In this document: positions 1 through 64,000 of the stretch, piece after piece
Numbering within the stretch: the stretch's first letter is position 1
Layout of the letters: the number at the start of each line of letters is the position of its first letter
From: Hyphomonadaceae bacterium
GTDB taxonomy: Bacteria > Pseudomonadota > Alphaproteobacteria > Caulobacterales > Maricaulaceae
DNA: 64,000 bases
Direction of reading: 5' to 3'
Assembly (NCBI GenBank): GCA_013001295.1
Contig: JABDMW010000037.1
Coordinates: 1 to 64,000, forward strand
Notes under the pieces: generated by a model
Database searches by the model: none
Told to the model about the DNA's origin: nothing
What the model saw: the letters and a program-made list of their open reading frames with translations, nothing else
Translations under genes and position numbers: made by a program

Positions 1-1
1 A

Positions 2-1006
2 CAAATTAAAATCGGCAAGCATAAGTTAAAGTCTAACGTATTGGTCGCACCTATGTCGGGCATATCCGATTTACCGTTTCGTCGAGTCGCACAGAAATTT
101 GATCCCGGTCTTGTCGTGTCGGAAATGATTGCGAGTGAGTATTTGAGTAAGGGTAATTTGGAATCTGTCAAAAAAGCAGCAGGTGCGCAAGAAATTGATC
201 CATTGATCATTCAACTGGTTGGTCGGGAAAGTCATTGGATGGCGGAGGGGGCCAAGATAGCGGAACAGGCAGGCGCGCAAATTGTCGATATCAATATGGG
301 GTGCCCAGCTCGAAAAGTGACAAACGGTTTGTCCGGCTCGGCGCTCATGCGGGACTTGGATCATGCAATGTCAATCGTCGAAGCAACCGTGAGCGCCGTA
401 TCTGTGCCCGTTACCCTGAAAATGCGTTTGGGATGGGATGATCAATCCCTGAATGCCCCGGAACTGGCTCACCGATCCGAGCAAGCAGGTGTTCAAATGA
501 TCGTTGTCCACGGACGAACCCGGTGTCAATTTTACAAAGGCCAGGCCGATTGGAGAGCGGTTGCCAAAGTCAAAAATGCAGTATCTGTTCCTGTGGTCGT
601 CAATGGAGACATCCTCAGTGACGATGATGCGGTTTTGGCGCTTGAACAGTCGCAAGCCGACGGTGTCATGTTAGGGCGGGGACTAATAGGGGCGCCTTGG
701 AAAATATCTGACGTTGTGTCCAAGCTTCAGGGTCGCTCAAACGAGCCCATTGACGTTGAAAAGGCACTCTCAATTGCAATTGATCATTATCGTGACTTGA
801 TTGGTTTTTATGGCGAGGCGCGCGGGATAAAAGTCGCTCGAAAGCATTTATCCGGTTATATCGAACATGCACCGGTGAATGTATCAGAAAACGAGCGCAA
901 TGTCGTTAAATCTCAAATTTGCCGGCTGACTGACCCGCAAGATGTGATTGATATGCTGCATCGATTTTATCAAAACCCGGATAAACTGGTCGGGAAAGCG
1001 GCTTAA
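2..1006 (+). CDS. dusB: tRNA-dihydrouridine synthase B (5' end outside window)
   Basis: FMN-dependent, NADPH-using reductase that reduces specific uridines in the tRNA D-loop. The reading frame is open to the first bases of the window and already encodes family sequence (IGKHKLKSN) upstream of the first possible start, a TTG at 41, so the true start is probably just outside. Visible are the N-terminal [13 protein letters not shown] barrel strand, the [11 protein letters not shown] segment carrying the catalytic Cys, and the VNGDI and [13 protein letters not shown]-phosphate motifs near the C-terminus. The old name nifR3 reflects its usual place before ntrB, which holds here: ntrB follows after 2 bases. 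Only the start is uncertain. Confidence 0.95.
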
Positions 1007-1008
1007 TT

Positions 1009-2076
1009 ATGGAAACCGTTCCTTACCCAATTGGCGAAAACCATCCTGATCCAACTTTACTATTTTCCATAGATCGAAAACACCTTAAGTGGATGAATGG
1101 GGCCGCAGAATCCTGGTTACGCAAACCAAAAAGCGCTTTGATTGGGCAATGTATAAGTGAATTTGGACGGGGATTTGACGAATTAAAAACTCATATCAAC
1201 CAACTCGGCAATGAGGACAGCACATCTTACCGGGGCCATGACATAATCGTAAATGTACGAAGAATTGATTTTGTATGCTCTTTCAATATATACAATTCGG
1301 CTGCTGGAATTGTGGTGCAAATAAGCCCCAAGGAAATGGGAAGCGGATTTGTGCATGCGACCGGGCCGGATCAATCGGTATCTATGTTAGGCAGGATGCT
1401 GGCGCACGAGTTGAAAAACCCATTGGCGGGCATAAAAGGTGCTGCTCAACTTTTAGAAGTCGAGCTTGAAAATCCTGACGATTTGGAACTTACGGGATTA
1501 ATTTCAACGGAGGTTGACAGGATAGGACGACTTGCAGATCGAATGGAAAAATTCGGGCAAGCCGACTTTGATAATTATACCCATTTCAATGTGCACGAAG
1601 TGTTGCAAAAGACGTTTTTGATCTTTGTGAATCAAGGGCTGGAAGATATTGAATTTGTTGAACTATTCGATCCGTCCTTACCAGATGTGTTTGGCGACTC
1701 AGACGGGATCATGCAGGTTCTAATTAACTTGTTGGCCAACGCAGTCGATGCGATAAAAAGCGTCGAAACGCACGGCGTGATCAAAGTTGAGACAAGGTTT
1801 AGAACCGGAATACATCGTCTCGATCAAACGGGAAGAAAACATGCGCTTCCCGTTGAAGTTAGGATAATTGACAATGGACCCGGTATACCAGAGGCCTTGC
1901 GAGACCGTGTGTTCCAACCATTTGTAACAGGGAAATCCAATGGCCAGGGATTAGGACTCGCATTAATCTCGAAAATAATCGCCGACCATGGCGGATTGAT
2001 TGAGGTGAGTTCGGAACCGGGTCAAACAGAATTCTCTATTTTACTCCCGGTTGAGCCTCAAGCAGACAAAGGATGA
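1009..2076 (+). CDS. ntrB: Nitrogen regulation sensor histidine kinase NtrB
   Basis: Cytosolic histidine kinase/phosphatase that, with PII protein, sets NtrC phosphorylation according to nitrogen status. The 355-residue protein has a PAS-like N-terminal region (about 10-110), a DHp helix with the H-box AHELKNPLAGIKGAAQLL (phosphoacceptor His133), and a HATPase domain with N-box NLLANAVDAI, G1 IIDNGPGIP and G2 GQGLGLAL. There is no transmembrane segment, as expected for NtrB. It follows dusB by 2 bases and its stop sits 4 bases before ntrC, so the three genes are probably cotranscribed. Confidence 0.95.
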   Translation: METVPYPIGENHPDPTLLFSIDRKHLKWMNGAAESWLRKPKSALIGQCISEFGRGFDELKTHINQLGNEDSTSYRGHDIIVNVRRIDFVCSFNIYNSAAGIVVQISPKEMGSGFVHATGPDQSVSMLGRMLAHELKNPLAGIKGAAQLLEVELENPDDLELTGLISTEVDRIGRLADRMEKFGQADFDNYTHFNVHEVLQKTFLIFVNQGLEDIEFVELFDPSLPDVFGDSDGIMQVLINLLANAVDAIKSVETHGVIKVETRFRTGIHRLDQTGRKHALPVEVRIIDNGPGIPEALRDRVFQPFVTGKSNGQGLGLALISKIIADHGGLIEVSSEPGQTEFSILLPVEPQADKG

Positions 2077-2080
2077 CGAA

Positions 2081-3418
2081 ATGAAAAAAAATATTCTTGT
2101 CGCTGACGACGATGCCAGCATTCGGTTTGTGATCAGTAAATTTCTTTCAAGGGAAGGATTTAATGTCCGTGCGACAGACAATGCTCACACCCTGCAAAAA
2201 TGGGTGGAAAAAGGTGAGGGCGATGTCGTGCTCACAGATGTTCACATGGAACAGGAAGACATTTTTAATTTCATACCGGATTTGAAAAAAGCGCGCGCTG
2301 ATTTGCCTATTATCATCATGAGCGCAAACACGAGTGTGATGACCGCTCTCAAGTCCGGAAAATTTGGTGTATTTGAATATATCCCAAAGCCTTTCGATCT
2401 TTCAGAGGTCGCAAATACGATTGAACGGGCTCTTGAGATCGGTGCTGATTCGGACTTTGTCGTACCAGTCCCATCCACGCCAGATTTAAATACGATGATT
2501 GGGAAATCGGCTGCGATGCAACCTGTATTTCGCGGCATTTCAGACTTTATGTCGGGTGATATCCCGGTTTACATATCCGGTGACGTAGGGACCGGAAAGA
2601 ATTTGACAGCCAGTCTCATTCACAGCTCGGGCGCGCGAAAAGAGCAGCCTTTCTTATTTTTCGATGACATTCAATCTGATGCCGACCTTATCGAAAATGT
2701 CGGTCGTGGAGATTTGCTTATAGACCGGATTGAAGAGCTTTCAGCGAACAGACAGAATATTCTCTTGAGGGCACTGGAAAAAAATGAAAACCGGTCACTT
2801 GCAGAACAATTTCGCACGATTTCAACATCGAACTTGAGATTATCAGAATTGCTCGAGGCCAAAATGCTACGCCCTGAGTTGTTATCGCATCTGCGCGGCG
2901 GAACCATTCATCTCCCGCCTCTTCGTGAACGACAGCAAGATATCCTTGATCTCGCCGTCTTCTTCATCAACGAAAACCCGAGAATTAAATCGAAAAGAAA
3001 GTTTTCTGCAAAAGCATCAAAACTCCTAAATGCGAGTGATTGGGCAGGAAATGTCCGTGAACTCAAGAATGTCGTAAATTCAATTGTATTGCAATTTTCA
3101 GATCCGGTTATTTCGGAAAAAATTGTGAGTACAATTCTCAGCGAACATCAGGCCAAACGTGTTAAAAATGTTGAAGAAAGCGAATTTTCTGACAACTTAA
3201 GAAACGCGGGAAGAGCGCTATTACTTGAAGCATATCGATCAGATAGCGATGAACTGCAAGTGCCATACGCTCAAGCCATTGGCTGGATCGAAAAGCCTCT
3301 GATTGAGGAAGCATTAAAAATAACCAATGGAAACAATGTCAAGGCGGCGGAACTTCTAGGAATTCATCGCAACACGTTGCGCGCGAAGATTAAATCGTTG
3401 GGTATAACACGGTTCTAA
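2081..3418 (+). CDS. ntrC: NtrC-family response regulator without GAFTGA loop
   Basis: Partner regulator of NtrB. The ATG at 2081 has AAAGGA just upstream, overlapping the ntrB stop; an in-frame TTG at 2051 is unlikely. The 445 residues contain a receiver domain (phosphoacceptor Asp53 in LTDVHM), an AAA+ domain (Walker A GDVGTGKN, 167-174) and a C-terminal Fis-type HTH (NVKAAELLGIHRNTLRAKI). The AAA+ domain is abnormal: only about 42 residues separate the Walker A Lys173 from Asp215, against roughly 64 in enteric NtrC. The part carrying the sigma54-contacting GAFTGA loop is missing, and Walker B reads LLIDRIEEL where DE is expected. Rhodobacter capsulatus NtrC also lacks GAFTGA and works with sigma70. 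I infer a DNA-binding regulator that does not remodel sigma54 holoenzyme. Confidence 0.92.
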   Translation: MKKNILVADDDASIRFVISKFLSREGFNVRATDNAHTLQKWVEKGEGDVVLTDVHMEQEDIFNFIPDLKKARADLPIIIMSANTSVMTALKSGKFGVFEYIPKPFDLSEVANTIERALEIGADSDFVVPVPSTPDLNTMIGKSAAMQPVFRGISDFMSGDIPVYISGDVGTGKNLTASLIHSSGARKEQPFLFFDDIQSDADLIENVGRGDLLIDRIEELSANRQNILLRALEKNENRSLAEQFRTISTSNLRLSELLEAKMLRPELLSHLRGGTIHLPPLRERQQDILDLAVFFINENPRIKSKRKFSAKASKLLNASDWAGNVRELKNVVNSIVLQFSDPVISEKIVSTILSEHQAKRVKNVEESEFSDNLRNAGRALLLEAYRSDSDELQVPYAQAIGWIEKPLIEEALKITNGNNVKAAELLGIHRNTLRAKIKSLGITRF

Positions 3419-3488
3419 TAGCGTTGATTATTTGCAACACTGCGACATTCATGTAACATATACGTTATGGAGTTCAGGAAGACGTCGC

Positions 3489-5732
3489 ATGGCTAAATCC
3501 GAAACAAGGCTGAGACCTACACCGCGATTGTTTAATTCTGCGGTTTTCGGCGTGTTTTTTACCGTCGCGATTTTTTTAACAGGGCTCGGCGCTTTTTTTG
3601 CTTTATCCGGAAATGAAGGACAGGCTTCCAAAGCGCTCAATATTCTCCGCTTAAATCTGGTGTTGATCGCCGGTCTCGGAATCTCTTTGTTTTTACGGCT
3701 TCGTCGCGTTTTGACGACGTCCGGTGATGGTCAAAGCGCCCCGCATCTTCATCGGCGTTTTGTTTTTATTTTTAGTCTTGGGGCGGTCGTCCCGGCGATT
3801 CTTGTTGGTTTGTTTTTTGCTGTCCTTATGACACGGAATTTCAATGACATATTTGGGCCAAATGTCCGGCAAACTTTGGAAACCAGCCGCGAATTGTCGA
3901 GTGCATACTTGAAAGACGAAATCGACGAGATTGGACAAGGCATTTACGACATCGCCGAAGATTTGAATCGCGAAGAATCTCTTCTCTCTAACCGCATTAC
4001 CTACAAGGTTTTCATGATCAATCAGGCGGTTTACCGGGAGTTTCCATCCGTTTATGTCATTGATGGTGAGGGTCGAATTCTGTCCCAAGCCGAAGGTCCT
4101 ACTGCACCGCCTTATGTGCTTCCAAGCCAGGAAACGTTTGATCTGGCTCTTGATGGGTCGGTAACGTTTACAACTCGCGCCGAAATTGATTTCTTAATGG
4201 CATTGTACAAGCTCGAGAATTACGAGAATGCGTATCTTTATACGGGGCGTTATATCAGGGCAGGCGTCCTCAATAACATTGAAAATGCCGAACAGGTTCA
4301 AGCAGCGCTAACAAATTATTCGGGCGATTTCAACGATTTGAACCGCGTGTTCTTTTTAACCTATATTGAAGTGGCACTGATCATCTTTTTTGCCGCGATT
4401 TGGTTGGGTTTGATGCTGGCCAATAGGATTGTCAGTCCGCTGGGTCAAATGGTCAATGCAGCTGAAAAGGTTCGATCTGGCGACCTAACGACCAGGGTGA
4501 ATGTGACGGGCGTTTGGGATGAAATTGGCGATTTGGCGAATGCCTTTAACCGAATGACCCGACAATTGAAAACACAAAGAGAAGATCTCGTGTTAGAACA
4601 TGATATTTCTGAGCAACGCCGGAAATTCTCTGAAGCTGTTTTATCCGGTGTCAGTGCGGGCGTTATTGGGCTGTCGCCGGAAGGTCGAATTACAGTTATA
4701 AATCGATCCGCAGAAAAGCTTCTCGGGATCAGGTCTGCGGATGCCGTCGGTATACCGCTGGCCAATATCTTACCCGAATTCACGTCGGCGTTTAAAACTG
4801 CAATTGATAGTATCGATCATGGGGCTGAAGATCAGATAAACCTGGATACATCTGCAGGGACGCGAAATCTCGATATTCGTGTTTCCGCGTACAAAGACGA
4901 ACGGACGGACACCGGCTGGGTGGTGACTTTTGATGATATGACCCGGCTTGTCGCCGCGCAGCGTCACTCGGCCTGGCGGGATGTGGCACGCCGAATCGCC
5001 CATGAAATCAAAAACCCGCTAACACCGATACAATTGTCGGCCGAACGATTGGAACGAAAATACAAAAATGAAATTACAACTGATCCAAATGTATTTACTC
5101 GCTGCACGCAAACGATCATACGACAAGTTGAAAATTTGGGACGCATGGTTGATGAGTTTTCAGCATTTGCGCGGATGCCGACTCCAGCACTAAATAATGT
5201 GAATTTAGAAATCTTCATGTCGGATATATTGTTTGCACAACGCGTAGCGTATCCAGATCTCAATTTTGTCTATGACAATCAGTCCGATAAAACCCTGGAA
5301 ATATTGTGCGACGAACGCCTGATAAGCCAAGCTCTTACAAACATTTATAAAAATGCAGGAGAGTCGATAACGCGCAGGATTGATCAGACCGGGCAAGACG
5401 AACAAGACGGACAAATTAAGACGATTGTCAAAGCGGAGGACGATCATATTCTGATTGACGTCATTGACAATGGATTGGGCTGGCCGATCGCAGATAAAGA
5501 GGCTTTGCTCGAGCCGTATATGACGACCCGAAAAGAGGGCACCGGTCTCGGAATGGCTATCGTTAAGCGGATCGCCGAAGATCATGGCGGCGCATTCATT
5601 CTGTTTGACAGGCCAGACGGAACGCAAGGAGCATGTGTACGACTGCAATTGCCAATTTCAGAACCATCAGGTTCATCTCAATCGAAAAATGAAAAACCAC
5701 GCTTAAAAGAACATGAGGGCGAAAACATATGA
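3489..5732 (+). CDS. ntrY: Membrane sensor histidine kinase NtrY
   Basis: Sensor kinase of the NtrYX system, linked in alphaproteobacteria to nitrogen metabolism, redox and envelope traits. The ATG at 3489 (MAKSETRL) has AGGAAG 7 bases upstream and is preferred to an in-frame TTG at 3432. The roughly 747-residue protein has three hydrophobic segments near the N-terminus, a periplasmic region, a further membrane segment (VALIIFFAAIWLGLML), a HAMP domain (NRIVSPLGQMVNAAEKV), a PAS domain, the H-box AHEIKNPLTPIQLSAERL (His505) and a HATPase domain (IDVIDNGLGWP, GTGLGMAIV). Its stop overlaps the ntrX start as ATGA, suggesting translational coupling. Confidence 0.95.
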   Translation: MAKSETRLRPTPRLFNSAVFGVFFTVAIFLTGLGAFFALSGNEGQASKALNILRLNLVLIAGLGISLFLRLRRVLTTSGDGQSAPHLHRRFVFIFSLGAVVPAILVGLFFAVLMTRNFNDIFGPNVRQTLETSRELSSAYLKDEIDEIGQGIYDIAEDLNREESLLSNRITYKVFMINQAVYREFPSVYVIDGEGRILSQAEGPTAPPYVLPSQETFDLALDGSVTFTTRAEIDFLMALYKLENYENAYLYTGRYIRAGVLNNIENAEQVQAALTNYSGDFNDLNRVFFLTYIEVALIIFFAAIWLGLMLANRIVSPLGQMVNAAEKVRSGDLTTRVNVTGVWDEIGDLANAFNRMTRQLKTQREDLVLEHDISEQRRKFSEAVLSGVSAGVIGLSPEGRITVINRSAEKLLGIRSADAVGIPLANILPEFTSAFKTAIDSIDHGAEDQINLDTSAGTRNLDIRVSAYKDERTDTGWVVTFDDMTRLVAAQRHSAWRDVARRIAHEIKNPLTPIQLSAERLERKYKNEITTDPNVFTRCTQTIIRQVENLGRMVDEFSAFARMPTPALNNVNLEIFMSDILFAQRVAYPDLNFVYDNQSDKTLEILCDERLISQALTNIYKNAGESITRRIDQTGQDEQDGQIKTIVKAEDDHILIDVIDNGLGWPIADKEALLEPYMTTRKEGTGLGMAIVKRIAEDHGGAFILFDRPDGTQGACVRLQLPISEPSGSSQSKNEKPRLKEHEGENI

Positions 5733-7120
5733 GTTATGAAATTCTAGTCGTTGAGGATGAAGACGACATTCGCAGCCTGATTTCAGGAATATTGTCGGAT
5801 GAGGGATATCATATCCGCGAGGCGGGCAATAGCGAAGAGGCGTTGCAGAAATTCAAATTGAGGAAGCCTTCGCTTGTTATACTCGATGTTTGGCTCAAAG
5901 GTTCAGAGTTGGACGGTATTGAGTTAATGGACGTTTTGAAGGACATGGATGCAGACATTCCTGTAATCATCATTAGCGGGCACGGAACCGTAGAAACTGC
6001 TGTGTCGGCAATCCGGAAGGGCGCCTACGATTATATCGTAAAGCCATTCAAGAGCGATAAATTGGTCATCACAGCACAAAGAGCTTTGGAGACGGTCAAA
6101 CTTAAGCAGGAAAATGCGGAATTGCGCGGTCGTGCGACATCTGACGACACCTTGATCGGCAGCTCTCAGGTCATAATGCAGATTCGCCAAAAAATTGATC
6201 GCATTGCGCCGACTAACAGTCGGATTTTAATATCAGGACCATCCGGATCGGGAAAAGAATTAATGGCACGGCTGATCCACCAAGCTTCAAATCGATCAGA
6301 TGGCCCGTTCAAAGCTGTGAATGCAGCGTCGATGGTCCCGGAGCGTGTGGAGGAAGAACTCTTTGGGGTTGAAGACCATACAACAAACTTGACAAACACT
6401 GGATTGCTTGAGCGTGCCCATTTTGGAACACTTTACATTGATGAAGTCGCCGACATGCCGTTGGAGACACAAAGCAAACTTCTTCGGTTGTTGGTGGATC
6501 AAAGGTTTACCCGCATTGGAGGAGAGGATGATATTCAAGTTGACGTCCGGATTATTACGTCGACGTCTCGGGATCTGGAAAGAGAAACAAAACTGGGTCG
6601 TTTTAGAGAAGACTTATATCATCGATTGAACGTCATGCCGTTGGTTGCGCCATCGCTCATGGAACGGCGCGAAGATATCCCTGAGCTCGTGGAGCACTTT
6701 ATTGAACGCCTATCCGGGTCAACCGGCCTGCCCGCACGTAGTATCGGCGACGATGCCATGGCGGCTCTGCAAGCCCATGACTGGCCTGGAAATGTCCGGC
6801 AATTGCGCAACAATGTAGAACGTCTATTAATCTTGGCTTCGGGAGAACCTGCGCAGCCTATAACATTAGAGTCGCTTCCTGATGAAGTCTCAATACTTCG
6901 CGGAAATGAAGGCATACAAACCAATGAAAAAACCATATCAATGCCATTGCGAAATGCGAGGGAGCATTTCGAGAGAGAGTATTTGCAGACCCAAATCGAA
7001 CGATTTGGCGGCAATATATCGCGGACTGCAAATTTCGTCGGCATGGAAAGATCAGCATTGCATCGGAAGTTAAAATCGTTAGGAATTTCATCTAGTTCGG
7101 GGGGATCTGATGGTTCTTAG
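5729..7120 (+). CDS. ntrX: Response regulator NtrX
   Basis: Partner regulator of NtrY. The 463 residues comprise a receiver domain (Asp53 in VILDVWL), an AAA+ domain with intact Walker A GPSGSGKE (170-177) and Walker B LYIDEVADM (D238-E239), and a Fis-type HTH at the C-terminus (NISRTANFVGMERSALHRKL). The loop that holds GAFTGA in true sigma54 activators is replaced by a non-matching stretch after EEELFG (VEDHTTNLTNTGLL). This is usual for alphaproteobacterial NtrX. Unlike the neighbouring NtrC, the ATPase core here looks intact. The start overlaps the ntrY stop; trkA begins 20 bases downstream. Confidence 0.95.
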   Translation: MSYEILVVEDEDDIRSLISGILSDEGYHIREAGNSEEALQKFKLRKPSLVILDVWLKGSELDGIELMDVLKDMDADIPVIIISGHGTVETAVSAIRKGAYDYIVKPFKSDKLVITAQRALETVKLKQENAELRGRATSDDTLIGSSQVIMQIRQKIDRIAPTNSRILISGPSGSGKELMARLIHQASNRSDGPFKAVNAASMVPERVEEELFGVEDHTTNLTNTGLLERAHFGTLYIDEVADMPLETQSKLLRLLVDQRFTRIGGEDDIQVDVRIITSTSRDLERETKLGRFREDLYHRLNVMPLVAPSLMERREDIPELVEHFIERLSGSTGLPARSIGDDAMAALQAHDWPGNVRQLRNNVERLLILASGEPAQPITLESLPDEVSILRGNEGIQTNEKTISMPLRNAREHFEREYLQTQIERFGGNISRTANFVGMERSALHRKLKSLGISSSSGGSDGS

Positions 7121-7140
7121 GATAATTTTCGGGTGATGTT

Positions 7141-8514
7141 ATGAATATTATTATTTGTGGCGCGGGCCGTGTCGGGTACGGCATAGCTGAGCAATTGTCG
7201 GCAGAACGAAATTCTGTAACAATTGTCGATATATCCGCAGACCTCATACAAACCGTAACCACCGAGCTAGATGTTCGCGGCATTGTCGGTAACGGATCGT
7301 TTCCGAGCGTCTTGCAAGATGCGGGGGCGGAAAATGCCGATATGATCATCGCCGTGACATATTCAGATGAGGTCAATATGATCGCGTGTCAGATCGCGCA
7401 CTCCTTGTTTGGAACACCAATGAAAATCGCGCGTGTGAGGGCACAGGATTATCTCGAAGATCGGTGGCGCGATTTGTACAGTCGGAAAAACATGCCGATC
7501 GACATTATCATCTCGCCAGAAATTGAGATTGGTAAAGCTGTGCTTCGTCGCCTTAATACACCTGGCGCATTCGATGTAGTTCCATTTGCTAACGGAACCG
7601 TTCAATTGGTGGGCGTTCACATTAAAGACGAATGTCCCATTGTAAACATTCCCGTTCAGCAGATCGATCAATTGTTCCCGGATTTGAAAGCAACAATCGT
7701 TGGCGTCTCGCGGGAGAAACAATTTTTCGTGCCGAAACATGATGACCAGCTTGAAATCGGTGACGACGCCTATTTTGTCGTTGAGTCAATAAATGCTCAC
7801 AGGTTGTTTGATATTGTAGGTTCGATCGAAGAGAAAGCCCGCCAAATCGTGATTATCGGGGGCGGGAATATTGGCTCCTTCGTTGCCCGCGAGCTTGAGA
7901 AGGTGACCAGTGTTCGCGTTCGCGTCATTGAAAAAGACAAAGCGCGAGCAGAACGAACGGCTGATCAACTCCGTCAAACCGTGGTGTTGAATGGCGATGC
8001 TCTGAGTGTTGCTGTGCAGGAAGAGGCAGGTGTCGGAGATGCCCAAACTGTCCTATGTCTGACCAATGATGATAAAACTAATATTCTGGCAAGTATCATG
8101 GCGAAGTCCATTGGGAATGCGCAGGTATTCAGCCTGATCAATGATACATCGTTTCTGGATATGAAATCCTCACTGGACATTGATATGATCATTGATCCTC
8201 GCATGACAACGGTTTCATCTATTCTGACCCATGTGCGCAAAGGCCGGATTTTGGATGTGTTTGCGATCGAAAACGGGTTGGCCGAAGTGATGGAAGGGGA
8301 AGTGCTCGAAACCTCGCCAATGTCAGGCAAATCTCTGGCGGACAGTGCTATTCCTGACGGTGTTGCAATAGGCGCCATCATCCGGGACAATGTTGTTCTC
8401 AAACCCAAGCCAGAACTCATTATTCGCAATCGCGATCGAATTGTACTGTCAGCCGAGAAATCAGATCTAAAATTTGTCGAACAATTATTCCGGGTTAGTC
8501 TGGATTATTTTTAG
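7141..8514 (+). CDS. trkA: Trk potassium uptake regulatory protein TrkA
   Basis: Peripheral NAD(H)/nucleotide-binding subunit that gates the TrkH potassium transporter at the inner membrane. The 457-residue protein contains two RCK units: Rossmann fold 1 has CGAGRVGYG at residues 6-14 and Rossmann fold 2 has VIIGGGNIGSFVAREL near residue 240, each followed by a TrkA-C domain. The length matches the full two-RCK form in E. coli (458 residues). It lies between ntrX and trkH on the same strand. Placement behind ntrX is a standard alphaproteobacterial order. Confidence 0.96.
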   Translation: MNIIICGAGRVGYGIAEQLSAERNSVTIVDISADLIQTVTTELDVRGIVGNGSFPSVLQDAGAENADMIIAVTYSDEVNMIACQIAHSLFGTPMKIARVRAQDYLEDRWRDLYSRKNMPIDIIISPEIEIGKAVLRRLNTPGAFDVVPFANGTVQLVGVHIKDECPIVNIPVQQIDQLFPDLKATIVGVSREKQFFVPKHDDQLEIGDDAYFVVESINAHRLFDIVGSIEEKARQIVIIGGGNIGSFVARELEKVTSVRVRVIEKDKARAERTADQLRQTVVLNGDALSVAVQEEAGVGDAQTVLCLTNDDKTNILASIMAKSIGNAQVFSLINDTSFLDMKSSLDIDMIIDPRMTTVSSILTHVRKGRILDVFAIENGLAEVMEGEVLETSPMSGKSLADSAIPDGVAIGAIIRDNVVLKPKPELIIRNRDRIVLSAEKSDLKFVEQLFRVSLDYF

Positions 8515-8543
8515 CGTGAGAACGGGAAAGAATTAGAGCTCTT

Positions 8544-9977
8544 ATGGCTTTTTCTCGAATATTTTTATGGCTTGGATATGCGGCAATTTTTTATGCCGGA
8601 TTGATGTTGTTCACAGCGGCGAGCGGGCTGGTACTTGGTGAACTGAGCGTTGCAACAATATTTGTAGGACTGGCATTGCTCCTATCTCTAGCCGGACTCG
8701 TCATAGTCTTTACGTCGCAAAATGCCCCGCTCAAGGAGAGCACGAGGGATGTTCTGGTTTTTCTGGTGCTATTCTGGACGATCATGCCCCTCGTTGCAGC
8801 TATCCCTTTTTCTATGCTGGATACGTCGCTCAACTGGGTCGGTGCGTATTTCGAATCTGTCTCTGCGATCACAACGACAGGCGCGTCAATAATCATTCCT
8901 GAGGAAGTCCCAAAAACCTTGATTCTTTGGCGCTCCGTCCTGCAATGGAGTGGCGGATGTATTGTCGCCACATTTGCCGTTGTTCTTCTCGCTGCTTTAA
9001 ATTTGAGCGGCACCGGCGTTCATAAGTCGATATTTTTTACCCTGCAGAAAGGTGAACTTTTTTCCAGGTTGGTCGGTGTTGGCCGGATCATTGCAGCGCT
9101 TTACGCCACATTCGCATCGATTTGCTTTTTCTTTTTGGTCTTATTTGGAACGCCGGTATTTGAAGCCTTATGTCTGAGCCTAAGCGGCATTTCCACCGGA
9201 GGATTAACACCGAGATCAGGCGTTCTGGAATCATATGTCTCCAACAGTGCCGGAATTGTTCTGGCGATTACATGTCTATTTGGCGCCGCCAACGTATCCA
9301 TTCTTTGGGATTTTATTCGCCGCCGCAATCGTTCCACCTTCCGGGAAATGTTTTATAATGTCGAACACCGTGGAACATTCGTGATTTTAGCAATTTTGTT
9401 TCTGACCGGGTTTTTCTTTTTGGGGCACATGCATTTTCACACGGTTTTGGTCGAGTCCGCCTTCATGGCGAGTACGGCCGGGTTTGATTACCATGTATTT
9501 GGTGTCGATATGATTTCACCGTCAATTTTAATAACCTTTGCTCTGGTGGGTGGGTCGGCGCTTTCAACTGCAGGGGGAATCAAAATCATCCGGTTGCTGC
9601 TTTTGCTTCGGCATTTGCGGACGGATCTGGATCGCATGAGTCACCCTTCACGCGTTATGCCGGTTCAATTCCAGGGTCGAAAAATCGAAGACCGCGCGTT
9701 CTTGTCGATCTGGATGTACTTCTTTGGATACACTTTGGTTTTCGCGATCGGAATGGTTGCATTGGGTGCGACAGGGCTTGAGTTTTCTCATGCGGTTTCG
9801 GCCTCCGCCTCTGCATTATCAAATATGGGGCCACTTCTGAATGCCACATACCCCGAGATCACATATGCCGAGATGAACCCCCTAACGCAAGGCGTCTTAA
9901 TTGTTGTCATGCTGTTTGGCCGAATAGAAGTTTTGGCAGCATTTGCCGCATTGTCGCCGTCGCAATGGCGTCGTTAA
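8544..9977 (+). CDS. trkH: Trk-type potassium transporter membrane subunit
   Basis: Inner-membrane potassium channel-like subunit working with TrkA. The 477 residues are strongly hydrophobic with about ten membrane segments and show the four pore-loop repeats of the family: SAITTTGASI, SLSGISTGGLTP, ASTAGFDYH and SALSNMGP. The gene lies 29 bases after trkA on the same strand, so the pair is likely one unit. A hairpin just after the stop may end the transcript. Confidence 0.94.
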   Translation: MAFSRIFLWLGYAAIFYAGLMLFTAASGLVLGELSVATIFVGLALLLSLAGLVIVFTSQNAPLKESTRDVLVFLVLFWTIMPLVAAIPFSMLDTSLNWVGAYFESVSAITTTGASIIIPEEVPKTLILWRSVLQWSGGCIVATFAVVLLAALNLSGTGVHKSIFFTLQKGELFSRLVGVGRIIAALYATFASICFFFLVLFGTPVFEALCLSLSGISTGGLTPRSGVLESYVSNSAGIVLAITCLFGAANVSILWDFIRRRNRSTFREMFYNVEHRGTFVILAILFLTGFFFLGHMHFHTVLVESAFMASTAGFDYHVFGVDMISPSILITFALVGGSALSTAGGIKIIRLLLLLRHLRTDLDRMSHPSRVMPVQFQGRKIEDRAFLSIWMYFFGYTLVFAIGMVALGATGLEFSHAVSASASALSNMGPLLNATYPEITYAEMNPLTQGVLIVVMLFGRIEVLAAFAALSPSQWRR

Positions 9978-9983
9978 TACTTT

Positions 9984-10011
9984 TATCCAAATAATCGTCG
10001 ATTTTTGGATA
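9984..10011 (+). terminator. Candidate terminator hairpin after trkH
   Basis: TATCCAAA at 9984-9991 pairs with TTTGGATA at 10004-10011; inside, AAT and ATT extend the stem around a CGTCG loop. It starts 7 bases after the trkH stop. No good T-run follows, so intrinsic termination is only possible. Confidence 0.35.
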
Positions 10012-10091
10012 TTCTAACTTGCAATCAATTTAAGTTGTGCATTACGGTGAGCCGTCGGGAGCGCGAAACACAATTTTAGGGCGGATTATCA

Positions 10092-10346
10092 ATGTCGAAT
10101 GATAAGAAACAAAACCTCCAAGATGCATTCTTGAATGCTGTAAGGAAATCGAAAACTCCTTTAACAATTTTTCTCGTAAATGGGGTAAAACTGCAGGGAA
10201 TTGTCACTTGGTTTGACAATTTTTGCGTTCTATTGAGAAGAGACGGACAAGTCCAACTCGTGTATAAACATGCGATTTCAACAATTATGCCGTCGGGGCC
10301 AGTGCAATTGTTTGACGCTGAAGAAGATGATTCTGATATTGAATAA
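10092..10346 (+). CDS. hfq: RNA chaperone Hfq
   Basis: Hexameric Sm-like protein that pairs small RNAs with mRNAs. The 84-residue protein has the Sm1 motif ([21 protein letters not shown]) and the Sm2 motif with the diagnostic YKHAIST, plus the N-terminal QNLQDAFLN proximal-face helix and a short acidic tail. hflX follows after only 5 bases, the classical hfq-hflX pairing. A 114-base gap to trkH probably contains its promoter. Confidence 0.98.
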
Positions 10347-10351
10347 TTCCT

Positions 10352-11668
10352 ATGATCAGCGTTGAGCCGGAAGCTCAACGAGCACTCGTTATACATCCTG
10401 CATTGTTACGAACCAATCCAGCCGATATAGCGCTGGATTTGGAGGAGGCGTCCGGCCTTGCAGAGGCATTGGGGGTGGAAATCGCGGCCACGGACGCATT
10501 TTCCGTACGCGAGATTAAGGCTGCAAATTTTTTCGGAAGTGGTAAGGTCGATGAATTGTCGGCTGTTATAGCGGCACACGACATAAATTTGGCAATCGTC
10601 AATTCGCAACTCGCTCCCATTCAACAACGAAACCTGGAGAAAAAATGGGGCGTGAAGGTAATCGATCGTACCGGCATGATCTTGGAAATTTTCGCGCTTA
10701 GAGCGGCAACCAAAGAAGGTAAGCTTCAAGTTGAACTTGCACGGTTGGCATATGAACGCTCACGATTGGTGCGAACTTGGACCCATTTGGAACGCCAGCG
10801 TGGCGGTCAGGGGTTTTTGGCTGGTCCAGGTGAAACCCAAATCGAGTCCGACCGTCGGCAACTGGCGGATAAAATTCGGAAGTTGAAAAGTGATTTGGAA
10901 CAGGTCAGGCGTACGCGTTCCTTGCAACGATCCAAACGAAAAAGGGCACCTGAACGCGTAGTTGCCCTTGTCGGTTATACAAATGCCGGAAAATCAACCC
11001 TGTTCAACCTTTTGACCGAAAGTAAAGTTTTCGCCAAAGACATGCTGTTTGCCACGCTGGATACTACCCATCGTGTGTTGATCTTGCCGAACGGTCAGAA
11101 AGCCGTTCTATCCGATACGGTCGGATTCATTACCGATTTGCCGACCGATCTAGTCGATGCATTCAGAGCAACCCTGGAAGAAGTCAGCGAAGCTGATTTG
11201 CTTGTGCACGTACGTGATATTTCTGATCCATTAACCGAAAAACGCAAACAGGACGTATTGGATGTTCTCGAATCAATCGATGCAGGTCCAAAATTTGACC
11301 AACCGATTTTGGAAGTCTGGAACAAAATGGACTTGGTAGACACTGATGATGTTGCCGATATTGAAGAACGGCGTGACGTTCTAAATTCAAAAGGCAAATA
11401 CGATCGGTTCTTCGCGATATCTTGTAAAACGAAATCAGGAATAGACTCCTTGAATGACGGGATTGAGGCAGCATTGTCGCATTCTGACGAAATCCTCGAT
11501 GTTGTCATCAGGCCTAATGATTTCCATGTTCGCGCGTGGTTGCATGAACATGGCGATGTCTTGGAGGAAAAAATCGATGATAACGGAACTTACGGGATGA
11601 AGGTCCGGTTGCCACAAATAGATGTTGGGATATTGCGGTCCCGTCACGCTCAAATTTTTAGGCCTTAA
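10352..11668 (+). CDS. hflX: Ribosome-associated GTPase HflX
   Basis: GTPase that binds the 50S subunit and can split stalled ribosomes. The 438-residue protein has the N-terminal HflX domain, the Gly-rich linker GGQGFLAGPGETQIE, then a GTPase domain with G1 GYTNAGKSTLFN, G3 DTVGF and G4 NKMD. The ATG lies 5 bases after hfq. Its TAA shares the palindromic tetramer TTAA (11665-11668) with the stop codon of the convergent mazG. Confidence 0.97.
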   Translation: MISVEPEAQRALVIHPALLRTNPADIALDLEEASGLAEALGVEIAATDAFSVREIKAANFFGSGKVDELSAVIAAHDINLAIVNSQLAPIQQRNLEKKWGVKVIDRTGMILEIFALRAATKEGKLQVELARLAYERSRLVRTWTHLERQRGGQGFLAGPGETQIESDRRQLADKIRKLKSDLEQVRRTRSLQRSKRKRAPERVVALVGYTNAGKSTLFNLLTESKVFAKDMLFATLDTTHRVLILPNGQKAVLSDTVGFITDLPTDLVDAFRATLEEVSEADLLVHVRDISDPLTEKRKQDVLDVLESIDAGPKFDQPILEVWNKMDLVDTDDVADIEERRDVLNSKGKYDRFFAISCKTKSGIDSLNDGIEAALSHSDEILDVVIRPNDFHVRAWLHEHGDVLEEKIDDNGTYGMKVRLPQIDVGILRSRHAQIFRP

Positions 11669-12477
11669 ACTTTGCCTTTGGCTTGTTGCCAGAGGCTTTC
11701 CATATCGTCGAGCGACATTTCGTTCAACGCGCCCTTTGAATTGTCTTCGATATAGGTAAAGCGCTTCGTAAACTTCAAGTTTGTGTCCCGCAACGCATGT
11801 TCCGGATCAACACCCAATTTTCTGGCCAGGTTCGTGACGGCGAACAATAGGTCGCCCATTTCTTCGTGAATGCGTTCTTGAGACTCTCCATTGTCCCGTG
11901 CTTCGACCAATTCATTGGCTTCTTCGGTAATTTTATCGATGACCTGCTGGGCGTTTGGCCAATCAAACCCAACTCGCGCGGCTCGTTTCTGAAGTTTTTC
12001 CGCACGCATGAGCGCGGGTAGGGCCGCCGCGACACCATCCAAAATGCTCTTTTGCGAATCCTGGCCTTTGAGTTTGCGCTCTTGGGCTTTGGTTTCTTCC
12101 CAAGCTACGGTTTGTTCGATGGCATTCCGCTCATGGACATCTCCAAAAACATGGGGGTGTCTGGAGATCATTTTCCGCACAATCGCATCGCTGACCTCGT
12201 CATATGTGAACTCACCCAATTCGCTTGCCATTTGGGCATGGAAAACAACTTGTAACAACAGGTCGCCGAGCTCTTCTTTCAGCTCGCCAAGGTCATTATT
12301 GTCTATGGCCTGGCTGACCTCATATGCTTCTTCGATTGTATAGGGGGCGATTGTTTTGAAAGTCTGCTCAACATCCCATGGGCAGCCGTTTTCCGGGTCC
12401 CGGAGCCGTGCCATCATGGCTTTTAAGCGGACAGCAGGTGTCTTACCTAGCTTTTGAAATTCAGCCTCAATATCCAT
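11665..12477 (-). CDS. mazG: Nucleoside triphosphate pyrophosphohydrolase MazG
   Basis: Hydrolyses NTPs to NMP and pyrophosphate (housecleaning). The 270-residue protein carries two tandem all-alpha MazG domains. The first has LRDPENGCPWDVEQTF and the EELGDLL metal-binding helix; the second has EEMGDLLFAVTNLARKLG. This is the two-domain enterobacterial-type form. Its ATG overlaps the ccmD stop by one base (TAATG), so it appears translationally coupled as the last gene of the ccmABCD-mazG transcript. Its stop overlaps that of hflX by 4 bases. Confidence 0.96.
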   Translation of the reverse strand: MDIEAEFQKLGKTPAVRLKAMMARLRDPENGCPWDVEQTFKTIAPYTIEEAYEVSQAIDNNDLGELKEELGDLLLQVVFHAQMASELGEFTYDEVSDAIVRKMISRHPHVFGDVHERNAIEQTVAWEETKAQERKLKGQDSQKSILDGVAAALPALMRAEKLQKRAARVGFDWPNAQQVIDKITEEANELVEARDNGESQERIHEEMGDLLFAVTNLARKLGVDPEHALRDTNLKFTKRFTYIEDNSKGALNEMSLDDMESLWQQAKGKV

Positions 12478-12602
12478 TATTTATGCAGTCGGTTGTTGCG
12501 AAAAACGCGGTAAGTGAACACCAGCAATACGGTGACAGAAGCGCCGTAGCAAATCCATATGGTTGCGGCGTATTTGCCAAAATCGGGTATCAGTGAACTC
12601 AT
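12477..12602 (-). CDS. ccmD: Heme exporter small subunit CcmD
   Basis: A 41-residue membrane protein found by reading the gap between ccmC and mazG. It starts ATG at 12602, overlapping the ccmC stop as ATGA, and its TAA overlaps the mazG start as TAATG. The sequence begins MSSLIPDFGKYAATIWICYG, continues with one transmembrane helix (ASVTVLLVFT) and ends in a basic tail YRVFRNNRLHK. Position, length, the single helix and the basic C-terminus match CcmD, which stabilises the CcmABC complex and helps release holo-CcmE. Confidence 0.92.
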   Translation of the reverse strand: MSSLIPDFGKYAATIWICYGASVTVLLVFTYRVFRNNRLHK

Positions 12603-13339
12603 AGTTTTTCCAACGTAATGTTCGGAGCAGGGGATTTGGATTTCCTTATTTTGCGCGCTTTGTAAATTTCATATCGGACGCGATTTATCACAACCCATCC
12701 GAAGAAAAAACTATAGCCGATAAACATGAGCAAGAGTGGCCAGAGCAGCTCAGCGGGCAGACCCGGTGCGTCCAGCGACGAAATTGTGCTCGTTTGGTGC
12801 AGTGAATTCCACCAATCGACCGAAAATTTAATGATGGGCAAGTTTATCGACCCGACCATAGCGACCAGACCCGCAATTCTCGCTGCTTTTTTCTTATTCT
12901 CTATGGTTTCCCAAATGCTGAGATACCCAACGTAAAGAAAAAACAGGAGCAGATATGACGTCATCCGTCCGTCCCATTGCCAATAGGTGCCCCAGCTTAA
13001 TTTTCCCCATAATCCGCCGGTCAATAAAGCGAGAAAAGTAAATGCGAGACCCGGTAAAGCGGCTGCCTTGGCAATTTCATCAGCAATAGGGTGACGCCAG
13101 ACATAGGCGATTAGGCTAAAAATCGCCATAACGCCGTAGGCCATCATAGAAGCCCATGCGGCCGGGACGTGGACATACATGATGCGAACACTGTGGCCTT
13201 GTTGGTAGTCTTCCGGCGAATTCCAAAGACCCATCCAAATTCCCGCACATATGGTAGCCAAAGCAACGAGTCCAAAAACGGGCGCAACAACACGCGCGAA
13301 GCTCAAAAAGCGTTTTGGGTTTGCGAGAATTGAAAACAT
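12599..13339 (-). CDS. ccmC: Heme-handling membrane protein CcmC
   Basis: Inner-membrane protein that presents heme to the chaperone CcmE in system I cytochrome c maturation. The 246-residue protein is polytopic (six predicted helices) and contains the Trp-rich WWD motif between helices (GGLWGKLSWGTYWQWDGRMTS) with flanking His (YVHVPAAWASM). It sits 16 bases after ccmB and overlaps ccmD by 4 bases. Confidence 0.96.
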   Translation of the reverse strand: MFSILANPKRFLSFARVVAPVFGLVALATICAGIWMGLWNSPEDYQQGHSVRIMYVHVPAAWASMMAYGVMAIFSLIAYVWRHPIADEIAKAAALPGLAFTFLALLTGGLWGKLSWGTYWQWDGRMTSYLLLFFLYVGYLSIWETIENKKKAARIAGLVAMVGSINLPIIKFSVDWWNSLHQTSTISSLDAPGLPAELLWPLLLMFIGYSFFFGWVVINRVRYEIYKARKIRKSKSPAPNITLEKL

Positions 13340-13355
13340 TTATAGTCGTCCAAAT

Positions 13356-14021
13356 TTATTCGTGAATAGCGTCCAGAGCGGCCGCAGTCGCCGGTATTCC
13401 TATTGCACAGGAAATAAGGCTTAACCCGAGAAGCGCTTTAAATTCAACCGCATTCCAACCGCTTACCACATAAGAGTCGGCGGCACTCGTTCCAAAAATG
13501 ATCAGGGGCACAAAGAGTGGAATCGCGAGAAGAATAATCAACATGCTTCCACTTTTATTGCCAACCAGACATGCACCACAAAAACTACCAAGAATGATGA
13601 GAGCGGGACTCGCTAACAGAATTGCGAATAAAAGCCCCGCATATGTTGAGAAAGACAAGCCGAGTAAAAGTGAAACCACGGGTAAAACGATCAAGAGAGG
13701 CAAGACAATCGACATCCAGTGTGCGGTGGCTTTAGCTGTGACATATGTTGACCCCGGCATCCCCGAAATTTTCAACAGATCGAGACTGCCGTCCTGATAA
13801 TCGTCTCGAAACAGGCCCTCAAAAGATAAGAGAAGTGCGAAAATAACGGCCAGCCAGATCAAGGCCGGGGCAAAACGTCCCAATGAGTCGTTATCACCGC
13901 CCATCGCAATCCCGCTCAACGCAATAAAAATAACAAAAAACAAAACGCTTTGTAGCCAAATTGTCTTTGATCGTATTGCCAGACGTAAATCCCGCCAGAT
14001 CAGAACGGAGAACCTATCCAT
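13356..14021 (-). CDS. ccmB: Heme exporter ABC permease CcmB
   Basis: Membrane subunit of the CcmAB transporter, whose ATP hydrolysis releases heme-loaded CcmE. I place the start at ATG 14021 (MDRFSVLIWRDLRLAIR), which has GGGAGG 7 bases upstream and gives 221 residues, the usual CcmB length. A longer in-frame start at 14114 would sit far inside ccmA. Six hydrophobic segments are visible. The start overlaps the end of ccmA by 8 bases. Confidence 0.95.
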   Translation of the reverse strand: MDRFSVLIWRDLRLAIRSKTIWLQSVLFFVIFIALSGIAMGGDNDSLGRFAPALIWLAVIFALLLSFEGLFRDDYQDGSLDLLKISGMPGSTYVTAKATAHWMSIVLPLLIVLPVVSLLLGLSFSTYAGLLFAILLASPALIILGSFCGACLVGNKSGSMLIILLAIPLFVPLIIFGTSAADSYVVSGWNAVEFKALLGLSLISCAIGIPATAAALDAIHE

Positions 14022-14646
14022 GGATATGCCTCCCAAGATCCATGACTTGAGCATTGTTGCCAATTTTAAATGGAATAGTGTGCGTCGCGATAAAAGCGAC
14101 GCCGCCATTGGCAATATGCGCCGACGTCAGATCCGTAATCAGATCTCGACCGGCTTCATCGAGAGGTGCTGCGAGTTCATCCAAAAACCAGATATTTGCG
14201 TCCTGCAGCAACAGCCGTGCCAGGGCAACCCGGCGTGATTGTCCTGCAGACAGGTTTTTGGCTTTGAGGTCACGCAGGCGCCAGATGTCGACACGTTGCA
14301 TGGTTTTTTCTAAATCGACTGGTGTCTGATAAATCGAGCCCCAAAATTCCAAATTTTCTAAAACGGTAAGATCGTTTTTATGACTGTCCTGATGTCCAAG
14401 ATAGGCAATGGCGGTGGCATTTCCGGAATAGATTATAGTTCCGCTATCTTGTTTTAAGAGGCCAGCCAAACACCGCAAAAGTGATGTTTTTCCCGATCCA
14501 TTACTGCCGGTTATCCAAATCACGTCGCCAGCATTGGCATTGAATGACGTTCCATCAAACAGCAATTTCGAACCGCGCTTTATTCGAAGATCGGTCACTT
14601 TCAAAGAATGCTGTTCTGGACTGTTGTTAATGACGTTGGGCTCCAT
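14014..14646 (-). CDS. ccmA: Heme exporter ATP-binding protein CcmA
   Basis: ATPase of the CcmABCD complex. The start at 14646 (MEPNVINNSPEQHSLKV) gives 210 residues, close to the family norm; an upstream ATG at 14748 would add an unconserved 34-residue leader. It shows Walker A GSNGSGKTSLLR, signature NLSAGQSRRVALARLLL and Walker B IWFLDELAAPLD. First gene of the ccmABCD-mazG transcript, divergent from ccmE; the 113 bases between them should hold both promoters. Confidence 0.93.
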   Translation of the reverse strand: MEPNVINNSPEQHSLKVTDLRIKRGSKLLFDGTSFNANAGDVIWITGSNGSGKTSLLRCLAGLLKQDSGTIIYSGNATAIAYLGHQDSHKNDLTVLENLEFWGSIYQTPVDLEKTMQRVDIWRLRDLKAKNLSAGQSRRVALARLLLQDANIWFLDELAAPLDEAGRDLITDLTSAHIANGGVAFIATHTIPFKIGNNAQVMDLGRHIHG

Positions 14647-14759
14647 TGCCTGTTTCCCGGTTTCGTAGGAATTAATCCACTTCGATATAGCGGAATATAT
14701 GCTTCGGTGCGCTAAATTGGCGCGTTTACTATCATGCTGATTTAGCACAGGCTAGTCCA

Positions 14760-15206
14760 ATGAAACCTGTACATAGAAATCGACGAATTTCTACGCTTTT
14801 ATTGGGAGCAATAGCTGTTCTCATAGGGACATTTTTGCTCCTGCAGGTATTGAACGAAAATAAGCAGTTGTTCAAACACCCGAGTGATGTTCTCAACCCA
14901 TCATATGTCAGCGGCCCGAACGATATCAGAATTGGGGGTCTGGTTGCGGCGGAAAGTGTCATTAAGGGCCCTGGTTTAGCGACAACATTTCGGGTTATCG
15001 ATTTTGAACATGCAGATCCTGACAGCGCAGGCCTTAAGGTGAGGTACGATAAAGTCTTGCCTGATTTGTTCCGGGAAGGGCAAGGCGTTGTGGTCACAGG
15101 CCGCCTTAATCCGGACGGTGTTTTTATTGCCAACAATGTTTTGGCAAAACATGATGAAAACTATATGCCGAAAATGCCCGAGAAAGTTGATTACGCGACA
15201 GAGTGA
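14760..15206 (+). CDS. ccmE: Cytochrome c-type biogenesis heme chaperone CcmE
   Basis: Periplasmic, membrane-anchored chaperone that binds heme covalently and passes it to the CcmFH ligase. The 148-residue protein has an N-terminal anchor (STLLLGAIAVLIGTFLLLQVL), an OB-fold core (GGLVAAESV, VRYDKVLPDLFREGQGVVVTGRL) and the C-terminal heme-attachment motif AKHDENYMP, with the His next to the conserved Tyr. It lies divergently from ccmA. ccmF, ccmG and ccmH are not in the window, so the maturation genes are split. Confidence 0.96.
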   Translation: MKPVHRNRRISTLLLGAIAVLIGTFLLLQVLNENKQLFKHPSDVLNPSYVSGPNDIRIGGLVAAESVIKGPGLATTFRVIDFEHADPDSAGLKVRYDKVLPDLFREGQGVVVTGRLNPDGVFIANNVLAKHDENYMPKMPEKVDYATE

Positions 15207-15314
15207 TATCAAGCACAAAGTTTCAAAATGAGCTCATAAAAGGCGTTTATATGTGTTGCGGGAATCTATTCGCCTGTTTAGTGTCCTGTCCAAATTTAAA
15301 ACGAAGGTATGAAC

Positions 15315-16604
15315 ATGGGATCACCTGCAAATTCTGACTTTTTTATCAAATCCATGAATGCAATTGATGTGGAAGTTAAGGCCGCGATTGATAAGGAATT
15401 GTCGCGTCAGCAAAGCCAAATCGAGTTAATCGCTTCAGAGAATATTGTGTCGCGTGCGGTTATGGAAGCACAAGGCTCGGTTCTCACGAATAAATATGCG
15501 GAGGGTTACCCAGGCAAACGCTATTATGGCGGATGTGAATATGTTGATATCGTCGAGAATTTGGCGATCAAACGCGCAAAGCAGTTATTTGACTGTGGTT
15601 TCGCCAATGTTCAACCAAGTAGCGGCAGTCAGGCCAATCAAAGCGTTATGCTGGCCTTAATTAAGCCGGGCGATACGATATTGGGGATGGATTTGGCGTC
15701 AGGTGGGCATTTAACCCATGGGGCAAAGCCCAACATGTCAGGCAAGTGGTTTAATGCCGTGCAATATGGCGTACGTCCTGACAACTTCCTGATCGATTAT
15801 GATCAGGTTGAGGCATTGGCGCTTGCGCATAAGCCAGCACTCATTATTGCCGGGGGGTCAGCATACTCCCGTTTTATCGATTTTGAAAAATTTCGGGCAA
15901 TCGCGGATAAAGTTGGCGCTTATCTACATGTCGATATGGCCCACTTCGCTGGGCTGGTCGCAGGAGGGCTACATCCGAGCCCGCTGCCGCATGCGCATGT
16001 GGTTACAACAACCACGCACAAGACACTCCGCGGTCCGCGGGGCGGCATGGTTTTGACCAATGACGCAGCGATTGCCAAAAAGATTAATTCGGCTGTTTTC
16101 CCGGGACTGCAAGGCGGGCCACTGATGCACGTCATCGCAGGGAAGGCGGTTGCGTTTGGCGAAGCATTGACGCCGGGCTTTAAAACCTATTGTGAACGGG
16201 TTGTCGAAAACTGTTCCGTATTGGCGCAAACGCTGGTCGACTCCGGCTACGCTGTTGTGAGCGGCGGTACCGACACGCATTTGGCACTCATCGACTTAAG
16301 ACCAAAAGGTGTGAAAGGTTCACATGCAGAGCATGCTCTGGAACGCGCGAATATCACTTGCAATAAAAACGGTATTCCATTCGACACTGAAAAATTCACG
16401 ATTACATCGGGCATTCGTATTGGTTCGCCAGCCGCAACAACCCGCGGATTCGGCAAAGAAGAATTTGCCCTGGTTGGCAAATTAATGGCAGAAGTCTTGG
16501 ATGCTCTCGCCGAAGAACCGACCGGAAACGCAGCCGTCGAACAATCTGTCAAAGAGCGTGTTATTGCGCTTACAGACCGCTTCCCAATATATCCAGATTT
16601 GTAG
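15315..16604 (+). CDS. glyA: Serine hydroxymethyltransferase
   Basis: PLP enzyme converting serine and tetrahydrofolate to glycine and methylene-THF. The start at 15315 is 7 bases after AAGG; the in-frame ATG at 15309 is too close to that site. The approximately 429-residue protein has the substrate segment [11 protein letters not shown], the conserved [18 protein letters not shown], and the PLP-lysine motif [16 protein letters not shown]. nrdR begins 6 bases after its stop, a common alphaproteobacterial linkage. Confidence 0.97.
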
Positions 16605-16610
16605 GTCTGT

Positions 16611-17096
16611 ATGCGGTGTCCGTTTTGTGCAAGTGAAGACAGTCAGGTAAAAGACAGCCGTCACGCGGAAGACGGAAACGCAATCCGCCGGCGCAGGCTG
16701 TGTAATTCCTGCGGTGCGCGGTTTACAACATTTGAACGGGTTCAATTAAGAGAGCTGACGGTCGTCAAAAAGTCGGGTCGGCGGGCGCCATTCGACCGCG
16801 AGAAAATGATCCGCTCGGTGATGATTGCCCTCCAGAAACGTCCTATAACGTCGGAACAAATAGAGCAGATGATCAGTGGTATTGTCCGACGTTTGGAAAG
16901 CATGGGAAATAGTGACGTTACGTCAGACCAAATTGGCCAAATGCTGATGGAAAGCCTTGCCCATCTCGATAGCGTTGGTTATGTGCGGTACGCCTCGGTC
17001 TATAAGGACTTTCATGCTGTCACAGATTTTGAAAGCTTTATTGATGAGGAAAAGCTTGTTCCGGACGATGAAGCAAGTGACAGTAGTAAGCCATAA
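16611..17096 (+). CDS. nrdR: Transcriptional repressor NrdR
   Basis: Zinc-ribbon and ATP-cone repressor of ribonucleotide reductase genes. The 161 residues contain the zinc ribbon (CPFC near the N-terminus, [13 protein letters not shown] around 32-44) and an ATP-cone domain ([27 protein letters not shown]). It follows glyA by 6 bases. In many alphaproteobacteria the riboflavin genes ribD, ribE and ribH lie between nrdR and nusB; here nusB follows after only 36 bases and they are absent. Confidence 0.97.
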
Positions 17097-17132
17097 GCAC
17101 CCGTTGCTTTTAATTCGATCAATGAGCACAAC

Positions 17133-17609
17133 ATGACGCAGGAATTTGACAGCCAAAGCAGAAATTCCGCGCGGCTTGCTGCGGTGCAAGCCCTTTATCA
17201 GATGGAGCTAGCAGGGCAGAAGTCAAAGCTTGTGGTGCACGAATTCAATGATCATTGGTTCAAGGGTGCAGGTACGAATTCGAATACGGACAGCGAGTAT
17301 TTTGAGTTGATCGTACTGGGTGTGGTTGCGGAGCAATCTATCGTTGATAAGGCTATTTCAGAAAAACTGAATGAAAAATGGAAACTTGATCGCTTGGACA
17401 CAACCCTGCGCGCGATTATGCGGTGCGCAGCCTATGAGATCTTAAGATGCTTTGATGTTCCCGGAACCGTGATTGTTGATCAATATGTTTCGATTGCTCA
17501 TGATTTTTATGAGGGCAGTGAGCCGAAATTCGTCAATGCTGCACTTGATAAGCTTGCTAGACAGTATCGCACCGCTGAATTCGGGTTGGTTCACACGGTC
17601 GATGAATGA
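17133..17609 (+). CDS. nusB: Transcription antitermination factor NusB
   Basis: RNA-binding factor that joins NusE (S10) on boxA for rRNA antitermination. The 158-residue all-helical protein has the N-terminal RNSARLAAVQALYQMEL and the C-terminal DVPGTVIVDQYVSIAHDFY, EPKFVNAALDKLAR typical of NusB. The gene end overlaps the thiL start by 8 bases. Confidence 0.95.
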   Translation: MTQEFDSQSRNSARLAAVQALYQMELAGQKSKLVVHEFNDHWFKGAGTNSNTDSEYFELIVLGVVAEQSIVDKAISEKLNEKWKLDRLDTTLRAIMRCAAYEILRCFDVPGTVIVDQYVSIAHDFYEGSEPKFVNAALDKLARQYRTAEFGLVHTVDE

Positions 17610-18579
17610 ATTTGAATTTATTCAAAAACACCTGAGCGGGCTGGCGGGCCCGCAAGGGCTTGGACTACTCGACGATGCTGCCCAATGGTCGCCGCCTCGC
17701 GGATTGGAAGCGATAATATCCACTGATACATTGGTGGAAGGTGTTCATTTTCCTGATAAAAAATTCGATGCCCAATTGGCGCAGAAGTTAATCCGTGTCA
17801 ATATCTCTGATATTATTGCCAAGGGCGCAGATCCGATTGGATATATGTTATCGCTTTCACTCAACGAAAAAGTATCTGAAGCCAATATATTTGCGTTTTG
17901 CAGCGGATTAGCGATTGATCAGCAAGAATATGGATTGAAGCTCTGGGGAGGCGACACCACCCGAACACCTGGCCCCAATGTGTTGACCATAACGATTTTC
18001 GGTACCACGCCGACGGGCAAAATGGTTGCACGGGCAGGGGCACAACCTGGCGATCTGCTCTGTGTATCCGGGTATATCGGTGAAGCGTATTTGGGTTTGA
18101 AAACACATTTGAAACAGATGGATACCGGAAAGTTTGAAGCTGAGTGTGCTCAATGGCTGGCTAAATACCACGTCCCACAACCGGCATTCGAACTTCGTCA
18201 CGGTATTCAACAATTGGCCAGCGCTGCATTGGATATATCCGATGGATTAGTCGCAGATGCGGAACATCTTGCCAAGGCATCCAATGTCAAACTTTTGATC
18301 GATATCGAAAATATACCTGTATCCGATGAGACCCGCACCTGGTTACGCACGCAGTCCGATCAAAATATGGCCAAAGTGCAACTCGCCACCGGCGGGGATG
18401 ATTATCAGATTTTGGCAGCTGTAAACCCTAACAATTTTGATAAAATTCGAGCTATTTCAAAGGATTGTGGTATTCAGTTCACAAAAATCGGTCGTATTGA
18501 ACAAGGGGCTGGCGTACTTGTTCTTGATAAAAACGGGAATGAAATTACCGTCGACCAACCTGGTTATACTCATTTTTAA
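17602..18579 (+). CDS. thiL: Thiamine-monophosphate kinase
   Basis: Phosphorylates thiamine monophosphate to the pyrophosphate cofactor. The start at ATG 17602 (MNEFEFIQKHLSGLAG) matches the family N-terminus and overlaps nusB by 8 bases; a longer open frame from 17473 lies inside nusB and is not credible. The 325-residue protein shows GLGLLDDAAQW, the ISTDTLVEGVHF metal/ATP segment, VNISDIIAKGADP, GGDTTRTPG and LDISDGLVADAEHLA. Linkage to nusB is common. A strong hairpin terminator lies just downstream. Confidence 0.96.
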   Translation: MNEFEFIQKHLSGLAGPQGLGLLDDAAQWSPPRGLEAIISTDTLVEGVHFPDKKFDAQLAQKLIRVNISDIIAKGADPIGYMLSLSLNEKVSEANIFAFCSGLAIDQQEYGLKLWGGDTTRTPGPNVLTITIFGTTPTGKMVARAGAQPGDLLCVSGYIGEAYLGLKTHLKQMDTGKFEAECAQWLAKYHVPQPAFELRHGIQQLASAALDISDGLVADAEHLAKASNVKLLIDIENIPVSDETRTWLRTQSDQNMAKVQLATGGDDYQILAAVNPNNFDKIRAISKDCGIQFTKIGRIEQGAGVLVLDKNGNEITVDQPGYTHF

Positions 18580-18590
18580 ATCAGTCAAAG

Positions 18591-18623
18591 AAAAAGCCCG
18601 GCTCTTTTGAGACCGGGCTTTTT
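18591..18623. terminator. Bidirectional intrinsic terminator, thiL / bamE
   Basis: AAAAAGCCCGG at 18591-18601 is fully complementary to CCGGGCTTTTT at 18613-18623 around an 11-base spacer. The A-run on one side and the T-run on the other make it work in both directions. It sits between the convergent thiL and bamE genes. Confidence 0.9.
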
Positions 18624-18643
18624 GTGGATATCGAGGCTGGACG

Positions 18644-19138
18644 CTATCGTCCGCCGCCTGGACCTCCACTCCCCCCCGGGACATTTTGGTTTCCGCCAAG
18701 TTGGTCGGTCGGAATCCGTCCGATCGTGCCAAAAATCTGCTCCAGAACAGAAAGTTCGCGACCGCGTGTCGGTGTTTCCCGGTCTGAATAATTGACATAT
18801 TGTCCATTTTCAAGACCATATTCGGCAACTTTTGTAACTTGCCCGTCATCGTTAAACGAAATTGCCGTGATAGATCGTTCTTCGGTCAATGGACGTAAAT
18901 AGGCCAATCTCTGACGCACGCTGGTCATGTAATACCAGGTGTCCTCGTCAAATGTGCTTTTCACTGAAGGATTGCCTAGACGGGATAACACGCTCGCCTT
19001 TGTATCAGATTCCGCTTGTACGTCTTGTGGCTTCTCTTCCGTGGGAACATAACCATGGTTTCTAAGAGTGGGATTACAAGCTGAAACCAAGAGCGCACAT
19101 AGCCCTGTTGCAGTTGCTTTCCAAATTAGATTCCGCAT
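18644..19138 (-). CDS. bamE: Outer membrane assembly lipoprotein BamE (OmlA/SmpA)
   Basis: Lipoprotein of the BAM complex that inserts beta-barrel proteins into the outer membrane. From ATG 19138 the 164-residue protein has a signal peptide with lipobox LVSAC (MRNLIWKATATGLCALLVSAC). The SmpA/OmlA fold follows: a conserved RLGNPSVKSTFDEDTWYY segment, then SITAISFNDDGQVTKVAEYG. The C-terminus carries an unusual Gly/Pro-rich tail (PGGSGGPGGGR). A start 12 codons upstream (19174) would precede the signal peptide and is rejected. It is divergent from the bc1 chaperone gene. Confidence 0.92.
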   Translation of the reverse strand: MRNLIWKATATGLCALLVSACNPTLRNHGYVPTEEKPQDVQAESDTKASVLSRLGNPSVKSTFDEDTWYYMTSVRQRLAYLRPLTEERSITAISFNDDGQVTKVAEYGLENGQYVNYSDRETPTRGRELSVLEQIFGTIGRIPTDQLGGNQNVPGGSGGPGGGR

Positions 19139-19227
19139 GCGAGTCTTTCTCTTTAAATCTGCTTCGATATCCACTACCTAATCACAAACAAGAGCGCAAG
19201 CGCTTACATACACATAGGAATGCATAA

Positions 19228-19779
19228 ATGCTGAAATTATTGTCACGATTTAGTAATCGATTGAAGGCGTCCCAACGTCCGGAACGTGTAGATGCGATGG
19301 TTATTTACCGAAAAGTGATGAAGCAATCCCGTAATCCGGTGTTTTATCGGCCGGGCCTCATTGAAGACACAACGGACGGACGTATGGAATGGTTGACGGC
19401 GCACCTTTCAATAATCCTTCATGCCTTAAACCGGCACGGCAGCGACGGCGCAACGCTGTCCCAGGCAATTTATGACACTATGGTCGATGATTTCGATGTT
19501 GCATTGCGCGAGGAGGGGTTGTCAGATTCAGGTGTGAAGCACCGGATAAAACCCTTAGCGAAAATGTTCCTATCCCGTGCGCGGGTTTATTCTGACGCCC
19601 TAAATGAAGAGGAAAAGTCGTTAGATGCATCAATCCAAAAATATGTATTACAAGAACGTGAGGCCAATAATGAATCTGAAATGCTCGCTAAATATTTGCG
19701 TGCATTCTCTGCAAATGTGCGAGAACTAAAGCTTGATCAGATTGCTAAAGCTGGTTTCAATATTCCAGATTTTTCGTAA
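19228..19779 (+). CDS. Ubiquinol-cytochrome c chaperone family protein
   Basis: A 183-residue member of the CBP3/UQCC1 family (ubiquinol-cytochrome c chaperone), which in mitochondria assists cytochrome b and bc1 assembly. Recognised by the conserved helical core NPVFYRPGLIEDTTDGRMEWLTAHLSI, DTMVDDFDVALREEGLSD and VKHRIKPLAKMFLSRARVY. The divergent bamE neighbour and plsX downstream are the common alphaproteobacterial context. The gene that often follows it there (DUF177/YceD) is missing; 222 bases without a gene precede plsX. Confidence 0.9.
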   Translation: MLKLLSRFSNRLKASQRPERVDAMVIYRKVMKQSRNPVFYRPGLIEDTTDGRMEWLTAHLSIILHALNRHGSDGATLSQAIYDTMVDDFDVALREEGLSDSGVKHRIKPLAKMFLSRARVYSDALNEEEKSLDASIQKYVLQEREANNESEMLAKYLRAFSANVRELKLDQIAKAGFNIPDFS

Positions 19780-20001
19780 CTCAACCAAATGCCATTGCGA
19801 AATTAAATTCGGGAAATGAAAATTGGTACCTCTCCTTCGTCGTGATATCGAAAGCAAAAAGGGCAATTCAACAGGCTAGGCGGGCGTAAATGCGCTCGGA
19901 TTTACTTCGACTTTCTCGAAATTTTCTTTTTAAAAACAACTGTATTCATCTAATAATATCGCCTATAGGAATATCAAAGAAATATAAGGGGAAGAGAGCG
20001 A

Positions 20002-21057
20002 ATGCTTGAGGGATTGATATTGTCCATCGATGCGATGGGAGGCGATGCAGCGCCTGCTATTGTGATCAATGGCATTGAGAAGTTCCTTAAAAGCACGGGG
20101 CAGGGACGTGCTGCTCGGTTCATGCTTCACGGCGATGAAACTCAAATCAAAACATTGCTCAAAAAGGCACCGTTAACGGCAGCCCGGTGTGAAATCATGC
20201 ACACGGGTGATGTCATCGCGATGGATGCTAAGCCGTCATTTGCTATGCGCCGCGGCAAGGGCACCAGCATGTGGAATGCGGTTGAAAGCGTCAAAAACGG
20301 CGATGCTTTGGTTGCCGTTTCAGCTGGGAATACAGGCGCGCTGATGGCGATGTCGAAGCTCTTATTACGAACAAAAGAGGGCGTGCAGCGCCCCGCGATT
20401 GCCGCAAGGTGGCCACATCAGCAGGGATTTGGTGTTGTCCTGGATGTCGGTGCCAACCTTGATTGCGATGCTAATCAGTTGCGCGAATTCGCGGTTCTCG
20501 GTGAAGCTTACTACCGAGCCTTGTATAAGAAGGAGCGGCCAAGCATTGGGTTGCTGAATGTTGGTACCGAAGACAAAAAAGGAAATGCGATTGTTCAGGC
20601 GGCACATGACAGCTTGTCCTGTTCAAAGCTCGATTTGAATTATGTCGGTTTTGTCGAAGGCAATGATATCTCTATGGGCGATGTCGATGTCATTGTTACA
20701 GACGGGTTTACCGGAAATGTTGCCCTGAAAACAGCTGAAGGCGCCGCTCGTCTTGTCGGGACATTCACAAAAGAGGCCTTGCAAGGCAATCTATGGTCGA
20801 AATTATCTTCGGCATTGAATTTTGTTGCGCTCAAGAAATTAAACGAGAAGGCTGATCCTAGGACCGGAAACGGAGGCGTTTTCCTCGGTTTGAACGGCAT
20901 TGTCATAAAAAGCCATGGCGGGACCGACGCTTTAGGATTTAGTAATGCATTGGCAGTTGCAATTGAGTTGGCGGACAGTACGTTCTTAGATGAAATTGAA
21001 CGAACGTTGGAGGCATTGCATGACGAAGACGAAAGCTTGGACATCGCTCTAAAATGA
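20002..21057 (+). CDS. plsX: Phosphate acyltransferase PlsX
   Basis: Converts acyl-ACP to acyl-phosphate for phospholipid synthesis. The 351-residue protein begins with LSIDAMGGDAAPAIVI and contains the family segments AVSAGNTGALMAMSKLLL, DVGANLDCDANQL, GLLNVGTEDKKGN and VIVTDGFTGNVALKTAEG. AGGGGAAGAG precedes the ATG. Its stop overlaps the fabH start by 4 bases, a standard plsX-fabH operon. Confidence 0.97.
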   Translation: MLEGLILSIDAMGGDAAPAIVINGIEKFLKSTGQGRAARFMLHGDETQIKTLLKKAPLTAARCEIMHTGDVIAMDAKPSFAMRRGKGTSMWNAVESVKNGDALVAVSAGNTGALMAMSKLLLRTKEGVQRPAIAARWPHQQGFGVVLDVGANLDCDANQLREFAVLGEAYYRALYKKERPSIGLLNVGTEDKKGNAIVQAAHDSLSCSKLDLNYVGFVEGNDISMGDVDVIVTDGFTGNVALKTAEGAARLVGTFTKEALQGNLWSKLSSALNFVALKKLNEKADPRTGNGGVFLGLNGIVIKSHGGTDALGFSNALAVAIELADSTFLDEIERTLEALHDEDESLDIALK

Positions 21058-22028
21058 ATTTGAATTCCTATATTCGCGGTGTCGGTTCGCATTTGCCTGC
21101 CCGCGTGCTGACCAACGAACAACTATCGCAAACTGTTGATACGTCGGATGAATGGATTCGGGAGCGAACCGGTATTAACCAGCGCTATATTGCGGCGGAA
21201 GGACAAAATACATCGGATCTGGGCTACGGCGCGGCGCTCGACGCATTGGCGAATGCAAAAATGGATGTGTCCGAAATCGACCTAATTGTCGTTGCAACAT
21301 CGACGCCCGATCTGACATTTCCATCGACGGCCACGATAATCCAGGAAAAACTGGGCCTTCGCACAGGCGCCGCTTTCGATATTCAAGCTGTGTGTTCCGG
21401 ATTCGTCTATGCACTCAGCGTCGCTGATGCAATGATCAAAAATGGAAGTGCAGAAAACGTTTTGGTTATCGGTGCCGAAACGTTTTCAAGAATATTGGAT
21501 TGGAATGATCGGACCACTTGCGTTTTATTCGGCGATGGCGCTGGAGCGCTCATATTATCGACCACGCCTGCAAAGAATAAGAATGCGGGACGAGGCGTAT
21601 TGAACACATTTATCCGTTCCAATGGACAGCATAAAGAGTTGTTATATGTAGACGGCGGCCCATCCGCCACGCAAACCGTCGGAAAATTACGTATGCAAGG
21701 CAATCAAGTTTTTCGACACGCCGTCAAAGAACTCGCGGATTCCATGAAAGAGTGCGCCGGAAAAGCCGGATATGAAATCAACGATATCGAATGGTTTGTA
21801 CCGCACCAAGCCAACCAGCGTATCCTGGAAGCTGTGGCAAAACGGTTGGATCTGCGTCGCGCTCAAGTCGTTTCAACCGTCGCATTTCACGCTAATACGT
21901 CTGCAGCATCAATCCCGCTCGCCTTGGATGTTGCCATTAAAGACGGGCGCATTAAGCGCGGTCATAAAGTCATGCTGGAGGCGTTTGGAGGCGGTTTTAC
22001 GTGGGGTGCCGCCTTACTTGAATACTAG
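21054..22028 (+). CDS. fabH: Beta-ketoacyl-ACP synthase III
   Basis: Starts type II fatty acid synthesis by condensing acetyl-CoA with malonyl-ACP. The 324-residue thiolase-fold protein has the active Cys in DIQAVCSGFVYALS, the His in WFVPHQANQRI and the Asn in VAFHANTSAASIPLAL, completing the Cys-His-Asn triad. The start overlaps the plsX stop as ATGA. Confidence 0.97.
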   Translation: MNLNSYIRGVGSHLPARVLTNEQLSQTVDTSDEWIRERTGINQRYIAAEGQNTSDLGYGAALDALANAKMDVSEIDLIVVATSTPDLTFPSTATIIQEKLGLRTGAAFDIQAVCSGFVYALSVADAMIKNGSAENVLVIGAETFSRILDWNDRTTCVLFGDGAGALILSTTPAKNKNAGRGVLNTFIRSNGQHKELLYVDGGPSATQTVGKLRMQGNQVFRHAVKELADSMKECAGKAGYEINDIEWFVPHQANQRILEAVAKRLDLRRAQVVSTVAFHANTSAASIPLALDVAIKDGRIKRGHKVMLEAFGGGFTWGAALLEY

Positions 22029-22041
22029 ATTTCTAGTAAAA

Positions 22042-22062
22042 TACTGATTTCAGTAGTTTTTT
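22042..22062 (+). terminator. Candidate weak terminator after fabH
   Basis: TACTG at 22042-22046 pairs with CAGTA at 22051-22055 around an ATTT loop, followed by GTTTTTT. The stem is only 5 base pairs, so it is a candidate at best; it would separate plsX-fabH from ihfA. Confidence 0.4.
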
Positions 22063-22137
22063 ATTAGGTTTAGGCGATTTTTCGCTAGCTTTAAGTGTAT
22101 AAATTTTGTTAATAAAGGGCCTGTTCAGGGGAGTGAT

Positions 22138-22443
22138 GTGAGCGAACATACTGTTACAAGAGCGGATTTAACCGAAGCAATATACCGCGAGATCGGGCTG
22201 TCTCGAACCGAATCCGCTGTTTTGGTCGAATCTATTCTCGATCACATCGTGGCGGCCTTGATGCGGGGCGAAACGGTAAAGCTTTCCGGATTTGGTACAT
22301 TTAGCGTTCGCGATAAGCGCGAACGGATGGGGCGAAACCCAAAGACCGGCCGCGAAGTCCCAATCACGCCAAGGCGGGTATTGGGTTTTAAACCATCGCA
22401 AGTCCTTAAAGAGCGCGTCAATTCTTCCTTAACGAAGAAGTAG
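22138..22443 (+). CDS. ihfA: Integration host factor alpha subunit
   Basis: DNA-bending protein, forms a heterodimer with IHF-beta. The 101-residue HU/IHF-fold protein starts at GTG 22138 with AGGGGAG upstream and reads [22 protein letters not shown]. The beta-arm region [37 protein letters not shown] includes the intercalating Pro within GRNPKTG. It lies between fabH and the MerR gene, the usual position in this class. Confidence 0.95.
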
Positions 22444-22517
22444 TGTAGACTGCAATTGTGAATAGAAGTGATTCGGCAATAGCAACTGGGATGAGGTGAC
22501 TCGTCGCCTTAAATATA

Positions 22518-23267
22518 ATGACGCAAACTAAATCGACGCGGGCATTTCGCACAATTAGTGAGGCTGGGGAGGAACTCGAACTCCAACCTCATGTGCTAAG
22601 ATTTTGGGAAAGCAAATTCCCTCAAATTCAACCGATGAAACGAAGCGGCGGACGCCGGTTCTATCGGCCGGAAGACATCGAATTTTTGCGCGGGATTAAA
22701 ATTCTCTTGCACCGCGAAAAACATCCGATTAAAGACGTTCAGAAGTTAATCCGTATCCGCGGGCACCAAAGCGTCGTCGAACTCGGCCGTTCGGTTGAAC
22801 GCGCTTCCAGGCCCAAGGACATCAAAGAAACAAATCTCGTTCCCAAACGTATCAAGCCGGTTGTCAAGGTCGCTAAACCGGAACCCGCGCCTGCGCCGGA
22901 GCCGGAGCCACCCGCAGAAAAGCCTAAACCTGCCGACGACGGAATCATAAGGCGAATTGTGCCATTCGGAAAATCTTCACGCGACCCAGAATCTGCGGAA
23001 TCCGCCAAGGTCGATCCGGTTATGCAAGAGCCAATCACGCGAATCCTCGATGTTGATGAATTCAAAGACGATGATGATGATATGAGCATCCCCGCATTTG
23101 ACGAGGCGAGACGCGAACCGGCCAAGCCGGAACCTATTGTAGAGCCAGAGCCGGTTGTCGCCGCCGAAGTCGAGGAAACCGTAGATACGGTTGATCGGGA
23201 AAATCTGGAAACCGCACTTTCAAAACTGAAATCTTTGAAAACACGCTGGGAAAAATATCAGACATAG
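22518..23267 (+). CDS. MerR-family transcriptional regulator with acidic Pro-rich tail
   Basis: The 249-residue protein has a MerR winged-helix domain at about 10-80 ([44 protein letters not shown]) and a long low-complexity region rich in Pro, Glu and Asp ([24 protein letters not shown]). A short helical end ([18 protein letters not shown]) closes it. There is no Cys-rich metal-binding region, so it is not a metal sensor. Its position after ihfA is conserved in alphaproteobacteria; its targets are unknown to me. No clear Shine-Dalgarno precedes the ATG, and an in-frame TGA at 22497 rules out an upstream start. Confidence 0.88.
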
Positions 23268-23324
23268 AGCTGATTTTTACATTGCCGCTCATGGCATCAC
23301 ATCTTATAAGCCACGAACAAATGT

Positions 23325-23401
23325 CGGAGCGTAGCGCAGTCCGGTAGCGCACTCGCCTGGGGGGCGAGGGGTCGTGGGTTCGAATCCCGCCGCTCCGACC
23401 A
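23325..23401 (+). tRNA. tRNA-Pro (anticodon GGG)
   Basis: A 77-base cloverleaf with encoded CCA. The acceptor stem CGGAGCG pairs with CGCTCCG; the anticodon stem CTCGC/GCGAG encloses loop CTGGGGG (anticodon GGG, reads CCC); the T-arm contains GTTCGAATC. It lies 57 bases after the MerR gene. Confidence 0.96.
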
Positions 23402-23472
23402 TTTGTCGCATGACAAGTTATGATTTTTTCCGTATGCCTTTCTACTCAATTTGAGCAACGGATTTATTGTCT

Positions 23473-24507
23473 ATGGCGTCCCACCGCGTATACAAACACA
23501 GCTCTGCCGTAACGTTATGGCTTTTCATCATCATGTCGTTGGTGATTGCGATTGTGGTTATCGGGGGGGCAACGCGGCTCACCAATTCCGGTCTTTCGAT
23601 TACGGAATGGCGCCCAGTTTCAGGTGCTTTACCGCCCTTCTCAGCGGAGGCTTGGCAGTCCGAATTCGACAAGTATAAACTGATTGAGGAGTTTAAAGCC
23701 GAAAACCCGGATATGGATTTGGACGGATTCAAATTCATTTACTTAATGGAGTGGGGGCATCGTCAATTCGCGCGTTTGATAGGCTTGGTTTATCTGATTC
23801 CTCTGGTTCTCTTCTTGTATACTAACCGGATCAAAAAGGACCGGCGCTGGCGTTTCATTTCGATCTTTTTGCTGATTTGCTTCCAAGGCTATATTGGGTG
23901 GTGGATGGTCAGCAGTGGTGTCGGGACAAAATTGACCGACGTGAGTCAATATCGCCTGGCGACCCATTTGGGATTGGCCTTCATTATTTTGGCGCTAGTT
24001 TACTGGACCTGGCGGGATCAGGCGCGTGAATGGACGTCGCCTGACGTCCTGCCGCCTTACCGGAAACGAACACTGGTATTGGCCTTACTTGTCTACATCC
24101 AGATCATTGTCGGCGCATTTGTTGCCGGTTCTAATGCCGGGTACGCTTACAATACGTGGCCATTGATGGACGGCGGTCTCGTGCCCGGCGGTTATTTCGC
24201 CATGTCGCCGGCTTGGCTCAATATGTTTGAAAACACCGCGGCGATCCAATTCAACCACCGGATTTTGGCGTATATTGTGACGATTGTTGCCGTGTGGGTG
24301 TGGTGGTCCGTCCGCAAGCGGGCAGAGAAGCCGCTGAGACGGGCGACGAATTGGCTGATGGTTGCCGTGATTTTTCAAGTTATTCTGGGTATTGTGGCGC
24401 TTTTGAAAGTGGCCGAGCTTCCATACGCTCTGGGACATCAAGCCGGTGCGATAGTCGTCTTTATCTTTGCGCTTTGGGCTATGCGGGCCGCCCGATACCG
24501 GTTTTGA
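23473..24507 (+). CDS. ctaA: Heme A synthase (COX15/CtaA)
   Basis: Inner-membrane enzyme oxidising the C8 methyl of heme O to give heme A for cytochrome oxidase. From ATG 23473 the 344-residue protein has about eight membrane helices. Family segments are IGGATRLTNSGLSITEWRPVSGALPP, MEWGHRQFARLIGLVY (His heme ligand), ATHLGLAFIILA, IVGAFVAGSNAGYAYNTWPLMDG and FNHRILAYIV. A TTG two codons upstream is an alternative start. Its TGA abuts the stop of the convergent lipoprotein gene with no gap. Confidence 0.95.
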   Translation: MASHRVYKHSSAVTLWLFIIMSLVIAIVVIGGATRLTNSGLSITEWRPVSGALPPFSAEAWQSEFDKYKLIEEFKAENPDMDLDGFKFIYLMEWGHRQFARLIGLVYLIPLVLFLYTNRIKKDRRWRFISIFLLICFQGYIGWWMVSSGVGTKLTDVSQYRLATHLGLAFIILALVYWTWRDQAREWTSPDVLPPYRKRTLVLALLVYIQIIVGAFVAGSNAGYAYNTWPLMDGGLVPGGYFAMSPAWLNMFENTAAIQFNHRILAYIVTIVAVWVWWSVRKRAEKPLRRATNWLMVAVIFQVILGIVALLKVAELPYALGHQAGAIVVFIFALWAMRAARYRF

Positions 24508-25521
24508 TCAACTCTTTGCGTCTTTCAGGAGATTCGCGAGATAAGACTTGCTGATAAACACAATCCGGTCTTCATCGGCCTGTCCCAATGCAAGTACGCC
24601 CTCGCTAAAAGCGCCGCCACCATAGTTATGGCTCGTTGAAGCGATGAATTTTACTTTTTCAAGACCGCCTATGCTGAGGCCTGATTGAACAACGAGCTTG
24701 CTTTCCAATGCATTGGTTGCTGAGTTGAACAGATAAATGTCCTCGTTGTTGAGCATGAGCAGATAGTTGGTCTCGTTGAGCGTCAATTGAGCCATTCCAG
24801 AAACATTGGTCGGCGCTTCGGTCTCTGCTAAGTTAAAACCGTCTTCATCATCGAATTCATTGGTGTGGAGGAATGCCCGCTTTCCAGTGTCGGTATAAGA
24901 GAAGATCTTGTTTTCGTTTGCACTGCAATGCTTTGCCGGATTATCGCCTATTTTTACGTTCTGAACGGTCTTTTGTTCGACAGGTGCACTCATTGATCCC
25001 GTCTGCTCGGGAATGTTGAGTGACAGGGTTTTGATCCCGCCCTGCGGTATTATTACGGATGCAAAACTCTGGGTTGCCCCGGCTGTCGAGCAAAAAGCCG
25101 CAGCTGAAACATCATCACCACTATAGCTCAAAGGAGCAAAATTACCTTTGTCATCCGCTTCAATGAATGCTTCCAGTTTATTGGTGTCATCATTGATAGC
25201 CAAGAAGATGCCGGACGCATTTTCACGGGCGAGGCCATATGTCTGTCGATACGCCCGTTCAGAGATAAGTTGAGGGGAGCGGCCTTCGATGTCCGTAGAT
25301 GATAGGCTGAGGTCTGCATTTTCAAGGACAATCCGTCCGAGCCAGGGCGCGACATTATTGGGAACGAAACTGATCCCTTTAATAGACTGTTCCAAATCGA
25401 ACGCGTGGGTGGCTGTGATTTCCAACTCAGGGATTGCCGATAAGTCTTGAGCTTGCCTGTCATTCCCAGAGCAAGCCGTGAATAAGAATGCTGACATAAA
25501 CACTGTTGATATTCGTTTCAT
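24508..25521 (-). CDS. Predicted lipoprotein of unknown function
   Basis: A 337-residue protein with a lipoprotein signal (MKRISTVFMSAFLFTACSGN; lipobox FTAC). The mature part lacks membrane segments and alternates short beta-like stretches (GIFLAINDDTNKLEAFIEADDKG, YLLMLNNEDIYLFNSATNAL, EGVLALGQADEDRIVFIS). This resembles the repeating blades of a beta-propeller such as the phytase-like fold, but I see no diagnostic motif and do not assign a function. It is convergent with ctaA with no spacer and divergent from rplM across 253 bases that contain a perfect palindrome. Confidence 0.75.
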   Translation of the reverse strand: MKRISTVFMSAFLFTACSGNDRQAQDLSAIPELEITATHAFDLEQSIKGISFVPNNVAPWLGRIVLENADLSLSSTDIEGRSPQLISERAYRQTYGLARENASGIFLAINDDTNKLEAFIEADDKGNFAPLSYSGDDVSAAAFCSTAGATQSFASVIIPQGGIKTLSLNIPEQTGSMSAPVEQKTVQNVKIGDNPAKHCSANENKIFSYTDTGKRAFLHTNEFDDEDGFNLAETEAPTNVSGMAQLTLNETNYLLMLNNEDIYLFNSATNALESKLVVQSGLSIGGLEKVKFIASTSHNYGGGAFSEGVLALGQADEDRIVFISKSYLANLLKDAKS

Positions 25522-25620
25522 TTCAGAGCCTTTTAGGACGGTCTTATTCCACTCACTAGTCCATATACGATCAGAATTCCACGATCGATTGCTCCCAGCA
25601 GTAAAATAGCCCTATAAATT

Positions 25621-25638
25621 ACGGTATTATAATACCGT
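25621..25638. promoter_or_regulatory. Perfect 18-bp palindrome, possible operator
   Basis: ACGGTATTATAATACCGT equals its own reverse complement over all 18 bases. It lies about 100 bases upstream of the lipoprotein ATG and 137 bases upstream of rplM, in the divergent promoter region. A half-copy (ACCGT) recurs at 25647-25651. The form suits a dimeric repressor site; the cognate protein is unknown. Confidence 0.45.
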
Positions 25639-25774
25639 TTACTTAAACCGTTGTTTTTAATAGAGAAATGCGAATAATGCAGAAATAAGTTGACGGGCAC
25701 ATGATCTGCCCCTATCACGCGTCATTCTTTGAAAACAGGGTCAATTCGTGGCTTTGTAAGACTTAAGGTTCGTC

Positions 25775-26245
25775 ATGAAAACTACAAAATTTCTAAAGAC
25801 CGCCGACGTTGAAAAGAAATGGATCATTGTTGATGCGGAAAACGTTGTCGTTGGCCGTCTTGCTACATTCATTGCTATGCGTCTTCGCGGTAAACATCGT
25901 CCGGATTACACACCGCATATCGATTGCGGCGACAATGTCATCGTTATCAACGCTGATAAAGTCGCGTTTACCGGTAAAAAGCGTAACGACAAGATTTACT
26001 ACCGTCACTCAGGCTATGTGGGCGGACTTAAAGAAGTCACAGCCGACAAAATCCTCGACGGTCGTTTCCCTGAGCGCGTTATGAAAAAAGCCGTTCAGCG
26101 TATGCTGCCAAAGGAAAGCCCGTTGGCCCGTCAACAATTTTCAAATTTGCGCGTTTATGCGGGAACTGAACATCCTCATGAAGCACAGAAGCCGGAAGTC
26201 ATCGACTTCGCTTCCATGCACCCACGCAACACTCCAAAGAATTAG
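25775..26245 (+). CDS. rplM: 50S ribosomal protein L13
   Basis: Early-assembly large-subunit protein. The 156-residue protein has the family core [56 protein letters not shown] and [21 protein letters not shown]. rpsI begins 9 bases after its stop, the near-universal rplM-rpsI operon. AAGG lies before the start codon. Confidence 0.98.
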
Positions 26246-26254
26246 GGGATATAA

Positions 26255-26764
26255 ATGTCAACTGAAACACATTCCCTCGAGGATTTAAAACAAGTCATGG
26301 GTGACGCACCTGCCGCGGGCGCTGAAGGCGTCGAAGCTGTAGCTGAAGTCGTTCTTCCTGAGCCAAAGATCGATGATCTTGGCCGCTCATATGCAACAGG
26401 CAAGCGGAAGAACTCAATTGCTCGCGTCTGGATCAAGCCAGGTAACGGTAAAGTCACAATCAATGGCCGTGATCAGGAAACTTACTTCGCACGTCCAGTT
26501 CTACGCCTGATCATTCGTCAGCCGTTTGAAGCTGCTGAACGTGTTGATGGCTACGACGTGATTGCCACCGTTAAAGGCGGCGGCTTGTCAGGACAAGCCG
26601 GTGCGGTTCGTCACGGCATCTCAAAAGCGCTGACCTATTATGAGCCAGCTCTTCGTGCGCCACTGAAAGCCGGCGGCTTCATGACACGCGATAGCCGGGT
26701 TGTTGAACGTAAGAAATACGGTCGTGCGAAAGCCCGTCGTAGCTTCCAGTTCTCAAAACGTTAG
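26255..26764 (+). CDS. rpsI: 30S ribosomal protein S9
   Basis: Small-subunit protein whose C-terminal tail reaches the P-site tRNA. The 169 residues consist of an acidic Ala/Glu/Val-rich extension of about 43 residues, then the S9 core ([47 protein letters not shown]) ending in the basic tail [17 protein letters not shown]. The extension is common in alphaproteobacterial S9. A strong terminator lies 45 bases downstream. Confidence 0.98.
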
Positions 26765-26808
26765 GCGTTCACGCGTTAAGCAAAAAGACATTATCTTTTT
26801 CTATAAAG

Positions 26809-26834
26809 TGGGCGTCCAATCGGGCGCCCATTTT
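26809..26834 (+). terminator. Intrinsic terminator after rpsI
   Basis: TGGGCGTCC at 26809-26817 pairs with GGGCGCCCA at 26822-26830 (one G-T pair) around the tetraloop AATC, followed by TTTT. It ends the rplM-rpsI transcript before argC. Confidence 0.85.
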
Positions 26835-26860
26835 CATTTGGGTCAATCGTGGGGAATATC

Positions 26861-27901
26861 ATGGCTGATAAATTAAAGACCGCAATTTTGGGTGCGTCCG
26901 GATATACAGGGGCGGAGGCTGTCCGCATATTGTCTGGACACCCCCGTGTCGAAATAGAAGCCTTAACGGCCAATCGTCATGCGGGATCGGATTTTGGCGA
27001 CATATATCCCCATCTGGCCCATGCGGGTTATCCGACTTTGCAAAAATGGGACGACGTCAATTGGGATGGCATTGATGTTGTATTCGCTTGTTTACCCCAC
27101 GGGGCCAGCGAGGAAACGATTTCTGCGGTCGCGCCATGTGTTTCGAAAGTGATTGACCTGTCGGCAGACTTTCGAATTAAAGATGCAGCCCTGTATGAAA
27201 AGACATATGGGCGGGCTCATACCGCGCCAAAGCTGTTATCTGATGCTGTGTATGGTCTGACTGAATATGCCCGGGATGATTTAAAGGGCGCCGACTTAGT
27301 GGCATGTCCCGGATGTTATCCGACCGCGAGCCTGCTGGCGCTCTTGCCAGCACTTGGTCTGATCGACACAGACACAATCGTCATCGATGCCAAGTCAGGC
27401 GTCAGCGGAGCAGGGCGCAAAGAAAGCGCAGCATTGATTTATCCGGAAACAGCCGAGGGAGCACATGCTTACGGCGTCGCTAATCATCGCCATGCGCCGG
27501 AAATCGATCAAATCTTAACCCGTCATACAGACAAAGATGTCCGGGTGAGTTTTACACCTCACCTCATCCCCATGAACCGGGGGATGATCGCGACAGTCTA
27601 TGCCAAACTGGGCGAGGGCGTAGATTTTAAGGGCTTCCGTGAAACCTATGAAGCCAAATACGCCAATGAACCTTTCGTCCATGTCGAGGCCGCAGGCGTC
27701 GTCCCACATACCCGCCATGTCCGGGCATCAAACCAATGCCGGATCGGTATTTTTGAAGACCGTCGCCCTGGCCATGTCATCATCATTTCTGTCATTGATA
27801 ACCTCACCAAAGGCTCATCCGGACAAGCCGTCCAAAACCTCAATGTGATGATGGGCTGGGAAGAAACCCTTGGCCTCGATCTCGTTCCGGTGTTTCCTTA
27901 G
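26861..27901 (+). CDS. argC: N-acetyl-gamma-glutamyl-phosphate reductase
   Basis: Third step of arginine synthesis: NADPH-dependent reduction of N-acetylglutamyl phosphate to the semialdehyde. The ATG at 26861 follows GGGGAA and gives 346 residues; an in-frame GTG at 26849 would overlap that site. Motifs are the Rossmann loop ILGASGYTGAEAVR, LPHGASEE, the catalytic Cys in VACPGCYPTASLL, and the His-containing SGVSGAGRK through ANHRHAPEI segment. It lies behind rpsI, a frequent alphaproteobacterial order, separated by a terminator. Confidence 0.97.
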   Translation: MADKLKTAILGASGYTGAEAVRILSGHPRVEIEALTANRHAGSDFGDIYPHLAHAGYPTLQKWDDVNWDGIDVVFACLPHGASEETISAVAPCVSKVIDLSADFRIKDAALYEKTYGRAHTAPKLLSDAVYGLTEYARDDLKGADLVACPGCYPTASLLALLPALGLIDTDTIVIDAKSGVSGAGRKESAALIYPETAEGAHAYGVANHRHAPEIDQILTRHTDKDVRVSFTPHLIPMNRGMIATVYAKLGEGVDFKGFRETYEAKYANEPFVHVEAAGVVPHTRHVRASNQCRIGIFEDRRPGHVIIISVIDNLTKGSSGQAVQNLNVMMGWEETLGLDLVPVFP

Positions 27902-27978
27902 AAAAAACGAGTGGCTTAAAACGCCCAAATTAGGACGCTCGCCTATCACCGTGATATCCGCAAAACAGACTAGGTTCA

Positions 27979-28013
27979 TTGACATTCAAGATATGTTATA
28001 TAATAACTATAAT
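27979..28013 (+). promoter_or_regulatory. Possible promoter of the 28.1-kb unknown gene
   Basis: A perfect TTGACA at 27979-27984 lies in a very AT-rich stretch that also holds two TATAAT boxes (27999-28004 and 28008-28013). The spacings, 14 and 23 bases, are both away from the ideal 17, so the assignment is tentative. Confidence 0.3.
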
Positions 28014-28093
28014 ACGCAAGCACTTTTGTGATTTGTAGAGCATTTTTGCCATAGGATTGACTTAAATCTAAGTAGCACACGAGTTCTTTAAAC

Positions 28094-28819
28094 ATGAAAA
28101 AGATGGGTTTCAAATTGATATTCACGCTGGGGATTTGTACCTTGCTGTTTCTCGCTTATGTTCTCACATTTTATTTTGTATTAAACCAGGTCGTGCGGCC
28201 ATTCGAGAGAACAAATCAATTTAAAAAACATCCATTACGCCCAATTTACAATGTCGCATATTATCCGATGCGGAAATTTATTGCGAACGGGTCATCTTTC
28301 AAATCAGAGCGAATGGAAGAATATTATGGGACACTGAAGAGACCATATGTAATTGCTAGGCCAGAGAAGCGGCACCGATGGCTTAGAATTGAAACACCTG
28401 AACAATCGGACATTTTAATTGGTTTTACTGGTAACATTTCAATTTTGAGAAAGTTCGACGATATTGAATATGAGAGTTATGTGAGGGTCGTTTTTGGAAC
28501 AGCTTTGACCGAGGAGCATGATCGCTTTATCAACCGGCTAATTAGCGTTGAAGTTATAGAATTAATGGATGATCCCCGCATTGAAGATAACGAATATTCT
28601 GATGATAAGAGACGAGCTATTGAATCAAGATATGACAATTTGGCGGATAAAGATCAGATATGCGCGAAAAAGTTTGTGTCCGAATACAAAGACAGGGTTC
28701 TTGAGCACTGCTTACAAGCAGGTTACGCGCGAAATATTGGCGGCGGGTGTTTTCACCTTATGCCATATTCGGTAACAACGGCGGTTTTAGATGAAGCTTT
28801 GAACCTCTGTTCTAAGTGA
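28094..28819 (+). CDS. Unknown membrane-anchored protein
   Basis: A 241-residue protein I do not recognise. Residues about 8-32 form one hydrophobic helix (LIFTLGICTLLFLAYVLTFYFVLN) after a short basic start, so it is probably anchored with the rest outside the cytoplasm. The remainder is rich in charged residues (YESYVRVVFGTALTEEHDRF, DDPRIEDNEYSDDKRR) and has four Cys in its last 60 residues that could form disulfides. It stands alone between argC and a lipoprotein gene, after an AT-rich 190-base gap, and has a weak ribosome site. This may be a lineage-specific gene. Confidence 0.65.
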   Translation: MKKMGFKLIFTLGICTLLFLAYVLTFYFVLNQVVRPFERTNQFKKHPLRPIYNVAYYPMRKFIANGSSFKSERMEEYYGTLKRPYVIARPEKRHRWLRIETPEQSDILIGFTGNISILRKFDDIEYESYVRVVFGTALTEEHDRFINRLISVEVIELMDDPRIEDNEYSDDKRRAIESRYDNLADKDQICAKKFVSEYKDRVLEHCLQAGYARNIGGGCFHLMPYSVTTAVLDEALNLCSK

Positions 28820-29058
28820 GTTTTTTAATTTCCCGATCGTAACGCTAATGTCCGCTTTTGCCGCCAATCCAGTCTAAACTGAGTGCAATAAAATCGCTCC
28901 AAGTAAGACACTCGGGATATTTGATTCTGAAAGAGATATTCGACTGCATATCGGTGCCACGCCAACTTAGTCTACACCCTTATCCAAATTTAATGAAAAA
29001 AGCGCGTGACCTTGGGCGAGGGGTGCCGCATATTTATAGGACTCGGACAGGATCAATT

Positions 29059-29409
29059 ATGCGCATGCCTATCAATAAACGCCTTTTCGCGACTCTCGTG
29101 CTTTCGGGCATGGTCAGCGGATGTGCAAGCATTAACATGCCAGATTTGGATTTCATCAAAATCCCTGAGTTTAAAGAAGAAGCCGAAAACTTAGGCGGCT
29201 ATCCCAATGTTGAAGATGCGCCACAGGTTCCGACAGACATTCGATCAGACGCACAATGGGATAAAGATGCAAAACAGTTGATGGCGAAACGCGATAGTTT
29301 TGGCCCCGTCCCTGAAGGCGAGCCGATGGAAAGCGACGCTGAGTTTAACAAGCGCGTCGACGATCTTGTTGCCAAAGTCGAAGAATATAAATTGGACGAT
29401 CCTCAATAG
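29059..29409 (+). CDS. Small predicted lipoprotein
   Basis: The ATG at 29059 has AGGA 6 bases upstream and gives 116 residues starting with a lipoprotein signal (MRMPINKRLFATLVLSGMVSGC; lipobox VSGC). A longer open frame back to 28858 lacks family-like sequence before the signal and is rejected. The mature part is acidic with Pro-rich parts (YPNVEDAPQVPTDIRSDAQWDKDAKQL), ending in a helical stretch (FNKRVDDLVAKVEEYKLD). No known domain is seen. It is followed with no gap by the GTG of recJ, so the two are probably cotranscribed. Confidence 0.8.
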   Translation: MRMPINKRLFATLVLSGMVSGCASINMPDLDFIKIPEFKEEAENLGGYPNVEDAPQVPTDIRSDAQWDKDAKQLMAKRDSFGPVPEGEPMESDAEFNKRVDDLVAKVEEYKLDDPQ

Positions 29410-31179
29410 GTGAGCCAAGACGATCCACATTTCTTATTTGATGGCCAATCTTCCGTCCGCGGGAAGAAATGGACGTTTCGCGCCAATGATGAAAGCAAAA
29501 TAGAAGACCTGGTGCGGGCGGGATATACTCAAACGGTGTCGCGCCTTTTGAGTGGTCGTGACGTCATGCCCGAAGATTCAGAACACTTTCTAAACCCGAC
29601 CCTTCGGGATTACTTGCCGGACCCATCCTCGCTCGTGGATATGGACAAAGCTGCCAAGCGAATCGTCGACGCGATTGAAAACAGCGAAAGCGTCACCGTT
29701 TTCGCCGATTATGATGTGGACGGCGGCACATCAGCAGCCCAGCTTGTGCGATGGGGGCGGGCGCTGGGTGCTGAGTTTTCTATTTACGTTCCTGACCGGA
29801 TCAAAGAGGGCTATGGACCATCCGTAGACGCTTTTCATTTGATCAAACAGCGCGGCGCGGACCTCGTGATCACGGTCGATTGCGGCGCGGCGGCGCATGA
29901 TGCCTTGTTTGCGGCTGCTGAAATCGACCTGCCAATTATCGTCATTGATCATCATTTGATGGTCGGGGATATCCCGCCGGCCCATGCACTGGTCAATCCC
30001 AACAGGCCGGACGATGAGTCCGGGCTAGGGCATTTGGCTGCTGCCGGTGTGACCTTTGTTGCGCTGGTCGCCTTAAACCGGGAAGCGCGAAAACGCGGCA
30101 TAGAAAATTTACCGGATTTGAAACGGTTTCTGGATTTGACAGCTCTGGGTACAATCTGTGACGTGGTGCCGCTCAAAGGTTTGAACCGGGCCTTTGTCAC
30201 CCAGGGACTAAAAGTGCTGGATTCCTATCCCAATCCAGGGCTGGAAATGCTTGGTCGCGTCGCAAAAAGCTCTGGGAAAGCAAGCACTTATCATGGCGGC
30301 TTCATTCTAGGACCGCGTATCAACGCAGGCGGGCGTATTGGGCAAGCGGATATGGGCGCGCAATTGCTCGCGAGCGATGATATGCAAAAAATTGAGGAAT
30401 ATGCTTTCGAGCTCGACCGTATCAATACCCAACGCAAAGCCTTGCAGGAGCGGGTGTTAGTAGAGGCTATAGAGAAAGCTGAGCGTTTGCCGGCAGACCA
30501 TAGCGTTACAATTGTTGCTATGGATGGGTGGCATGCCGGGATAATCGGGATCGTGGCGGGACGTTTGAAAGACCGGTTTGATCGTCCTGCCATCGTGATC
30601 GGAATTAACGAAGACGGCGTCGGGAAGGGGTCGGGTCGATCTATATCCGGCGTCAACCTTGGTGAGGCAATTCAAAAGGCGAAAGAATCGGGTATATTGG
30701 AGGCGGGTGGCGGCCATGAAATGGCGGCGGGATTGACGATCAATCCAGAAAAACTCGAAGAATTTCAGAGCTTTATAGAGGAAATGCTCGCGCAAGATGT
30801 CGAGGAGGCGCGCAAAAAGCAATCCTATAAAGTCGATGCTCTCCTGACACCCGCTGCCGCGACGCCCGAATTGATCGAGCAGATCGAACATGTTGGACCG
30901 TATGGTTCGAACAATCCCGAACCCGTTTTTGTGTTTCCGGATATGCGGGTGAGCTATGCGCAAAGATTAAATGGCGGGCATGTGCGGTGCGCATTTGAGG
31001 ATCATGCAGGTATCCGGGTGTCTGGAATCGCATTTCGGGCAGATGAAAACGGAATCGCTGATGTTTTACTCTCTCCAAATCCGCCCATCATGAACATTGC
31101 AGGAAGATTGAAACAGGATACATGGAACGGGCGCACAAAAATTGATCTTCAAATCGCCGATATTTTGGTGAATGCCTGA
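29410..31179 (+). CDS. recJ: Single-stranded-DNA-specific exonuclease RecJ
   Basis: 5'-3' exonuclease used in recombination and mismatch repair. It starts at GTG 29410 immediately after the TAG of the lipoprotein gene. The 589 residues contain the DHH phosphoesterase motifs FADYDVDGGTSAAQL (I), ITVDCGAAAHDAL (II) and IVIDHHLMV (III, DHH). The DHHA1 region has GSGRSISGVNLGEAIQ and EAGGGHEMAAGL, and a C-terminal OB-like RecJ domain follows (HVGPYGSNNPEPVFV). Length matches E. coli RecJ (577). Confidence 0.96.
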   Translation: MSQDDPHFLFDGQSSVRGKKWTFRANDESKIEDLVRAGYTQTVSRLLSGRDVMPEDSEHFLNPTLRDYLPDPSSLVDMDKAAKRIVDAIENSESVTVFADYDVDGGTSAAQLVRWGRALGAEFSIYVPDRIKEGYGPSVDAFHLIKQRGADLVITVDCGAAAHDALFAAAEIDLPIIVIDHHLMVGDIPPAHALVNPNRPDDESGLGHLAAAGVTFVALVALNREARKRGIENLPDLKRFLDLTALGTICDVVPLKGLNRAFVTQGLKVLDSYPNPGLEMLGRVAKSSGKASTYHGGFILGPRINAGGRIGQADMGAQLLASDDMQKIEEYAFELDRINTQRKALQERVLVEAIEKAERLPADHSVTIVAMDGWHAGIIGIVAGRLKDRFDRPAIVIGINEDGVGKGSGRSISGVNLGEAIQKAKESGILEAGGGHEMAAGLTINPEKLEEFQSFIEEMLAQDVEEARKKQSYKVDALLTPAAATPELIEQIEHVGPYGSNNPEPVFVFPDMRVSYAQRLNGGHVRCAFEDHAGIRVSGIAFRADENGIADVLLSPNPPIMNIAGRLKQDTWNGRTKIDLQIADILVNA

Positions 31180-31256
31180 AATTAATTGCCGATTTATTGA
31201 GTTTTGCGCTTGCGCCCTCAAACCACCGTCTATATATCGTCATTTCGCTGATTAGT

Positions 31257-31331
31257 GCGCCCTTCGTCTATCGGTTAGGACGCCAGGTTTTCAACCTGGA
31301 AAGAGGGGTTCGATTCCCCTAGGGCGTACCA
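31257..31331 (+). tRNA. tRNA-Glu (anticodon TTC)
   Basis: A 75-base cloverleaf with encoded CCA. The acceptor stem GCGCCCT pairs with AGGGCGT (first pair G-U); the anticodon stem CCAGG/CCTGG holds loop TTTTCAA with anticodon TTC; the T-loop is GGTTCGATTCC. Confidence 0.95.
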
Positions 31332-31432
31332 GCAAATTTCCTGACAACAATATTGAGGAACTTACTGCGGAAACATCGTCTTTTCGTCATGTTACATTTG
31401 CGTCCGAAACATCAATCGTTTAAAGAAATCTC

Positions 31433-31903
31433 ATGAAAAAACTGATTTTATCTCTCTCAATTTTGACACTCATGCCAATTGCCGGGCTTGCCCTGGCTCA
31501 GGAAGGACCTGCGCCGCTTGATTTTGGCCCGCGCGAATCGCTGATCATCCAATCAGGCGATAAAACCCATGAGTTTTCCGTCGAAATAGCCGATACCCGT
31601 GAGGAACAGGCCCGTGGGCTGATGTTTCGCAATGTCATTCAGCCGGATGAAGGCATGTTGTTCGAATTCGGTGGCGATGAAGTCCGTTCTATCTGGATGA
31701 AAAATACAAGTGTGTTCTTAGATGTCCTGTTTGTCCGTTCCGATGGGCGTGTTCTGAAGATCGAACACTCAGCAAAGCCGTATTCATTGCGCAGTATTAC
31801 GTCTGAGGCACCTGTCGCAGCAGTGTTGGAAATTGCAGGTGGGCAGGCAAATGAGCGTGAAATCAAGCCTGGTGATCGTATTCAACACGATTTCTTCAAA
31901 TAA
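31433..31903 (+). CDS. DUF192 family secreted protein
   Basis: A 156-residue protein with an N-terminal signal peptide (MKKLILSLSILTLMPIAGLALA). The DUF192 core is visible: FSVEIADTREEQARGLMFRNVIQPDEGMLFEF, then IWMKNTSVFLDVLFVRSDGRVLKIEH and AAVLEIAGGQANEREIKPGDRI. The family is widespread and its biochemical role is not established. It lies between tRNA-Glu and tRNA-Pro as a single gene. Confidence 0.88.
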   Translation: MKKLILSLSILTLMPIAGLALAQEGPAPLDFGPRESLIIQSGDKTHEFSVEIADTREEQARGLMFRNVIQPDEGMLFEFGGDEVRSIWMKNTSVFLDVLFVRSDGRVLKIEHSAKPYSLRSITSEAPVAAVLEIAGGQANEREIKPGDRIQHDFFK

Positions 31904-31967
31904 GCAGAATTATCTGCTAAGAAGCTCTTGCGTAAAATTTTTTTGCGGTTAAAAGCATCGTCTCCGT

Positions 31968-32044
<77 letters not shown>

Positions 32045-32141
32045 CTTTTCTTACATTCGATCAGACCCGGGAAGCTTGTGTTTAGTAAGCTTTTGCTAAC
32101 CCTAATATGATTAATTGATTCTCGTATCATTGGGGATCGGC

Positions 32142-34061
32142 ATGGAAGAAACGCTCGCTATTGCGAAAAAACGTTTGCAGGAGCACACGCAAAAGAAGGC
32201 GAAAGCCGAAGCTTTGGCAAAGGCGGCCCAAAAAATCGAGATCGGACGGGTGCTTGCGGTTGGCTCGTCGGTTGCTACTGTTTCGATCAACAAGACAATC
32301 ATCAGCAAGAATTTACTGCATCTCGCGCAACTGGGATCTGTGTTGAAAATCGTTACCCGCGATTCGATTGTCGTTTGCATGGTCGGATCCCTGGAGGTTG
32401 CCGGCGTTGATGATGAGGGCTTGCATGATGGCTGCATCGCCAAGCTCAATATTTTGGGCGAAATCACAACAAACAAAACAACCAGAGAAACACAGTTTTA
32501 TCGCGGTGTGCGCTCATTCCCGGTTTTAAGTGAACCCGTCTATCGCATGTCGCCTGCTGAATTGGAGCTGATCTTCTCCACAAAAGGAGAAGCCAGCATT
32601 GAAGTAGGGCGCTTGCAGCAGGACAGTTCGATCGTCGCCCGAGTGCGCACCAACGATTTGCTCTCAAAGCATTTTGCGATCATTGGGTCAACCGGCTCAG
32701 GTAAGTCGTGTACGGTGGCTTTGGTGCTGCAATCGGTTCTGAATGAAAATCCCGATGCTCACGTCGTCTTATTCGATCCGCACAACGAATATTCCAAAAG
32801 TTTTGGAGATATGGCGTCTGTCATTGGGCAGAAAAACCTTGATCTTCCTATATGGCTGTTTGATTTCGAGGAAACCGCTGAACTGCTGACGTCGCAAATC
32901 GCTGACCAGAAACGTGAAGAAATCGAGATCCTCTCGGAGGTCATCGTTAAAGCAAAGCAGCTTTATGAGCGTTCTGTAAAAATGACCGGCAAGGTGACGA
33001 CGCAGATCAAGATCGAAGATGTCGAAAAAGATCTGCACCGCGCGGCCTCACATATTTCATTGGATTCACCCGTGCCATACAGGATGCGCGATGTTTTGCG
33101 TCTGATCGAATATTATATGGGAATGCTGGAACATGCGGTGAATATTCCGGCTTATAAACGGCTGAAACGCCGCATCGAGAACTTGATGACCGATCCACGG
33201 TATCAGTTTGTTTTCAAAAATCAGGCAGCTGCACGGTCAATTAAAGATATTACCGGTGAAATTTTCCGCATCCCGGTGCAAGGAAAACCGATCTGTATCC
33301 TGGATTTTTCGGGAATTCCGTCTGAGGCCTTAAACGTTGTCGTATCCGTGATTAGCCGGTTGGCGTTTGAATTGGCCATGTGGAGTAAACGGTCCATTCC
33401 TATTTTGTTGGTATGCGAAGAAGCTCATCGTTACATCCCGCGGGATCATGCCAGCGGTTTTCATGCCACGCGCCGTTCAATCTCCCGGATCGCACGGGAA
33501 GGGCGGAAATACGGCGTTTCATTGGGTATCATTAGCCAAAGGCCATCGGAATTAGAACCATCAACGCTTTCTCAGTGTAGTACGATATTCTCCATGCGGT
33601 TGACCAATGAACGAGATCAGGATTTTGTCAGGGCCGCAGTTCCCGATGGTGCGCGCGAATTATTGGCGTTTTTGCCGTCTCTCGGTACGGCTGAGACAAT
33701 GGTCTTTGGCGAGGCTGTCAATCTTCCCATGCGTGTTATTCTCAATACGCTCCATCAAGATCTACGCCCGCACAGTTCAAGCGCAGAATTTACCAAATTG
33801 TGGTCATCAGGTGATGTCTCAGACGCCTTTATGGATAACGTCTTTGCTCACTGGAGATCCAAAGAACTCCCAGAAGACAATCCAGCACTCGCTGCAGCTC
33901 CATCTGCTCCGGTACCGACCGCTCCTCAGTTACCGCATAGCACTTTACGCAGACAGCAAAATGTTCGAGATGTATTGCCGGTACAGGATGACAGCGGTAA
34001 AGCGCCGAGTTTGGCCGAAGTGAAGAAGATGTTGAACGCCGCATTTCATAAAAATATGTAG
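32142..34061 (+). CDS. HerA/DUF87-type ATPase
   Basis: The ATG at 32142 has GGGGAT upstream and gives 639 residues; an earlier in-frame start at 32115 is weaker. A coiled, Lys/Ala-rich N-terminus (AIAKKRLQEHTQKKAKAEALAKAAQKI) precedes a HAS-barrel-like beta region and a FtsK/HerA ATPase domain. That domain has Walker A IGSTGSGKS (182-189), FDPHNEYSK, Walker B ILLVCEEAH (E426-E427) and SRIAREGRKYGVSLGIISQRPSEL, which fits HerA-like pumping ATPases. In archaea HerA works with nuclease NurA in DNA end processing, but no nuclease gene is adjacent. The role here is unknown; single-copy relatives are, to my knowledge, common in alphaproteobacteria. Confidence 0.85.
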   Translation: MEETLAIAKKRLQEHTQKKAKAEALAKAAQKIEIGRVLAVGSSVATVSINKTIISKNLLHLAQLGSVLKIVTRDSIVVCMVGSLEVAGVDDEGLHDGCIAKLNILGEITTNKTTRETQFYRGVRSFPVLSEPVYRMSPAELELIFSTKGEASIEVGRLQQDSSIVARVRTNDLLSKHFAIIGSTGSGKSCTVALVLQSVLNENPDAHVVLFDPHNEYSKSFGDMASVIGQKNLDLPIWLFDFEETAELLTSQIADQKREEIEILSEVIVKAKQLYERSVKMTGKVTTQIKIEDVEKDLHRAASHISLDSPVPYRMRDVLRLIEYYMGMLEHAVNIPAYKRLKRRIENLMTDPRYQFVFKNQAAARSIKDITGEIFRIPVQGKPICILDFSGIPSEALNVVVSVISRLAFELAMWSKRSIPILLVCEEAHRYIPRDHASGFHATRRSISRIAREGRKYGVSLGIISQRPSELEPSTLSQCSTIFSMRLTNERDQDFVRAAVPDGARELLAFLPSLGTAETMVFGEAVNLPMRVILNTLHQDLRPHSSSAEFTKLWSSGDVSDAFMDNVFAHWRSKELPEDNPALAAAPSAPVPTAPQLPHSTLRRQQNVRDVLPVQDDSGKAPSLAEVKKMLNAAFHKNM

Positions 34062-34148
34062 CTGATTATTGGCCCAGAGGCGCGAAATAGAATTTACAAT
34101 ATGTTCGTCGGCAAGTATTAGATTGGTTTGAAGAAAATGAGAGACGTA

Positions 34149-34454
34149 ATGTTTGCGCTTATTCACCAACCGGCCCGAAATGCGATGCAATCGGGAACCA
34201 AAAAGTCGTTGAAATGGATCATTGAGTTTCCGAAACAGCCTGAAAGGCTGACGGATCCTCTGACAGGCATGTCGAGCGCGACAGATATGCTGCAACAGGT
34301 AAATTTGGAGTTTGATACTAAAGAATCAGCGATTGCATATGCAAAATCAAAATCGATACCGTATCGTGTCCTTGATAAAACCAAGCCAAAGAAAAAAGGG
34401 CGTGGTTACGGTGATAACTTTGCATATGACCGTAAATTTCCCTGGACTCATTAA
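34149..34454 (+). CDS. NDUFS4-like complex I accessory protein (ETC complex I subunit region)
   Basis: A 101-residue protein matching the ETC complex I subunit family, the bacterial counterpart of the 18-kDa NDUFS4 subunit. Diagnostic segments are ALIHQPARNAMQSGTKKSLKWIIEF, DPLTGMSSATDM, VNLEFDTKESAIAYAKSKSIPYRV and GDNFAYDRKFPWTH. The ATG at 34149 is preceded by GAGAG with 5 bases spacing and matches the family start; earlier starts at 34128 (TTG) and 34137 (ATG) remain possible. The gene is monocistronic and away from the nuo operon, as is typical. Confidence 0.93.
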   Translation: MFALIHQPARNAMQSGTKKSLKWIIEFPKQPERLTDPLTGMSSATDMLQQVNLEFDTKESAIAYAKSKSIPYRVLDKTKPKKKGRGYGDNFAYDRKFPWTH

Positions 34455-34498
34455 CAGCAATTGACCCAACGGTTTTGATGCTTATAAAGCCAAAACAT

Positions 34499-34575
34499 GG
34501 TTCCATAGCTCAACTGGATAGAGCAGCCGCCTTCTAAGCGGCAGGTTGAAGGTTCGAGTCCTTCTGGGACCGCCA
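34499..34575 (+). tRNA. tRNA-Arg (anticodon TCT)
   Basis: A 77-base cloverleaf with encoded CCA. The acceptor stem GGTTCCA pairs with TGGGACC (one G-T pair); the anticodon stem GCCGC/GCGGC encloses loop CTTCTAA, anticodon TCT. The CCA ends at 34575 and the stop codon of the convergent esterase gene begins at 34576. Confidence 0.95.
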
Positions 34576-35877
34576 TCACTCTGCATGAGCATCCAGAAAA
34601 TCAAGAAATGCAGGCCAGTCCTCTTTGACCACCCCATGCGTTCCTTTGCGAATATAGAAACTTATGTCGTTTTCAGGGATAAAAGGTTTTAACTTATCCT
34701 GATTAAGTCCTTGTTTATTATACAATTTATATATCGCACTAGCCCCTTGAGCCGCGCGGAACGCACCATTTGGATCGGACCAAACATCTCGACGTGCATT
34801 TCCGAGAAAAATTGGACGAGGCGCGATCAGTGCCAGTACTGCATGTTGATCTATTGGCATTTCAGTTTCGCGATCTGAATAACTTGCATATTTATTCGAG
34901 AACCAATGCGGATACGTTTCAGTTATTTCGCCAACAGACTCGCCCTTTTTTTCTTTGTTCAAAGACGCGCCGCCTGTACCAGACTGATGGGAAATGACAC
35001 CATCAATACGATCATCAAAAACGGCAGCGAGCAGGGCGGATTTTCCATACCGGGAATGGCCATAGGCGAAATAAGAAGATGCATTAAATTTATCATCTTT
35101 TTCGATGGCATCTATCATGCGCCCATATCCCCAGGCCCACGCGGCAATTGCGCCCCAGCGCGTTTCATCATCGTCATGTCCCGGCGACAATTCCTTGAGC
35201 GCTTTAAGACCCGAATTGCTGTTATCGGGCACATATTCAGATGGGAATATAGTGGCGACGGCAAAACCGCGTTTCAAGATGTCTTCAAAAGGTGGTGTCG
35301 CGATATATCGTCCAAAGATGAAGGTCATTAATTTACCACCTATGCCGCCACCATCGCAGGAATAATTGATATTCGCTGGAATACTGACGCCTTCGACCGG
35401 TACCGTTGAATGGTTAGGGCAAAAGGTTTGCATGAGAATGACCGGAACCGGACCGTTTGCTTTGGCTGGCGAAATGAGAACCATGTTAAATGAGGGCACT
35501 GCACTTTCCACCTCATCGAATACGGCACTGGCTTTTATCAGGTATTCATCAACACGTGCTGTTTCGTTAAACGCTGAGTCTGAAACGGCACGCTTATTCT
35601 CTAGAATTGTTGACTGATCGTCAGGCAGATACCCGTAGATATATTCTTGTAAGTCAGCTTTCAGAGACTGAGAAATTTCATTTTTCCAAGAGTCTAAGTC
35701 TGCAGTGGCTGAAATCAATTGAGGCGTCGCCATTATCCCTTTTGGCTTCAGATTGGCCTGAGCCAAAGTCAGTTTTACGGGGCCACAAGATACAAGTAAA
35801 AAAGTAAAAAACGCTGCGAAAATCCACAGGATCCAAATCCGTTTTCGCCGGGGAAGAATTTTTCGAACTTTAATCAC
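34576..35877 (-). CDS. Predicted lipoprotein esterase, CE15 (glucuronoyl esterase)-like
   Basis: An alpha/beta hydrolase resembling the CE15 glucuronoyl/acetylxylan esterases. The nucleophile motif YGHSRYGKSAL (Ser275, with the Arg of the GxSRxG signature) and the C-terminal IRKGTHGVVKEDWPAFLDF (catalytic His) are visible, with IAPRPIFLGNARRDVWSDP between them. The likely start is GTG 35877 with GGAGAAG upstream, giving 433 residues; an ATG at 35931 would lie 62 bases inside metC. The N-terminus is basic and hydrophobic and ends in LLVSCG, a lipobox, so it is probably a surface or periplasmic lipoprotein. It is last in the cysK-sseA-metC series, an odd partner for sulfur genes. Confidence 0.82.
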   Translation of the reverse strand: MIKVRKILPRRKRIWILWIFAAFFTFLLVSCGPVKLTLAQANLKPKGIMATPQLISATADLDSWKNEISQSLKADLQEYIYGYLPDDQSTILENKRAVSDSAFNETARVDEYLIKASAVFDEVESAVPSFNMVLISPAKANGPVPVILMQTFCPNHSTVPVEGVSIPANINYSCDGGGIGGKLMTFIFGRYIATPPFEDILKRGFAVATIFPSEYVPDNSNSGLKALKELSPGHDDDETRWGAIAAWAWGYGRMIDAIEKDDKFNASSYFAYGHSRYGKSALLAAVFDDRIDGVISHQSGTGGASLNKEKKGESVGEITETYPHWFSNKYASYSDRETEMPIDQHAVLALIAPRPIFLGNARRDVWSDPNGAFRAAQGASAIYKLYNKQGLNQDKLKPFIPENDISFYIRKGTHGVVKEDWPAFLDFLDAHAE

Positions 35878-37033
35878 TAAATTTTGTCTTCTCCAAAGAT
35901 ACTTGAAGGTCGTTTTGCAAATCATCGACATCTTCTAAACCGCAACCGATACGTATCAATGGGCCTCCGAATTCCGGATCGAAATTGCGCCTCAATTGCG
36001 GGTCGCAATGAATGATAACGCTCTCATACCCTCCGAATGAAAATCCTTTTCCGAATAGTTTCAGGCGGTCCAAAAAGTTGAGTACCCGCTTTTCTGAGCA
36101 CGGGTTGAGCACGAATGAAAAAATACAGCCGGCGCCCGAAAAATCACGTTTCCAAATTTTATGATCGGGATGTGAAGGCAGAGCAGGGTGTCTAACGTCC
36201 TGCACTTCAGGACGCTTGGCGAGCCATTTTGCCAATTGAACAGCGGTTTCTGCTTGTTGATTAAACCGCGTCACGACACTGCGAAAACCGCGAAGCAATT
36301 GGTAGACATCGTCTTGAGATACGCAATTACCTAGAGCCTTGGCTGTCAATCGAACTTTATTGGCATGAAGCTTGGTGCGGGCGACAATTGCGCCGCCCAT
36401 GACGTCGCTGTGGCCACTATAATACTTGGTAGCAGCGTGCGTCGCCACGTCGGCCCCCAGTTCCAACGGATTATACACCAAGCCTGCAGACCAGGTATTG
36501 TCGACGATCGTTGTAATCTTGTGTTTTCGTGCATATTCAACAATTGCCGGCAAATCATTTATCTCGAGCGTCAGTGATCCGGGGCTTTCCAGGAGGATGC
36601 AGCTCGTGTTGTGGCGAATAAGGCCTGCGATACCTTTTCCAATGTTCGGTTTAAAATATTCAATATCGACACCAAATTTTGACAGATAGTTGTCACAGAA
36701 ATACCGTGTCCCGCCATAACTGGAATCCGAGACAAGGATATGATCCCCGGCTTTTGTGAAGGCTTGAATAGATAAGGTGTTGGCCGCAAGACCGCTTGAG
36801 GTCAGTGTGCATCCGGCTCCATTTTCCAACTCGCAAAATGCTTCTTCGAGCGCGTCGCTAACGGGTGACCCATGCCGGCCATAAAGGCGTAGATCATCAT
36901 TATAGAGATCTGCAGCCTTCGCAAATAGAAGTGTCGAAGAGCGTGTAATGGGTAAATTAACGCTCGTACTCACGCCAATTTTTGGTCGGCCTATATGTGC
37001 AAATTTCGTCGCTTTTTTCATGTCTTTTTTCAT
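35870..37033 (-). CDS. metC: Cystathionine beta-lyase
   Basis: PLP enzyme of the Cys/Met metabolism family, here most like beta-lyases that cleave cystathionine to homocysteine or cysteine to sulfide. The 387 residues show YGRHGSPVSDALEEAFCELENGAGC, the SSYGGTRYF and IVDNTWSAGL segments, and the PLP-lysine motif THAATKYYSGHSDVMGG. The C-terminal FGKGFSFGGYESVI matches MetC. A gamma-synthase-type activity cannot be excluded. The ATG lies 2 bases after the sseA stop; a second in-frame ATG at 37021 is also possible. Confidence 0.88.
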   Translation of the reverse strand: MKKDMKKATKFAHIGRPKIGVSTSVNLPITRSSTLLFAKAADLYNDDLRLYGRHGSPVSDALEEAFCELENGAGCTLTSSGLAANTLSIQAFTKAGDHILVSDSSYGGTRYFCDNYLSKFGVDIEYFKPNIGKGIAGLIRHNTSCILLESPGSLTLEINDLPAIVEYARKHKITTIVDNTWSAGLVYNPLELGADVATHAATKYYSGHSDVMGGAIVARTKLHANKVRLTAKALGNCVSQDDVYQLLRGFRSVVTRFNQQAETAVQLAKWLAKRPEVQDVRHPALPSHPDHKIWKRDFSGAGCIFSFVLNPCSEKRVLNFLDRLKLFGKGFSFGGYESVIIHCDPQLRRNFDPEFGGPLIRIGCGLEDVDDLQNDLQVSLEKTKFSD

Positions 37034-37035
37034 TG

Positions 37036-37860
37036 TTAAACTTTATCGATTGGGCAGTTGTCTGTCGATGCCCATTCGGTCCAGGATCCATCATAGACTG
37101 CCGTATCCCATGATCCGAGCCGTGCCAAAGCAAGGGCAATTCCACACGCGGTAATCCCGGAGCCGCATGTCGTTATGATAGGTTTATTCAATTCAATTTG
37201 TCGCGTCATAAACACATCGCACAGGTCAACGGCTCTCTTCAAATATCCATCTGATGTTTTAAGCTCAGAAAAAGGAACATTTGTTGAACTTGGCATGTGG
37301 CCAGAATTTAGCCCTGCGCGCGGTTCGGGGGCTGTCCCATTGAACCTTCCGCTGGGTCGTGCATCGAGAATTGTTCCTTTGTACAATGTATCCCGCATTT
37401 CATTCGTATCGCGATAAAGGTTTGGCTGAAATGTTGCTTCGAAGGTTCCTTTATCCAGTGATTTGTAAGCGGCAACTGTCGCTTGACCGGCCTTAACCCA
37501 CGCAGGGAGGCCGCCATCAAGTACGTTGACTTTTTCATGGCCCATCACCCGAAACATCCACCAGGCGCGCGGTGCAGAAAAAAGCCCATGGCGATCATAG
37601 CAAATGACATGCGTGTCATTGTTGACGCCTAAATTGCGAACAGCGTATTCAAAGTGTTCTGGTGTGGGTAAAGTGTGCGAAAAGCCCGCCGATTGATCGG
37701 CGATCTCATCAATATCGAACCGGACACCTTCGATATATGTATTCGGATAAGGTTCAATATCGCCGGGCATGCACCATGTGGTATCAACGACAAGCACATT
37801 TGGATTATGAATGTTGTCTGCCAGCCAGGTGACCGCAACCATGGGGTCATTGGGTTTCAT
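37036..37860 (-). CDS. sseA: 3-mercaptopyruvate sulfurtransferase (tandem rhodanese)
   Basis: Transfers sulfur from 3-mercaptopyruvate to a thiol or cyanide. The 274-residue protein has an inactive N-terminal rhodanese domain (VLVVDTTWCMPGD, RFDIDEIAD) and an active C-terminal domain with catalytic loop ITTCGSGITACGIALAL; CGSG-type loops mark mercaptopyruvate sulfurtransferases rather than thiosulfate rhodaneses. It lies 12 bases after cysK and 2 bases before metC, suggesting joint control of cysteine breakdown and synthesis. Confidence 0.92.
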   Translation of the reverse strand: MKPNDPMVAVTWLADNIHNPNVLVVDTTWCMPGDIEPYPNTYIEGVRFDIDEIADQSAGFSHTLPTPEHFEYAVRNLGVNNDTHVICYDRHGLFSAPRAWWMFRVMGHEKVNVLDGGLPAWVKAGQATVAAYKSLDKGTFEATFQPNLYRDTNEMRDTLYKGTILDARPSGRFNGTAPEPRAGLNSGHMPSSTNVPFSELKTSDGYLKRAVDLCDVFMTRQIELNKPIITTCGSGITACGIALALARLGSWDTAVYDGSWTEWASTDNCPIDKV

Positions 37861-37872
37861 GATCTTGTCCTT

Positions 37873-38868
37873 CTACAGCCAAGGCGGCGTCGGCAATCCT
37901 TTTTCTTTGAGAAATACCGGGTTGTAGACCTTCGATTGATAGCGAGATCCGTAATCACACAAAATTGTCGTAATTGTATGACCGGGCCCCATTTCTTTTG
38001 CGAGTGCTACAGCACCGGCGATGTTAATCCCTGACGAACCACCCAGGCACAGACCCTCGTTTTGGGTTAAATCAAAAATGGCTTCAAGCGCCGTTTTGTC
38101 ATCAATACGGTAGGCCTTGTCGACGATAATACCCTCGAGATTGGCCGTAATGCGACCTTGCCCAATGCCTTCTGTAATTGAACCTCCTTCGGTCGCCAAT
38201 TCGCCGGTTGAGTAATACGAGAACAGTTTCGAACCGCCCGGGTCGGCGATACCGATTTGAATGTCCGGATTGCGGGATTTCAGAGCCATGGAAACGCCGC
38301 CTAAAGTTCCACCTGAACCAACAGAACAAATAAATCCATCAACTTTGCCATCTGTTTGTTCGAATATTTCGGGTCCTGTCGTCTCGACATGGGCGTCACG
38401 ATTGGCCGTATTGTCGAATTGATTGGCCCAAATTGCACCATTTGGCTCAGATGCGTTTAGCTCTTCAGCGAGCCGCCCGGAATAATGGACATAATTATTT
38501 GGATTGGCGTAGGGAACGGCATCAACTTCGATCAGCTCGGCGCCCATTATTTGAATGGCGTCCTTCTTTTCCTGACTTTGCGTGCGTGGAATAACGATTT
38601 TACATGTGTACCCCAAGGCACCGCAAACAAGCGCCAAACCGATTCCGGTGTTTCCAGCAGTTCCTTCGACGACTGTACCTCCCGGTTTCAATGCGCCTGA
38701 AGCCTCCGCAGCCCGAACAATACTCAGTGCTGCACGGTCTTTAACCGATTGACCTGGATTGAGAAATTCTGCTTTGCCCAAAATTTCACACCCGGTTTCA
38801 TCACTGGCTCGATTAAGACGCAATAGCGGCGTGTTTCCAATTAGGTCAATGACACTGGATGCGATCAT
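37873..38868 (-). CDS. cysK: Cysteine synthase A
   Basis: PLP enzyme making cysteine from O-acetylserine and sulfide. The 331-residue protein has the family start IGNTPLLRLNRAS, the PLP-lysine motif NPGQSVKDRAALSIV, the substrate loop EGTAGNTGIGLALV, and SVGSGGTLGGVSMAL, with the Ser/Gly-rich GGSSGINIAGAV near the C-terminus. AAGGAGA stands 6 bases before its ATG. It is first in the cysK-sseA-metC-esterase series. Confidence 0.95.
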   Translation of the reverse strand: MIASSVIDLIGNTPLLRLNRASDETGCEILGKAEFLNPGQSVKDRAALSIVRAAEASGALKPGGTVVEGTAGNTGIGLALVCGALGYTCKIVIPRTQSQEKKDAIQIMGAELIEVDAVPYANPNNYVHYSGRLAEELNASEPNGAIWANQFDNTANRDAHVETTGPEIFEQTDGKVDGFICSVGSGGTLGGVSMALKSRNPDIQIGIADPGGSKLFSYYSTGELATEGGSITEGIGQGRITANLEGIIVDKAYRIDDKTALEAIFDLTQNEGLCLGGSSGINIAGAVALAKEMGPGHTITTILCDYGSRYQSKVYNPVFLKEKGLPTPPWL

Positions 38869-39030
38869 AGAAGTCTCCTTAATCCACAGGTATGGCGCGA
38901 TATAGTTTTGCGCAAGTCATAATCAGTCTACAAGTAAACAATTCGTGGGGATTTGTGACCATTTTTTCACAGATATACCCTTTTCATTTTCCTCGCACTG
39001 GGACATATGCTGTAAACAGGAGTGCCGTCT

Positions 39031-39879
39031 ATGACTAAAGCCAATGCCATAATTAAACTAAACGCCCCTGATGGACGCGTTTATGAAATCGGAAATGAGA
39101 AGCCGTTGACAGTTTTGGCGGGGCCTTGTGCCATGGAAAGTCGGGATCATGCATTGGAAACAGCCGAGATGTTGCGCGGTATCGCCGAACGGGTTGGTAT
39201 CAATCTTATTTACAAAACCTCATATGACAAAGCCAATCGCACAAGTATTCATTCGCCGCGCGGGCTTGGTCTTGAAAAAGCACTTCCGGTATTTGCTGAA
39301 ATCCGTGAAAAAGTCGGGCTTCCTTGTGTCACAGATGTCCACACAGAAGAGCATTGTCGCGACGCCGGGCAGGTTGTTGATGTCCTTCAAATTCCCGCAT
39401 TTTTGTGTCGCCAAACCGACTTGCTGGTTGCAGCGGCTAAAACCGGCAAAGTTATAAATGTCAAAAAAGGCCAATTCTTAGCGCCTTGGGATATGAAGAA
39501 TGTCCTGAATAAAGTTGTAGAGGCCGGTAATCCAAATGTCATGGCCTGCGAACGGGGCGTCAGCTTTGGATACAATACTCTCGTTACTGACTTCCGTGGC
39601 CTTCCTATCATGAAAAGCTTTGGCTCTCCTGTTGTGTTTGATGCAACGCATTCGGTTCAGCAACCAGGTGGACAGGGCGGCACATCAGGCGGTCAACGCG
39701 AATTTGTGCCGCCATTGGCACGGGCAGCCGCGTCGATCGGCGTTGCAGCTATGTTTATGGAAACTCATCCTGACCCTGAGAACGCGCCCTCAGACGGCCC
39801 GAATATGATTCCGACAGGAGAATTTGAAGATCTATTGAACGAGATCATGGCCTTTGATCGGTTAAGCAAGTCTATGTAA
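39031..39879 (+). CDS. kdsA: 3-deoxy-8-phosphooctulonate synthase
   Basis: Condenses phosphoenolpyruvate with arabinose 5-phosphate to KDO 8-phosphate for lipopolysaccharide. I start at ATG 39031 because the AGGAG at 39018-39022 overlaps the in-frame GTG at 39022. The 282-residue barrel has LAGPCAMESRDHALE, YKTSYDKANRTSIHSPRG, TDVHTEEH, NVKKGQFLAPWDM, the Cys/Glu segment MACERGVSFGYN and FDATHSVQQPGG. Its stop abuts the stop of the convergent DUF3089 gene. Confidence 0.96.
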   Translation: MTKANAIIKLNAPDGRVYEIGNEKPLTVLAGPCAMESRDHALETAEMLRGIAERVGINLIYKTSYDKANRTSIHSPRGLGLEKALPVFAEIREKVGLPCVTDVHTEEHCRDAGQVVDVLQIPAFLCRQTDLLVAAAKTGKVINVKKGQFLAPWDMKNVLNKVVEAGNPNVMACERGVSFGYNTLVTDFRGLPIMKSFGSPVVFDATHSVQQPGGQGGTSGGQREFVPPLARAAASIGVAAMFMETHPDPENAPSDGPNMIPTGEFEDLLNEIMAFDRLSKSM

Positions 39880-41094
39880 TTACCGTTTGACCGGTTTCTT
39901 GGGTAGGGTGACCGGGCTTTCTTCTATTTCAATAGTTTCAAAATCCATTGTTGGCGCTAACCGGGGCAGCACATTGAGATCGATTTTGTTCTGCACACGT
40001 CTGGCTGCATCTACCCGTAAATCCTCATAAAACAAATTGGACTCCGGGGTTCTGTATTTTCCACCGAACCGACTCGGCCGTCTTAAACTTTTTTGTTTCG
40101 GTTTATCAGTCGATAGGATGCCGTCCAGACACTGCGCACCCGTTTGTTTCGCAGTCGGTGCCGGTAATGTTTGCGCATCGAGGCCTTCAGCCGCGACACC
40201 GCCAAGATGTAAGCGTTGAGGCGCATAATCGGTGCTTTGGTTCCAGAGCAATGGATTGATACAGATCAGCGGTCGGCCATTTACGGATTTAAGCTCTCCT
40301 TGATCCCAAACCATAGTTTTCCCAACAAAAAGCTGGGCCCGTTTGCTCTCCTGCGGCATGAAGGCGCTGAAAGCGACGACGCAGCCGGAGTCGGATATGT
40401 CGGCACAGGGCGGAAATTCTGGAAAATTATTTTCCTGCGTTTCCTGCATCAGGGGATGGTCTATGATATACGCTGCGGCAAGTTTTTGCCCCAACGACGA
40501 TTCTTTAAATTCGCCGAGTAAACGCTGAGCATGTAGTCCGCCCTGTCCATGTCCAACGATTATGATTGGTCGTTCAGGCGGGCTTTCGTCTAAAAACAGC
40601 TTAAAGGCACGCCTAACATCCCGGTATGCAAATTCCTGAGCGGCTTGCGCATCCTCCCGGTTTGTCAAAAAGCTATATAATGATGCCTGGCGGTAAATTG
40701 GCGAATAAACCCGTCCAGCTAAAACATAAGGTAAAACGTAATTGGGCAACACGATGCGCTTAAAGTTTCGCTGAACGCGCGGATCGTCAATAGGTGCATT
40801 CCAATGCCTGCCCCCGAGATATATGGTTGGGCCAACGACAAATACGTCACCAAGCCCTTGTGTATTGTTATCGGCTTCGTCTGGACGGATCAGCCAGGCA
40901 TCCGATTGTTGATAGTCAGGCGAAGGGGGCGGGGTGTAGGTCTGAAAAGGTTGGCCAGGATCGTAAATGGTTTGGAACAAATCGTCTCGATAATACCAAA
41001 TAATGGTAACCAAAAGAAGCGCGAGAAAGGTCGAAGACGCAATCGCCAATATTCGGATATGAATAGGCCCAAGTTTCGACAAGTTTTTCTCCAA
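39880..41094 (-). CDS. DUF3089-like alpha/beta hydrolase-fold protein, nucleophile Ser replaced
   Basis: A 404-residue protein with one N-terminal membrane anchor (ILAIASSTFLALLLVTIIWYY) and the DUF3089 hydrolase-like region: DVFVVGPTIYLGGRHWNAP, VLPYVLAGRVYSPIYRQAS, EDAQAAQEFAYRDVRRAF and RPIIIVGHGQGGLHAQRLL. Where relatives have GHSQG with the nucleophile Ser, this protein has Gly183 (GHGQGG). The downstream FSAFMPQESKRAQLFVG and CINPLLWNQS segments remain. Either catalysis is lost or another residue serves; I would not call it an active esterase from sequence alone. Basic C-terminal tail (TLPKKPVKR). Confidence 0.8.
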   Translation of the reverse strand: MEKNLSKLGPIHIRILAIASSTFLALLLVTIIWYYRDDLFQTIYDPGQPFQTYTPPPSPDYQQSDAWLIRPDEADNNTQGLGDVFVVGPTIYLGGRHWNAPIDDPRVQRNFKRIVLPNYVLPYVLAGRVYSPIYRQASLYSFLTNREDAQAAQEFAYRDVRRAFKLFLDESPPERPIIIVGHGQGGLHAQRLLGEFKESSLGQKLAAAYIIDHPLMQETQENNFPEFPPCADISDSGCVVAFSAFMPQESKRAQLFVGKTMVWDQGELKSVNGRPLICINPLLWNQSTDYAPQRLHLGGVAAEGLDAQTLPAPTAKQTGAQCLDGILSTDKPKQKSLRRPSRFGGKYRTPESNLFYEDLRVDAARRVQNKIDLNVLPRLAPTMDFETIEIEESPVTLPKKPVKR

Positions 41095-41180
41095 ATCAAT
41101 GACCTTGATACATAAAGCAGTTTACGATTTTGTCTATTCGTGGTTACTACAATGGACAAGGTTTAAGGAAATTGAGCGAC

Positions 41181-41864
41181 ATGACCGAAACACCAGAAGA
41201 AGAGCAACTCGTCAAGAAACACGGCCTGTTCACATCTATTCGTAATAGCTTTTTTGCCGGTGTCGTTGTGGCATTGCCGATTGGCCTGACGATATGGTTG
41301 ATTACGTCCTTTGTGGGGTTTGTTGATAATAGCGTTTTGCCGTTGATTCCGAAGCAAGTTGTCGAACTCATTCCACAGGTATTGCGCGAATTACATATTC
41401 CCGGGCTGGGAATTTTAATCTCATTTGTCGTGCTTTGGGGGTTAGGCGTAATTGCGACCAATTTCTTGGGTAGTCGAATACTGCGTTTTGGCGAGCGAAT
41501 TTTGGCGCGGGTGCCGGTTGTCAGCAACATTTATAATGCTGTGAAACAAATCGTTGTGACGATGGCTCAGCAAAAGGAGCGGGCATTTCGCGATGTTTGT
41601 TTGATTGAGTATCCAAGGAAGGGCCTGTGGGCAATCGGGTTCGTGACTGCGGACTTAAAGGGGGCGCCATCGGATGTGTTGCCCGACGGACATGTATGCG
41701 TATTTGTCCCGACGACGCCGAATCCGACGTCAGGGTTTTTGTTGTTTGTAAAGATTAAAGATATCGTCATTCTAGACATGACACCCGAGGAAGGGGCTAA
41801 AATGATTATTTCCGGCGGCATGGTGACATCAAATGCAGACCTGGAAGACGGTAAAAAACGCTAA
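41181..41864 (+). CDS. DUF502 family membrane protein
   Basis: A 227-residue protein with two membrane segments (FFAGVVVALPIGLTIWLITSFVGFVD and LGILISFVVLWGLGVIATNFLG) followed by the conserved RVPVVSNIYNAVKQIVVTM, LIEYPRKGLWAIGFVT, VFVPTTPNPTSGFLLFV and MTPEEGAKMIISGGM. These identify DUF502, whose function is not established. ATG 41181 matches the family N-terminus; the upstream frame from 41130 is unlikely. Its TAA lies one base from the convergent recG stop. Confidence 0.9.
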   Translation: MTETPEEEQLVKKHGLFTSIRNSFFAGVVVALPIGLTIWLITSFVGFVDNSVLPLIPKQVVELIPQVLRELHIPGLGILISFVVLWGLGVIATNFLGSRILRFGERILARVPVVSNIYNAVKQIVVTMAQQKERAFRDVCLIEYPRKGLWAIGFVTADLKGAPSDVLPDGHVCVFVPTTPNPTSGFLLFVKIKDIVILDMTPEEGAKMIISGGMVTSNADLEDGKKR

Positions 41865-41865
41865 C

Positions 41866-43947
41866 CTACCCTGATTTCATCATGGCAATGCCAATATCCT
41901 GTTCAAACAAGTATAGCAGTGTGCGTGCGGCTTCCCCGCGGGTAGATTTAAGGCCAGGATCTTGTTGGGCCAGCAGCCGCGCGTCCTGAACAGCCGTTTC
42001 CAGCAAATTCTTATGTTTATCGAGGTCAGCGAGTTTGTAAGCCGGCATGCCGCTCTGTCGTGACCCTAAAAGATCACCGCTGCCGCGAAGATTCCAGTCT
42101 TCCTCTGCGATAAGGAAGCCATCTTCGGTTTCGCGCATGATACTCAGTCGCGCCTTGCTGTTTACGCCGAGCGGGCCTTTATACAGGAGAATACATGATG
42201 ATTGTTTGTCGCTTCGTCCGACACGTCCGCGCAATTGGTGTAATTGGGCCAAGCCAAACCGCTCGGCGTGTTCGATGACCATGATGGTTGCGTTGGGTGC
42301 GTCGACCCCGACTTCAATGACTGTTGTGGCCACTAAAATGTCATATCCACCCCGTTGAAAGGATTCCGAGATCGCTTCTTTCTCTTTTCCGCTCATTTTC
42401 CCGTGTAACAACCCAACGCGATCGCCAAATCGTGCGCTTAGATGCCGGTACCGTTCTTCTGCGGATGCCAGATCGATGAGCTCCGAATCTTCTACCAAAG
42501 GACATACCCAATAAACCTGATCGCCTTTGGCAATGACGCGTTCCAACCCATCGACAACAGCCTGCGTTTTGTCGACGGGAACAATACGTGTCTCGATCGG
42601 TAAGCGTCCGGCCGGTTTTTCGTTAAGGATTGAGATGTCCATATCCCCGTAGGATGTCAGCGCGAGAGTGCGTGGAATCGGCGTCGCCGTCATTACCAGA
42701 ATGTCCGGCCGGTTTCCTTTTTGGCTTAACCGCAATCGATCGCGGACTCCAAACCGATGTTGTTCATCAATGACAACCAAGCCCAATTTGGCAAATTCGA
42801 CGCCTTCCTGGAAAAGCGCATGGGTTCCGCAGATTACGTCAATATGACCCTCAGCCAGACCGCGAAGAATAGCTTCTCGTGGTTTGCCTTTATCGCGCCC
42901 GGTCAAGGCTGCAACGGTCAGGTTTGCTGGCTTGAGAAACCCTTCAAGGCTTTTTAGGTGTTGTCGTGACAAAATTTCTGTCGGCGCCATGATCGCGACC
43001 TGTGCACCAGCCTCGCACACATGGGCGCAGGCCATAGCAGCGACAAACGTTTTACCCGCTCCGACATCGCCTTGGAGTAAACGGGACATGCGGTAGGGAG
43101 CTTCAAGATCCGATTTGATTTCTGCAAATGCATTGAGTTGAGCGCCCGTTGGTTTAAATGGCGCCGCTTCGAGCACTTCATTCAGATATTCGTTCGTTGC
43201 CGCGTAGACGTGGCCTTTTTGTCGTTTAGCATGCTCTCGAGCGAGGGCAAGCGCCAGCTGTTTGGCGAGCAATTCATCATACGCCAACCGCTTTCGATTG
43301 ATCGACTCTGAACTGGCTTCGATTTTACTGGCAGGAAAGTGAAGCCCTTTAAGCGCATCATACCAATTGCTCCAGGACTCAGATTTAATATGCGCGGCGT
43401 CAAGCCATTCGGGAAGCTCAGGACACGTCTGGAATGCGCCGTCAATGGCTTTACGGACCATTTTAAGCGACAGCCCGGCCGTCAGAGGGTAGACCGTCTC
43501 AAAATCCGGAATATCAGATACTTTATCCGACGGAACCATATAATCCGGATGGGTCATTTGGGTTTCGCCTCGAAACCGCTCAATCTTGCCGGAAATTACC
43601 CGCTGACTGTTTTCTGGCATCACGCGGCGAAGATAATCGGGCCGCGCATGAAAAAATGTCAAAACCAGCTCGCTTGTTTCATCGCTGACAATTATTTTAT
43701 ATGGTTGTCTTGGGCTTCTACCTGGCCGGTGTTCGATGACTGTGACTTCCAAAATAACCATCTCATCATTTTGAGCACTGACAATATTGGGCAGGCGTTT
43801 TCGCTCAACCAGACCGGACGGTGGGGTAAGAAGTACATCGCGCACACGCCGCCCCATCGATTTTTCAATCAAATCAGCCGTGCGTGGTCCGATACCGTTG
43901 ATTTTTGTAATATCAGCAAAAAGAGGGAAGAGAATATCCGGACGCAT
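41866..43947 (-). CDS. recG: ATP-dependent DNA helicase RecG
   Basis: Branch-migrating helicase that remodels stalled forks and Holliday junctions. The 693-residue protein has the N-terminal wedge/OB domain (about 60-155), helicase motif I LLQGDVGAGKTFVAAMA, Ia IMAPTEILSRQH, II VVIDEQHRFGV (DEQH), III VMTATPIPRTLAL and VI LRGRVGRSDKQSSCILLY. Length matches E. coli RecG (693). It is divergent from sdhE-mfd. Confidence 0.97.
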   Translation of the reverse strand: MRPDILFPLFADITKINGIGPRTADLIEKSMGRRVRDVLLTPPSGLVERKRLPNIVSAQNDEMVILEVTVIEHRPGRSPRQPYKIIVSDETSELVLTFFHARPDYLRRVMPENSQRVISGKIERFRGETQMTHPDYMVPSDKVSDIPDFETVYPLTAGLSLKMVRKAIDGAFQTCPELPEWLDAAHIKSESWSNWYDALKGLHFPASKIEASSESINRKRLAYDELLAKQLALALAREHAKRQKGHVYAATNEYLNEVLEAAPFKPTGAQLNAFAEIKSDLEAPYRMSRLLQGDVGAGKTFVAAMACAHVCEAGAQVAIMAPTEILSRQHLKSLEGFLKPANLTVAALTGRDKGKPREAILRGLAEGHIDVICGTHALFQEGVEFAKLGLVVIDEQHRFGVRDRLRLSQKGNRPDILVMTATPIPRTLALTSYGDMDISILNEKPAGRLPIETRIVPVDKTQAVVDGLERVIAKGDQVYWVCPLVEDSELIDLASAEERYRHLSARFGDRVGLLHGKMSGKEKEAISESFQRGGYDILVATTVIEVGVDAPNATIMVIEHAERFGLAQLHQLRGRVGRSDKQSSCILLYKGPLGVNSKARLSIMRETEDGFLIAEEDWNLRGSGDLLGSRQSGMPAYKLADLDKHKNLLETAVQDARLLAQQDPGLKSTRGEAARTLLYLFEQDIGIAMMKSG

Positions 43948-44018
43948 GCATCTATTTTGAAGCCTGAATCGTAAGACTTCAAGTGACGGATGAAAATGAT
44001 TGGTCTATAGGGAGCGCT

Positions 44019-44288
44019 ATGGAGATTCCCACGCAAATAAATCGTCGAAAAAGACTGATCCATCGGGCCAATTATCGCGGCTTTAAAGAAGCGGATTTGA
44101 TCCTTGGCGGATTCGCCAAAATCTATGCGCTGGAATTGACGGACAATGAAGTGACGTGGTTCGAAAAATTGCTCAATGAAAAAGATCACGACATTTATGA
44201 TTGGATCAGCGGAGCCCAGCCGACGCCTGAAATCTATCAAACCGAATTGTTTAAACGGATTTGCGAATTTAAACCGCTCGGAAAGTAA
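44019..44288 (+). CDS. sdhE: FAD assembly factor SdhE
   Basis: Small protein that promotes covalent flavin attachment to succinate dehydrogenase subunit SdhA. From ATG 44019 (GGGAG upstream) it has 89 residues with the defining RGxxE motif in RANYRGFKEADLILGGFA, followed by WFEKLLNEKDHDIYDWI. An upstream GTG at 43983 lacks a ribosome site. Its stop overlaps the mfd start as TAATG. The recG/sdhE/mfd neighbourhood is usual in alphaproteobacteria. Confidence 0.93.
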   Translation: MEIPTQINRRKRLIHRANYRGFKEADLILGGFAKIYALELTDNEVTWFEKLLNEKDHDIYDWISGAQPTPEIYQTELFKRICEFKPLGK

Positions 44289-47200
44289 TGGACAATTTGC
44301 TAAAATATGCCCGGGCTGGTGGGGAAATCAGTGTTGGAGAATTGCCGGACGGCGCCGACGCTTTGGTGTTTGCTCAAGGATTGCGTCTGCGGGGCGGCGT
44401 AGGCGTCTTTGTTGCCAGCGACGATAGCCGGGCAGCAGCGTTCAAAAATGCGCTTAAGTTTTTTGGATCTGATATCGATATTTTGGAATTCCCATCCTGG
44501 GACTGTCTTCCTTACGACCGGATATCGCCGAGCCGGACAATCGCAGCGCGACGTGCGGGAACGCTCTATCAATTGAGTCAGTTAAAATCAGCCAAGCCGA
44601 CAGCCCTGATTACAACGATAAACGCTATTACGCAGCGTGTGCCGCCGAGGGATGTGTTGGTGAATGCGGGAATGCATCTTAAAAAATCAGGTTCATATGT
44701 GCGTGAAGACATCGAGCAGTATTTCACGATGAACGGATATACCCGGGCATCAACTGTGATTGAGCCGGGAGATTTCGCTATAAGGGGCGGTCTGATCGAT
44801 GTTTTTCCGCCGGGATTTGATGCACCAATGCGTCTCGATTTTTTCGGAGATGAGCTGGAGACATTGCGTTCATTTGACGTCGAAACACAGATGTCGACAT
44901 CACATCATGATGAGCTTGTTCTTTCGCCGGTCAGCGAGGTCTTCCTCAATGCTGAAACAATGGCGCAATTTCGCAAAAGTTACATTGCGGCATTTGGCGG
45001 AGGCCTATCCGCCGACCCGGTGTATGCGGCTGTATCTCAAGGGATACGATATCAAGGCCTCGAACATTGGTTGCCGCTCCTGTATCCGGCAATGGAAACC
45101 TTGGTCAACTTTGTCCCGCAGTCAGCTTTATGGGCATTTGATGATCAATGTCAGCAAGCCCGCGCCGAACGTGAAGACCTGATCGCAGATTATTATCAAG
45201 CTCGAGCAGAGCTTGGTGTCGACAGCAAAGAATCGTCTTACCGAGCACTACCACCCGATCAGACATACGTTTTGGGCGATGAATACGCTACGCTGATCGA
45301 GGATCTGGATCGACGGCAACATTCTCCATTTACGGTTCCGGAAGGCGCGCGAGCGCTCAATTTGGGCGGCACACCCGCTCGAAACTTTGGAAAAGAGCGT
45401 CAAACTGAAGGCGTGAATGTTTTTGATATCGCGACACAACACTTAAAAGACGTCGCAAAAACGGGACAGCGATTGCTTGTGGCGTCATGGACGGCCGGCT
45501 CCAGCGAACGCATGGGCGGGGTTTTTGCTGATCACGGCCTCGTCATCGGAGAACTGGACAAAGCTGGCGATTTTGCTTCCGTTCAACCAGGTCAAATCAA
45601 ACGCGTTATCCTGCCCATAGAGAACGGCTTCACTTTTGGTGATCTCAGTATTTTAAGTGAACAGGACATTCTTGGTGATCGTCTCGTCCGGCGCGGCCGA
45701 CGCACAAAGGGCAAAAATTTCATCGCGGAAGCATCAGTTCTGCAAGAGGGCGATTTGGTCATTCATATCGATCACGGATTGGGGCGCTATATCGGGCTTA
45801 AGTCCCTGGATGTTCAAAACGCTCCCCATGATTGCCTGGAAATTGAATATGCAGGCGCGAGTACCCTGTATCTTCCTGTTGAAAATATAGAACTTTTATC
45901 GCGGTATGGCGCCGGTGGTGAAAATCCGGTTCTTGATCGGCTTGGTGGGACGGCGTGGCAGTCGCGCAAAGCCAAGGCCAAAAACCGCCTTAAAGACATG
46001 GCGGCTGAGCTCATCAAGGTTGCCGCGGCCCGGGCGCTAAAGACTAGCGAAAAGGTGGATATTCCAGAGGGGGCCTTTGCGGAATTCAGCGCGCGTTTCC
46101 CCTATGCCGAGACCCAGGACCAATTAAATGCGATTGAAGATGTCGTCACTGATTTATCCAGTGGTCGGCCAATGGATAGGCTTGTTTGCGGCGATGTCGG
46201 ATTTGGGAAAACCGAAGTGGCGCTCCGAGCTGCATTTTTGATGGCGATGTCGGGTAAGCAGGTCGCTGTTGTGGCTCCGACAACAATTTTGTGCCGTCAA
46301 CATTTCGCAACCTTCGCAGAACGGTTTAAAGGCTTGCCGGTAAAAATCCGGCAATTATCGCGCCTGGTCCCGTCCGGAAAGGCCAAAACGACCCGTGAAG
46401 AAATCGCAAACGGGCAATGCGATATTGTCATCGGTACCCATGCGCTTTTGGCCAAATCCATTTCATTTTCTGACCTGGGGCTGCTCATTGTCGATGAAGA
46501 ACAGAGATTCGGCGTGCAGCACAAAGAACGACTGAAAGCGCTCCGCGCCAATGTGCATGTTTTAACGCTGACTGCGACGCCGATTCCACGCACGCTGCAA
46601 ATGGCTCTATCGGGCATTCGCGATTTATCTCTGATAGCCACGCCGCCCGTCGACCGACTTGCGGTACGCACCTATATCACGCCTTATGACACGGTCATCC
46701 TGCGTGAGGCTTTGTTGCGGGAGAAATACAGGGGCGGGCAGAGCTTCTTTGTTGTGCCGCGTATCGCGGATTTGCGGCGTTGTGAGGAGTTTCTCAAAAA
46801 ACATGTTCCCGAGGTCAGTTATGTGATGGCCCATGGTCGAATGGCGCCGGCCGCATTGGAAGATGTTATGACAGCCTTTTATGACCGGCAATATGATGTT
46901 TTGCTGTCGACGTCGATTATTGAGAGCGGCATTGACATCCCATCGGCCAACACAATGATTATTTACCGCTCCGACCGGTTTGGTTTGGCACAACTTTATC
47001 AGATGCGGGGCCGGGTTGGCCGCTCGAAAACCCGGGCATATGCCTACCTCACGACACCGGACGACGCCGCGATGACACCAGGCGCGTTGCGCCGCATGAA
47101 GATATTGCAGTCGCTTGATACGCTCGGGGCCGGGTTCTCGCTTGCTAGCCATGATTTGGATATGCGGGGCGGTGGTAATCCGCTCGGTGAAGAACAATCG

Positions 47201-47740
47201 GGTCATATCAAGGACTTAGGCGTAGAACTTTATCAACATATGCTCGAAGAAGCCGTCGCGGAATTACGTCAGGATGAAACAGTCTTGAATCGGTCCTGGT
47301 CACCGCAGGTCAATGTCGGCGTACCTATATTGATTCCTGACGACTATGTCGCCGATTTGAACGTAAGATTGTCGCTTTACCGTCGTATGTCGGAATTGAC
47401 CAATGACGATGAAGGCAACGCATTCGCTGCCGAATTGATCGACCGGTTTGGTGTGCTACCACAGGAAGTGAAAAATCTATTGCAAGTGCTGTCGATCAAA
47501 CGGTTGGCGAAAACGGCATTTATCGAAAAAATCGACGCAGGTCCAAAGGGGGCCGTGTACACGTTCCGGCATCAGGATGTTAAAGATCCTGCTCTCATCT
47601 TGGGTGCGATCAATAATCATCCAAACTGGCGATTGAGGCCGGATCAAACTGTCTTGGTTCTCGGACGGTTGGATGACCCAACGGCGCGGTTAAATCAGGT
47701 TCATTCGACGTTGAAAGCGCTGCAACCGCCAAACGCTTAA
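44288..47740 (+). CDS. mfd: Transcription-repair coupling factor Mfd
   Basis: Translocase that removes stalled RNA polymerase and recruits UvrA. The 1150-residue protein has the UvrB-like N-terminal modules (LEFPSWDCLPYDRISPS, GDFAIRGGLIDVFPPG) and the RNA polymerase-interacting CarD-like domain (GDLVIHIDHGLGRYIGL). The RecG-type helicase core follows: motif I VCGDVGFGKTEVALRAAF, II LIVDEEQRFGV, III LTATPIPRTLQMA and VI MRGRVGRSKTRAYAYL. The C-terminal TRCF domain is present. Length equals E. coli Mfd (1148). Coupled to sdhE by TAATG. Confidence 0.98.
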   Translation: MDNLLKYARAGGEISVGELPDGADALVFAQGLRLRGGVGVFVASDDSRAAAFKNALKFFGSDIDILEFPSWDCLPYDRISPSRTIAARRAGTLYQLSQLKSAKPTALITTINAITQRVPPRDVLVNAGMHLKKSGSYVREDIEQYFTMNGYTRASTVIEPGDFAIRGGLIDVFPPGFDAPMRLDFFGDELETLRSFDVETQMSTSHHDELVLSPVSEVFLNAETMAQFRKSYIAAFGGGLSADPVYAAVSQGIRYQGLEHWLPLLYPAMETLVNFVPQSALWAFDDQCQQARAEREDLIADYYQARAELGVDSKESSYRALPPDQTYVLGDEYATLIEDLDRRQHSPFTVPEGARALNLGGTPARNFGKERQTEGVNVFDIATQHLKDVAKTGQRLLVASWTAGSSERMGGVFADHGLVIGELDKAGDFASVQPGQIKRVILPIENGFTFGDLSILSEQDILGDRLVRRGRRTKGKNFIAEASVLQEGDLVIHIDHGLGRYIGLKSLDVQNAPHDCLEIEYAGASTLYLPVENIELLSRYGAGGENPVLDRLGGTAWQSRKAKAKNRLKDMAAELIKVAAARALKTSEKVDIPEGAFAEFSARFPYAETQDQLNAIEDVVTDLSSGRPMDRLVCGDVGFGKTEVALRAAFLMAMSGKQVAVVAPTTILCRQHFATFAERFKGLPVKIRQLSRLVPSGKAKTTREEIANGQCDIVIGTHALLAKSISFSDLGLLIVDEEQRFGVQHKERLKALRANVHVLTLTATPIPRTLQMALSGIRDLSLIATPPVDRLAVRTYITPYDTVILREALLREKYRGGQSFFVVPRIADLRRCEEFLKKHVPEVSYVMAHGRMAPAALEDVMTAFYDRQYDVLLSTSIIESGIDIPSANTMIIYRSDRFGLAQLYQMRGRVGRSKTRAYAYLTTPDDAAMTPGALRRMKILQSLDTLGAGFSLASHDLDMRGGGNPLGEEQSGHIKDLGVELYQHMLEEAVAELRQDETVLNRSWSPQVNVGVPILIPDDYVADLNVRLSLYRRMSELTNDDEGNAFAAELIDRFGVLPQEVKNLLQVLSIKRLAKTAFIEKIDAGPKGAVYTFRHQDVKDPALILGAINNHPNWRLRPDQTVLVLGRLDDPTARLNQVHSTLKALQPPNA

Positions 47741-47741
47741 A

Positions 47742-49025
47742 TTATGCGGCTGAAGTCTGTAAACCCATATTATTCAATGTGTTAAGAGAGACTTCTAATT
47801 TTACTTTCAGTGCATCATTGGTCAAAGGATCAGTGATCGCGGCACATTCTAGTATCGACGAAATACGATTGGTGACCGAGCGAAGTTGATCCGGTGTTTG
47901 TCCCGGGAAGGCCACAGCAAATACGCCGTTATCCAACCGCCCGACAAGATCCTGAAGTCGCAACAGGTTTTTAATAAGGTTGGCGACTTGTTGGTAAGCG
48001 CTTGTGAGCGAGACTTTACTCAACTGGTCGTTGTCAAATTTAACCCGGATAAGGCATAATGATATCGGCAGCGTTTTAGGCCCGTAATACGCGTTGAGAC
48101 GCTTGAGATGTGTATTGAAGAATTTGCTGTTGTACAGACCTGTGGCTTGATCGAAGCAAGCGTCGCCGCCAAGATTTCCAAAGACCCGCTTTAAATTTGT
48201 GTGGGTTCGATGAAAGTTGGCTTGTTCCGTTACTCGGGCCCGAATTTCATCAACATGAGATTCTGAGCTGATGACATCGCTAATTCCGTGCTCATAAGCT
48301 GTGTCACGGTCTGTAAATGTTCGTCCATTCACCAAGAGTAGGGCAGGTACATGAAATAAACTGGCATTTTTCCGCATCGTTTCAGCAACAGTAAATGCCG
48401 GTTCCGTTGATTCCAACCCATTCATAACCACGGCATCGAAGGTCTTTTCATACAGATAATCAAATGCGGTAAAAGAGGTAAACGCCGCGATGACTTGGAC
48501 ATTGTTCTTTTGAAGCGCATTGATGATCACCATGAATTCCGGCGACGCTTTTCCGATAAAAAGAATGGAAAGTTGCTCCTTATTTTCATCCGGCACGATC
48601 GATGTATCGAATCCGAAGTTTTGATTTAAGGTTTTCAATCTCAGGGAAATTTCGCGTTCCATCTCTGATAATCGGATGAGCGCAGCTGCCCGCATGAAGA
48701 TTTGTTCGGGGTGACATGGACGCATCAAGACCGAGTCAAATTCTTCAATTTCAAAAGGCGGAATAGAAGATACAAGGGCCAACACAGGAATGTTGAAATC
48801 TGGAAATGCGCTCTGAACACGGTCTAGAATGGTGACGTAATCGACATCGTCGTCTTGAAGCGCCAAGATAATGCATTTGGGCATCGACGAAGGCAGGCGG
48901 GTTGCCGTGACCGTATCAAAGGTCAAATTTCTTGGGATGAGCCCTTTCTCAATGATGATTTGATTAAGGCTAGGGTCAGGTGTCGATGAGGCGCCAATAA
49001 TTAATATTGAGTTTTCAACACGCAT
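47742..49025 (-). CDS. REC-REC-GGDEF protein, catalytically inert, I-site kept
   Basis: A 427-residue protein with the domain order of PleD and PopA: two receiver-like domains (about 5-120 and 150-270) and a GGDEF domain (about 290-420). All canonical active residues are missing. The first receiver has CIILALQDDD where the phospho-Asp strand should be; the second has AVVMNGLES with Asn for Asp. The GGDEF signature is DNGVF (365-369), so cyclase activity is not expected. The allosteric c-di-GMP I-site RxxD is present at the correct distance (RLQD, 356-359). Caulobacter PopA is a c-di-GMP effector of this architecture with a degenerate active site, so an effector role is likely. Orthology to PopA is not shown. 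Confidence 0.82.
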   Translation of the reverse strand: MRVENSILIIGASSTPDPSLNQIIIEKGLIPRNLTFDTVTATRLPSSMPKCIILALQDDDVDYVTILDRVQSAFPDFNIPVLALVSSIPPFEIEEFDSVLMRPCHPEQIFMRAAALIRLSEMEREISLRLKTLNQNFGFDTSIVPDENKEQLSILFIGKASPEFMVIINALQKNNVQVIAAFTSFTAFDYLYEKTFDAVVMNGLESTEPAFTVAETMRKNASLFHVPALLLVNGRTFTDRDTAYEHGISDVISSESHVDEIRARVTEQANFHRTHTNLKRVFGNLGGDACFDQATGLYNSKFFNTHLKRLNAYYGPKTLPISLCLIRVKFDNDQLSKVSLTSAYQQVANLIKNLLRLQDLVGRLDNGVFAVAFPGQTPDQLRSVTNRISSILECAAITDPLTNDALKVKLEVSLNTLNNMGLQTSAA

Positions 49026-49098
49026 GGTCAGAGAGTCCTTAAAGAATCAGTGTTCCTATTCATAGTCCGCTCACGGTTATCGAGATGTAAACAGCATT

Positions 49099-49127
49099 AA
49101 AAAAGCGGCCATGCAGACCGCTTTTTT
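49099..49127 (-). terminator. Intrinsic terminator after the M2 peptidase gene
   Basis: AAAAAAGCGG at 49099-49108 pairs with CCGCTTTTTT at 49118-49127 around a 9-base loop. It lies 20 bases beyond the stop of the minus-strand peptidase gene and has A/T runs on both sides. Confidence 0.88.
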
Positions 49128-49147
49128 TGTGGATAAGTATGGCTGAC

Positions 49148-51049
49148 CTACCAGCCGCACGTCCGGTCTTTATTTTCTTCTTTTAAATAGGTCATGAGCG
49201 GATCGAAATAAGCCACGATTGCAGATCCGTCCATTTTTGACTTTCCGGTAAATGCCTCCAAGGCTTCCGGCCAAGGCTTGGACGAGCCCATTTTCATCAT
49301 TCCCTCAAAACGACTGCCAACTTCTTTGTTGCCGTAAATCGAACATCTGTGAAGTGGTCCTTCAACACCCGCTATTTCACATGCCGCCTGATGGAACTGG
49401 AACTGTAAAATGTGGGCGAGGAAATACCGCATATACGGTGTATTACCTGGAATGTGATATTTGGCGCCTGGATCGAACGCGTTAGCAGGGCGGTCACCTG
49501 GTGATCGCAATCCTTGATACTTTTCCCGCAATTCCCACCATCCGGCATTGTATTCATCCGGTGCGTATTCGCCATTGAAGACTTTCCAACGCCACTGGTC
49601 GACCATCAGACCGAATGGGAGGAAGGCGACCTTTTCCATGGCCTGCGCCATCAACAAGTTGAGGTCAGCCGATGCATCCGGAACCGCATTTTCATCCAAT
49701 AGACCGATTTTCACAAGATAATCGGGTGTAATTGACAAACTGATCATGTCACCAATGGCTTCATGGAATCCGTCATTTGCGCCGTCTTTGTAATAAACCG
49801 GCTGATTTTTATATGCGCGTTGATAGAAATTATGCCCAAGTTCGTGATGGACGGTTTTAAAGTCTTCCGAGTTAATCTTGATGCACATTTTTATCCGGAT
49901 GTCATCTTTATCGTCGATATCCCAAGCCGACGCATGGCAAACAACTTCCCGATCTTTTGGTTTCACGAAAAGAGACCGGTCCCAAAATGTTTGTGGTAAC
50001 GGGTCAAATCCCAGGCTGGTGAAAAACTTTTCACCCACTTTCACCATTTCGATCTCGTCATACCCTGCATCAAGGATGAGTTGAGTTTCATCGATACTTG
50101 GCGCATCCGGATTAGGGACAACCATATCGTAGATATTGCCCCAGGATTGTCCCCACATATTACCAAGGAGATCTGCTCGTATCGGCTGATCCAACGGAAC
50201 AATGTCATCGCCGTAATTTTCATTTAGCTTCGCGCGAACATGACAATGAAGCTCGTCATAAAGAGGTTTCACTTGGCCCCACAACCGGTCCGCTTCTTTG
50301 GTGAAGTCATCAGCGGGCATGTCATAACCGGAGCGCCAGAGAGCACCGGCGTCTTTATATCCCAATTCGTTTGAACCCTCATTAATGATCTCGACCATCC
50401 GGCTGTATTCATTTTTCATCGGTGGTGAAATTTTACGCCAGCCTTCCCATACCGCTCGTAGTTCTTTTGGGTCGCGCGATTTAGCGATAATATCCGACGC
50501 TTGACCTAAATTGATAATAGCATCTGCATTGTCTTCATACATGTCTGCGAATTGCGGATCATTGCTTTTATATTTGAATTTACCTTTACCATAGGCTGAG
50601 TTTAGGTTCGTCTGGATGGTCGACAATTCTTTTGCGGCACCTGGTTTGTCGGGCGCAGGGAAATTGCTACCTCTTTTGAGCCCGTCGATTTTTCGTGCCA
50701 TATCGGCTGGTAAGGTCAGGTCATTAAAACGTTTGGCATCATTGGCGAGTTTCGTCGAGAGCAGTGCGCCCTCCGCACCGATTTTGGACGTTAGCCAATC
50801 CGTATCATCGGTGATAAAATTGGCATTTATCCAGTAAATGCGGGCCGCTTCGGCATTCAGTTCAACAATTTTCTTTTCCGCTTTTTCCAAAAATTCTTTG
50901 GCTTCCTGTAGCGTCGGCTCGGATTTTACCTCAGCTTTGACAATCGGTGTTTCCGTTTCAACCTCGATGGGCATTTCCGTAGCCGTCTCTTGACAAGACG
51001 CAATAAGAATAGATGAACTGGCGGCTGCGAGAAGAAGAATTTTTTTCAT
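49148..51049 (-). CDS. M2-family peptidyl-dipeptidase lipoprotein (ACE-like)
   Basis: Zinc metallopeptidase of the angiotensin-converting-enzyme family. The 633-residue protein has a lipoprotein signal (MKKILLLAAASSSILIASC; lipobox IASC) and the zinc motif VHHELGHNFYQ (H402, E403, H406) with the third ligand Glu430 in DGFHEAIGDMISLS. The PVYYKDGANDGFHEA segment and late GNTPYMRYFLAHILQFQFH match bacterial M2 enzymes. It is probably a periplasmic or outer-membrane dipeptidyl carboxypeptidase acting on imported peptides. Monocistronic, with its own terminator, and divergent from hemH. Confidence 0.93.
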   Translation of the reverse strand: MKKILLLAAASSSILIASCQETATEMPIEVETETPIVKAEVKSEPTLQEAKEFLEKAEKKIVELNAEAARIYWINANFITDDTDWLTSKIGAEGALLSTKLANDAKRFNDLTLPADMARKIDGLKRGSNFPAPDKPGAAKELSTIQTNLNSAYGKGKFKYKSNDPQFADMYEDNADAIINLGQASDIIAKSRDPKELRAVWEGWRKISPPMKNEYSRMVEIINEGSNELGYKDAGALWRSGYDMPADDFTKEADRLWGQVKPLYDELHCHVRAKLNENYGDDIVPLDQPIRADLLGNMWGQSWGNIYDMVVPNPDAPSIDETQLILDAGYDEIEMVKVGEKFFTSLGFDPLPQTFWDRSLFVKPKDREVVCHASAWDIDDKDDIRIKMCIKINSEDFKTVHHELGHNFYQRAYKNQPVYYKDGANDGFHEAIGDMISLSITPDYLVKIGLLDENAVPDASADLNLLMAQAMEKVAFLPFGLMVDQWRWKVFNGEYAPDEYNAGWWELREKYQGLRSPGDRPANAFDPGAKYHIPGNTPYMRYFLAHILQFQFHQAACEIAGVEGPLHRCSIYGNKEVGSRFEGMMKMGSSKPWPEALEAFTGKSKMDGSAIVAYFDPLMTYLKEENKDRTCGW

Positions 51050-51076
51050 TTCTGACCCTATTCGATTTAGAAAAAC

Positions 51077-51095
51077 ATTGCTTTAGTAAAGTAAT
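51077..51095. promoter_or_regulatory. Imperfect inverted repeat between M2 peptidase and hemH
   Basis: ATTgCTTTAGTAAAGtAAT is a 19-base inverted repeat with one mismatched pair (lower case) around a central G. It starts 28 bases upstream of the peptidase ATG and ends 61 bases upstream of the hemH GTG. It could be an operator or chance in AT-rich DNA. Confidence 0.25.
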
Positions 51096-51156
51096 CTCTA
51101 TTGGTAAGGATACCGTACAAAACGTCAAGAGTATGACTGTTTTTGAAAGGGTTAAA

Positions 51157-52167
51157 GTGACAGATAAAACCGGTATATTATTGGTGAATTTGGGATCGCC
51201 ATCGAGTCCCACAACGAAAGCGGTTCGGAAATATCTGTTTCAGTTTCTGCACGATAAAAACGTTATCGAATTAACCCGTTGGTTATGGTGTCCGATTCTG
51301 CATGGCGTGATTTTACGCACGCGCCCGAAAAGATCTGCTGAGGCCTATGCTAAAATTTGGCGCAAAGAAGCGGACGGAGCGTTTGCTGATGAAGCGCCAC
51401 TTGTTGAAATAACACGCGCGCAGGCCGCCAAGCTCCGCGAACGACTGCCCGACTATCCCATCGAAATCGGAATGCGGTACGGTCAACCGTCCCTTCAGCA
51501 CGCGATTGAACGCTTAAGCGGTCAGGGATGCGGCCGCATCGTTGTGCTGCCCTTATACCCCCAATATGCCGGAGCGACGACCCGGTCTGTCGAACAGGAA
51601 ATTGCGAAACTTGTCAGCAAGGATAGAGAAGGTGCCGGCAATGGCTGGCCTGAAATTAAAATTCTTGAACATTATTATGATGACCCTGGTTATATTAATG
51701 CCATAGTTGACAGCTTGACATCGCATCTTGGGACATTGGATTTCACACCTGACAATGTGCTGGTTTCGTTTCATGGTATTCCTGTATCCAGCGTTCAAAA
51801 GGGTGACCCTTATCAAGATCATTGTCAGGCAACATTTGACTTATTGCAGGCACATCCGGATATGGAAACGGTCAATTTGAAACTCACTTTTCAGTCCCGT
51901 TTCGGACCCAAAGAATGGCTCTCACCGTATACATTAACCACTTTACAGGAAATGCCGTCACAAGGACTAAAAAAAGCAGTCGTTATTGCGCCGGGTTTTC
52001 CGGCCGATTGTCTGGAAACACTAGAAGAAATTGCCATGGAGGCGGAAGAGGAGTTCTACGAGAAAGGCGGAGAAAAATTCTCCGTCGTACCATGCTTAAA
52101 TGACAGCGCCGCACACATCGATGTATTGCAATACCTGATCGAAACGCGATTATTGGGAAGTTGGTAA
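51157..52167 (+). CDS. hemH: Ferrochelatase
   Basis: Inserts ferrous iron into protoporphyrin IX. I prefer GTG 51157 (GAAAGGG 5 bases upstream), giving 336 residues that begin MTDKTGILLVNLGSPSSP; an ATG at 51133 has no well-placed ribosome site. Family segments are the N-terminal LLVNLGSP, GMRYGQPSLQHAIERL, VLPLYPQYAGATTRSV, the metal-binding His in VSFHGIPVSS, TFQSRFGPKEWLSPYT and VIAPGFPADCLETLEEI. The end overlaps the convergent kinase-like gene by 18 bases. Confidence 0.94.
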   Translation: MTDKTGILLVNLGSPSSPTTKAVRKYLFQFLHDKNVIELTRWLWCPILHGVILRTRPKRSAEAYAKIWRKEADGAFADEAPLVEITRAQAAKLRERLPDYPIEIGMRYGQPSLQHAIERLSGQGCGRIVVLPLYPQYAGATTRSVEQEIAKLVSKDREGAGNGWPEIKILEHYYDDPGYINAIVDSLTSHLGTLDFTPDNVLVSFHGIPVSSVQKGDPYQDHCQATFDLLQAHPDMETVNLKLTFQSRFGPKEWLSPYTLTTLQEMPSQGLKKAVVIAPGFPADCLETLEEIAMEAEEEFYEKGGEKFSVVPCLNDSAAHIDVLQYLIETRLLGSW

Positions 52168-52791
52168 ACTATCACGAACGAGTTGGATTAAGTCGGTTTT
52201 TTTGCTGATATAACGGGCCTCTAATTCTATATCAGCGAGATTTCTGTACATCCCGTCCCTCATCACCAACAATGAAGGATACAGAGACATCATGCTCTCT
52301 TCATTGCTCTTTCCTGAAACCAAGTGATAGTGGTCTCCCCAGATTAATGGTTTAGGTGATGACTTAAACAGAGAGATCAATCGCTCTAAATCGTCTGGCC
52401 GCGCAGCGAGATAAATTATCAGATAATTGTCAGTCAGTTGAGCCAGGGTTTCCTCCGGTAAATAAATAATGCTCCCGGTTGTGTCCAGAACGAGATTTCC
52501 GTCTTGGTCATCGGCCTTTTGTGTCAATTCGATTTCGAGTGCCAGATATTCCGCAGCCCTATCTTGATAGCCCTTTTGATATGGATGTCCCATCCATTCC
52601 GCTGACAATGAAATGGAGGAAAGTGACAGGCTTTCCTGAATTCGGTCATCGACTTCATAATGGTGAAACCCATGACGGCTTTTGAACCGACGTGCCCAAT
52701 GGCTCTTGCCAATATTAGACATTCCAATCAGCGCAATCCGAAGATTGTTATCCTTCAGACGTTTGTCAAATTCGGATTGAGTGAGAAGCAT
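52150..52791 (-). CDS. P-loop kinase-like protein (shikimate kinase fold)
   Basis: A 213-residue protein with a Walker A loop (LIGMSNIGKSHWARRF) followed by YEVDDRIQESL, the position of the Asp pair in shikimate kinases. Further on are a beta strand NLVLDTTGSIIYL and a lid-like region (RPDDLERLISLFKSSPKPLIWG). The fold resembles shikimate or gluconate kinases, but the conserved shikimate-binding Arg/Gly-Gly motifs are not evident, so the substrate is unknown. Its ATG directly follows the thrC stop codon (no gap), so it may be coexpressed with thrC. Confidence 0.75.
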   Translation of the reverse strand: MLLTQSEFDKRLKDNNLRIALIGMSNIGKSHWARRFKSRHGFHHYEVDDRIQESLSLSSISLSAEWMGHPYQKGYQDRAAEYLALEIELTQKADDQDGNLVLDTTGSIIYLPEETLAQLTDNYLIIYLAARPDDLERLISLFKSSPKPLIWGDHYHLVSGKSNEESMMSLYPSLLVMRDGMYRNLADIELEARYISKKTDLIQLVRDSLPTSQ

Positions 52792-54141
52792 CTATGCCTC
52801 AGCGTCGAGATAGGTTCTTAGCGCATCGATATTAGGCGCCATAATATGTTTGTGGGAAGGAGCGTCTACGCTGGCCTGAAGAGATGCGGGTAATTCCAGA
52901 TCCTCTCGTAAGATACGCTCGACATCGTCCAGGAATTTCGCGGGATGGGCCGTTGAAACGGTAATTTTCGTATATTCCCGGTCCGCCGTTTCTTCGAATT
53001 TGTTCATGGCCAAGTGCCCAACTGCTGTGTGAGGGCACATTATATAGCCGGTATTATTGTAAATCTTACGCATGTGGCGTTCGGTTTGGTCGTCGCCAAA
53101 ATACCACCCGCGGCAAACCGCAGAAATCTGCGCATGGTCGTCGTTGAACAATTCCAAAATTCGCGGGAAGTTATTGGGACGGCCAATATCCATGGCATTG
53201 GAAAGAGTTGGGACCGAATTCCGGGGGATATATTCGCCAGTGCTCAGATAATCGATGAAGGGGTGGTTGATATTGTTGCCGACAACGAATTGGTCGATAG
53301 GTGCGCCCATTTTCCGGGCGATCAATCCGCCCGTCAAATTGCCGAGATTACCGGATGGAATACTGTACACTATAGGGCGGTCAGGAAAGGCTGCCTTGGC
53401 TTGCAGGCTCGTCCAGAAATAATAAAAACTCTGAGGGATGACCCTACCGACATTGATGGAGTTTGCTGACATCAGGCTGTGCTTTTCGCTCAGTTCCTCG
53501 TCGGAAAAAGCTTGTTTGACGAGCGCCTGGCAGTCATCAAAGCTACCGTCAACACCTATCGCTTTGACGTTTGAGTTTCGCCCCATCGACGTCAATTGAT
53601 GCTCTTGTACGGAGCTCACGCCACCATTCGGGAACAAAATGAACACGGTCACACCGGGTTGATTAAGAAAGGCGTGCCCAATGGCCCCACCGGTGTCGCC
53701 GGATGTCGCGACGAGTATTGTTCGTTTCTCGCCACTTTCAGACATGAGGTGGCTGGCGGCGCGTCCCATAAATCGTGCGGCGAAATCTTTAAACGCGAGC
53801 GTCGGCCCGTGGATGAGTTCCAATATGTACTCGTTGCCGGGTTCAACCATGGCCGTGTCGAGTTCGTCACCAGCCAAGGTCATCAGCGGGAGAGGGAAAT
53901 CGTAAGCATCCTGACAGATACTGGCGATAGCTTCATCGGTAAACTGATCATCGACAAAGAAGCGAGCCAAATAAGATGCGCAGTCCGCGAACGAAACCGC
54001 GCCTAGTCTGGCAAGGTCTTTCTTTTCAAACCGAGGGATCGATTCCGGCATATACAAGCCACCGTCCGGTGCCAGGCTGGACAGCAGCGCCTTGCTAAAG
54101 CTGGCTTTAATGTCGGGATTTTTTAAAGAATGATAGATCAT
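52792..54141 (-). CDS. thrC: Threonine synthase
   Basis: PLP enzyme converting O-phosphohomoserine to threonine. The 449-residue protein begins MIYHSLKNPDIKASFSKALLSSLAPDGGLYMPE and has the PLP-lysine motif HGPTLAFKDFAARFMG, the phosphate loop ATSGDTGGAIGHAFL, FPNGGVSSVQEHQLTSMG and the PSGNLGNLTGGLIARKMGAPI segment. This is the long class that includes E. coli and yeast enzymes. It is followed without gap by the P-loop kinase-like gene. Confidence 0.96.
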   Translation of the reverse strand: MIYHSLKNPDIKASFSKALLSSLAPDGGLYMPESIPRFEKKDLARLGAVSFADCASYLARFFVDDQFTDEAIASICQDAYDFPLPLMTLAGDELDTAMVEPGNEYILELIHGPTLAFKDFAARFMGRAASHLMSESGEKRTILVATSGDTGGAIGHAFLNQPGVTVFILFPNGGVSSVQEHQLTSMGRNSNVKAIGVDGSFDDCQALVKQAFSDEELSEKHSLMSANSINVGRVIPQSFYYFWTSLQAKAAFPDRPIVYSIPSGNLGNLTGGLIARKMGAPIDQFVVGNNINHPFIDYLSTGEYIPRNSVPTLSNAMDIGRPNNFPRILELFNDDHAQISAVCRGWYFGDDQTERHMRKIYNNTGYIMCPHTAVGHLAMNKFEETADREYTKITVSTAHPAKFLDDVERILREDLELPASLQASVDAPSHKHIMAPNIDALRTYLDAEA

Positions 54142-54240
54142 GATCGTTTATTTCGACTTACTGCCCCATGGCACCGTTGCGGTGTACGATGTGGTTTGGA
54201 ACAATTCAATCGCTAACCGGAACAAATTGCGCGATTCTGA

Positions 54241-54852
54241 TTAAGCTTTGACAACATTATGGGCGAGGATGTTGACCATCGTTGCCCGTACGGGTGCATC
54301 ACCGATATTGGTGATGACATGTTCCCGATCGGCGCGATACCGAAGCGTTTCGCCCGCATTGGCTGTCCACGACTCACTTCCGACTCTGACTTCAACACTT
54401 CCGTCTAAGACACTCAAGTTTTCAACGGAACCGACAGGGTGCGGGGAGCTTTCAAGTTTGCCACCCGGTTGTGCTTTAAAATCATACCATTGCGCATATT
54501 CCACGGATTCGATCCAGCCAATGATCCGAAGTGTACAGAGCCCGTCTTCACTCTCAATCAGCGGGATGTCTTGTCGTTTTGCTTTTTGGACCAGCGCGGA
54601 TCCGCCTGGTTGATTGGCAAGAATCTCTTCAACTGAGGTTCCGAGCGCCCGACTCAACCGCGTAATTGTTGCGAGTGTCGGGTTGCTTTCATTTTTTTCG
54701 ATTTGTGAGATCATTGACTTTGCCACACCTGACTGTTCGGACAACTCTCCGAGCGACAATTTGCCAGCCTGGCGCAACCGATTGATAGTATTGCCAAATT
54801 TTTGACCCATTGCATCGCACTGGGGGTCTTTTTCTCTCCGGGTTCGTGACAT
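54241..54852 (-). CDS. XRE-family regulator with cupin domain
   Basis: From ATG 54852 (GAGGA upstream) the 203-residue protein has a helix-turn-helix domain (GNTINRLRQAGKLSLGELSEQSGVAKSMISQIEKNESNPTLATITRLS split by helices, about 17-70) and a C-terminal cupin (HPVGSVENLSVLDGSVEVRVGSESWTANAGETLRYRADREHVITNIG). Members of this architecture include E. coli SutR (YdcN), which regulates sulfur use. It is divergent from the siroheme/sulfite reductase operon, so I infer control of that operon and of itself. The cupin has few candidate metal ligands; the effector is unknown. Confidence 0.9.
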   Translation of the reverse strand: MSRTRREKDPQCDAMGQKFGNTINRLRQAGKLSLGELSEQSGVAKSMISQIEKNESNPTLATITRLSRALGTSVEEILANQPGGSALVQKAKRQDIPLIESEDGLCTLRIIGWIESVEYAQWYDFKAQPGGKLESSPHPVGSVENLSVLDGSVEVRVGSESWTANAGETLRYRADREHVITNIGDAPVRATMVNILAHNVVKA

Positions 54853-54927
54853 GTGTTCCTCGCGTTGATCTCTGCATTTACTGTAGATCACAAAAAGTTT
54901 TTTTAAAAGACTGGTATTTCGGTCTAA

Positions 54928-54945
54928 CGTTCTATATATAGAACG
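54928..54945. promoter_or_regulatory. Perfect 18-bp palindrome, likely operator for cysG operon / XRE-cupin gene
   Basis: CGTTCTATATATAGAACG is identical to its reverse complement. It lies 76 bases upstream of the XRE-cupin ATG and 62 bases before the cysG ATG. A half-site, GTTCTATATA, is repeated at 54982-54991, 53 bases further on and close to cysG. Placement and symmetry fit a dimeric HTH regulator. Confidence 0.6.
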
Positions 54946-55006
54946 ATACTAGGCATTTAACCAGCTAATACATAGATATTAGTTCTATATAAAATACGAG
55001 ACTGTT

Positions 55007-56425
55007 ATGCGATATCTCCCGATCCATGTCGACCTCAAAGGTGTAACTCTCCTGATAATCGGCGGAGGCGCTGCTGCCGAAGCGAAACTCAGAACCCTTA
55101 TAAAGACAGATGCGAATCTAATCGTCGTCGCGCCAAAAGTGAGCACTGAAATCCAAAAATGGATCGAGGAGGGCGTCATTGTATGGCACCAACGTGCACC
55201 AATCACGGAGGATTATATTGCCGTGAAGCTTGTTTATGCGGCGACAGATAATCAATCGATAAACACGGATATCGCCAAATATTGTGATGAGCATGACATT
55301 TTGGTCAATGTCGCGGATCAAAAAGATGATTGCAGCTTTATCACGCCGGCTTTGGTCGATCGCAGTCCAGTGACCATATCTATCGGGACAGAAGGAACGT
55401 CCCCCGGTTTGGCGCGTGCGTTAAAATCAGATTTGGAAACGCGCTTGCCTTCATCGCTCGGGACCTTAGCTGAATTTGTGGCGACAGCGCGCAAACGCGT
55501 GGCCAAAAGAATTCCTGATTTGGCAGGCCGCCAAAGATTTTGGGCACAGGTATTTAGCGGCAATGATCTCACAGCTCAGCTTAAACTGTCCAAGGAAGCG
55601 TTATCATTGAAAATAGACAGCCTGATCGGGCAAGAAAATGAATCCGGTGGCGGGCCGGTAAAAGCCGATGTTAGCGGCGGCATGGTGTCTTTGGTCGGAT
55701 CAGGGCCCGGTAATCCTGACTTGCTGACGTTTCAAGCGCGTCAAAAGCTGCACAGCGCCGACGTTATTGTTTATGACCGGCTTGTCAGTCAGGGCGTACT
55801 CGACCTGGCGCGCCGGGAAGCGGAATACATTTATGTGGGCAAAATCCCCAATGGAAAATCGACGCCGCAAAGCGAAATCAATGACATTCTGGTCGAAAAA
55901 GCTAAACAGGGACTGAGCGTTGTGCGCCTTAAAAGTGGCGATCCATTGATATTCGGGCGTGCAGATGAAGAAATCGAGGCTTTAGAGGCTGCATCGATCA
56001 GCTTCGAAATTTGCCCCGGAATAACGTCCGCAGCAGCTGCGGCCGCATCTATTGGCGCGTCTCTGACGGCCCGAGGTCACAATAAATCCGTTTCGTTCCT
56101 GACCGGGCATGATGCGAAAGGATTTGCGGAACATGATTGGACGAGCTTGGCGCAGCCTCACGCTCGTGCCGCCGTTTATATGGGCGTAGGTGCCGCGCGG
56201 TTTATTCAGGGACGTTTACTTCTACACGGGGCGACGCGGAATTTACCGATCGCAATTGTTGAAAATGCGTCACGACCTAACGAAAAAATCGTGTCGAGTA
56301 AACTTGATGCTTTGCCGGATGATTTGACCCGTGCTGGGATCAATGGGCCAGCAATTCTATTGATTGGCTATTCGTTGAAACAAGCCTTGTCTCTACCAAC
56401 TCACAAAATTGGAGCAGTGTCATGA
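55007..56425 (+). CDS. cysG: Siroheme synthase (CysG)
   Basis: Makes siroheme for sulfite reductase from uroporphyrinogen III. The 472 residues hold the precorrin-2 dehydrogenase/ferrochelatase module (Rossmann LLIIGGGAAAEAK, about 15-27; DRSPVTISIGTEGTSPGLARALK) and the SUMT methyltransferase module from about 225. The second module shows VSLVGSGPGNPDLLTFQA, VIVYDRLVS, VVRLKSGDPLIFGRADEE and FEICPGITSAAAAAA. First gene of the operon; DUF2849 overlaps its stop by 4 bases. Only a weak GAG precedes the ATG. Confidence 0.96.
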   Translation: MRYLPIHVDLKGVTLLIIGGGAAAEAKLRTLIKTDANLIVVAPKVSTEIQKWIEEGVIVWHQRAPITEDYIAVKLVYAATDNQSINTDIAKYCDEHDILVNVADQKDDCSFITPALVDRSPVTISIGTEGTSPGLARALKSDLETRLPSSLGTLAEFVATARKRVAKRIPDLAGRQRFWAQVFSGNDLTAQLKLSKEALSLKIDSLIGQENESGGGPVKADVSGGMVSLVGSGPGNPDLLTFQARQKLHSADVIVYDRLVSQGVLDLARREAEYIYVGKIPNGKSTPQSEINDILVEKAKQGLSVVRLKSGDPLIFGRADEEIEALEAASISFEICPGITSAAAAAASIGASLTARGHNKSVSFLTGHDAKGFAEHDWTSLAQPHARAAVYMGVGAARFIQGRLLLHGATRNLPIAIVENASRPNEKIVSSKLDALPDDLTRAGINGPAILLIGYSLKQALSLPTHKIGAVS

Positions 56426-56757
56426 GCACATTAAAACATAAAGGCAAGGGTCCACAGGCTATCACAGCCAACGGCCTGCGCAACGGCCCAGTCGTTTACC
56501 TGGACCCCAATTATCAGTGGAGCACATCATTCGATGATGCTTTGATTTCAGAAGACCCGGATATCATCGAAAAGATGCGCCATGCAGGCGATGCAGCTGA
56601 AAATGCCAATTTGGTGGTCGGTGTGTATTTCATTGATGTTTCAGCGGAAACAGGTCTGCCAGTAAGGTACCGGGAGCGTTTCAGGACCAACGGTCCGAGT
56701 TACGATCCGGGAACTCCACCTCACGATTCTTTCGTCCCGACTTTTATCGGAGGATGA
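56422..56757 (+). CDS. DUF2849 protein of the sulfite reductase operon
   Basis: A 111-residue protein matching DUF2849 (ITANGLRNGPVVYLDPNYQWSTSFDDAL, GVYFIDVSAETGLPVRYRERFRTNGPSYDPG). The family occurs almost only between cysG and cysI in alphaproteobacteria, as here. Function is unestablished; the tight operon position suggests a role in sulfite reduction. It overlaps cysG by 4 bases and lies 1 base before cysI. Confidence 0.92.
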   Translation: MSTLKHKGKGPQAITANGLRNGPVVYLDPNYQWSTSFDDALISEDPDIIEKMRHAGDAAENANLVVGVYFIDVSAETGLPVRYRERFRTNGPSYDPGTPPHDSFVPTFIGG

Positions 56758-56758
56758 T

Positions 56759-58414
56759 ATGTACCGCTATGATGAATTCGACCATGAGTTTGTGCGCGCA
56801 CGAACCAGGCAGTTTCGCGGCCAGGTCGAACGACGCTTAAAAGGCACGCTCACAGAGGACCAATTCAAACCGCTTCGATTGATGAACGGGCTTTATTTGC
56901 AGCTCCACGCTTATATGCTGCGCGTGGCTATTCCATATGGGACGTTCAATGCGACACAAATGCGCCAATTGGCGATGATCGCGGACAAATATGATCGTGG
57001 CTACGGGCACATCACGACCCGGCAAAACATTCAATTTAATTGGCCTGAACTCGTCGATGTGCCTGACATCCTGGATGATCTGGCAGATGTGGAAATGCAT
57101 GCCATCCAAACGTCGGGTAATTGTATCCGCAATGTGACGTCCGATCCCTGGGCGGGCGCCGCTGCGGACGAATTAGAAGACCCGCGCGCGACCGCTGAAT
57201 TGCTGCGACAATGGTCGAGTTTGCATCCGGAATTCACCTATCTGCCGCGCAAATTCAAAATAGCTGTGATTGCGTCGCAAAAAGACCGGGCCGTATTAAA
57301 AGCTCATGACATTGGCATTCAGATTATCAAAAACGATCTGGATCAGATTGGGTACAAAATATTTGTTGGCGGCGGGCTAGGCCGTACGCCGATTATAGGC
57401 AAAGAACTGGTCGAGTTTTTACCGCGTATTGAACTGCTGCCTTATCTTGAGGCCACCATGCGGGTGTATAACCGATATGGCCGCCGGGATAACAAATACA
57501 AAGCCCGTATAAAAATTCTCGTCACAGAAATGGGTATTGATGCCTTTAAGGCCGAGGTCGACGACGAGTATTCCTATTTAAGTCCGTCTGATATCGCCGT
57601 TTCAAAAGATGAAATTGCGAGGATCACATCCTATTTCGCGCCGCCCGCATTTGAAAACCTTGCGTCCAGTGACGCCGATTATGAACGTGCGCGCCGCAAA
57701 AATATCGATTTTGCAAGATGGGCTCAAAACAACGTTGCGCGCCATAAGGTCGACGGATACGCGATCGTCAATATTTCCTTAAAACCGATTGACGGGGCGC
57801 CAGGGGATATCACATCAGCGCAAATGCGTGTCGTTGCAGACCTCGCGGAAAAATACTCATTTGGCGAAATTCGAGCGACACACGAACAAAACCTGGTTCT
57901 CCCGTATGTCAAGAAATCCGACCTGTTTGCGCTGTATATGTCTTTGCAGGATAACGCGTTGCAAGCGGATAATATTGGCCTAATCACCGATATTATTTGT
58001 TGCCCGGGAATGGATTATTGCGCTTTGGCAACGGCCCGATCCATTCCTGTCAGTCAAGCGATCGCCGAACGGTTTTCAGATCCGGTGCGGCAACAAACGA
58101 TTGGTGAGATGAAGATTAAAATTTCGGGATGTATCAATGCCTGCGGGCATCACCATGTTGGTCATATTGGTATTCTCGGCCTCGAGAAAGCCGGCGTTGA
58201 GTCTTACCAAATTAAATTAGGCGGAGATGGATCAGAAACCGCGGCAATCGGTGATGTCACTGGGAAAGGGTTTTCACAAGATGAATTGATCGACGCCATC
58301 GAGCGCGTGGTCGATTTGTATCTGAACAATCGAAACGACAATGAACGCTTCGTAGATACATATCGCCGGATTGGCATGGGGCCTTTCAAGGAGGTGCTTT
58401 ATGACGCTGCTTAA
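56759..58414 (+). CDS. cysI: Nitrite/sulfite reductase hemoprotein (sulfite reductase)
   Basis: Siroheme and 4Fe-4S enzyme reducing sulfite to sulfide (six electrons). The 551-residue protein has the two ferredoxin-like half-domains. The cluster/siroheme cysteines are visible: C415 and C421 in CCPGMDYCALATARS, and C458 and C462 in ISGCINACGHHH. GGAGG stands just before its ATG. The operon context (cysG upstream, cysH downstream) favours sulfite over nitrite as substrate. It overlaps the following fusion gene by 14 bases. Confidence 0.93.
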   Translation: MYRYDEFDHEFVRARTRQFRGQVERRLKGTLTEDQFKPLRLMNGLYLQLHAYMLRVAIPYGTFNATQMRQLAMIADKYDRGYGHITTRQNIQFNWPELVDVPDILDDLADVEMHAIQTSGNCIRNVTSDPWAGAAADELEDPRATAELLRQWSSLHPEFTYLPRKFKIAVIASQKDRAVLKAHDIGIQIIKNDLDQIGYKIFVGGGLGRTPIIGKELVEFLPRIELLPYLEATMRVYNRYGRRDNKYKARIKILVTEMGIDAFKAEVDDEYSYLSPSDIAVSKDEIARITSYFAPPAFENLASSDADYERARRKNIDFARWAQNNVARHKVDGYAIVNISLKPIDGAPGDITSAQMRVVADLAEKYSFGEIRATHEQNLVLPYVKKSDLFALYMSLQDNALQADNIGLITDIICCPGMDYCALATARSIPVSQAIAERFSDPVRQQTIGEMKIKISGCINACGHHHVGHIGILGLEKAGVESYQIKLGGDGSETAAIGDVTGKGFSQDELIDAIERVVDLYLNNRNDNERFVDTYRRIGMGPFKEVLYDAA

Positions 58415-59579
58415 ACACGGGTTTGAACACAATGCGACCCGGCTGGATGCGCCTGATGTTGATGCCTTGTTCGAAAGTAATTTGGAAACCAATGTGCGAT
58501 TGTCGCCAGATATTGATCTAGAGCTTATCAAACCTCGTTTGTCCGGCTTGAAAACAATCGTCGTCGCATTTCCGGCCTATGCCGATGGACGCGGGTTTTC
58601 GATTGGACGACAGCTTCGCAAACGATATGGTTATAAAGGTGAGTTGATCGCTGAGGGTGCGCTTATCCCGGATCAATATGTATATGCGATCCAATGCGGT
58701 TTCGACGCCGTCAAAGTCGATCCGGATACATATGCGAAGCAAGAGCCGCTGGAATGGCGCCAGGCACTAGCGGCGTTTGATCTGACGTATCAAAGGGGAT
58801 ACGCCATTCCCAACGGCCCCGCGCAAAACGTATTCGATGCAAGGCGTGCCAAACGTGCCACGAACCGTATTGATCAATACAAAGGATTGTCAGCGCAGGC
58901 GGCGTTGACAAAGGCCCTGACTGTCGATTTTAAGAATGAGATCGTTCTCTCATCATCCATGGGAGTCGACTCGGCTGTGCTTTTGCACATGATATCGGAA
59001 ATTGATCCCAACACCCCGATACTGTTTCTTGAAACCAAAAAGCACTTCAAAGAAACTTTGCAATATCGCGATACATTGATCGATACGCTGGGCCTGAAGA
59101 ATGTTCAGTCCCTGACGCCAAATGAAAACGATATCGCGTCCGAAGATGCGGCAGATATTCTTTATAAAACCGACAAAGATGCGTGTTGTGACCTCCGCAA
59201 AACCCGTCCATTGGAGCAAGTTGTAGAAAGATTTGCCGCCCGGATTACCGGACGAAAACGCTATCAAACCCCAAATCGTCAGAATATGGAAATACTGGAG
59301 GAGGGCGACACTCAATTTACGCTCAACCCATTGGCATTTTGGACCGCAAAAGATGTAACCGCCTATATGCGTCAGCATCAGCTTCCATCTCACCCGTTAT
59401 TGAAGCTCGGTTATCTTTCGATCGGTTGCGCTCCGTGTACAACCAAAGTGGAAGAGGGTGAGGATCCAAGAGCGGGCCGATGGCGAGACACCGATAAAGA
59501 CGAATGCGGTATTCATTTCATCGACGGGAAATGGGTGCGGGTTGCACAACAACCAACTTTGCACGGCGAATATATTTAA
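58401..59579 (+). CDS. cysH: DUF934-CysH fusion: assimilatory APS-type reductase
   Basis: From ATG 58401 (AAGGAGGTG upstream) the 392-residue protein joins a DUF934 domain (about 45-145; VVAFPAYADGRGFSIGRQLRKRYGY) to a CysH reductase domain (about 165-390). CysH features are the PP-loop SSSMGVDS (184-191), CC at 262-263, CAPC at 343-346 (CC-X79-CxxC, the 4Fe-4S pattern of APS reductases) and the active-site Cys369 in DECGIH. DUF934 and CysH are usually separate genes in this operon, so the fusion is notable. The substrate is inferred to be APS from the cluster motif. Confidence 0.93.
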   Translation: MTLLKHGFEHNATRLDAPDVDALFESNLETNVRLSPDIDLELIKPRLSGLKTIVVAFPAYADGRGFSIGRQLRKRYGYKGELIAEGALIPDQYVYAIQCGFDAVKVDPDTYAKQEPLEWRQALAAFDLTYQRGYAIPNGPAQNVFDARRAKRATNRIDQYKGLSAQAALTKALTVDFKNEIVLSSSMGVDSAVLLHMISEIDPNTPILFLETKKHFKETLQYRDTLIDTLGLKNVQSLTPNENDIASEDAADILYKTDKDACCDLRKTRPLEQVVERFAARITGRKRYQTPNRQNMEILEEGDTQFTLNPLAFWTAKDVTAYMRQHQLPSHPLLKLGYLSIGCAPCTTKVEEGEDPRAGRWRDTDKDECGIHFIDGKWVRVAQQPTLHGEYI

Positions 59580-59654
59580 TCACAAAATTGTGTGTCGTCT
59601 TGGTAAGATGATTTGCTATGAAGGCCTGACTTTGAGCTCAGTAAGGAAACAGAT

Positions 59655-60530
59655 ATGTCTGAATATACACCGCCAAAAGTATGGAAATGGGACAAGGAAA
59701 GCGGTGGAAAGTTCGCTAATATCAACCGTCCGATTGCGGGCCCAACGCATGACAAAGAACTTCCGGTTGGAAAACATCCTCTGCAGCTCTATTCTCTGGC
59801 GACGCCGAATGGTGTGAAGGTAACCGTTATGCTCGAGGAACTTTTGGAACTTGGACATAAAGGTGCGGAATATGATGCCTATCTGATCAATATCCAGGAA
59901 GGTGACCAGTTCGGCAGCGGGTTTGTTGACGTAAACCCCAATTCAAAAATTCCGGCCCTGATGGATCACAGCACGAAAACGCCAACCCGGGTTTTTGAGT
60001 CCGGGTCCATTTTACTATACCTGGCAGAGAAATTCGGAGCCTTGCTACCGACAGATCCTTCCAAACGCACCGAGGCGCTCAATTGGCTGTTTTGGCAAAT
60101 GGGCAGTGCTCCCTATCTTGGTGGCGGTTTCGGACATTTCTACGCCTATGCGCCTATGAAAATAGAATATTGCATCGATCGCTTCTCGATGGAGGTCAAA
60201 CGTCAATTGGACGTTTTGGACCGTCACCTGGCGGACAATGAATATTTTGCAGGCGACGAATACTCGATTGCCGATATTGCAATCTGGCCGTGGTACGGTG
60301 CTGTTGTCGCGAATACGGTCTACGAGGCGGCTGAATTTTTGGACACGGCATCATATAAAAACGTAAACCGTTGGACAAATATGATTGCAAAACGCCCTGC
60401 GGTGCAACGTGGTCGCAAGGTCAATCGGGCGTGGGGTGAGCCAAGCAGTCAATTGCACGAGCGCCACGACGCCAGTGATTTTGAATTACGGACACAAGAT
60501 AAGCTAGAGACAGAAGATCAGTCGTCCTGA
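59655..60530 (+). CDS. yghU: Glutathione S-transferase family protein, YghU type
   Basis: A 291-residue nu-class GST. It shows the N-terminal extension (INRPIAGPTHDKELPVGKHPLQLYSLATPNGVKVTVMLEELLE in pieces), the thioredoxin fold with NPNSKIPALMD and FESGSILLYLAEK for glutathione binding, and the C-terminal GST domain (YFAGDEYSIADIAIWPWYG with the conserved Asp). E. coli YghU is a disulfide-bond reductase binding two glutathiones. The neighbouring sulfur operon ends 75 bases upstream. The end overlaps phoB by 13 bases. Confidence 0.92.
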   Translation: MSEYTPPKVWKWDKESGGKFANINRPIAGPTHDKELPVGKHPLQLYSLATPNGVKVTVMLEELLELGHKGAEYDAYLINIQEGDQFGSGFVDVNPNSKIPALMDHSTKTPTRVFESGSILLYLAEKFGALLPTDPSKRTEALNWLFWQMGSAPYLGGGFGHFYAYAPMKIEYCIDRFSMEVKRQLDVLDRHLADNEYFAGDEYSIADIAIWPWYGAVVANTVYEAAEFLDTASYKNVNRWTNMIAKRPAVQRGRKVNRAWGEPSSQLHERHDASDFELRTQDKLETEDQSS

Positions 60531-61201
60531 TCGATGGAGTAACCGGCACTCCTGATTGTCCGGATTAAATCTTTCTTTTTACCCTTATTCAGCGCGCGGC
60601 GGAGGCGGCCGACATGGACATCGACGGTGCGTTCATCGACATAAATGTCCGTACCCCAGACCTGATCGAGGAGCTGTGCGCGGCTAAAAACTTTCAAGGG
60701 GCGCGCGAGAAAGGTTTTCAATAACCGGAATTCCGTAGGACCGAGTTTCACGTTGTCTCCATCGCGCGCGACACGGTAGGTTTCCGTGTTCATTGTGATA
60801 CCGCCGTAAGACAGTTCCGTTCTTCCGACAGCCGTCTTTCGAAGGTGTGCTTTAATACGTGCGATCAATTCTTTTGTGGAGTGAGGCTTGACCATATAAT
60901 CGTCAGCGCCGACCTCCAGACCGCGAACTTTGTCGTCCTCGGTTCCGCGCGCTGTCAGCATAATAATCGGGATGTTCTTTGTATCGGATTTCGATTTTAT
61001 ACTGCGGCAGACTTCAATGCCCGACATATCCGGCAGCATCCAATCAAGGACGATCAAGTCGGGTACATATTCCTGGGCTAAATAAAGGCCTTCTTCAGCA
61101 TTAGGGGCGACTTTTACCGCGTATTCTGCCGCTTCCAAATTGTATTGTAGAATTTGGGCCTGTGCTTCCTCATCTTCAACGATCAAAATAAGCGGTTTCA
61201 T
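60518..61201 (-). CDS. phoB: Phosphate regulon response regulator PhoB
   Basis: OmpR-class regulator activated at low phosphate. The 227 residues hold a receiver domain (acidic pair VEDEEAQ, phospho-Asp in LIVLDWMLPDMSGIEV, Lys in DYMVKPHSTKELIARI) and a winged-helix DNA-binding domain (LGPTEFRLLKTFLARPLKVFSRAQLLDQVWG, ERTVDVHVGRLRRALNKG). It follows phoU by 2 bases at the end of the pst-pho transcript. The sensor phoR is not in the window. Confidence 0.96.
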   Translation of the reverse strand: MKPLILIVEDEEAQAQILQYNLEAAEYAVKVAPNAEEGLYLAQEYVPDLIVLDWMLPDMSGIEVCRSIKSKSDTKNIPIIMLTARGTEDDKVRGLEVGADDYMVKPHSTKELIARIKAHLRKTAVGRTELSYGGITMNTETYRVARDGDNVKLGPTEFRLLKTFLARPLKVFSRAQLLDQVWGTDIYVDERTVDVHVGRLRRALNKGKKKDLIRTIRSAGYSIDQDD

Positions 61202-61203
61202 GA

Positions 61204-61935
61204 TTAATCGATCGCTTCGTTGTCCGCGATATCAACAATCATTTTGCTGGTTTTGTCTTCTTTATTGCGCCTTTCCTGCGGCCATTCTCCTGTCACCATA
61301 TATATGGTTTCCTTGGCGATATCTGCAATGTGATCACCGATGCGTTCGATGTTTTTAGCCATAAACAATAAATGCATCGCACCGGAAATATTTCGGGCAT
61401 CTTCCATCATATATGTCAGAAGTTCTCGAAATAATGTATTGAGCATCTGATCAACCTGCTGATCTTCAGCGCGTACCGATTCCGCTTTTTCCGCGTCGCG
61501 TTGGCTGTAAGCGTCCAAGCCGGATTTAAGCATGGATTGCACTTTCTCGCTCATACGGACGAGGGTTCCAACGGAACCCGTAAATGCTTCAGCTTTTGCG
61601 ATGGTATTGGTGCGGCGACCGATATTTTTGGAATAATCACCCATACGTTCGAGATGTCGCGCGATTTTCAAACTCACGACGACATTGCGCAAATCCATCG
61701 CGACGGGCTGACGTAATGCGAGTATTCTGATCGCCGCATCATTGAGGGTCGCTTCCAGTTCATTGACTGCTGCGTCACCTTTGAGAACTTTCTTAGCCAG
61801 CTCTCTGTCTTCCTTTTTCAACGCTATAGTTGCGTCTTTTAATTGCTGCTCGACCAATCCGCCCATTTGTAAGACGAGACTATCAAGTTCATTCATGTCT
61901 TCAGTAAAAGAAGAAACAATATGTTGGTCACTCAT
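61204..61935 (-). CDS. phoU: Phosphate signalling protein PhoU
   Basis: Links the Pst transporter to the PhoR/PhoB system and limits phosphate uptake. The 243-residue protein is all-helical with two PhoU repeats, each with the E/DxxxD metal-binding motif (VAMDLRNVVVSLKIARHLERMGDYSKNI in the first; LLFMAKNIERIGDHIADIAKETIYMV in the second). It sits between pstB (9 bases) and phoB (2 bases). Confidence 0.96.
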   Translation of the reverse strand: MSDQHIVSSFTEDMNELDSLVLQMGGLVEQQLKDATIALKKEDRELAKKVLKGDAAVNELEATLNDAAIRILALRQPVAMDLRNVVVSLKIARHLERMGDYSKNIGRRTNTIAKAEAFTGSVGTLVRMSEKVQSMLKSGLDAYSQRDAEKAESVRAEDQQVDQMLNTLFRELLTYMMEDARNISGAMHLLFMAKNIERIGDHIADIAKETIYMVTGEWPQERRNKEDKTSKMIVDIADNEAID

Positions 61936-61944
61936 ACTTATGTC

Positions 61945-62748
61945 CTAACCAATTCGTCCGGAAATGTAGTTCTGGGTTAACTCATTGTCCGGGTTCGTGA
62001 ATATTTTGTCTGTGTCGCCATGCTCAATCAATTTACCCAAATGAAAGAAGCCGGTTTTTTGCGAAACGCGGGCAGCCTGGGCCATCGAGTGGGTCACAAT
62101 AACAATCGTGTACCGCTCTTTCATGCTTTCCATCAGTTCTTCGATAATAGCTGTTGCTATGGGGTCTAGAGCAGAGCAGGGCTCGTCCATCAGAATGATC
62201 TGCGGGTCAACCGCGATCGCGCGCGCAATGCAGAGACGTTGTTGTTGGCCACCTGACAGGCTGGTACCGGAATCGTCAAGTCGGTCTGCAACTTCGTCAT
62301 AAAGACCCGCTCTTTTCAGCGATTTGATGACAATTTCGGTCAATTCGTCCTTGGACTCGGCCAGATCATGAATGCGCGGGCCATAAGCAACATTGTCATA
62401 GATGGATTTAGGAAAGGGATTGGCTTTTTGAAAAACCATGCCGATGCGGGCCCGCAAAGCGACCACGTCTACTTTTGGATCGTAGATATCCTGGCCTGCA
62501 AACCTGATATCGCCGGAGACCTTACAAATGTCGATCGTGTCGTTCATTCGGTTGAAACACCGCAAAAACGTTGATTTGCCGCAACCAGAAGGGCCGATTA
62601 AAGCGGTGATCTGGTTTTCTGGAATATCGAGCGTGACATTATCGATGGCTTGATTTTTGCCATAAAACACGTCGACATTCTTAGCGGTCATAATCGCCGG
62701 TTTCACTGGCTTCGCCGTTTCAATTTGTTTTTCCATGATCTGTTCCAT
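61945..62748 (-). CDS. pstB: Phosphate ABC transporter ATP-binding protein
   Basis: ATPase of the high-affinity phosphate importer PstSCAB. The 267 residues show Walker [22 protein letters not shown], which is split here by helix boundaries, signature [17 protein letters not shown] and Walker [16 protein letters not shown], with the H-loop IVIVTHSM. Its ATG overlaps the pstA stop as TAATG; a second ATG four codons later (62736) is an alternative. Confidence 0.96.
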
Positions 62749-63992
62749 TACCAGCGCCGTTCCATTCTTCTTCTTAAGTATACGGCAAATAAGTTCATCA
62801 GTACCAAAAATACCAATAACACAATAATTGCAGCTGATGTACGTTCAACAAATCCTTTTTCGGGACTATCCGCCCACAGGAAGATTTGTACGGGCAGGGA
62901 CGTCGCCACGTCGGTGATCCCTTTTGGGATATCGACGATAAACGCCACCATACCAATCATCAACAGAGGAGCTGTTTCCCCGAGCGCGCGCGCCATACCC
63001 AGAATTGTCCCCGTCAACATGCCCGGCATGGCAAGCGGAACAACATGATGGAATGTTGTTTGTGTTTTTGACGCCCCCAAACCCAGAGCCGCGTCGCGAA
63101 TATTTTGCGGCACCGACCGTAGAATTGACCGCGAAGCAATAATGATGGTCGGCAAAGTCATCAGGGCCAGCACGATGCCGCCGACCAGGGGCGTTGATCT
63201 TGGCAAATTGAAGAAGTTGAGAAAGATCGAAAGGCCCAGCAATCCAAATACAATCGACGGAACGGCTGCGAGATTGTTGATGTTGACCTCGATCAGATCG
63301 GTGATCCGGTTTTTCTTGGCAAACTCTTCAAGATAAACGGCGGTTAATATCCCGAGAGGGAAGGATATAACGAAGCAGACAAGAAGGCTAAAGAATGAAC
63401 CGAATGCAGCACCTAGAATACCCGCCATTTCAGGTTCACGGGAATCGCCGCTCTTAAAGAACGTCGTGTTAAATTTCTTTTTGATTTTTCCTTGGTCTTT
63501 TAGGGTATTGAACCAGGCAATGTCTCGATCTTTGAAACGCCGCAACTCTTCTTCAACTTTGGCGTCAATTTTGCCTTTCATAAAGAGGTCGGCTTCGGAT
63601 GAGGCTGAAAGCCATATGGTTTGTTTCGTGCCGATCAATTCCGGGTTTTCAACCACCATTTGTCCGAGTTCGAACATCCCGCCATTACTGATGAGTTTAT
63701 AAAGCTGGTTTTTCTCACGACGCTCTGTGACTTCAGGAAATACTTCTGCGAGGCCTGCTGATATCAACGGCTTATAATTAGCGCGTGCCATATCCCCCGG
63801 ATCTCTGGTGCCAGCGGGATCGATAACTTGCTCATTGAACGAAATATCCAGTCCGATTTTGGTTTGTTGAAAAGCGCTCATGCCCCGTAAAAGAATAGCG
63901 GCAAACATGAAGACCAGAAAAGCCAAAGAGAGCAGGATCGCGATCCGGCCATACCATTTAAAACGCGTCTCCTTGCGGTGACGCTTTTGCAT
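62748..63992 (-). CDS. pstA: Phosphate ABC transporter permease PstA
   Basis: Inner-membrane permease of the phosphate importer. The 414-residue protein is longer than E. coli PstA (296) because a periplasmic insertion of about 130 residues follows the first membrane helix (after [17 protein letters not shown]). Then come the permease helices with [20 protein letters not shown] and the EAA-loop region [45 protein letters not shown]. Long alphaproteobacterial PstA forms are common. The ATG at 63992 is 8 bases from the window edge, so a start further upstream cannot be excluded; pstC and pstS would lie beyond. Confidence 0.93.
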
Positions 63993-64000
63993 TTGCGCCG

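Follow-up and report, generated by a model that had tools for sequence, protein, structure and literature searches.

The nearest studied relative of the protein described here is the NtrC of Caulobacter crescentus. This protein is reported to be without the GAFTGA motif, through a deletion of 8 residues, and to be active at sigma-70 promoters (PMC10274813). Its phosphorylation site is needed on ammonium, and so are K178 and D235, which lie 57 residues apart and whose mutants failed to grow (PMC10274813). ChIP-seq places glnBA, ntrB, and the glnK-transporter operon among its direct targets, and its motif is described as akin to the sites of Fis and of Escherichia coli NtrC (PMC10274813). Rhodobacter capsulatus NtrC has no GAFTGA loop, activates the housekeeping polymerase, and is reported to need ATP binding and not hydrolysis (PMC10274813). 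GAFTGA is changed or deleted in TyrR, DhaR, HupR, and VpsR, and the first three are reported to be sigma-70 dependent (PMC3162934).

The catalytic Glu of the Walker B motif has been changed in the laboratory. PspF E108Q binds ATP about 30-fold more tightly, hydrolyzes it at less than 1%, and forms hexamers without nucleotide (PMC4132715). NtrC1 E239A is a Walker B mutant at the catalytic Glu (PMC7175178). The text of PMC4132715 has no E108R.

The absence of GAFTGA is already published for Caulobacter. What is new here is the further decay of NtrC along the tree, that is, an ordered decay inside one family and an Arg that recurs at the catalytic place. A search of titles and abstract openings, covering few subscription journals, found no report of a natural Glu-to-Arg change in the NtrC Walker B motif; with the same coverage of journals, it found no paper on both Robiginitomaculum and NtrC.

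The ntr locus and its host

The window is the whole stretch of DNA that was analyzed, with a length of 64,000 nucleotides. The dusB-ntrB-ntrC-ntrY-ntrX cluster opens a contig of 72 kb, in a host genome of 3.49 Mb that is 99.84% complete. Bases 1 to 127 of the window repeat the final 127 bases of contig C50 (L246). Therefore, the contig break lies inside dusB. C50 holds the promoter of the dusB-ntrBC operon and a divergent ispDF-like gene. The nearest named relative is Robiginitomaculum sp. NORP222 (L068), with 53% identity, and we take the window to come from Robiginitomaculum or from a sister genus within the Caulobacterales. Maricaulaceae is the family name for these genera.

The start of ntrC was set by comparison with relatives, which favored the ATG at 2081 over the TTG at 2051 of the mechanical open reading frame. 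The product is an NtrC orthologue: it has a receiver, an AAA+ domain, a Fis-type helix-turn-helix (HTH), and the phospho-acceptor Asp, and its gene lies in the dusB-ntrB-ntrC-ntrY-ntrX order (Table 1). Asp10, Asp11, Asp53, Ser81, and Lys103 of the receiver are invariant in a 19-row alignment (A1). In Pfam, Sigma54_activ_2 spans the core and Sigma54_activat matches in two pieces only.

AlphaFold predicts with confidence that the AAA+ core folds, with block means of pLDDT of 87 to 95 over residues 161 to 290 and a whole-chain mean of 84.2. The solved structures that match best are those of NtrX from Brucella and of NtrC1 and NtrC4 from Aquifex. The full-length rmsd to the solved structures is 18 to 21, because the domains are placed differently; the AAA+ domains alone give a target TM of about 0.7. 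The paralogous NtrX has no GAFTGA and a Lys-Asp spacing of 62, and its Walker B Asp-Glu and both arginine fingers are intact. Caulobacter NtrX is likewise reported to be without GAFTGA (PMC10274813).

Table 1. Positions in the window of ntrC, its parts, and two neighboring genes
Feature	Position	Strand	Detail
ntrB, cognate sensor kinase	1009..2076	+	HisKA and HATPase_c domains
ntrC	2081..3418	+	445 aa: receiver, shortened AAA+, lid, Fis-type HTH
Receiver domain	2093..2422	+	PF00072, residues 5-114, E 2.8e-21
Phospho-acceptor Asp53	2237-2239	+	in receiver domain
AAA+ core without sigma-54 contact loop	2495..2923	+	PF14532, residues 140-281
Walker A GDVGTGK	2579..2599	+	residues 167-173, Lys173 retained
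Site of 23-residue deletion, Ser199/Asp200	2675..2680	+	alignment with E. coli NtrC and relatives
Walker B LLIDR	2714..2728	+	Asp215 at 2723-2725, Arg216 at 2726-2728 (CGG)
Arginine-finger segment RPELLSH	2870..2890	+	Arg264 (first finger) retained, second is His270
AAA+ lid domain	2924..3160	+	PF25601, residues 282-360
Fis-type HTH	3287..3394	+	PF02954, residues 403-438, E 2.9e-12
ntrX, paralogous regulator	5729..7120	+	rate control for NtrC comparison

The missing loop and the motor residues

We aligned the window NtrC with E. coli K-12 NtrC (NC_000913), 80 named loci, and 43 further relatives. An earlier note on this DNA had put Walker B Asp215 about 42 residues after Walker A Lys173, roughly 22 fewer than in enteric NtrC. 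Translation and alignment gave 42 residues, and we counted 23 missing relative to the 65 of E. coli. The alignment puts the gap between Ser199 and Asp200, about 2677/2678, and the lost stretch is the GAFTGA region, as the note had said. We found no displaced copy of the motif, since no string of the form GA[FYLM][TS][GN][AS] occurs anywhere in the protein. The Walker B segment reads LLIDRIEEL, and Arg216, next to Asp215, does stand in the place of the catalytic Glu. The second arginine finger, on which the note was silent, is a His. The likeness that it drew to the loop-less NtrC of R. capsulatus is apt, and Caulobacter NtrC can be added (PMC10274813).

E. coli NtrC shares its spacing of 65 with 68 of the 80 named loci. 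All 68 have the Walker A Lys, the Asp-Glu pair, and two arginine fingers, and 65 match a GAFTGA-like string (the others are L073, L128, and L129). Of the features of a sigma-54 activator, the window NtrC has the Walker A GxxxxGK; we found in it no GAFTGA, Walker B Asp-Glu, or pair of arginine fingers, and no clear sigma-54 promoters at its putative target operons. Its loop is deleted and its domain order is preserved, which is the pattern of the GAFTGA-less NtrC type.

The 12 other NtrC proteins of the genus are 49 to 56% identical to the window's. The ntrC frame is open in all 13, and every one of these proteins keeps Lys at Walker A and the first of the two arginine fingers. Asp at Walker B is present in 12, and the catalytic Glu is present in none, being Arg in 12 and His in 1. 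The second finger is Arg in 2 and His in 11, and the sensor II Arg is kept in 12. The Lys-Asp spacing is 42 in 12 of the 13 and 41 in the other. The Walker B Arg and the short spacing are shared by nearly all the genus proteins and are therefore not chance or a sequencing slip.

From the Walker B sequence, we infer that the window NtrC probably does not hydrolyze ATP, and the loss of the second finger in 11 of 13 genus members strengthens this inference. Our preferred reading is that of a true NtrC that no longer serves as a sigma-54 motor: phosphorylation would control its action at sigma-70 promoters, and its AAA+ domain would bind ATP without hydrolyzing it. We hold this to be probable, with considerable room for doubt.

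Two acidic residues close to the catalytic position, Glu218 and Glu219, might in principle contribute to hydrolysis, which would count against the preferred reading. The protein would then work like Caulobacter NtrC, whose Walker residues are reported to be needed (PMC10274813). Caulobacter NtrC thus seems to depend on its ATPase activity, and the authors of that work would not expect an ATPase-dead NtrC in the same order. Asp215 and Glu219 are also invariant among 12 genus members. However, the second arginine finger is gone as well in most of the genus, and the milder E108Q change leaves PspF with less than 1% of its ATPase activity (PMC4132715). Hydrolysis through Glu218 or Glu219 therefore seems to us very unlikely.

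A graded series among relatives

A GAFTGA-like string was absent from all 44 NtrC proteins sampled from the Caulobacterales, the window's included. The NtrC states of these relatives form a graded series, in which the ATPase residues are kept, the Glu is lost, the Walker A is lost, or ntrBC itself is lost. In group A, which comprises seven genomes from the window's family (G014, G018, G021, G024, G028, G030, and G031), the spacing of 42 is accompanied by Lys, Asp, Glu, and two fingers, all intact. Group B, seven more genomes (G017, G022, G023, G025, G026, G027, and G034), has no Asp-Glu pair, and in six of them the Walker A Lys is Arg. We found no ntrB between dusB and ntrC in G019 (L058) and G035 (L052). 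In these two genomes ntrC begins where dusB ends, and the usual kinase is missing at the locus.

In 13 relatives from several separate lineages, dusB is followed directly by ntrYX and ntrBC is gone from the locus, as judged from the ntr locus and the best matches at the NtrX level, so that a strongly decayed copy elsewhere could escape. These are G015, G016, G020, and G036 of the family, G038, G042, and G058 of f3, and six f5 genomes. The 13 loci are L061-L066, L204, L207-L211, and L216. G009 (its contig holds ntrY and ntrX only), G029 (its contig begins within ntrY), G033 (a non-ntr stretch), and G032 were left out of the counts.

Family f4 has Gly at the Glu position in four proteins, Cys in one, and Ser in one, and the Asp is also lost with the Ser. 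The Gly proteins, f4 loci L041-L044 and the named locus L113, retain Lys and Asp. The second finger of L043 is Cys; the Cys at the Glu place is in L039 and the Ser in L051. The f4 Gly had suggested that C. crescentus might be without the Walker B Glu, and this idea was dropped: L101 (Caulobacteraceae) and L115 (Phenylobacterium) have a spacing of 57 with the Asp-Glu intact.

A tree of DusB, NtrY, and NtrX from 55 genomes, built by a quick method, places the genus in one clade with 100% SH-aLRT, with the group A genomes just outside it. On this tree, ntrC presence changes at least four times and the Asp-Glu pair at least five times. Arg versus not-Arg at the catalytic place changes at least four times. 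Glu to Arg takes two base changes, and Arg is found in three places on the tree: the genus, six of the seven group B genomes, and G019. Because it recurs despite two base changes and is invariant in the genus except for one His, with silent codon changes, Arg216 may have been re-purposed. It would then hold the phosphates of ATP in cis, standing in for the trans arginine finger that was lost, and would lock the AAA+ ring in an ATP-bound state that assembles only upon phosphorylation. We offer this as a speculation that is doubtful at present. Two genus members, G005 and G012, retain the second finger together with Arg216, which argues against it. Group B and G019 have lost Asp as well as Glu at Walker B, and six of seven group B genomes have also lost the Walker A Lys; the Arg may therefore mean something else there.

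A wider class sample was non-random: 240 genomes were searched, and 50 loci were read, the 30 best matches and 20 lower ones picked by eye. In this sample, shortened NtrC proteins without GAFTGA and with intact Asp-Glu were found in f27 (two genomes) and f31 (spacing 60 and 63). The f27 proteins (L306 and L307) have a spacing of 47 and both fingers intact, and our guess is that f27 is Rhodobacteraceae. Two more odd Walker B motifs were seen at L317 and L320.

NtrC-like boxes at putative targets

We looked for binding sites upstream of the PII genes in 52 loci, which are part of the matches listed. An enteric-style GCAC-N7-GTGC box gave one perfect site, at glnBA of the window genome, that was unconserved in the genus, and it was dropped. 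The element TGATGAAwTTTTGTGCA was spotted by eye in these upstreams and adopted for the boxes. TGTGCA/TGCACA occurs 26 times in 17 genus glnB/glnK upstreams, at least once in 16 of them, against 3.3 in dinucleotide shuffles (maximum of 8 in 300), a figure that overstates the significance because the hexamer was chosen after viewing the promoters and the species are related. The counts are 6 in 7 upstreams of group A (1.0 expected), 1 in 7 of group B (0.9 expected), 3 in 12 of genomes without ntrC (1.0 expected), and 2 in 6 of f3 and f4 genomes with ntrC (0.8 expected).

The 17-bp pattern TGRTGAAWTTTTGTGCA was written from the same promoters of related species on which it was scored. When up to 2 mismatches are allowed, it is found in 12 of 17 genus glnB/glnK upstreams and 1 of 7 in group A. 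At this threshold it was found in 0/7 upstreams of group B and 0/12 of ntrC-less genomes, not in G019 or G035, and in none of the 2 upstreams of f3 with ntrC or the 5 of f4 (best, 3 mismatches). Within the genus, it is unmatched at glnBA of G001, G010, and G013, at glnK-amtB of G013, and at glnK-amtB of the window genome, where the best place, with 3 mismatches, lies elsewhere and a TGTGCA half-site is present. The box is thus weak at some promoters, which counts against the preferred reading. The glnK-amtB upstreams L162, L172, L227, L229, L232, and L235 have, about 30 bases past the box, a second repeat that resembles TTTkGGCAA, and several of these have a CTCGAC-like element further down, perhaps a promoter.

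Across the window genome, TGRTGAAWTTTTGTGCA has 67 places with at most 3 mismatches, compared with 20 for a reversed control. Three places have 1 mismatch, and they include glnBA, where the upstream sequence also carries the GCAC-N7-GTGC palindrome, and the dusB-ntrBC promoter on C50. The dusB site played no part in writing the pattern. Upstream of dusB, the element is present with 1 mismatch to TGRTGAAWTTTTGTGCA in 11/11 other genus members with upstream DNA. A pattern refitted to these sites is perfect by construction in 12/12 genus members, and with at most 2 mismatches it is found in 7/7 of group A. It was found in 0/9 ntrBC-less relatives, 0/2 for G019 and G035, and 0/1 f3 genome with NtrC. 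These dusB counts omit G010, G017, G041, G042, G045, G050, and G053, where the start was not found, and G020, G036, and G044, where the upstream was too short. A scan from mechanical starts gave no match to the dusB element in the f2 genomes G041, G045, and G053. Counted from the dusB start used in most genus members, the first base of the box lies 45 bases upstream, and we guess that this position would suit autorepression.

Sigma-54 signals

The host genome carries rpoN. Exact sigma-54 sites number 8 in this genome (3 in the control), with none at glnBA or glnK-amtB. The 17 genus upstreams hold 1 site when up to 1 mismatch is allowed, against 0.22 expected, and 2 sites when up to 2 mismatches are allowed, against 2.4 expected. 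The signal at the genus glnBA and glnK-amtB promoters is near chance, with no clear sigma-54 site pattern. Two other enhancer-binding proteins of the genome keep a G[AS]FTGA loop. Because rpoN is present along with these two regulators, with GAFTGA or GSFTGA, sigma-54 has other possible users. One exact site lies on the opposite strand about 140 bases before a pspF-like gene, so called by its length and GAFTGA. Within the window, an exact consensus at 14207-14222 on the minus strand is inside an ABC-transporter-like frame (14014-14748) and is probably there by chance.

If NtrC still activated the sigma-54 polymerase through another contact, the retention of rpoN would fit. HTH mutants of Caulobacter NtrC are also reported to raise, unexpectedly, some sigma-54-dependent flagellar genes (PMC12421884). 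However, the loop is deleted, motor residues are missing, and the sites at the putative targets are near chance, and we consider such a contact extremely improbable.

Constraint on the AAA+ domain

Pairwise domain identities were compared at a matched NtrX identity of 0.70 to 0.82 (Table 2). The AAA+ domain is the most conserved of the receiver, HTH, and AAA+ in the named set and the least conserved in the window genus. Its identity drops from above that of the receiver to far below it, most where catalytic residues are missing. The f2 proteins, with Asp-Glu intact, are already at 0.70 for the AAA+ domain versus 0.85 for the receiver, so loop loss alone explains part of the drop. Given f2, the AAA+ fall does not come from catalytic loss alone, and this weighs against the preferred reading.

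Table 2. Identity of NtrC domains in pairs matched for NtrX identity
Set	Pairs	AAA+	Receiver	HTH	Lid
Named, mostly GAFTGA-bearing	170	0.90	0.84		
f3	3	0.81	0.77		
Group A	15	0.75	0.76		
f2, Asp-Glu intact	7	0.70	0.85		
Window genus	39	0.51	0.71	0.69	0.38
f4	2	0.50	0.80		
Group B	16	0.38	0.63		

Eight pairs were tried for dN/dS, and the NtrC AAA+ value was computable in four. The pair with the lowest dS, G002-G007, gave about 0.14 for the NtrC AAA+ (dS 1.09) versus 0.02 for the NtrX AAA+ (dS 2.0). The other NtrC AAA+ pairs gave 0.08 to 0.11 at dS 2.3 to 3.3, which is too saturated to rely on. Many receiver and HTH residues are invariant in 12 genus members. Arg216 is conserved in the genus through the varying codons CGG, CGT, and CGC. 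The NtrC of the genus is still under purifying selection, and it is probably not junk, because Arg216 is kept amid silent codon change and the boxes are conserved.

NtrC and NtrB change much faster than NtrX, and in 13 relatives ntrBC has disappeared from between dusB and ntrYX. Both the fast evolution and these repeated losses are as compatible with decay as with re-tooling. If the gene were decaying, constraint on it would be relaxed and it would be heading for the loss already seen for ntrBC in several lineages related to this one. We find this rather improbable, because the frame is open in every genus member, the boxes are kept, and the invariant receiver and HTH residues and the AAA+ dN/dS of the one pair speak for constraint.

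The earlier note suggested that the protein is a plain DNA-binding regulator. The AAA+ domain would then be a dead scaffold, with neither binding nor use of ATP. The fast divergence of the AAA+ domain and lid in the genus fits this reading. So does group B, which keeps the gene despite the loss of the Walker A Lys in 6/7 and in which one member is predicted by AlphaFold (mean pLDDT 82.1) to have an AAA+-like fold, with a string of elements resembling that of the window protein. However, the ATP-site residues that we checked stay conserved in the genus (Lys and first finger 13/13, sensor II Arg 12/13), which would be odd for a scaffold. The loss of the loop and of the Glu was upheld, and the label of plain DNA binding is probably too strong; the dead scaffold is a possibility that we take seriously and still judge unlikely. 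These residues persist in an AAA+ domain that otherwise diverges fast, so the protein may still bind ATP and perhaps form oligomers in an ATP-dependent way.

Proposed role and comparison with known systems

We suggest that the preferred reading, of a true NtrC in a Robiginitomaculum-like Caulobacterales bacterium that is no more a sigma-54 motor, would work as follows. NtrB would phosphorylate Asp53 of NtrC. NtrC would bind the boxes, which are known as sequence, at glnBA and dusB-ntrBC, and in most genus members it would also bind a box at glnK-amtB. It would act on the sigma-70-type RNA polymerase as an activator or a repressor, by analogy with Caulobacter NtrC. Judging from its residues, the AAA+ domain would most likely serve as an ATP-binding, non-hydrolyzing oligomerization module. 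An ATP-locked oligomer is plausible because PspF E108Q is reported to bind ATP tightly, hexamerize, and barely hydrolyze it (PMC4132715). Glu to Arg is a harsher change than E108Q and may act differently.

One order contains natural forms of NtrC that carry all the ATPase residues, forms that carry just those for binding, and forms that carry neither kind, besides genomes that lack ntrBC altogether; the DNA boxes are partly still present across this series. The series makes the role of an AAA+ domain without sigma-54 directly testable. It also gives an ordered case in which a conserved regulator is stripped of its motor domain. The window NtrC, which seems to have kept control over the usual nitrogen genes, marks one step on the way from a molecular motor to an ordinary gene switch.

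The window NtrC comes from the same order as C. crescentus NtrC and, like it, has no GAFTGA, and candidate boxes lie at the same kinds of target. Unlike the C. crescentus protein as published, it is without 23 residues, the catalytic Glu, and the second finger. R. capsulatus NtrC, known here by description, is loop-less like the window NtrC. TyrR, DhaR, HupR, and VpsR share with it an architecture without the sigma-54 contact, and their regulons differ. PspF E108Q and NtrC1 E239A change the same Glu that the window NtrC has lost, but these changes are engineered, and PspF has its loop intact and is directed to sigma-54.
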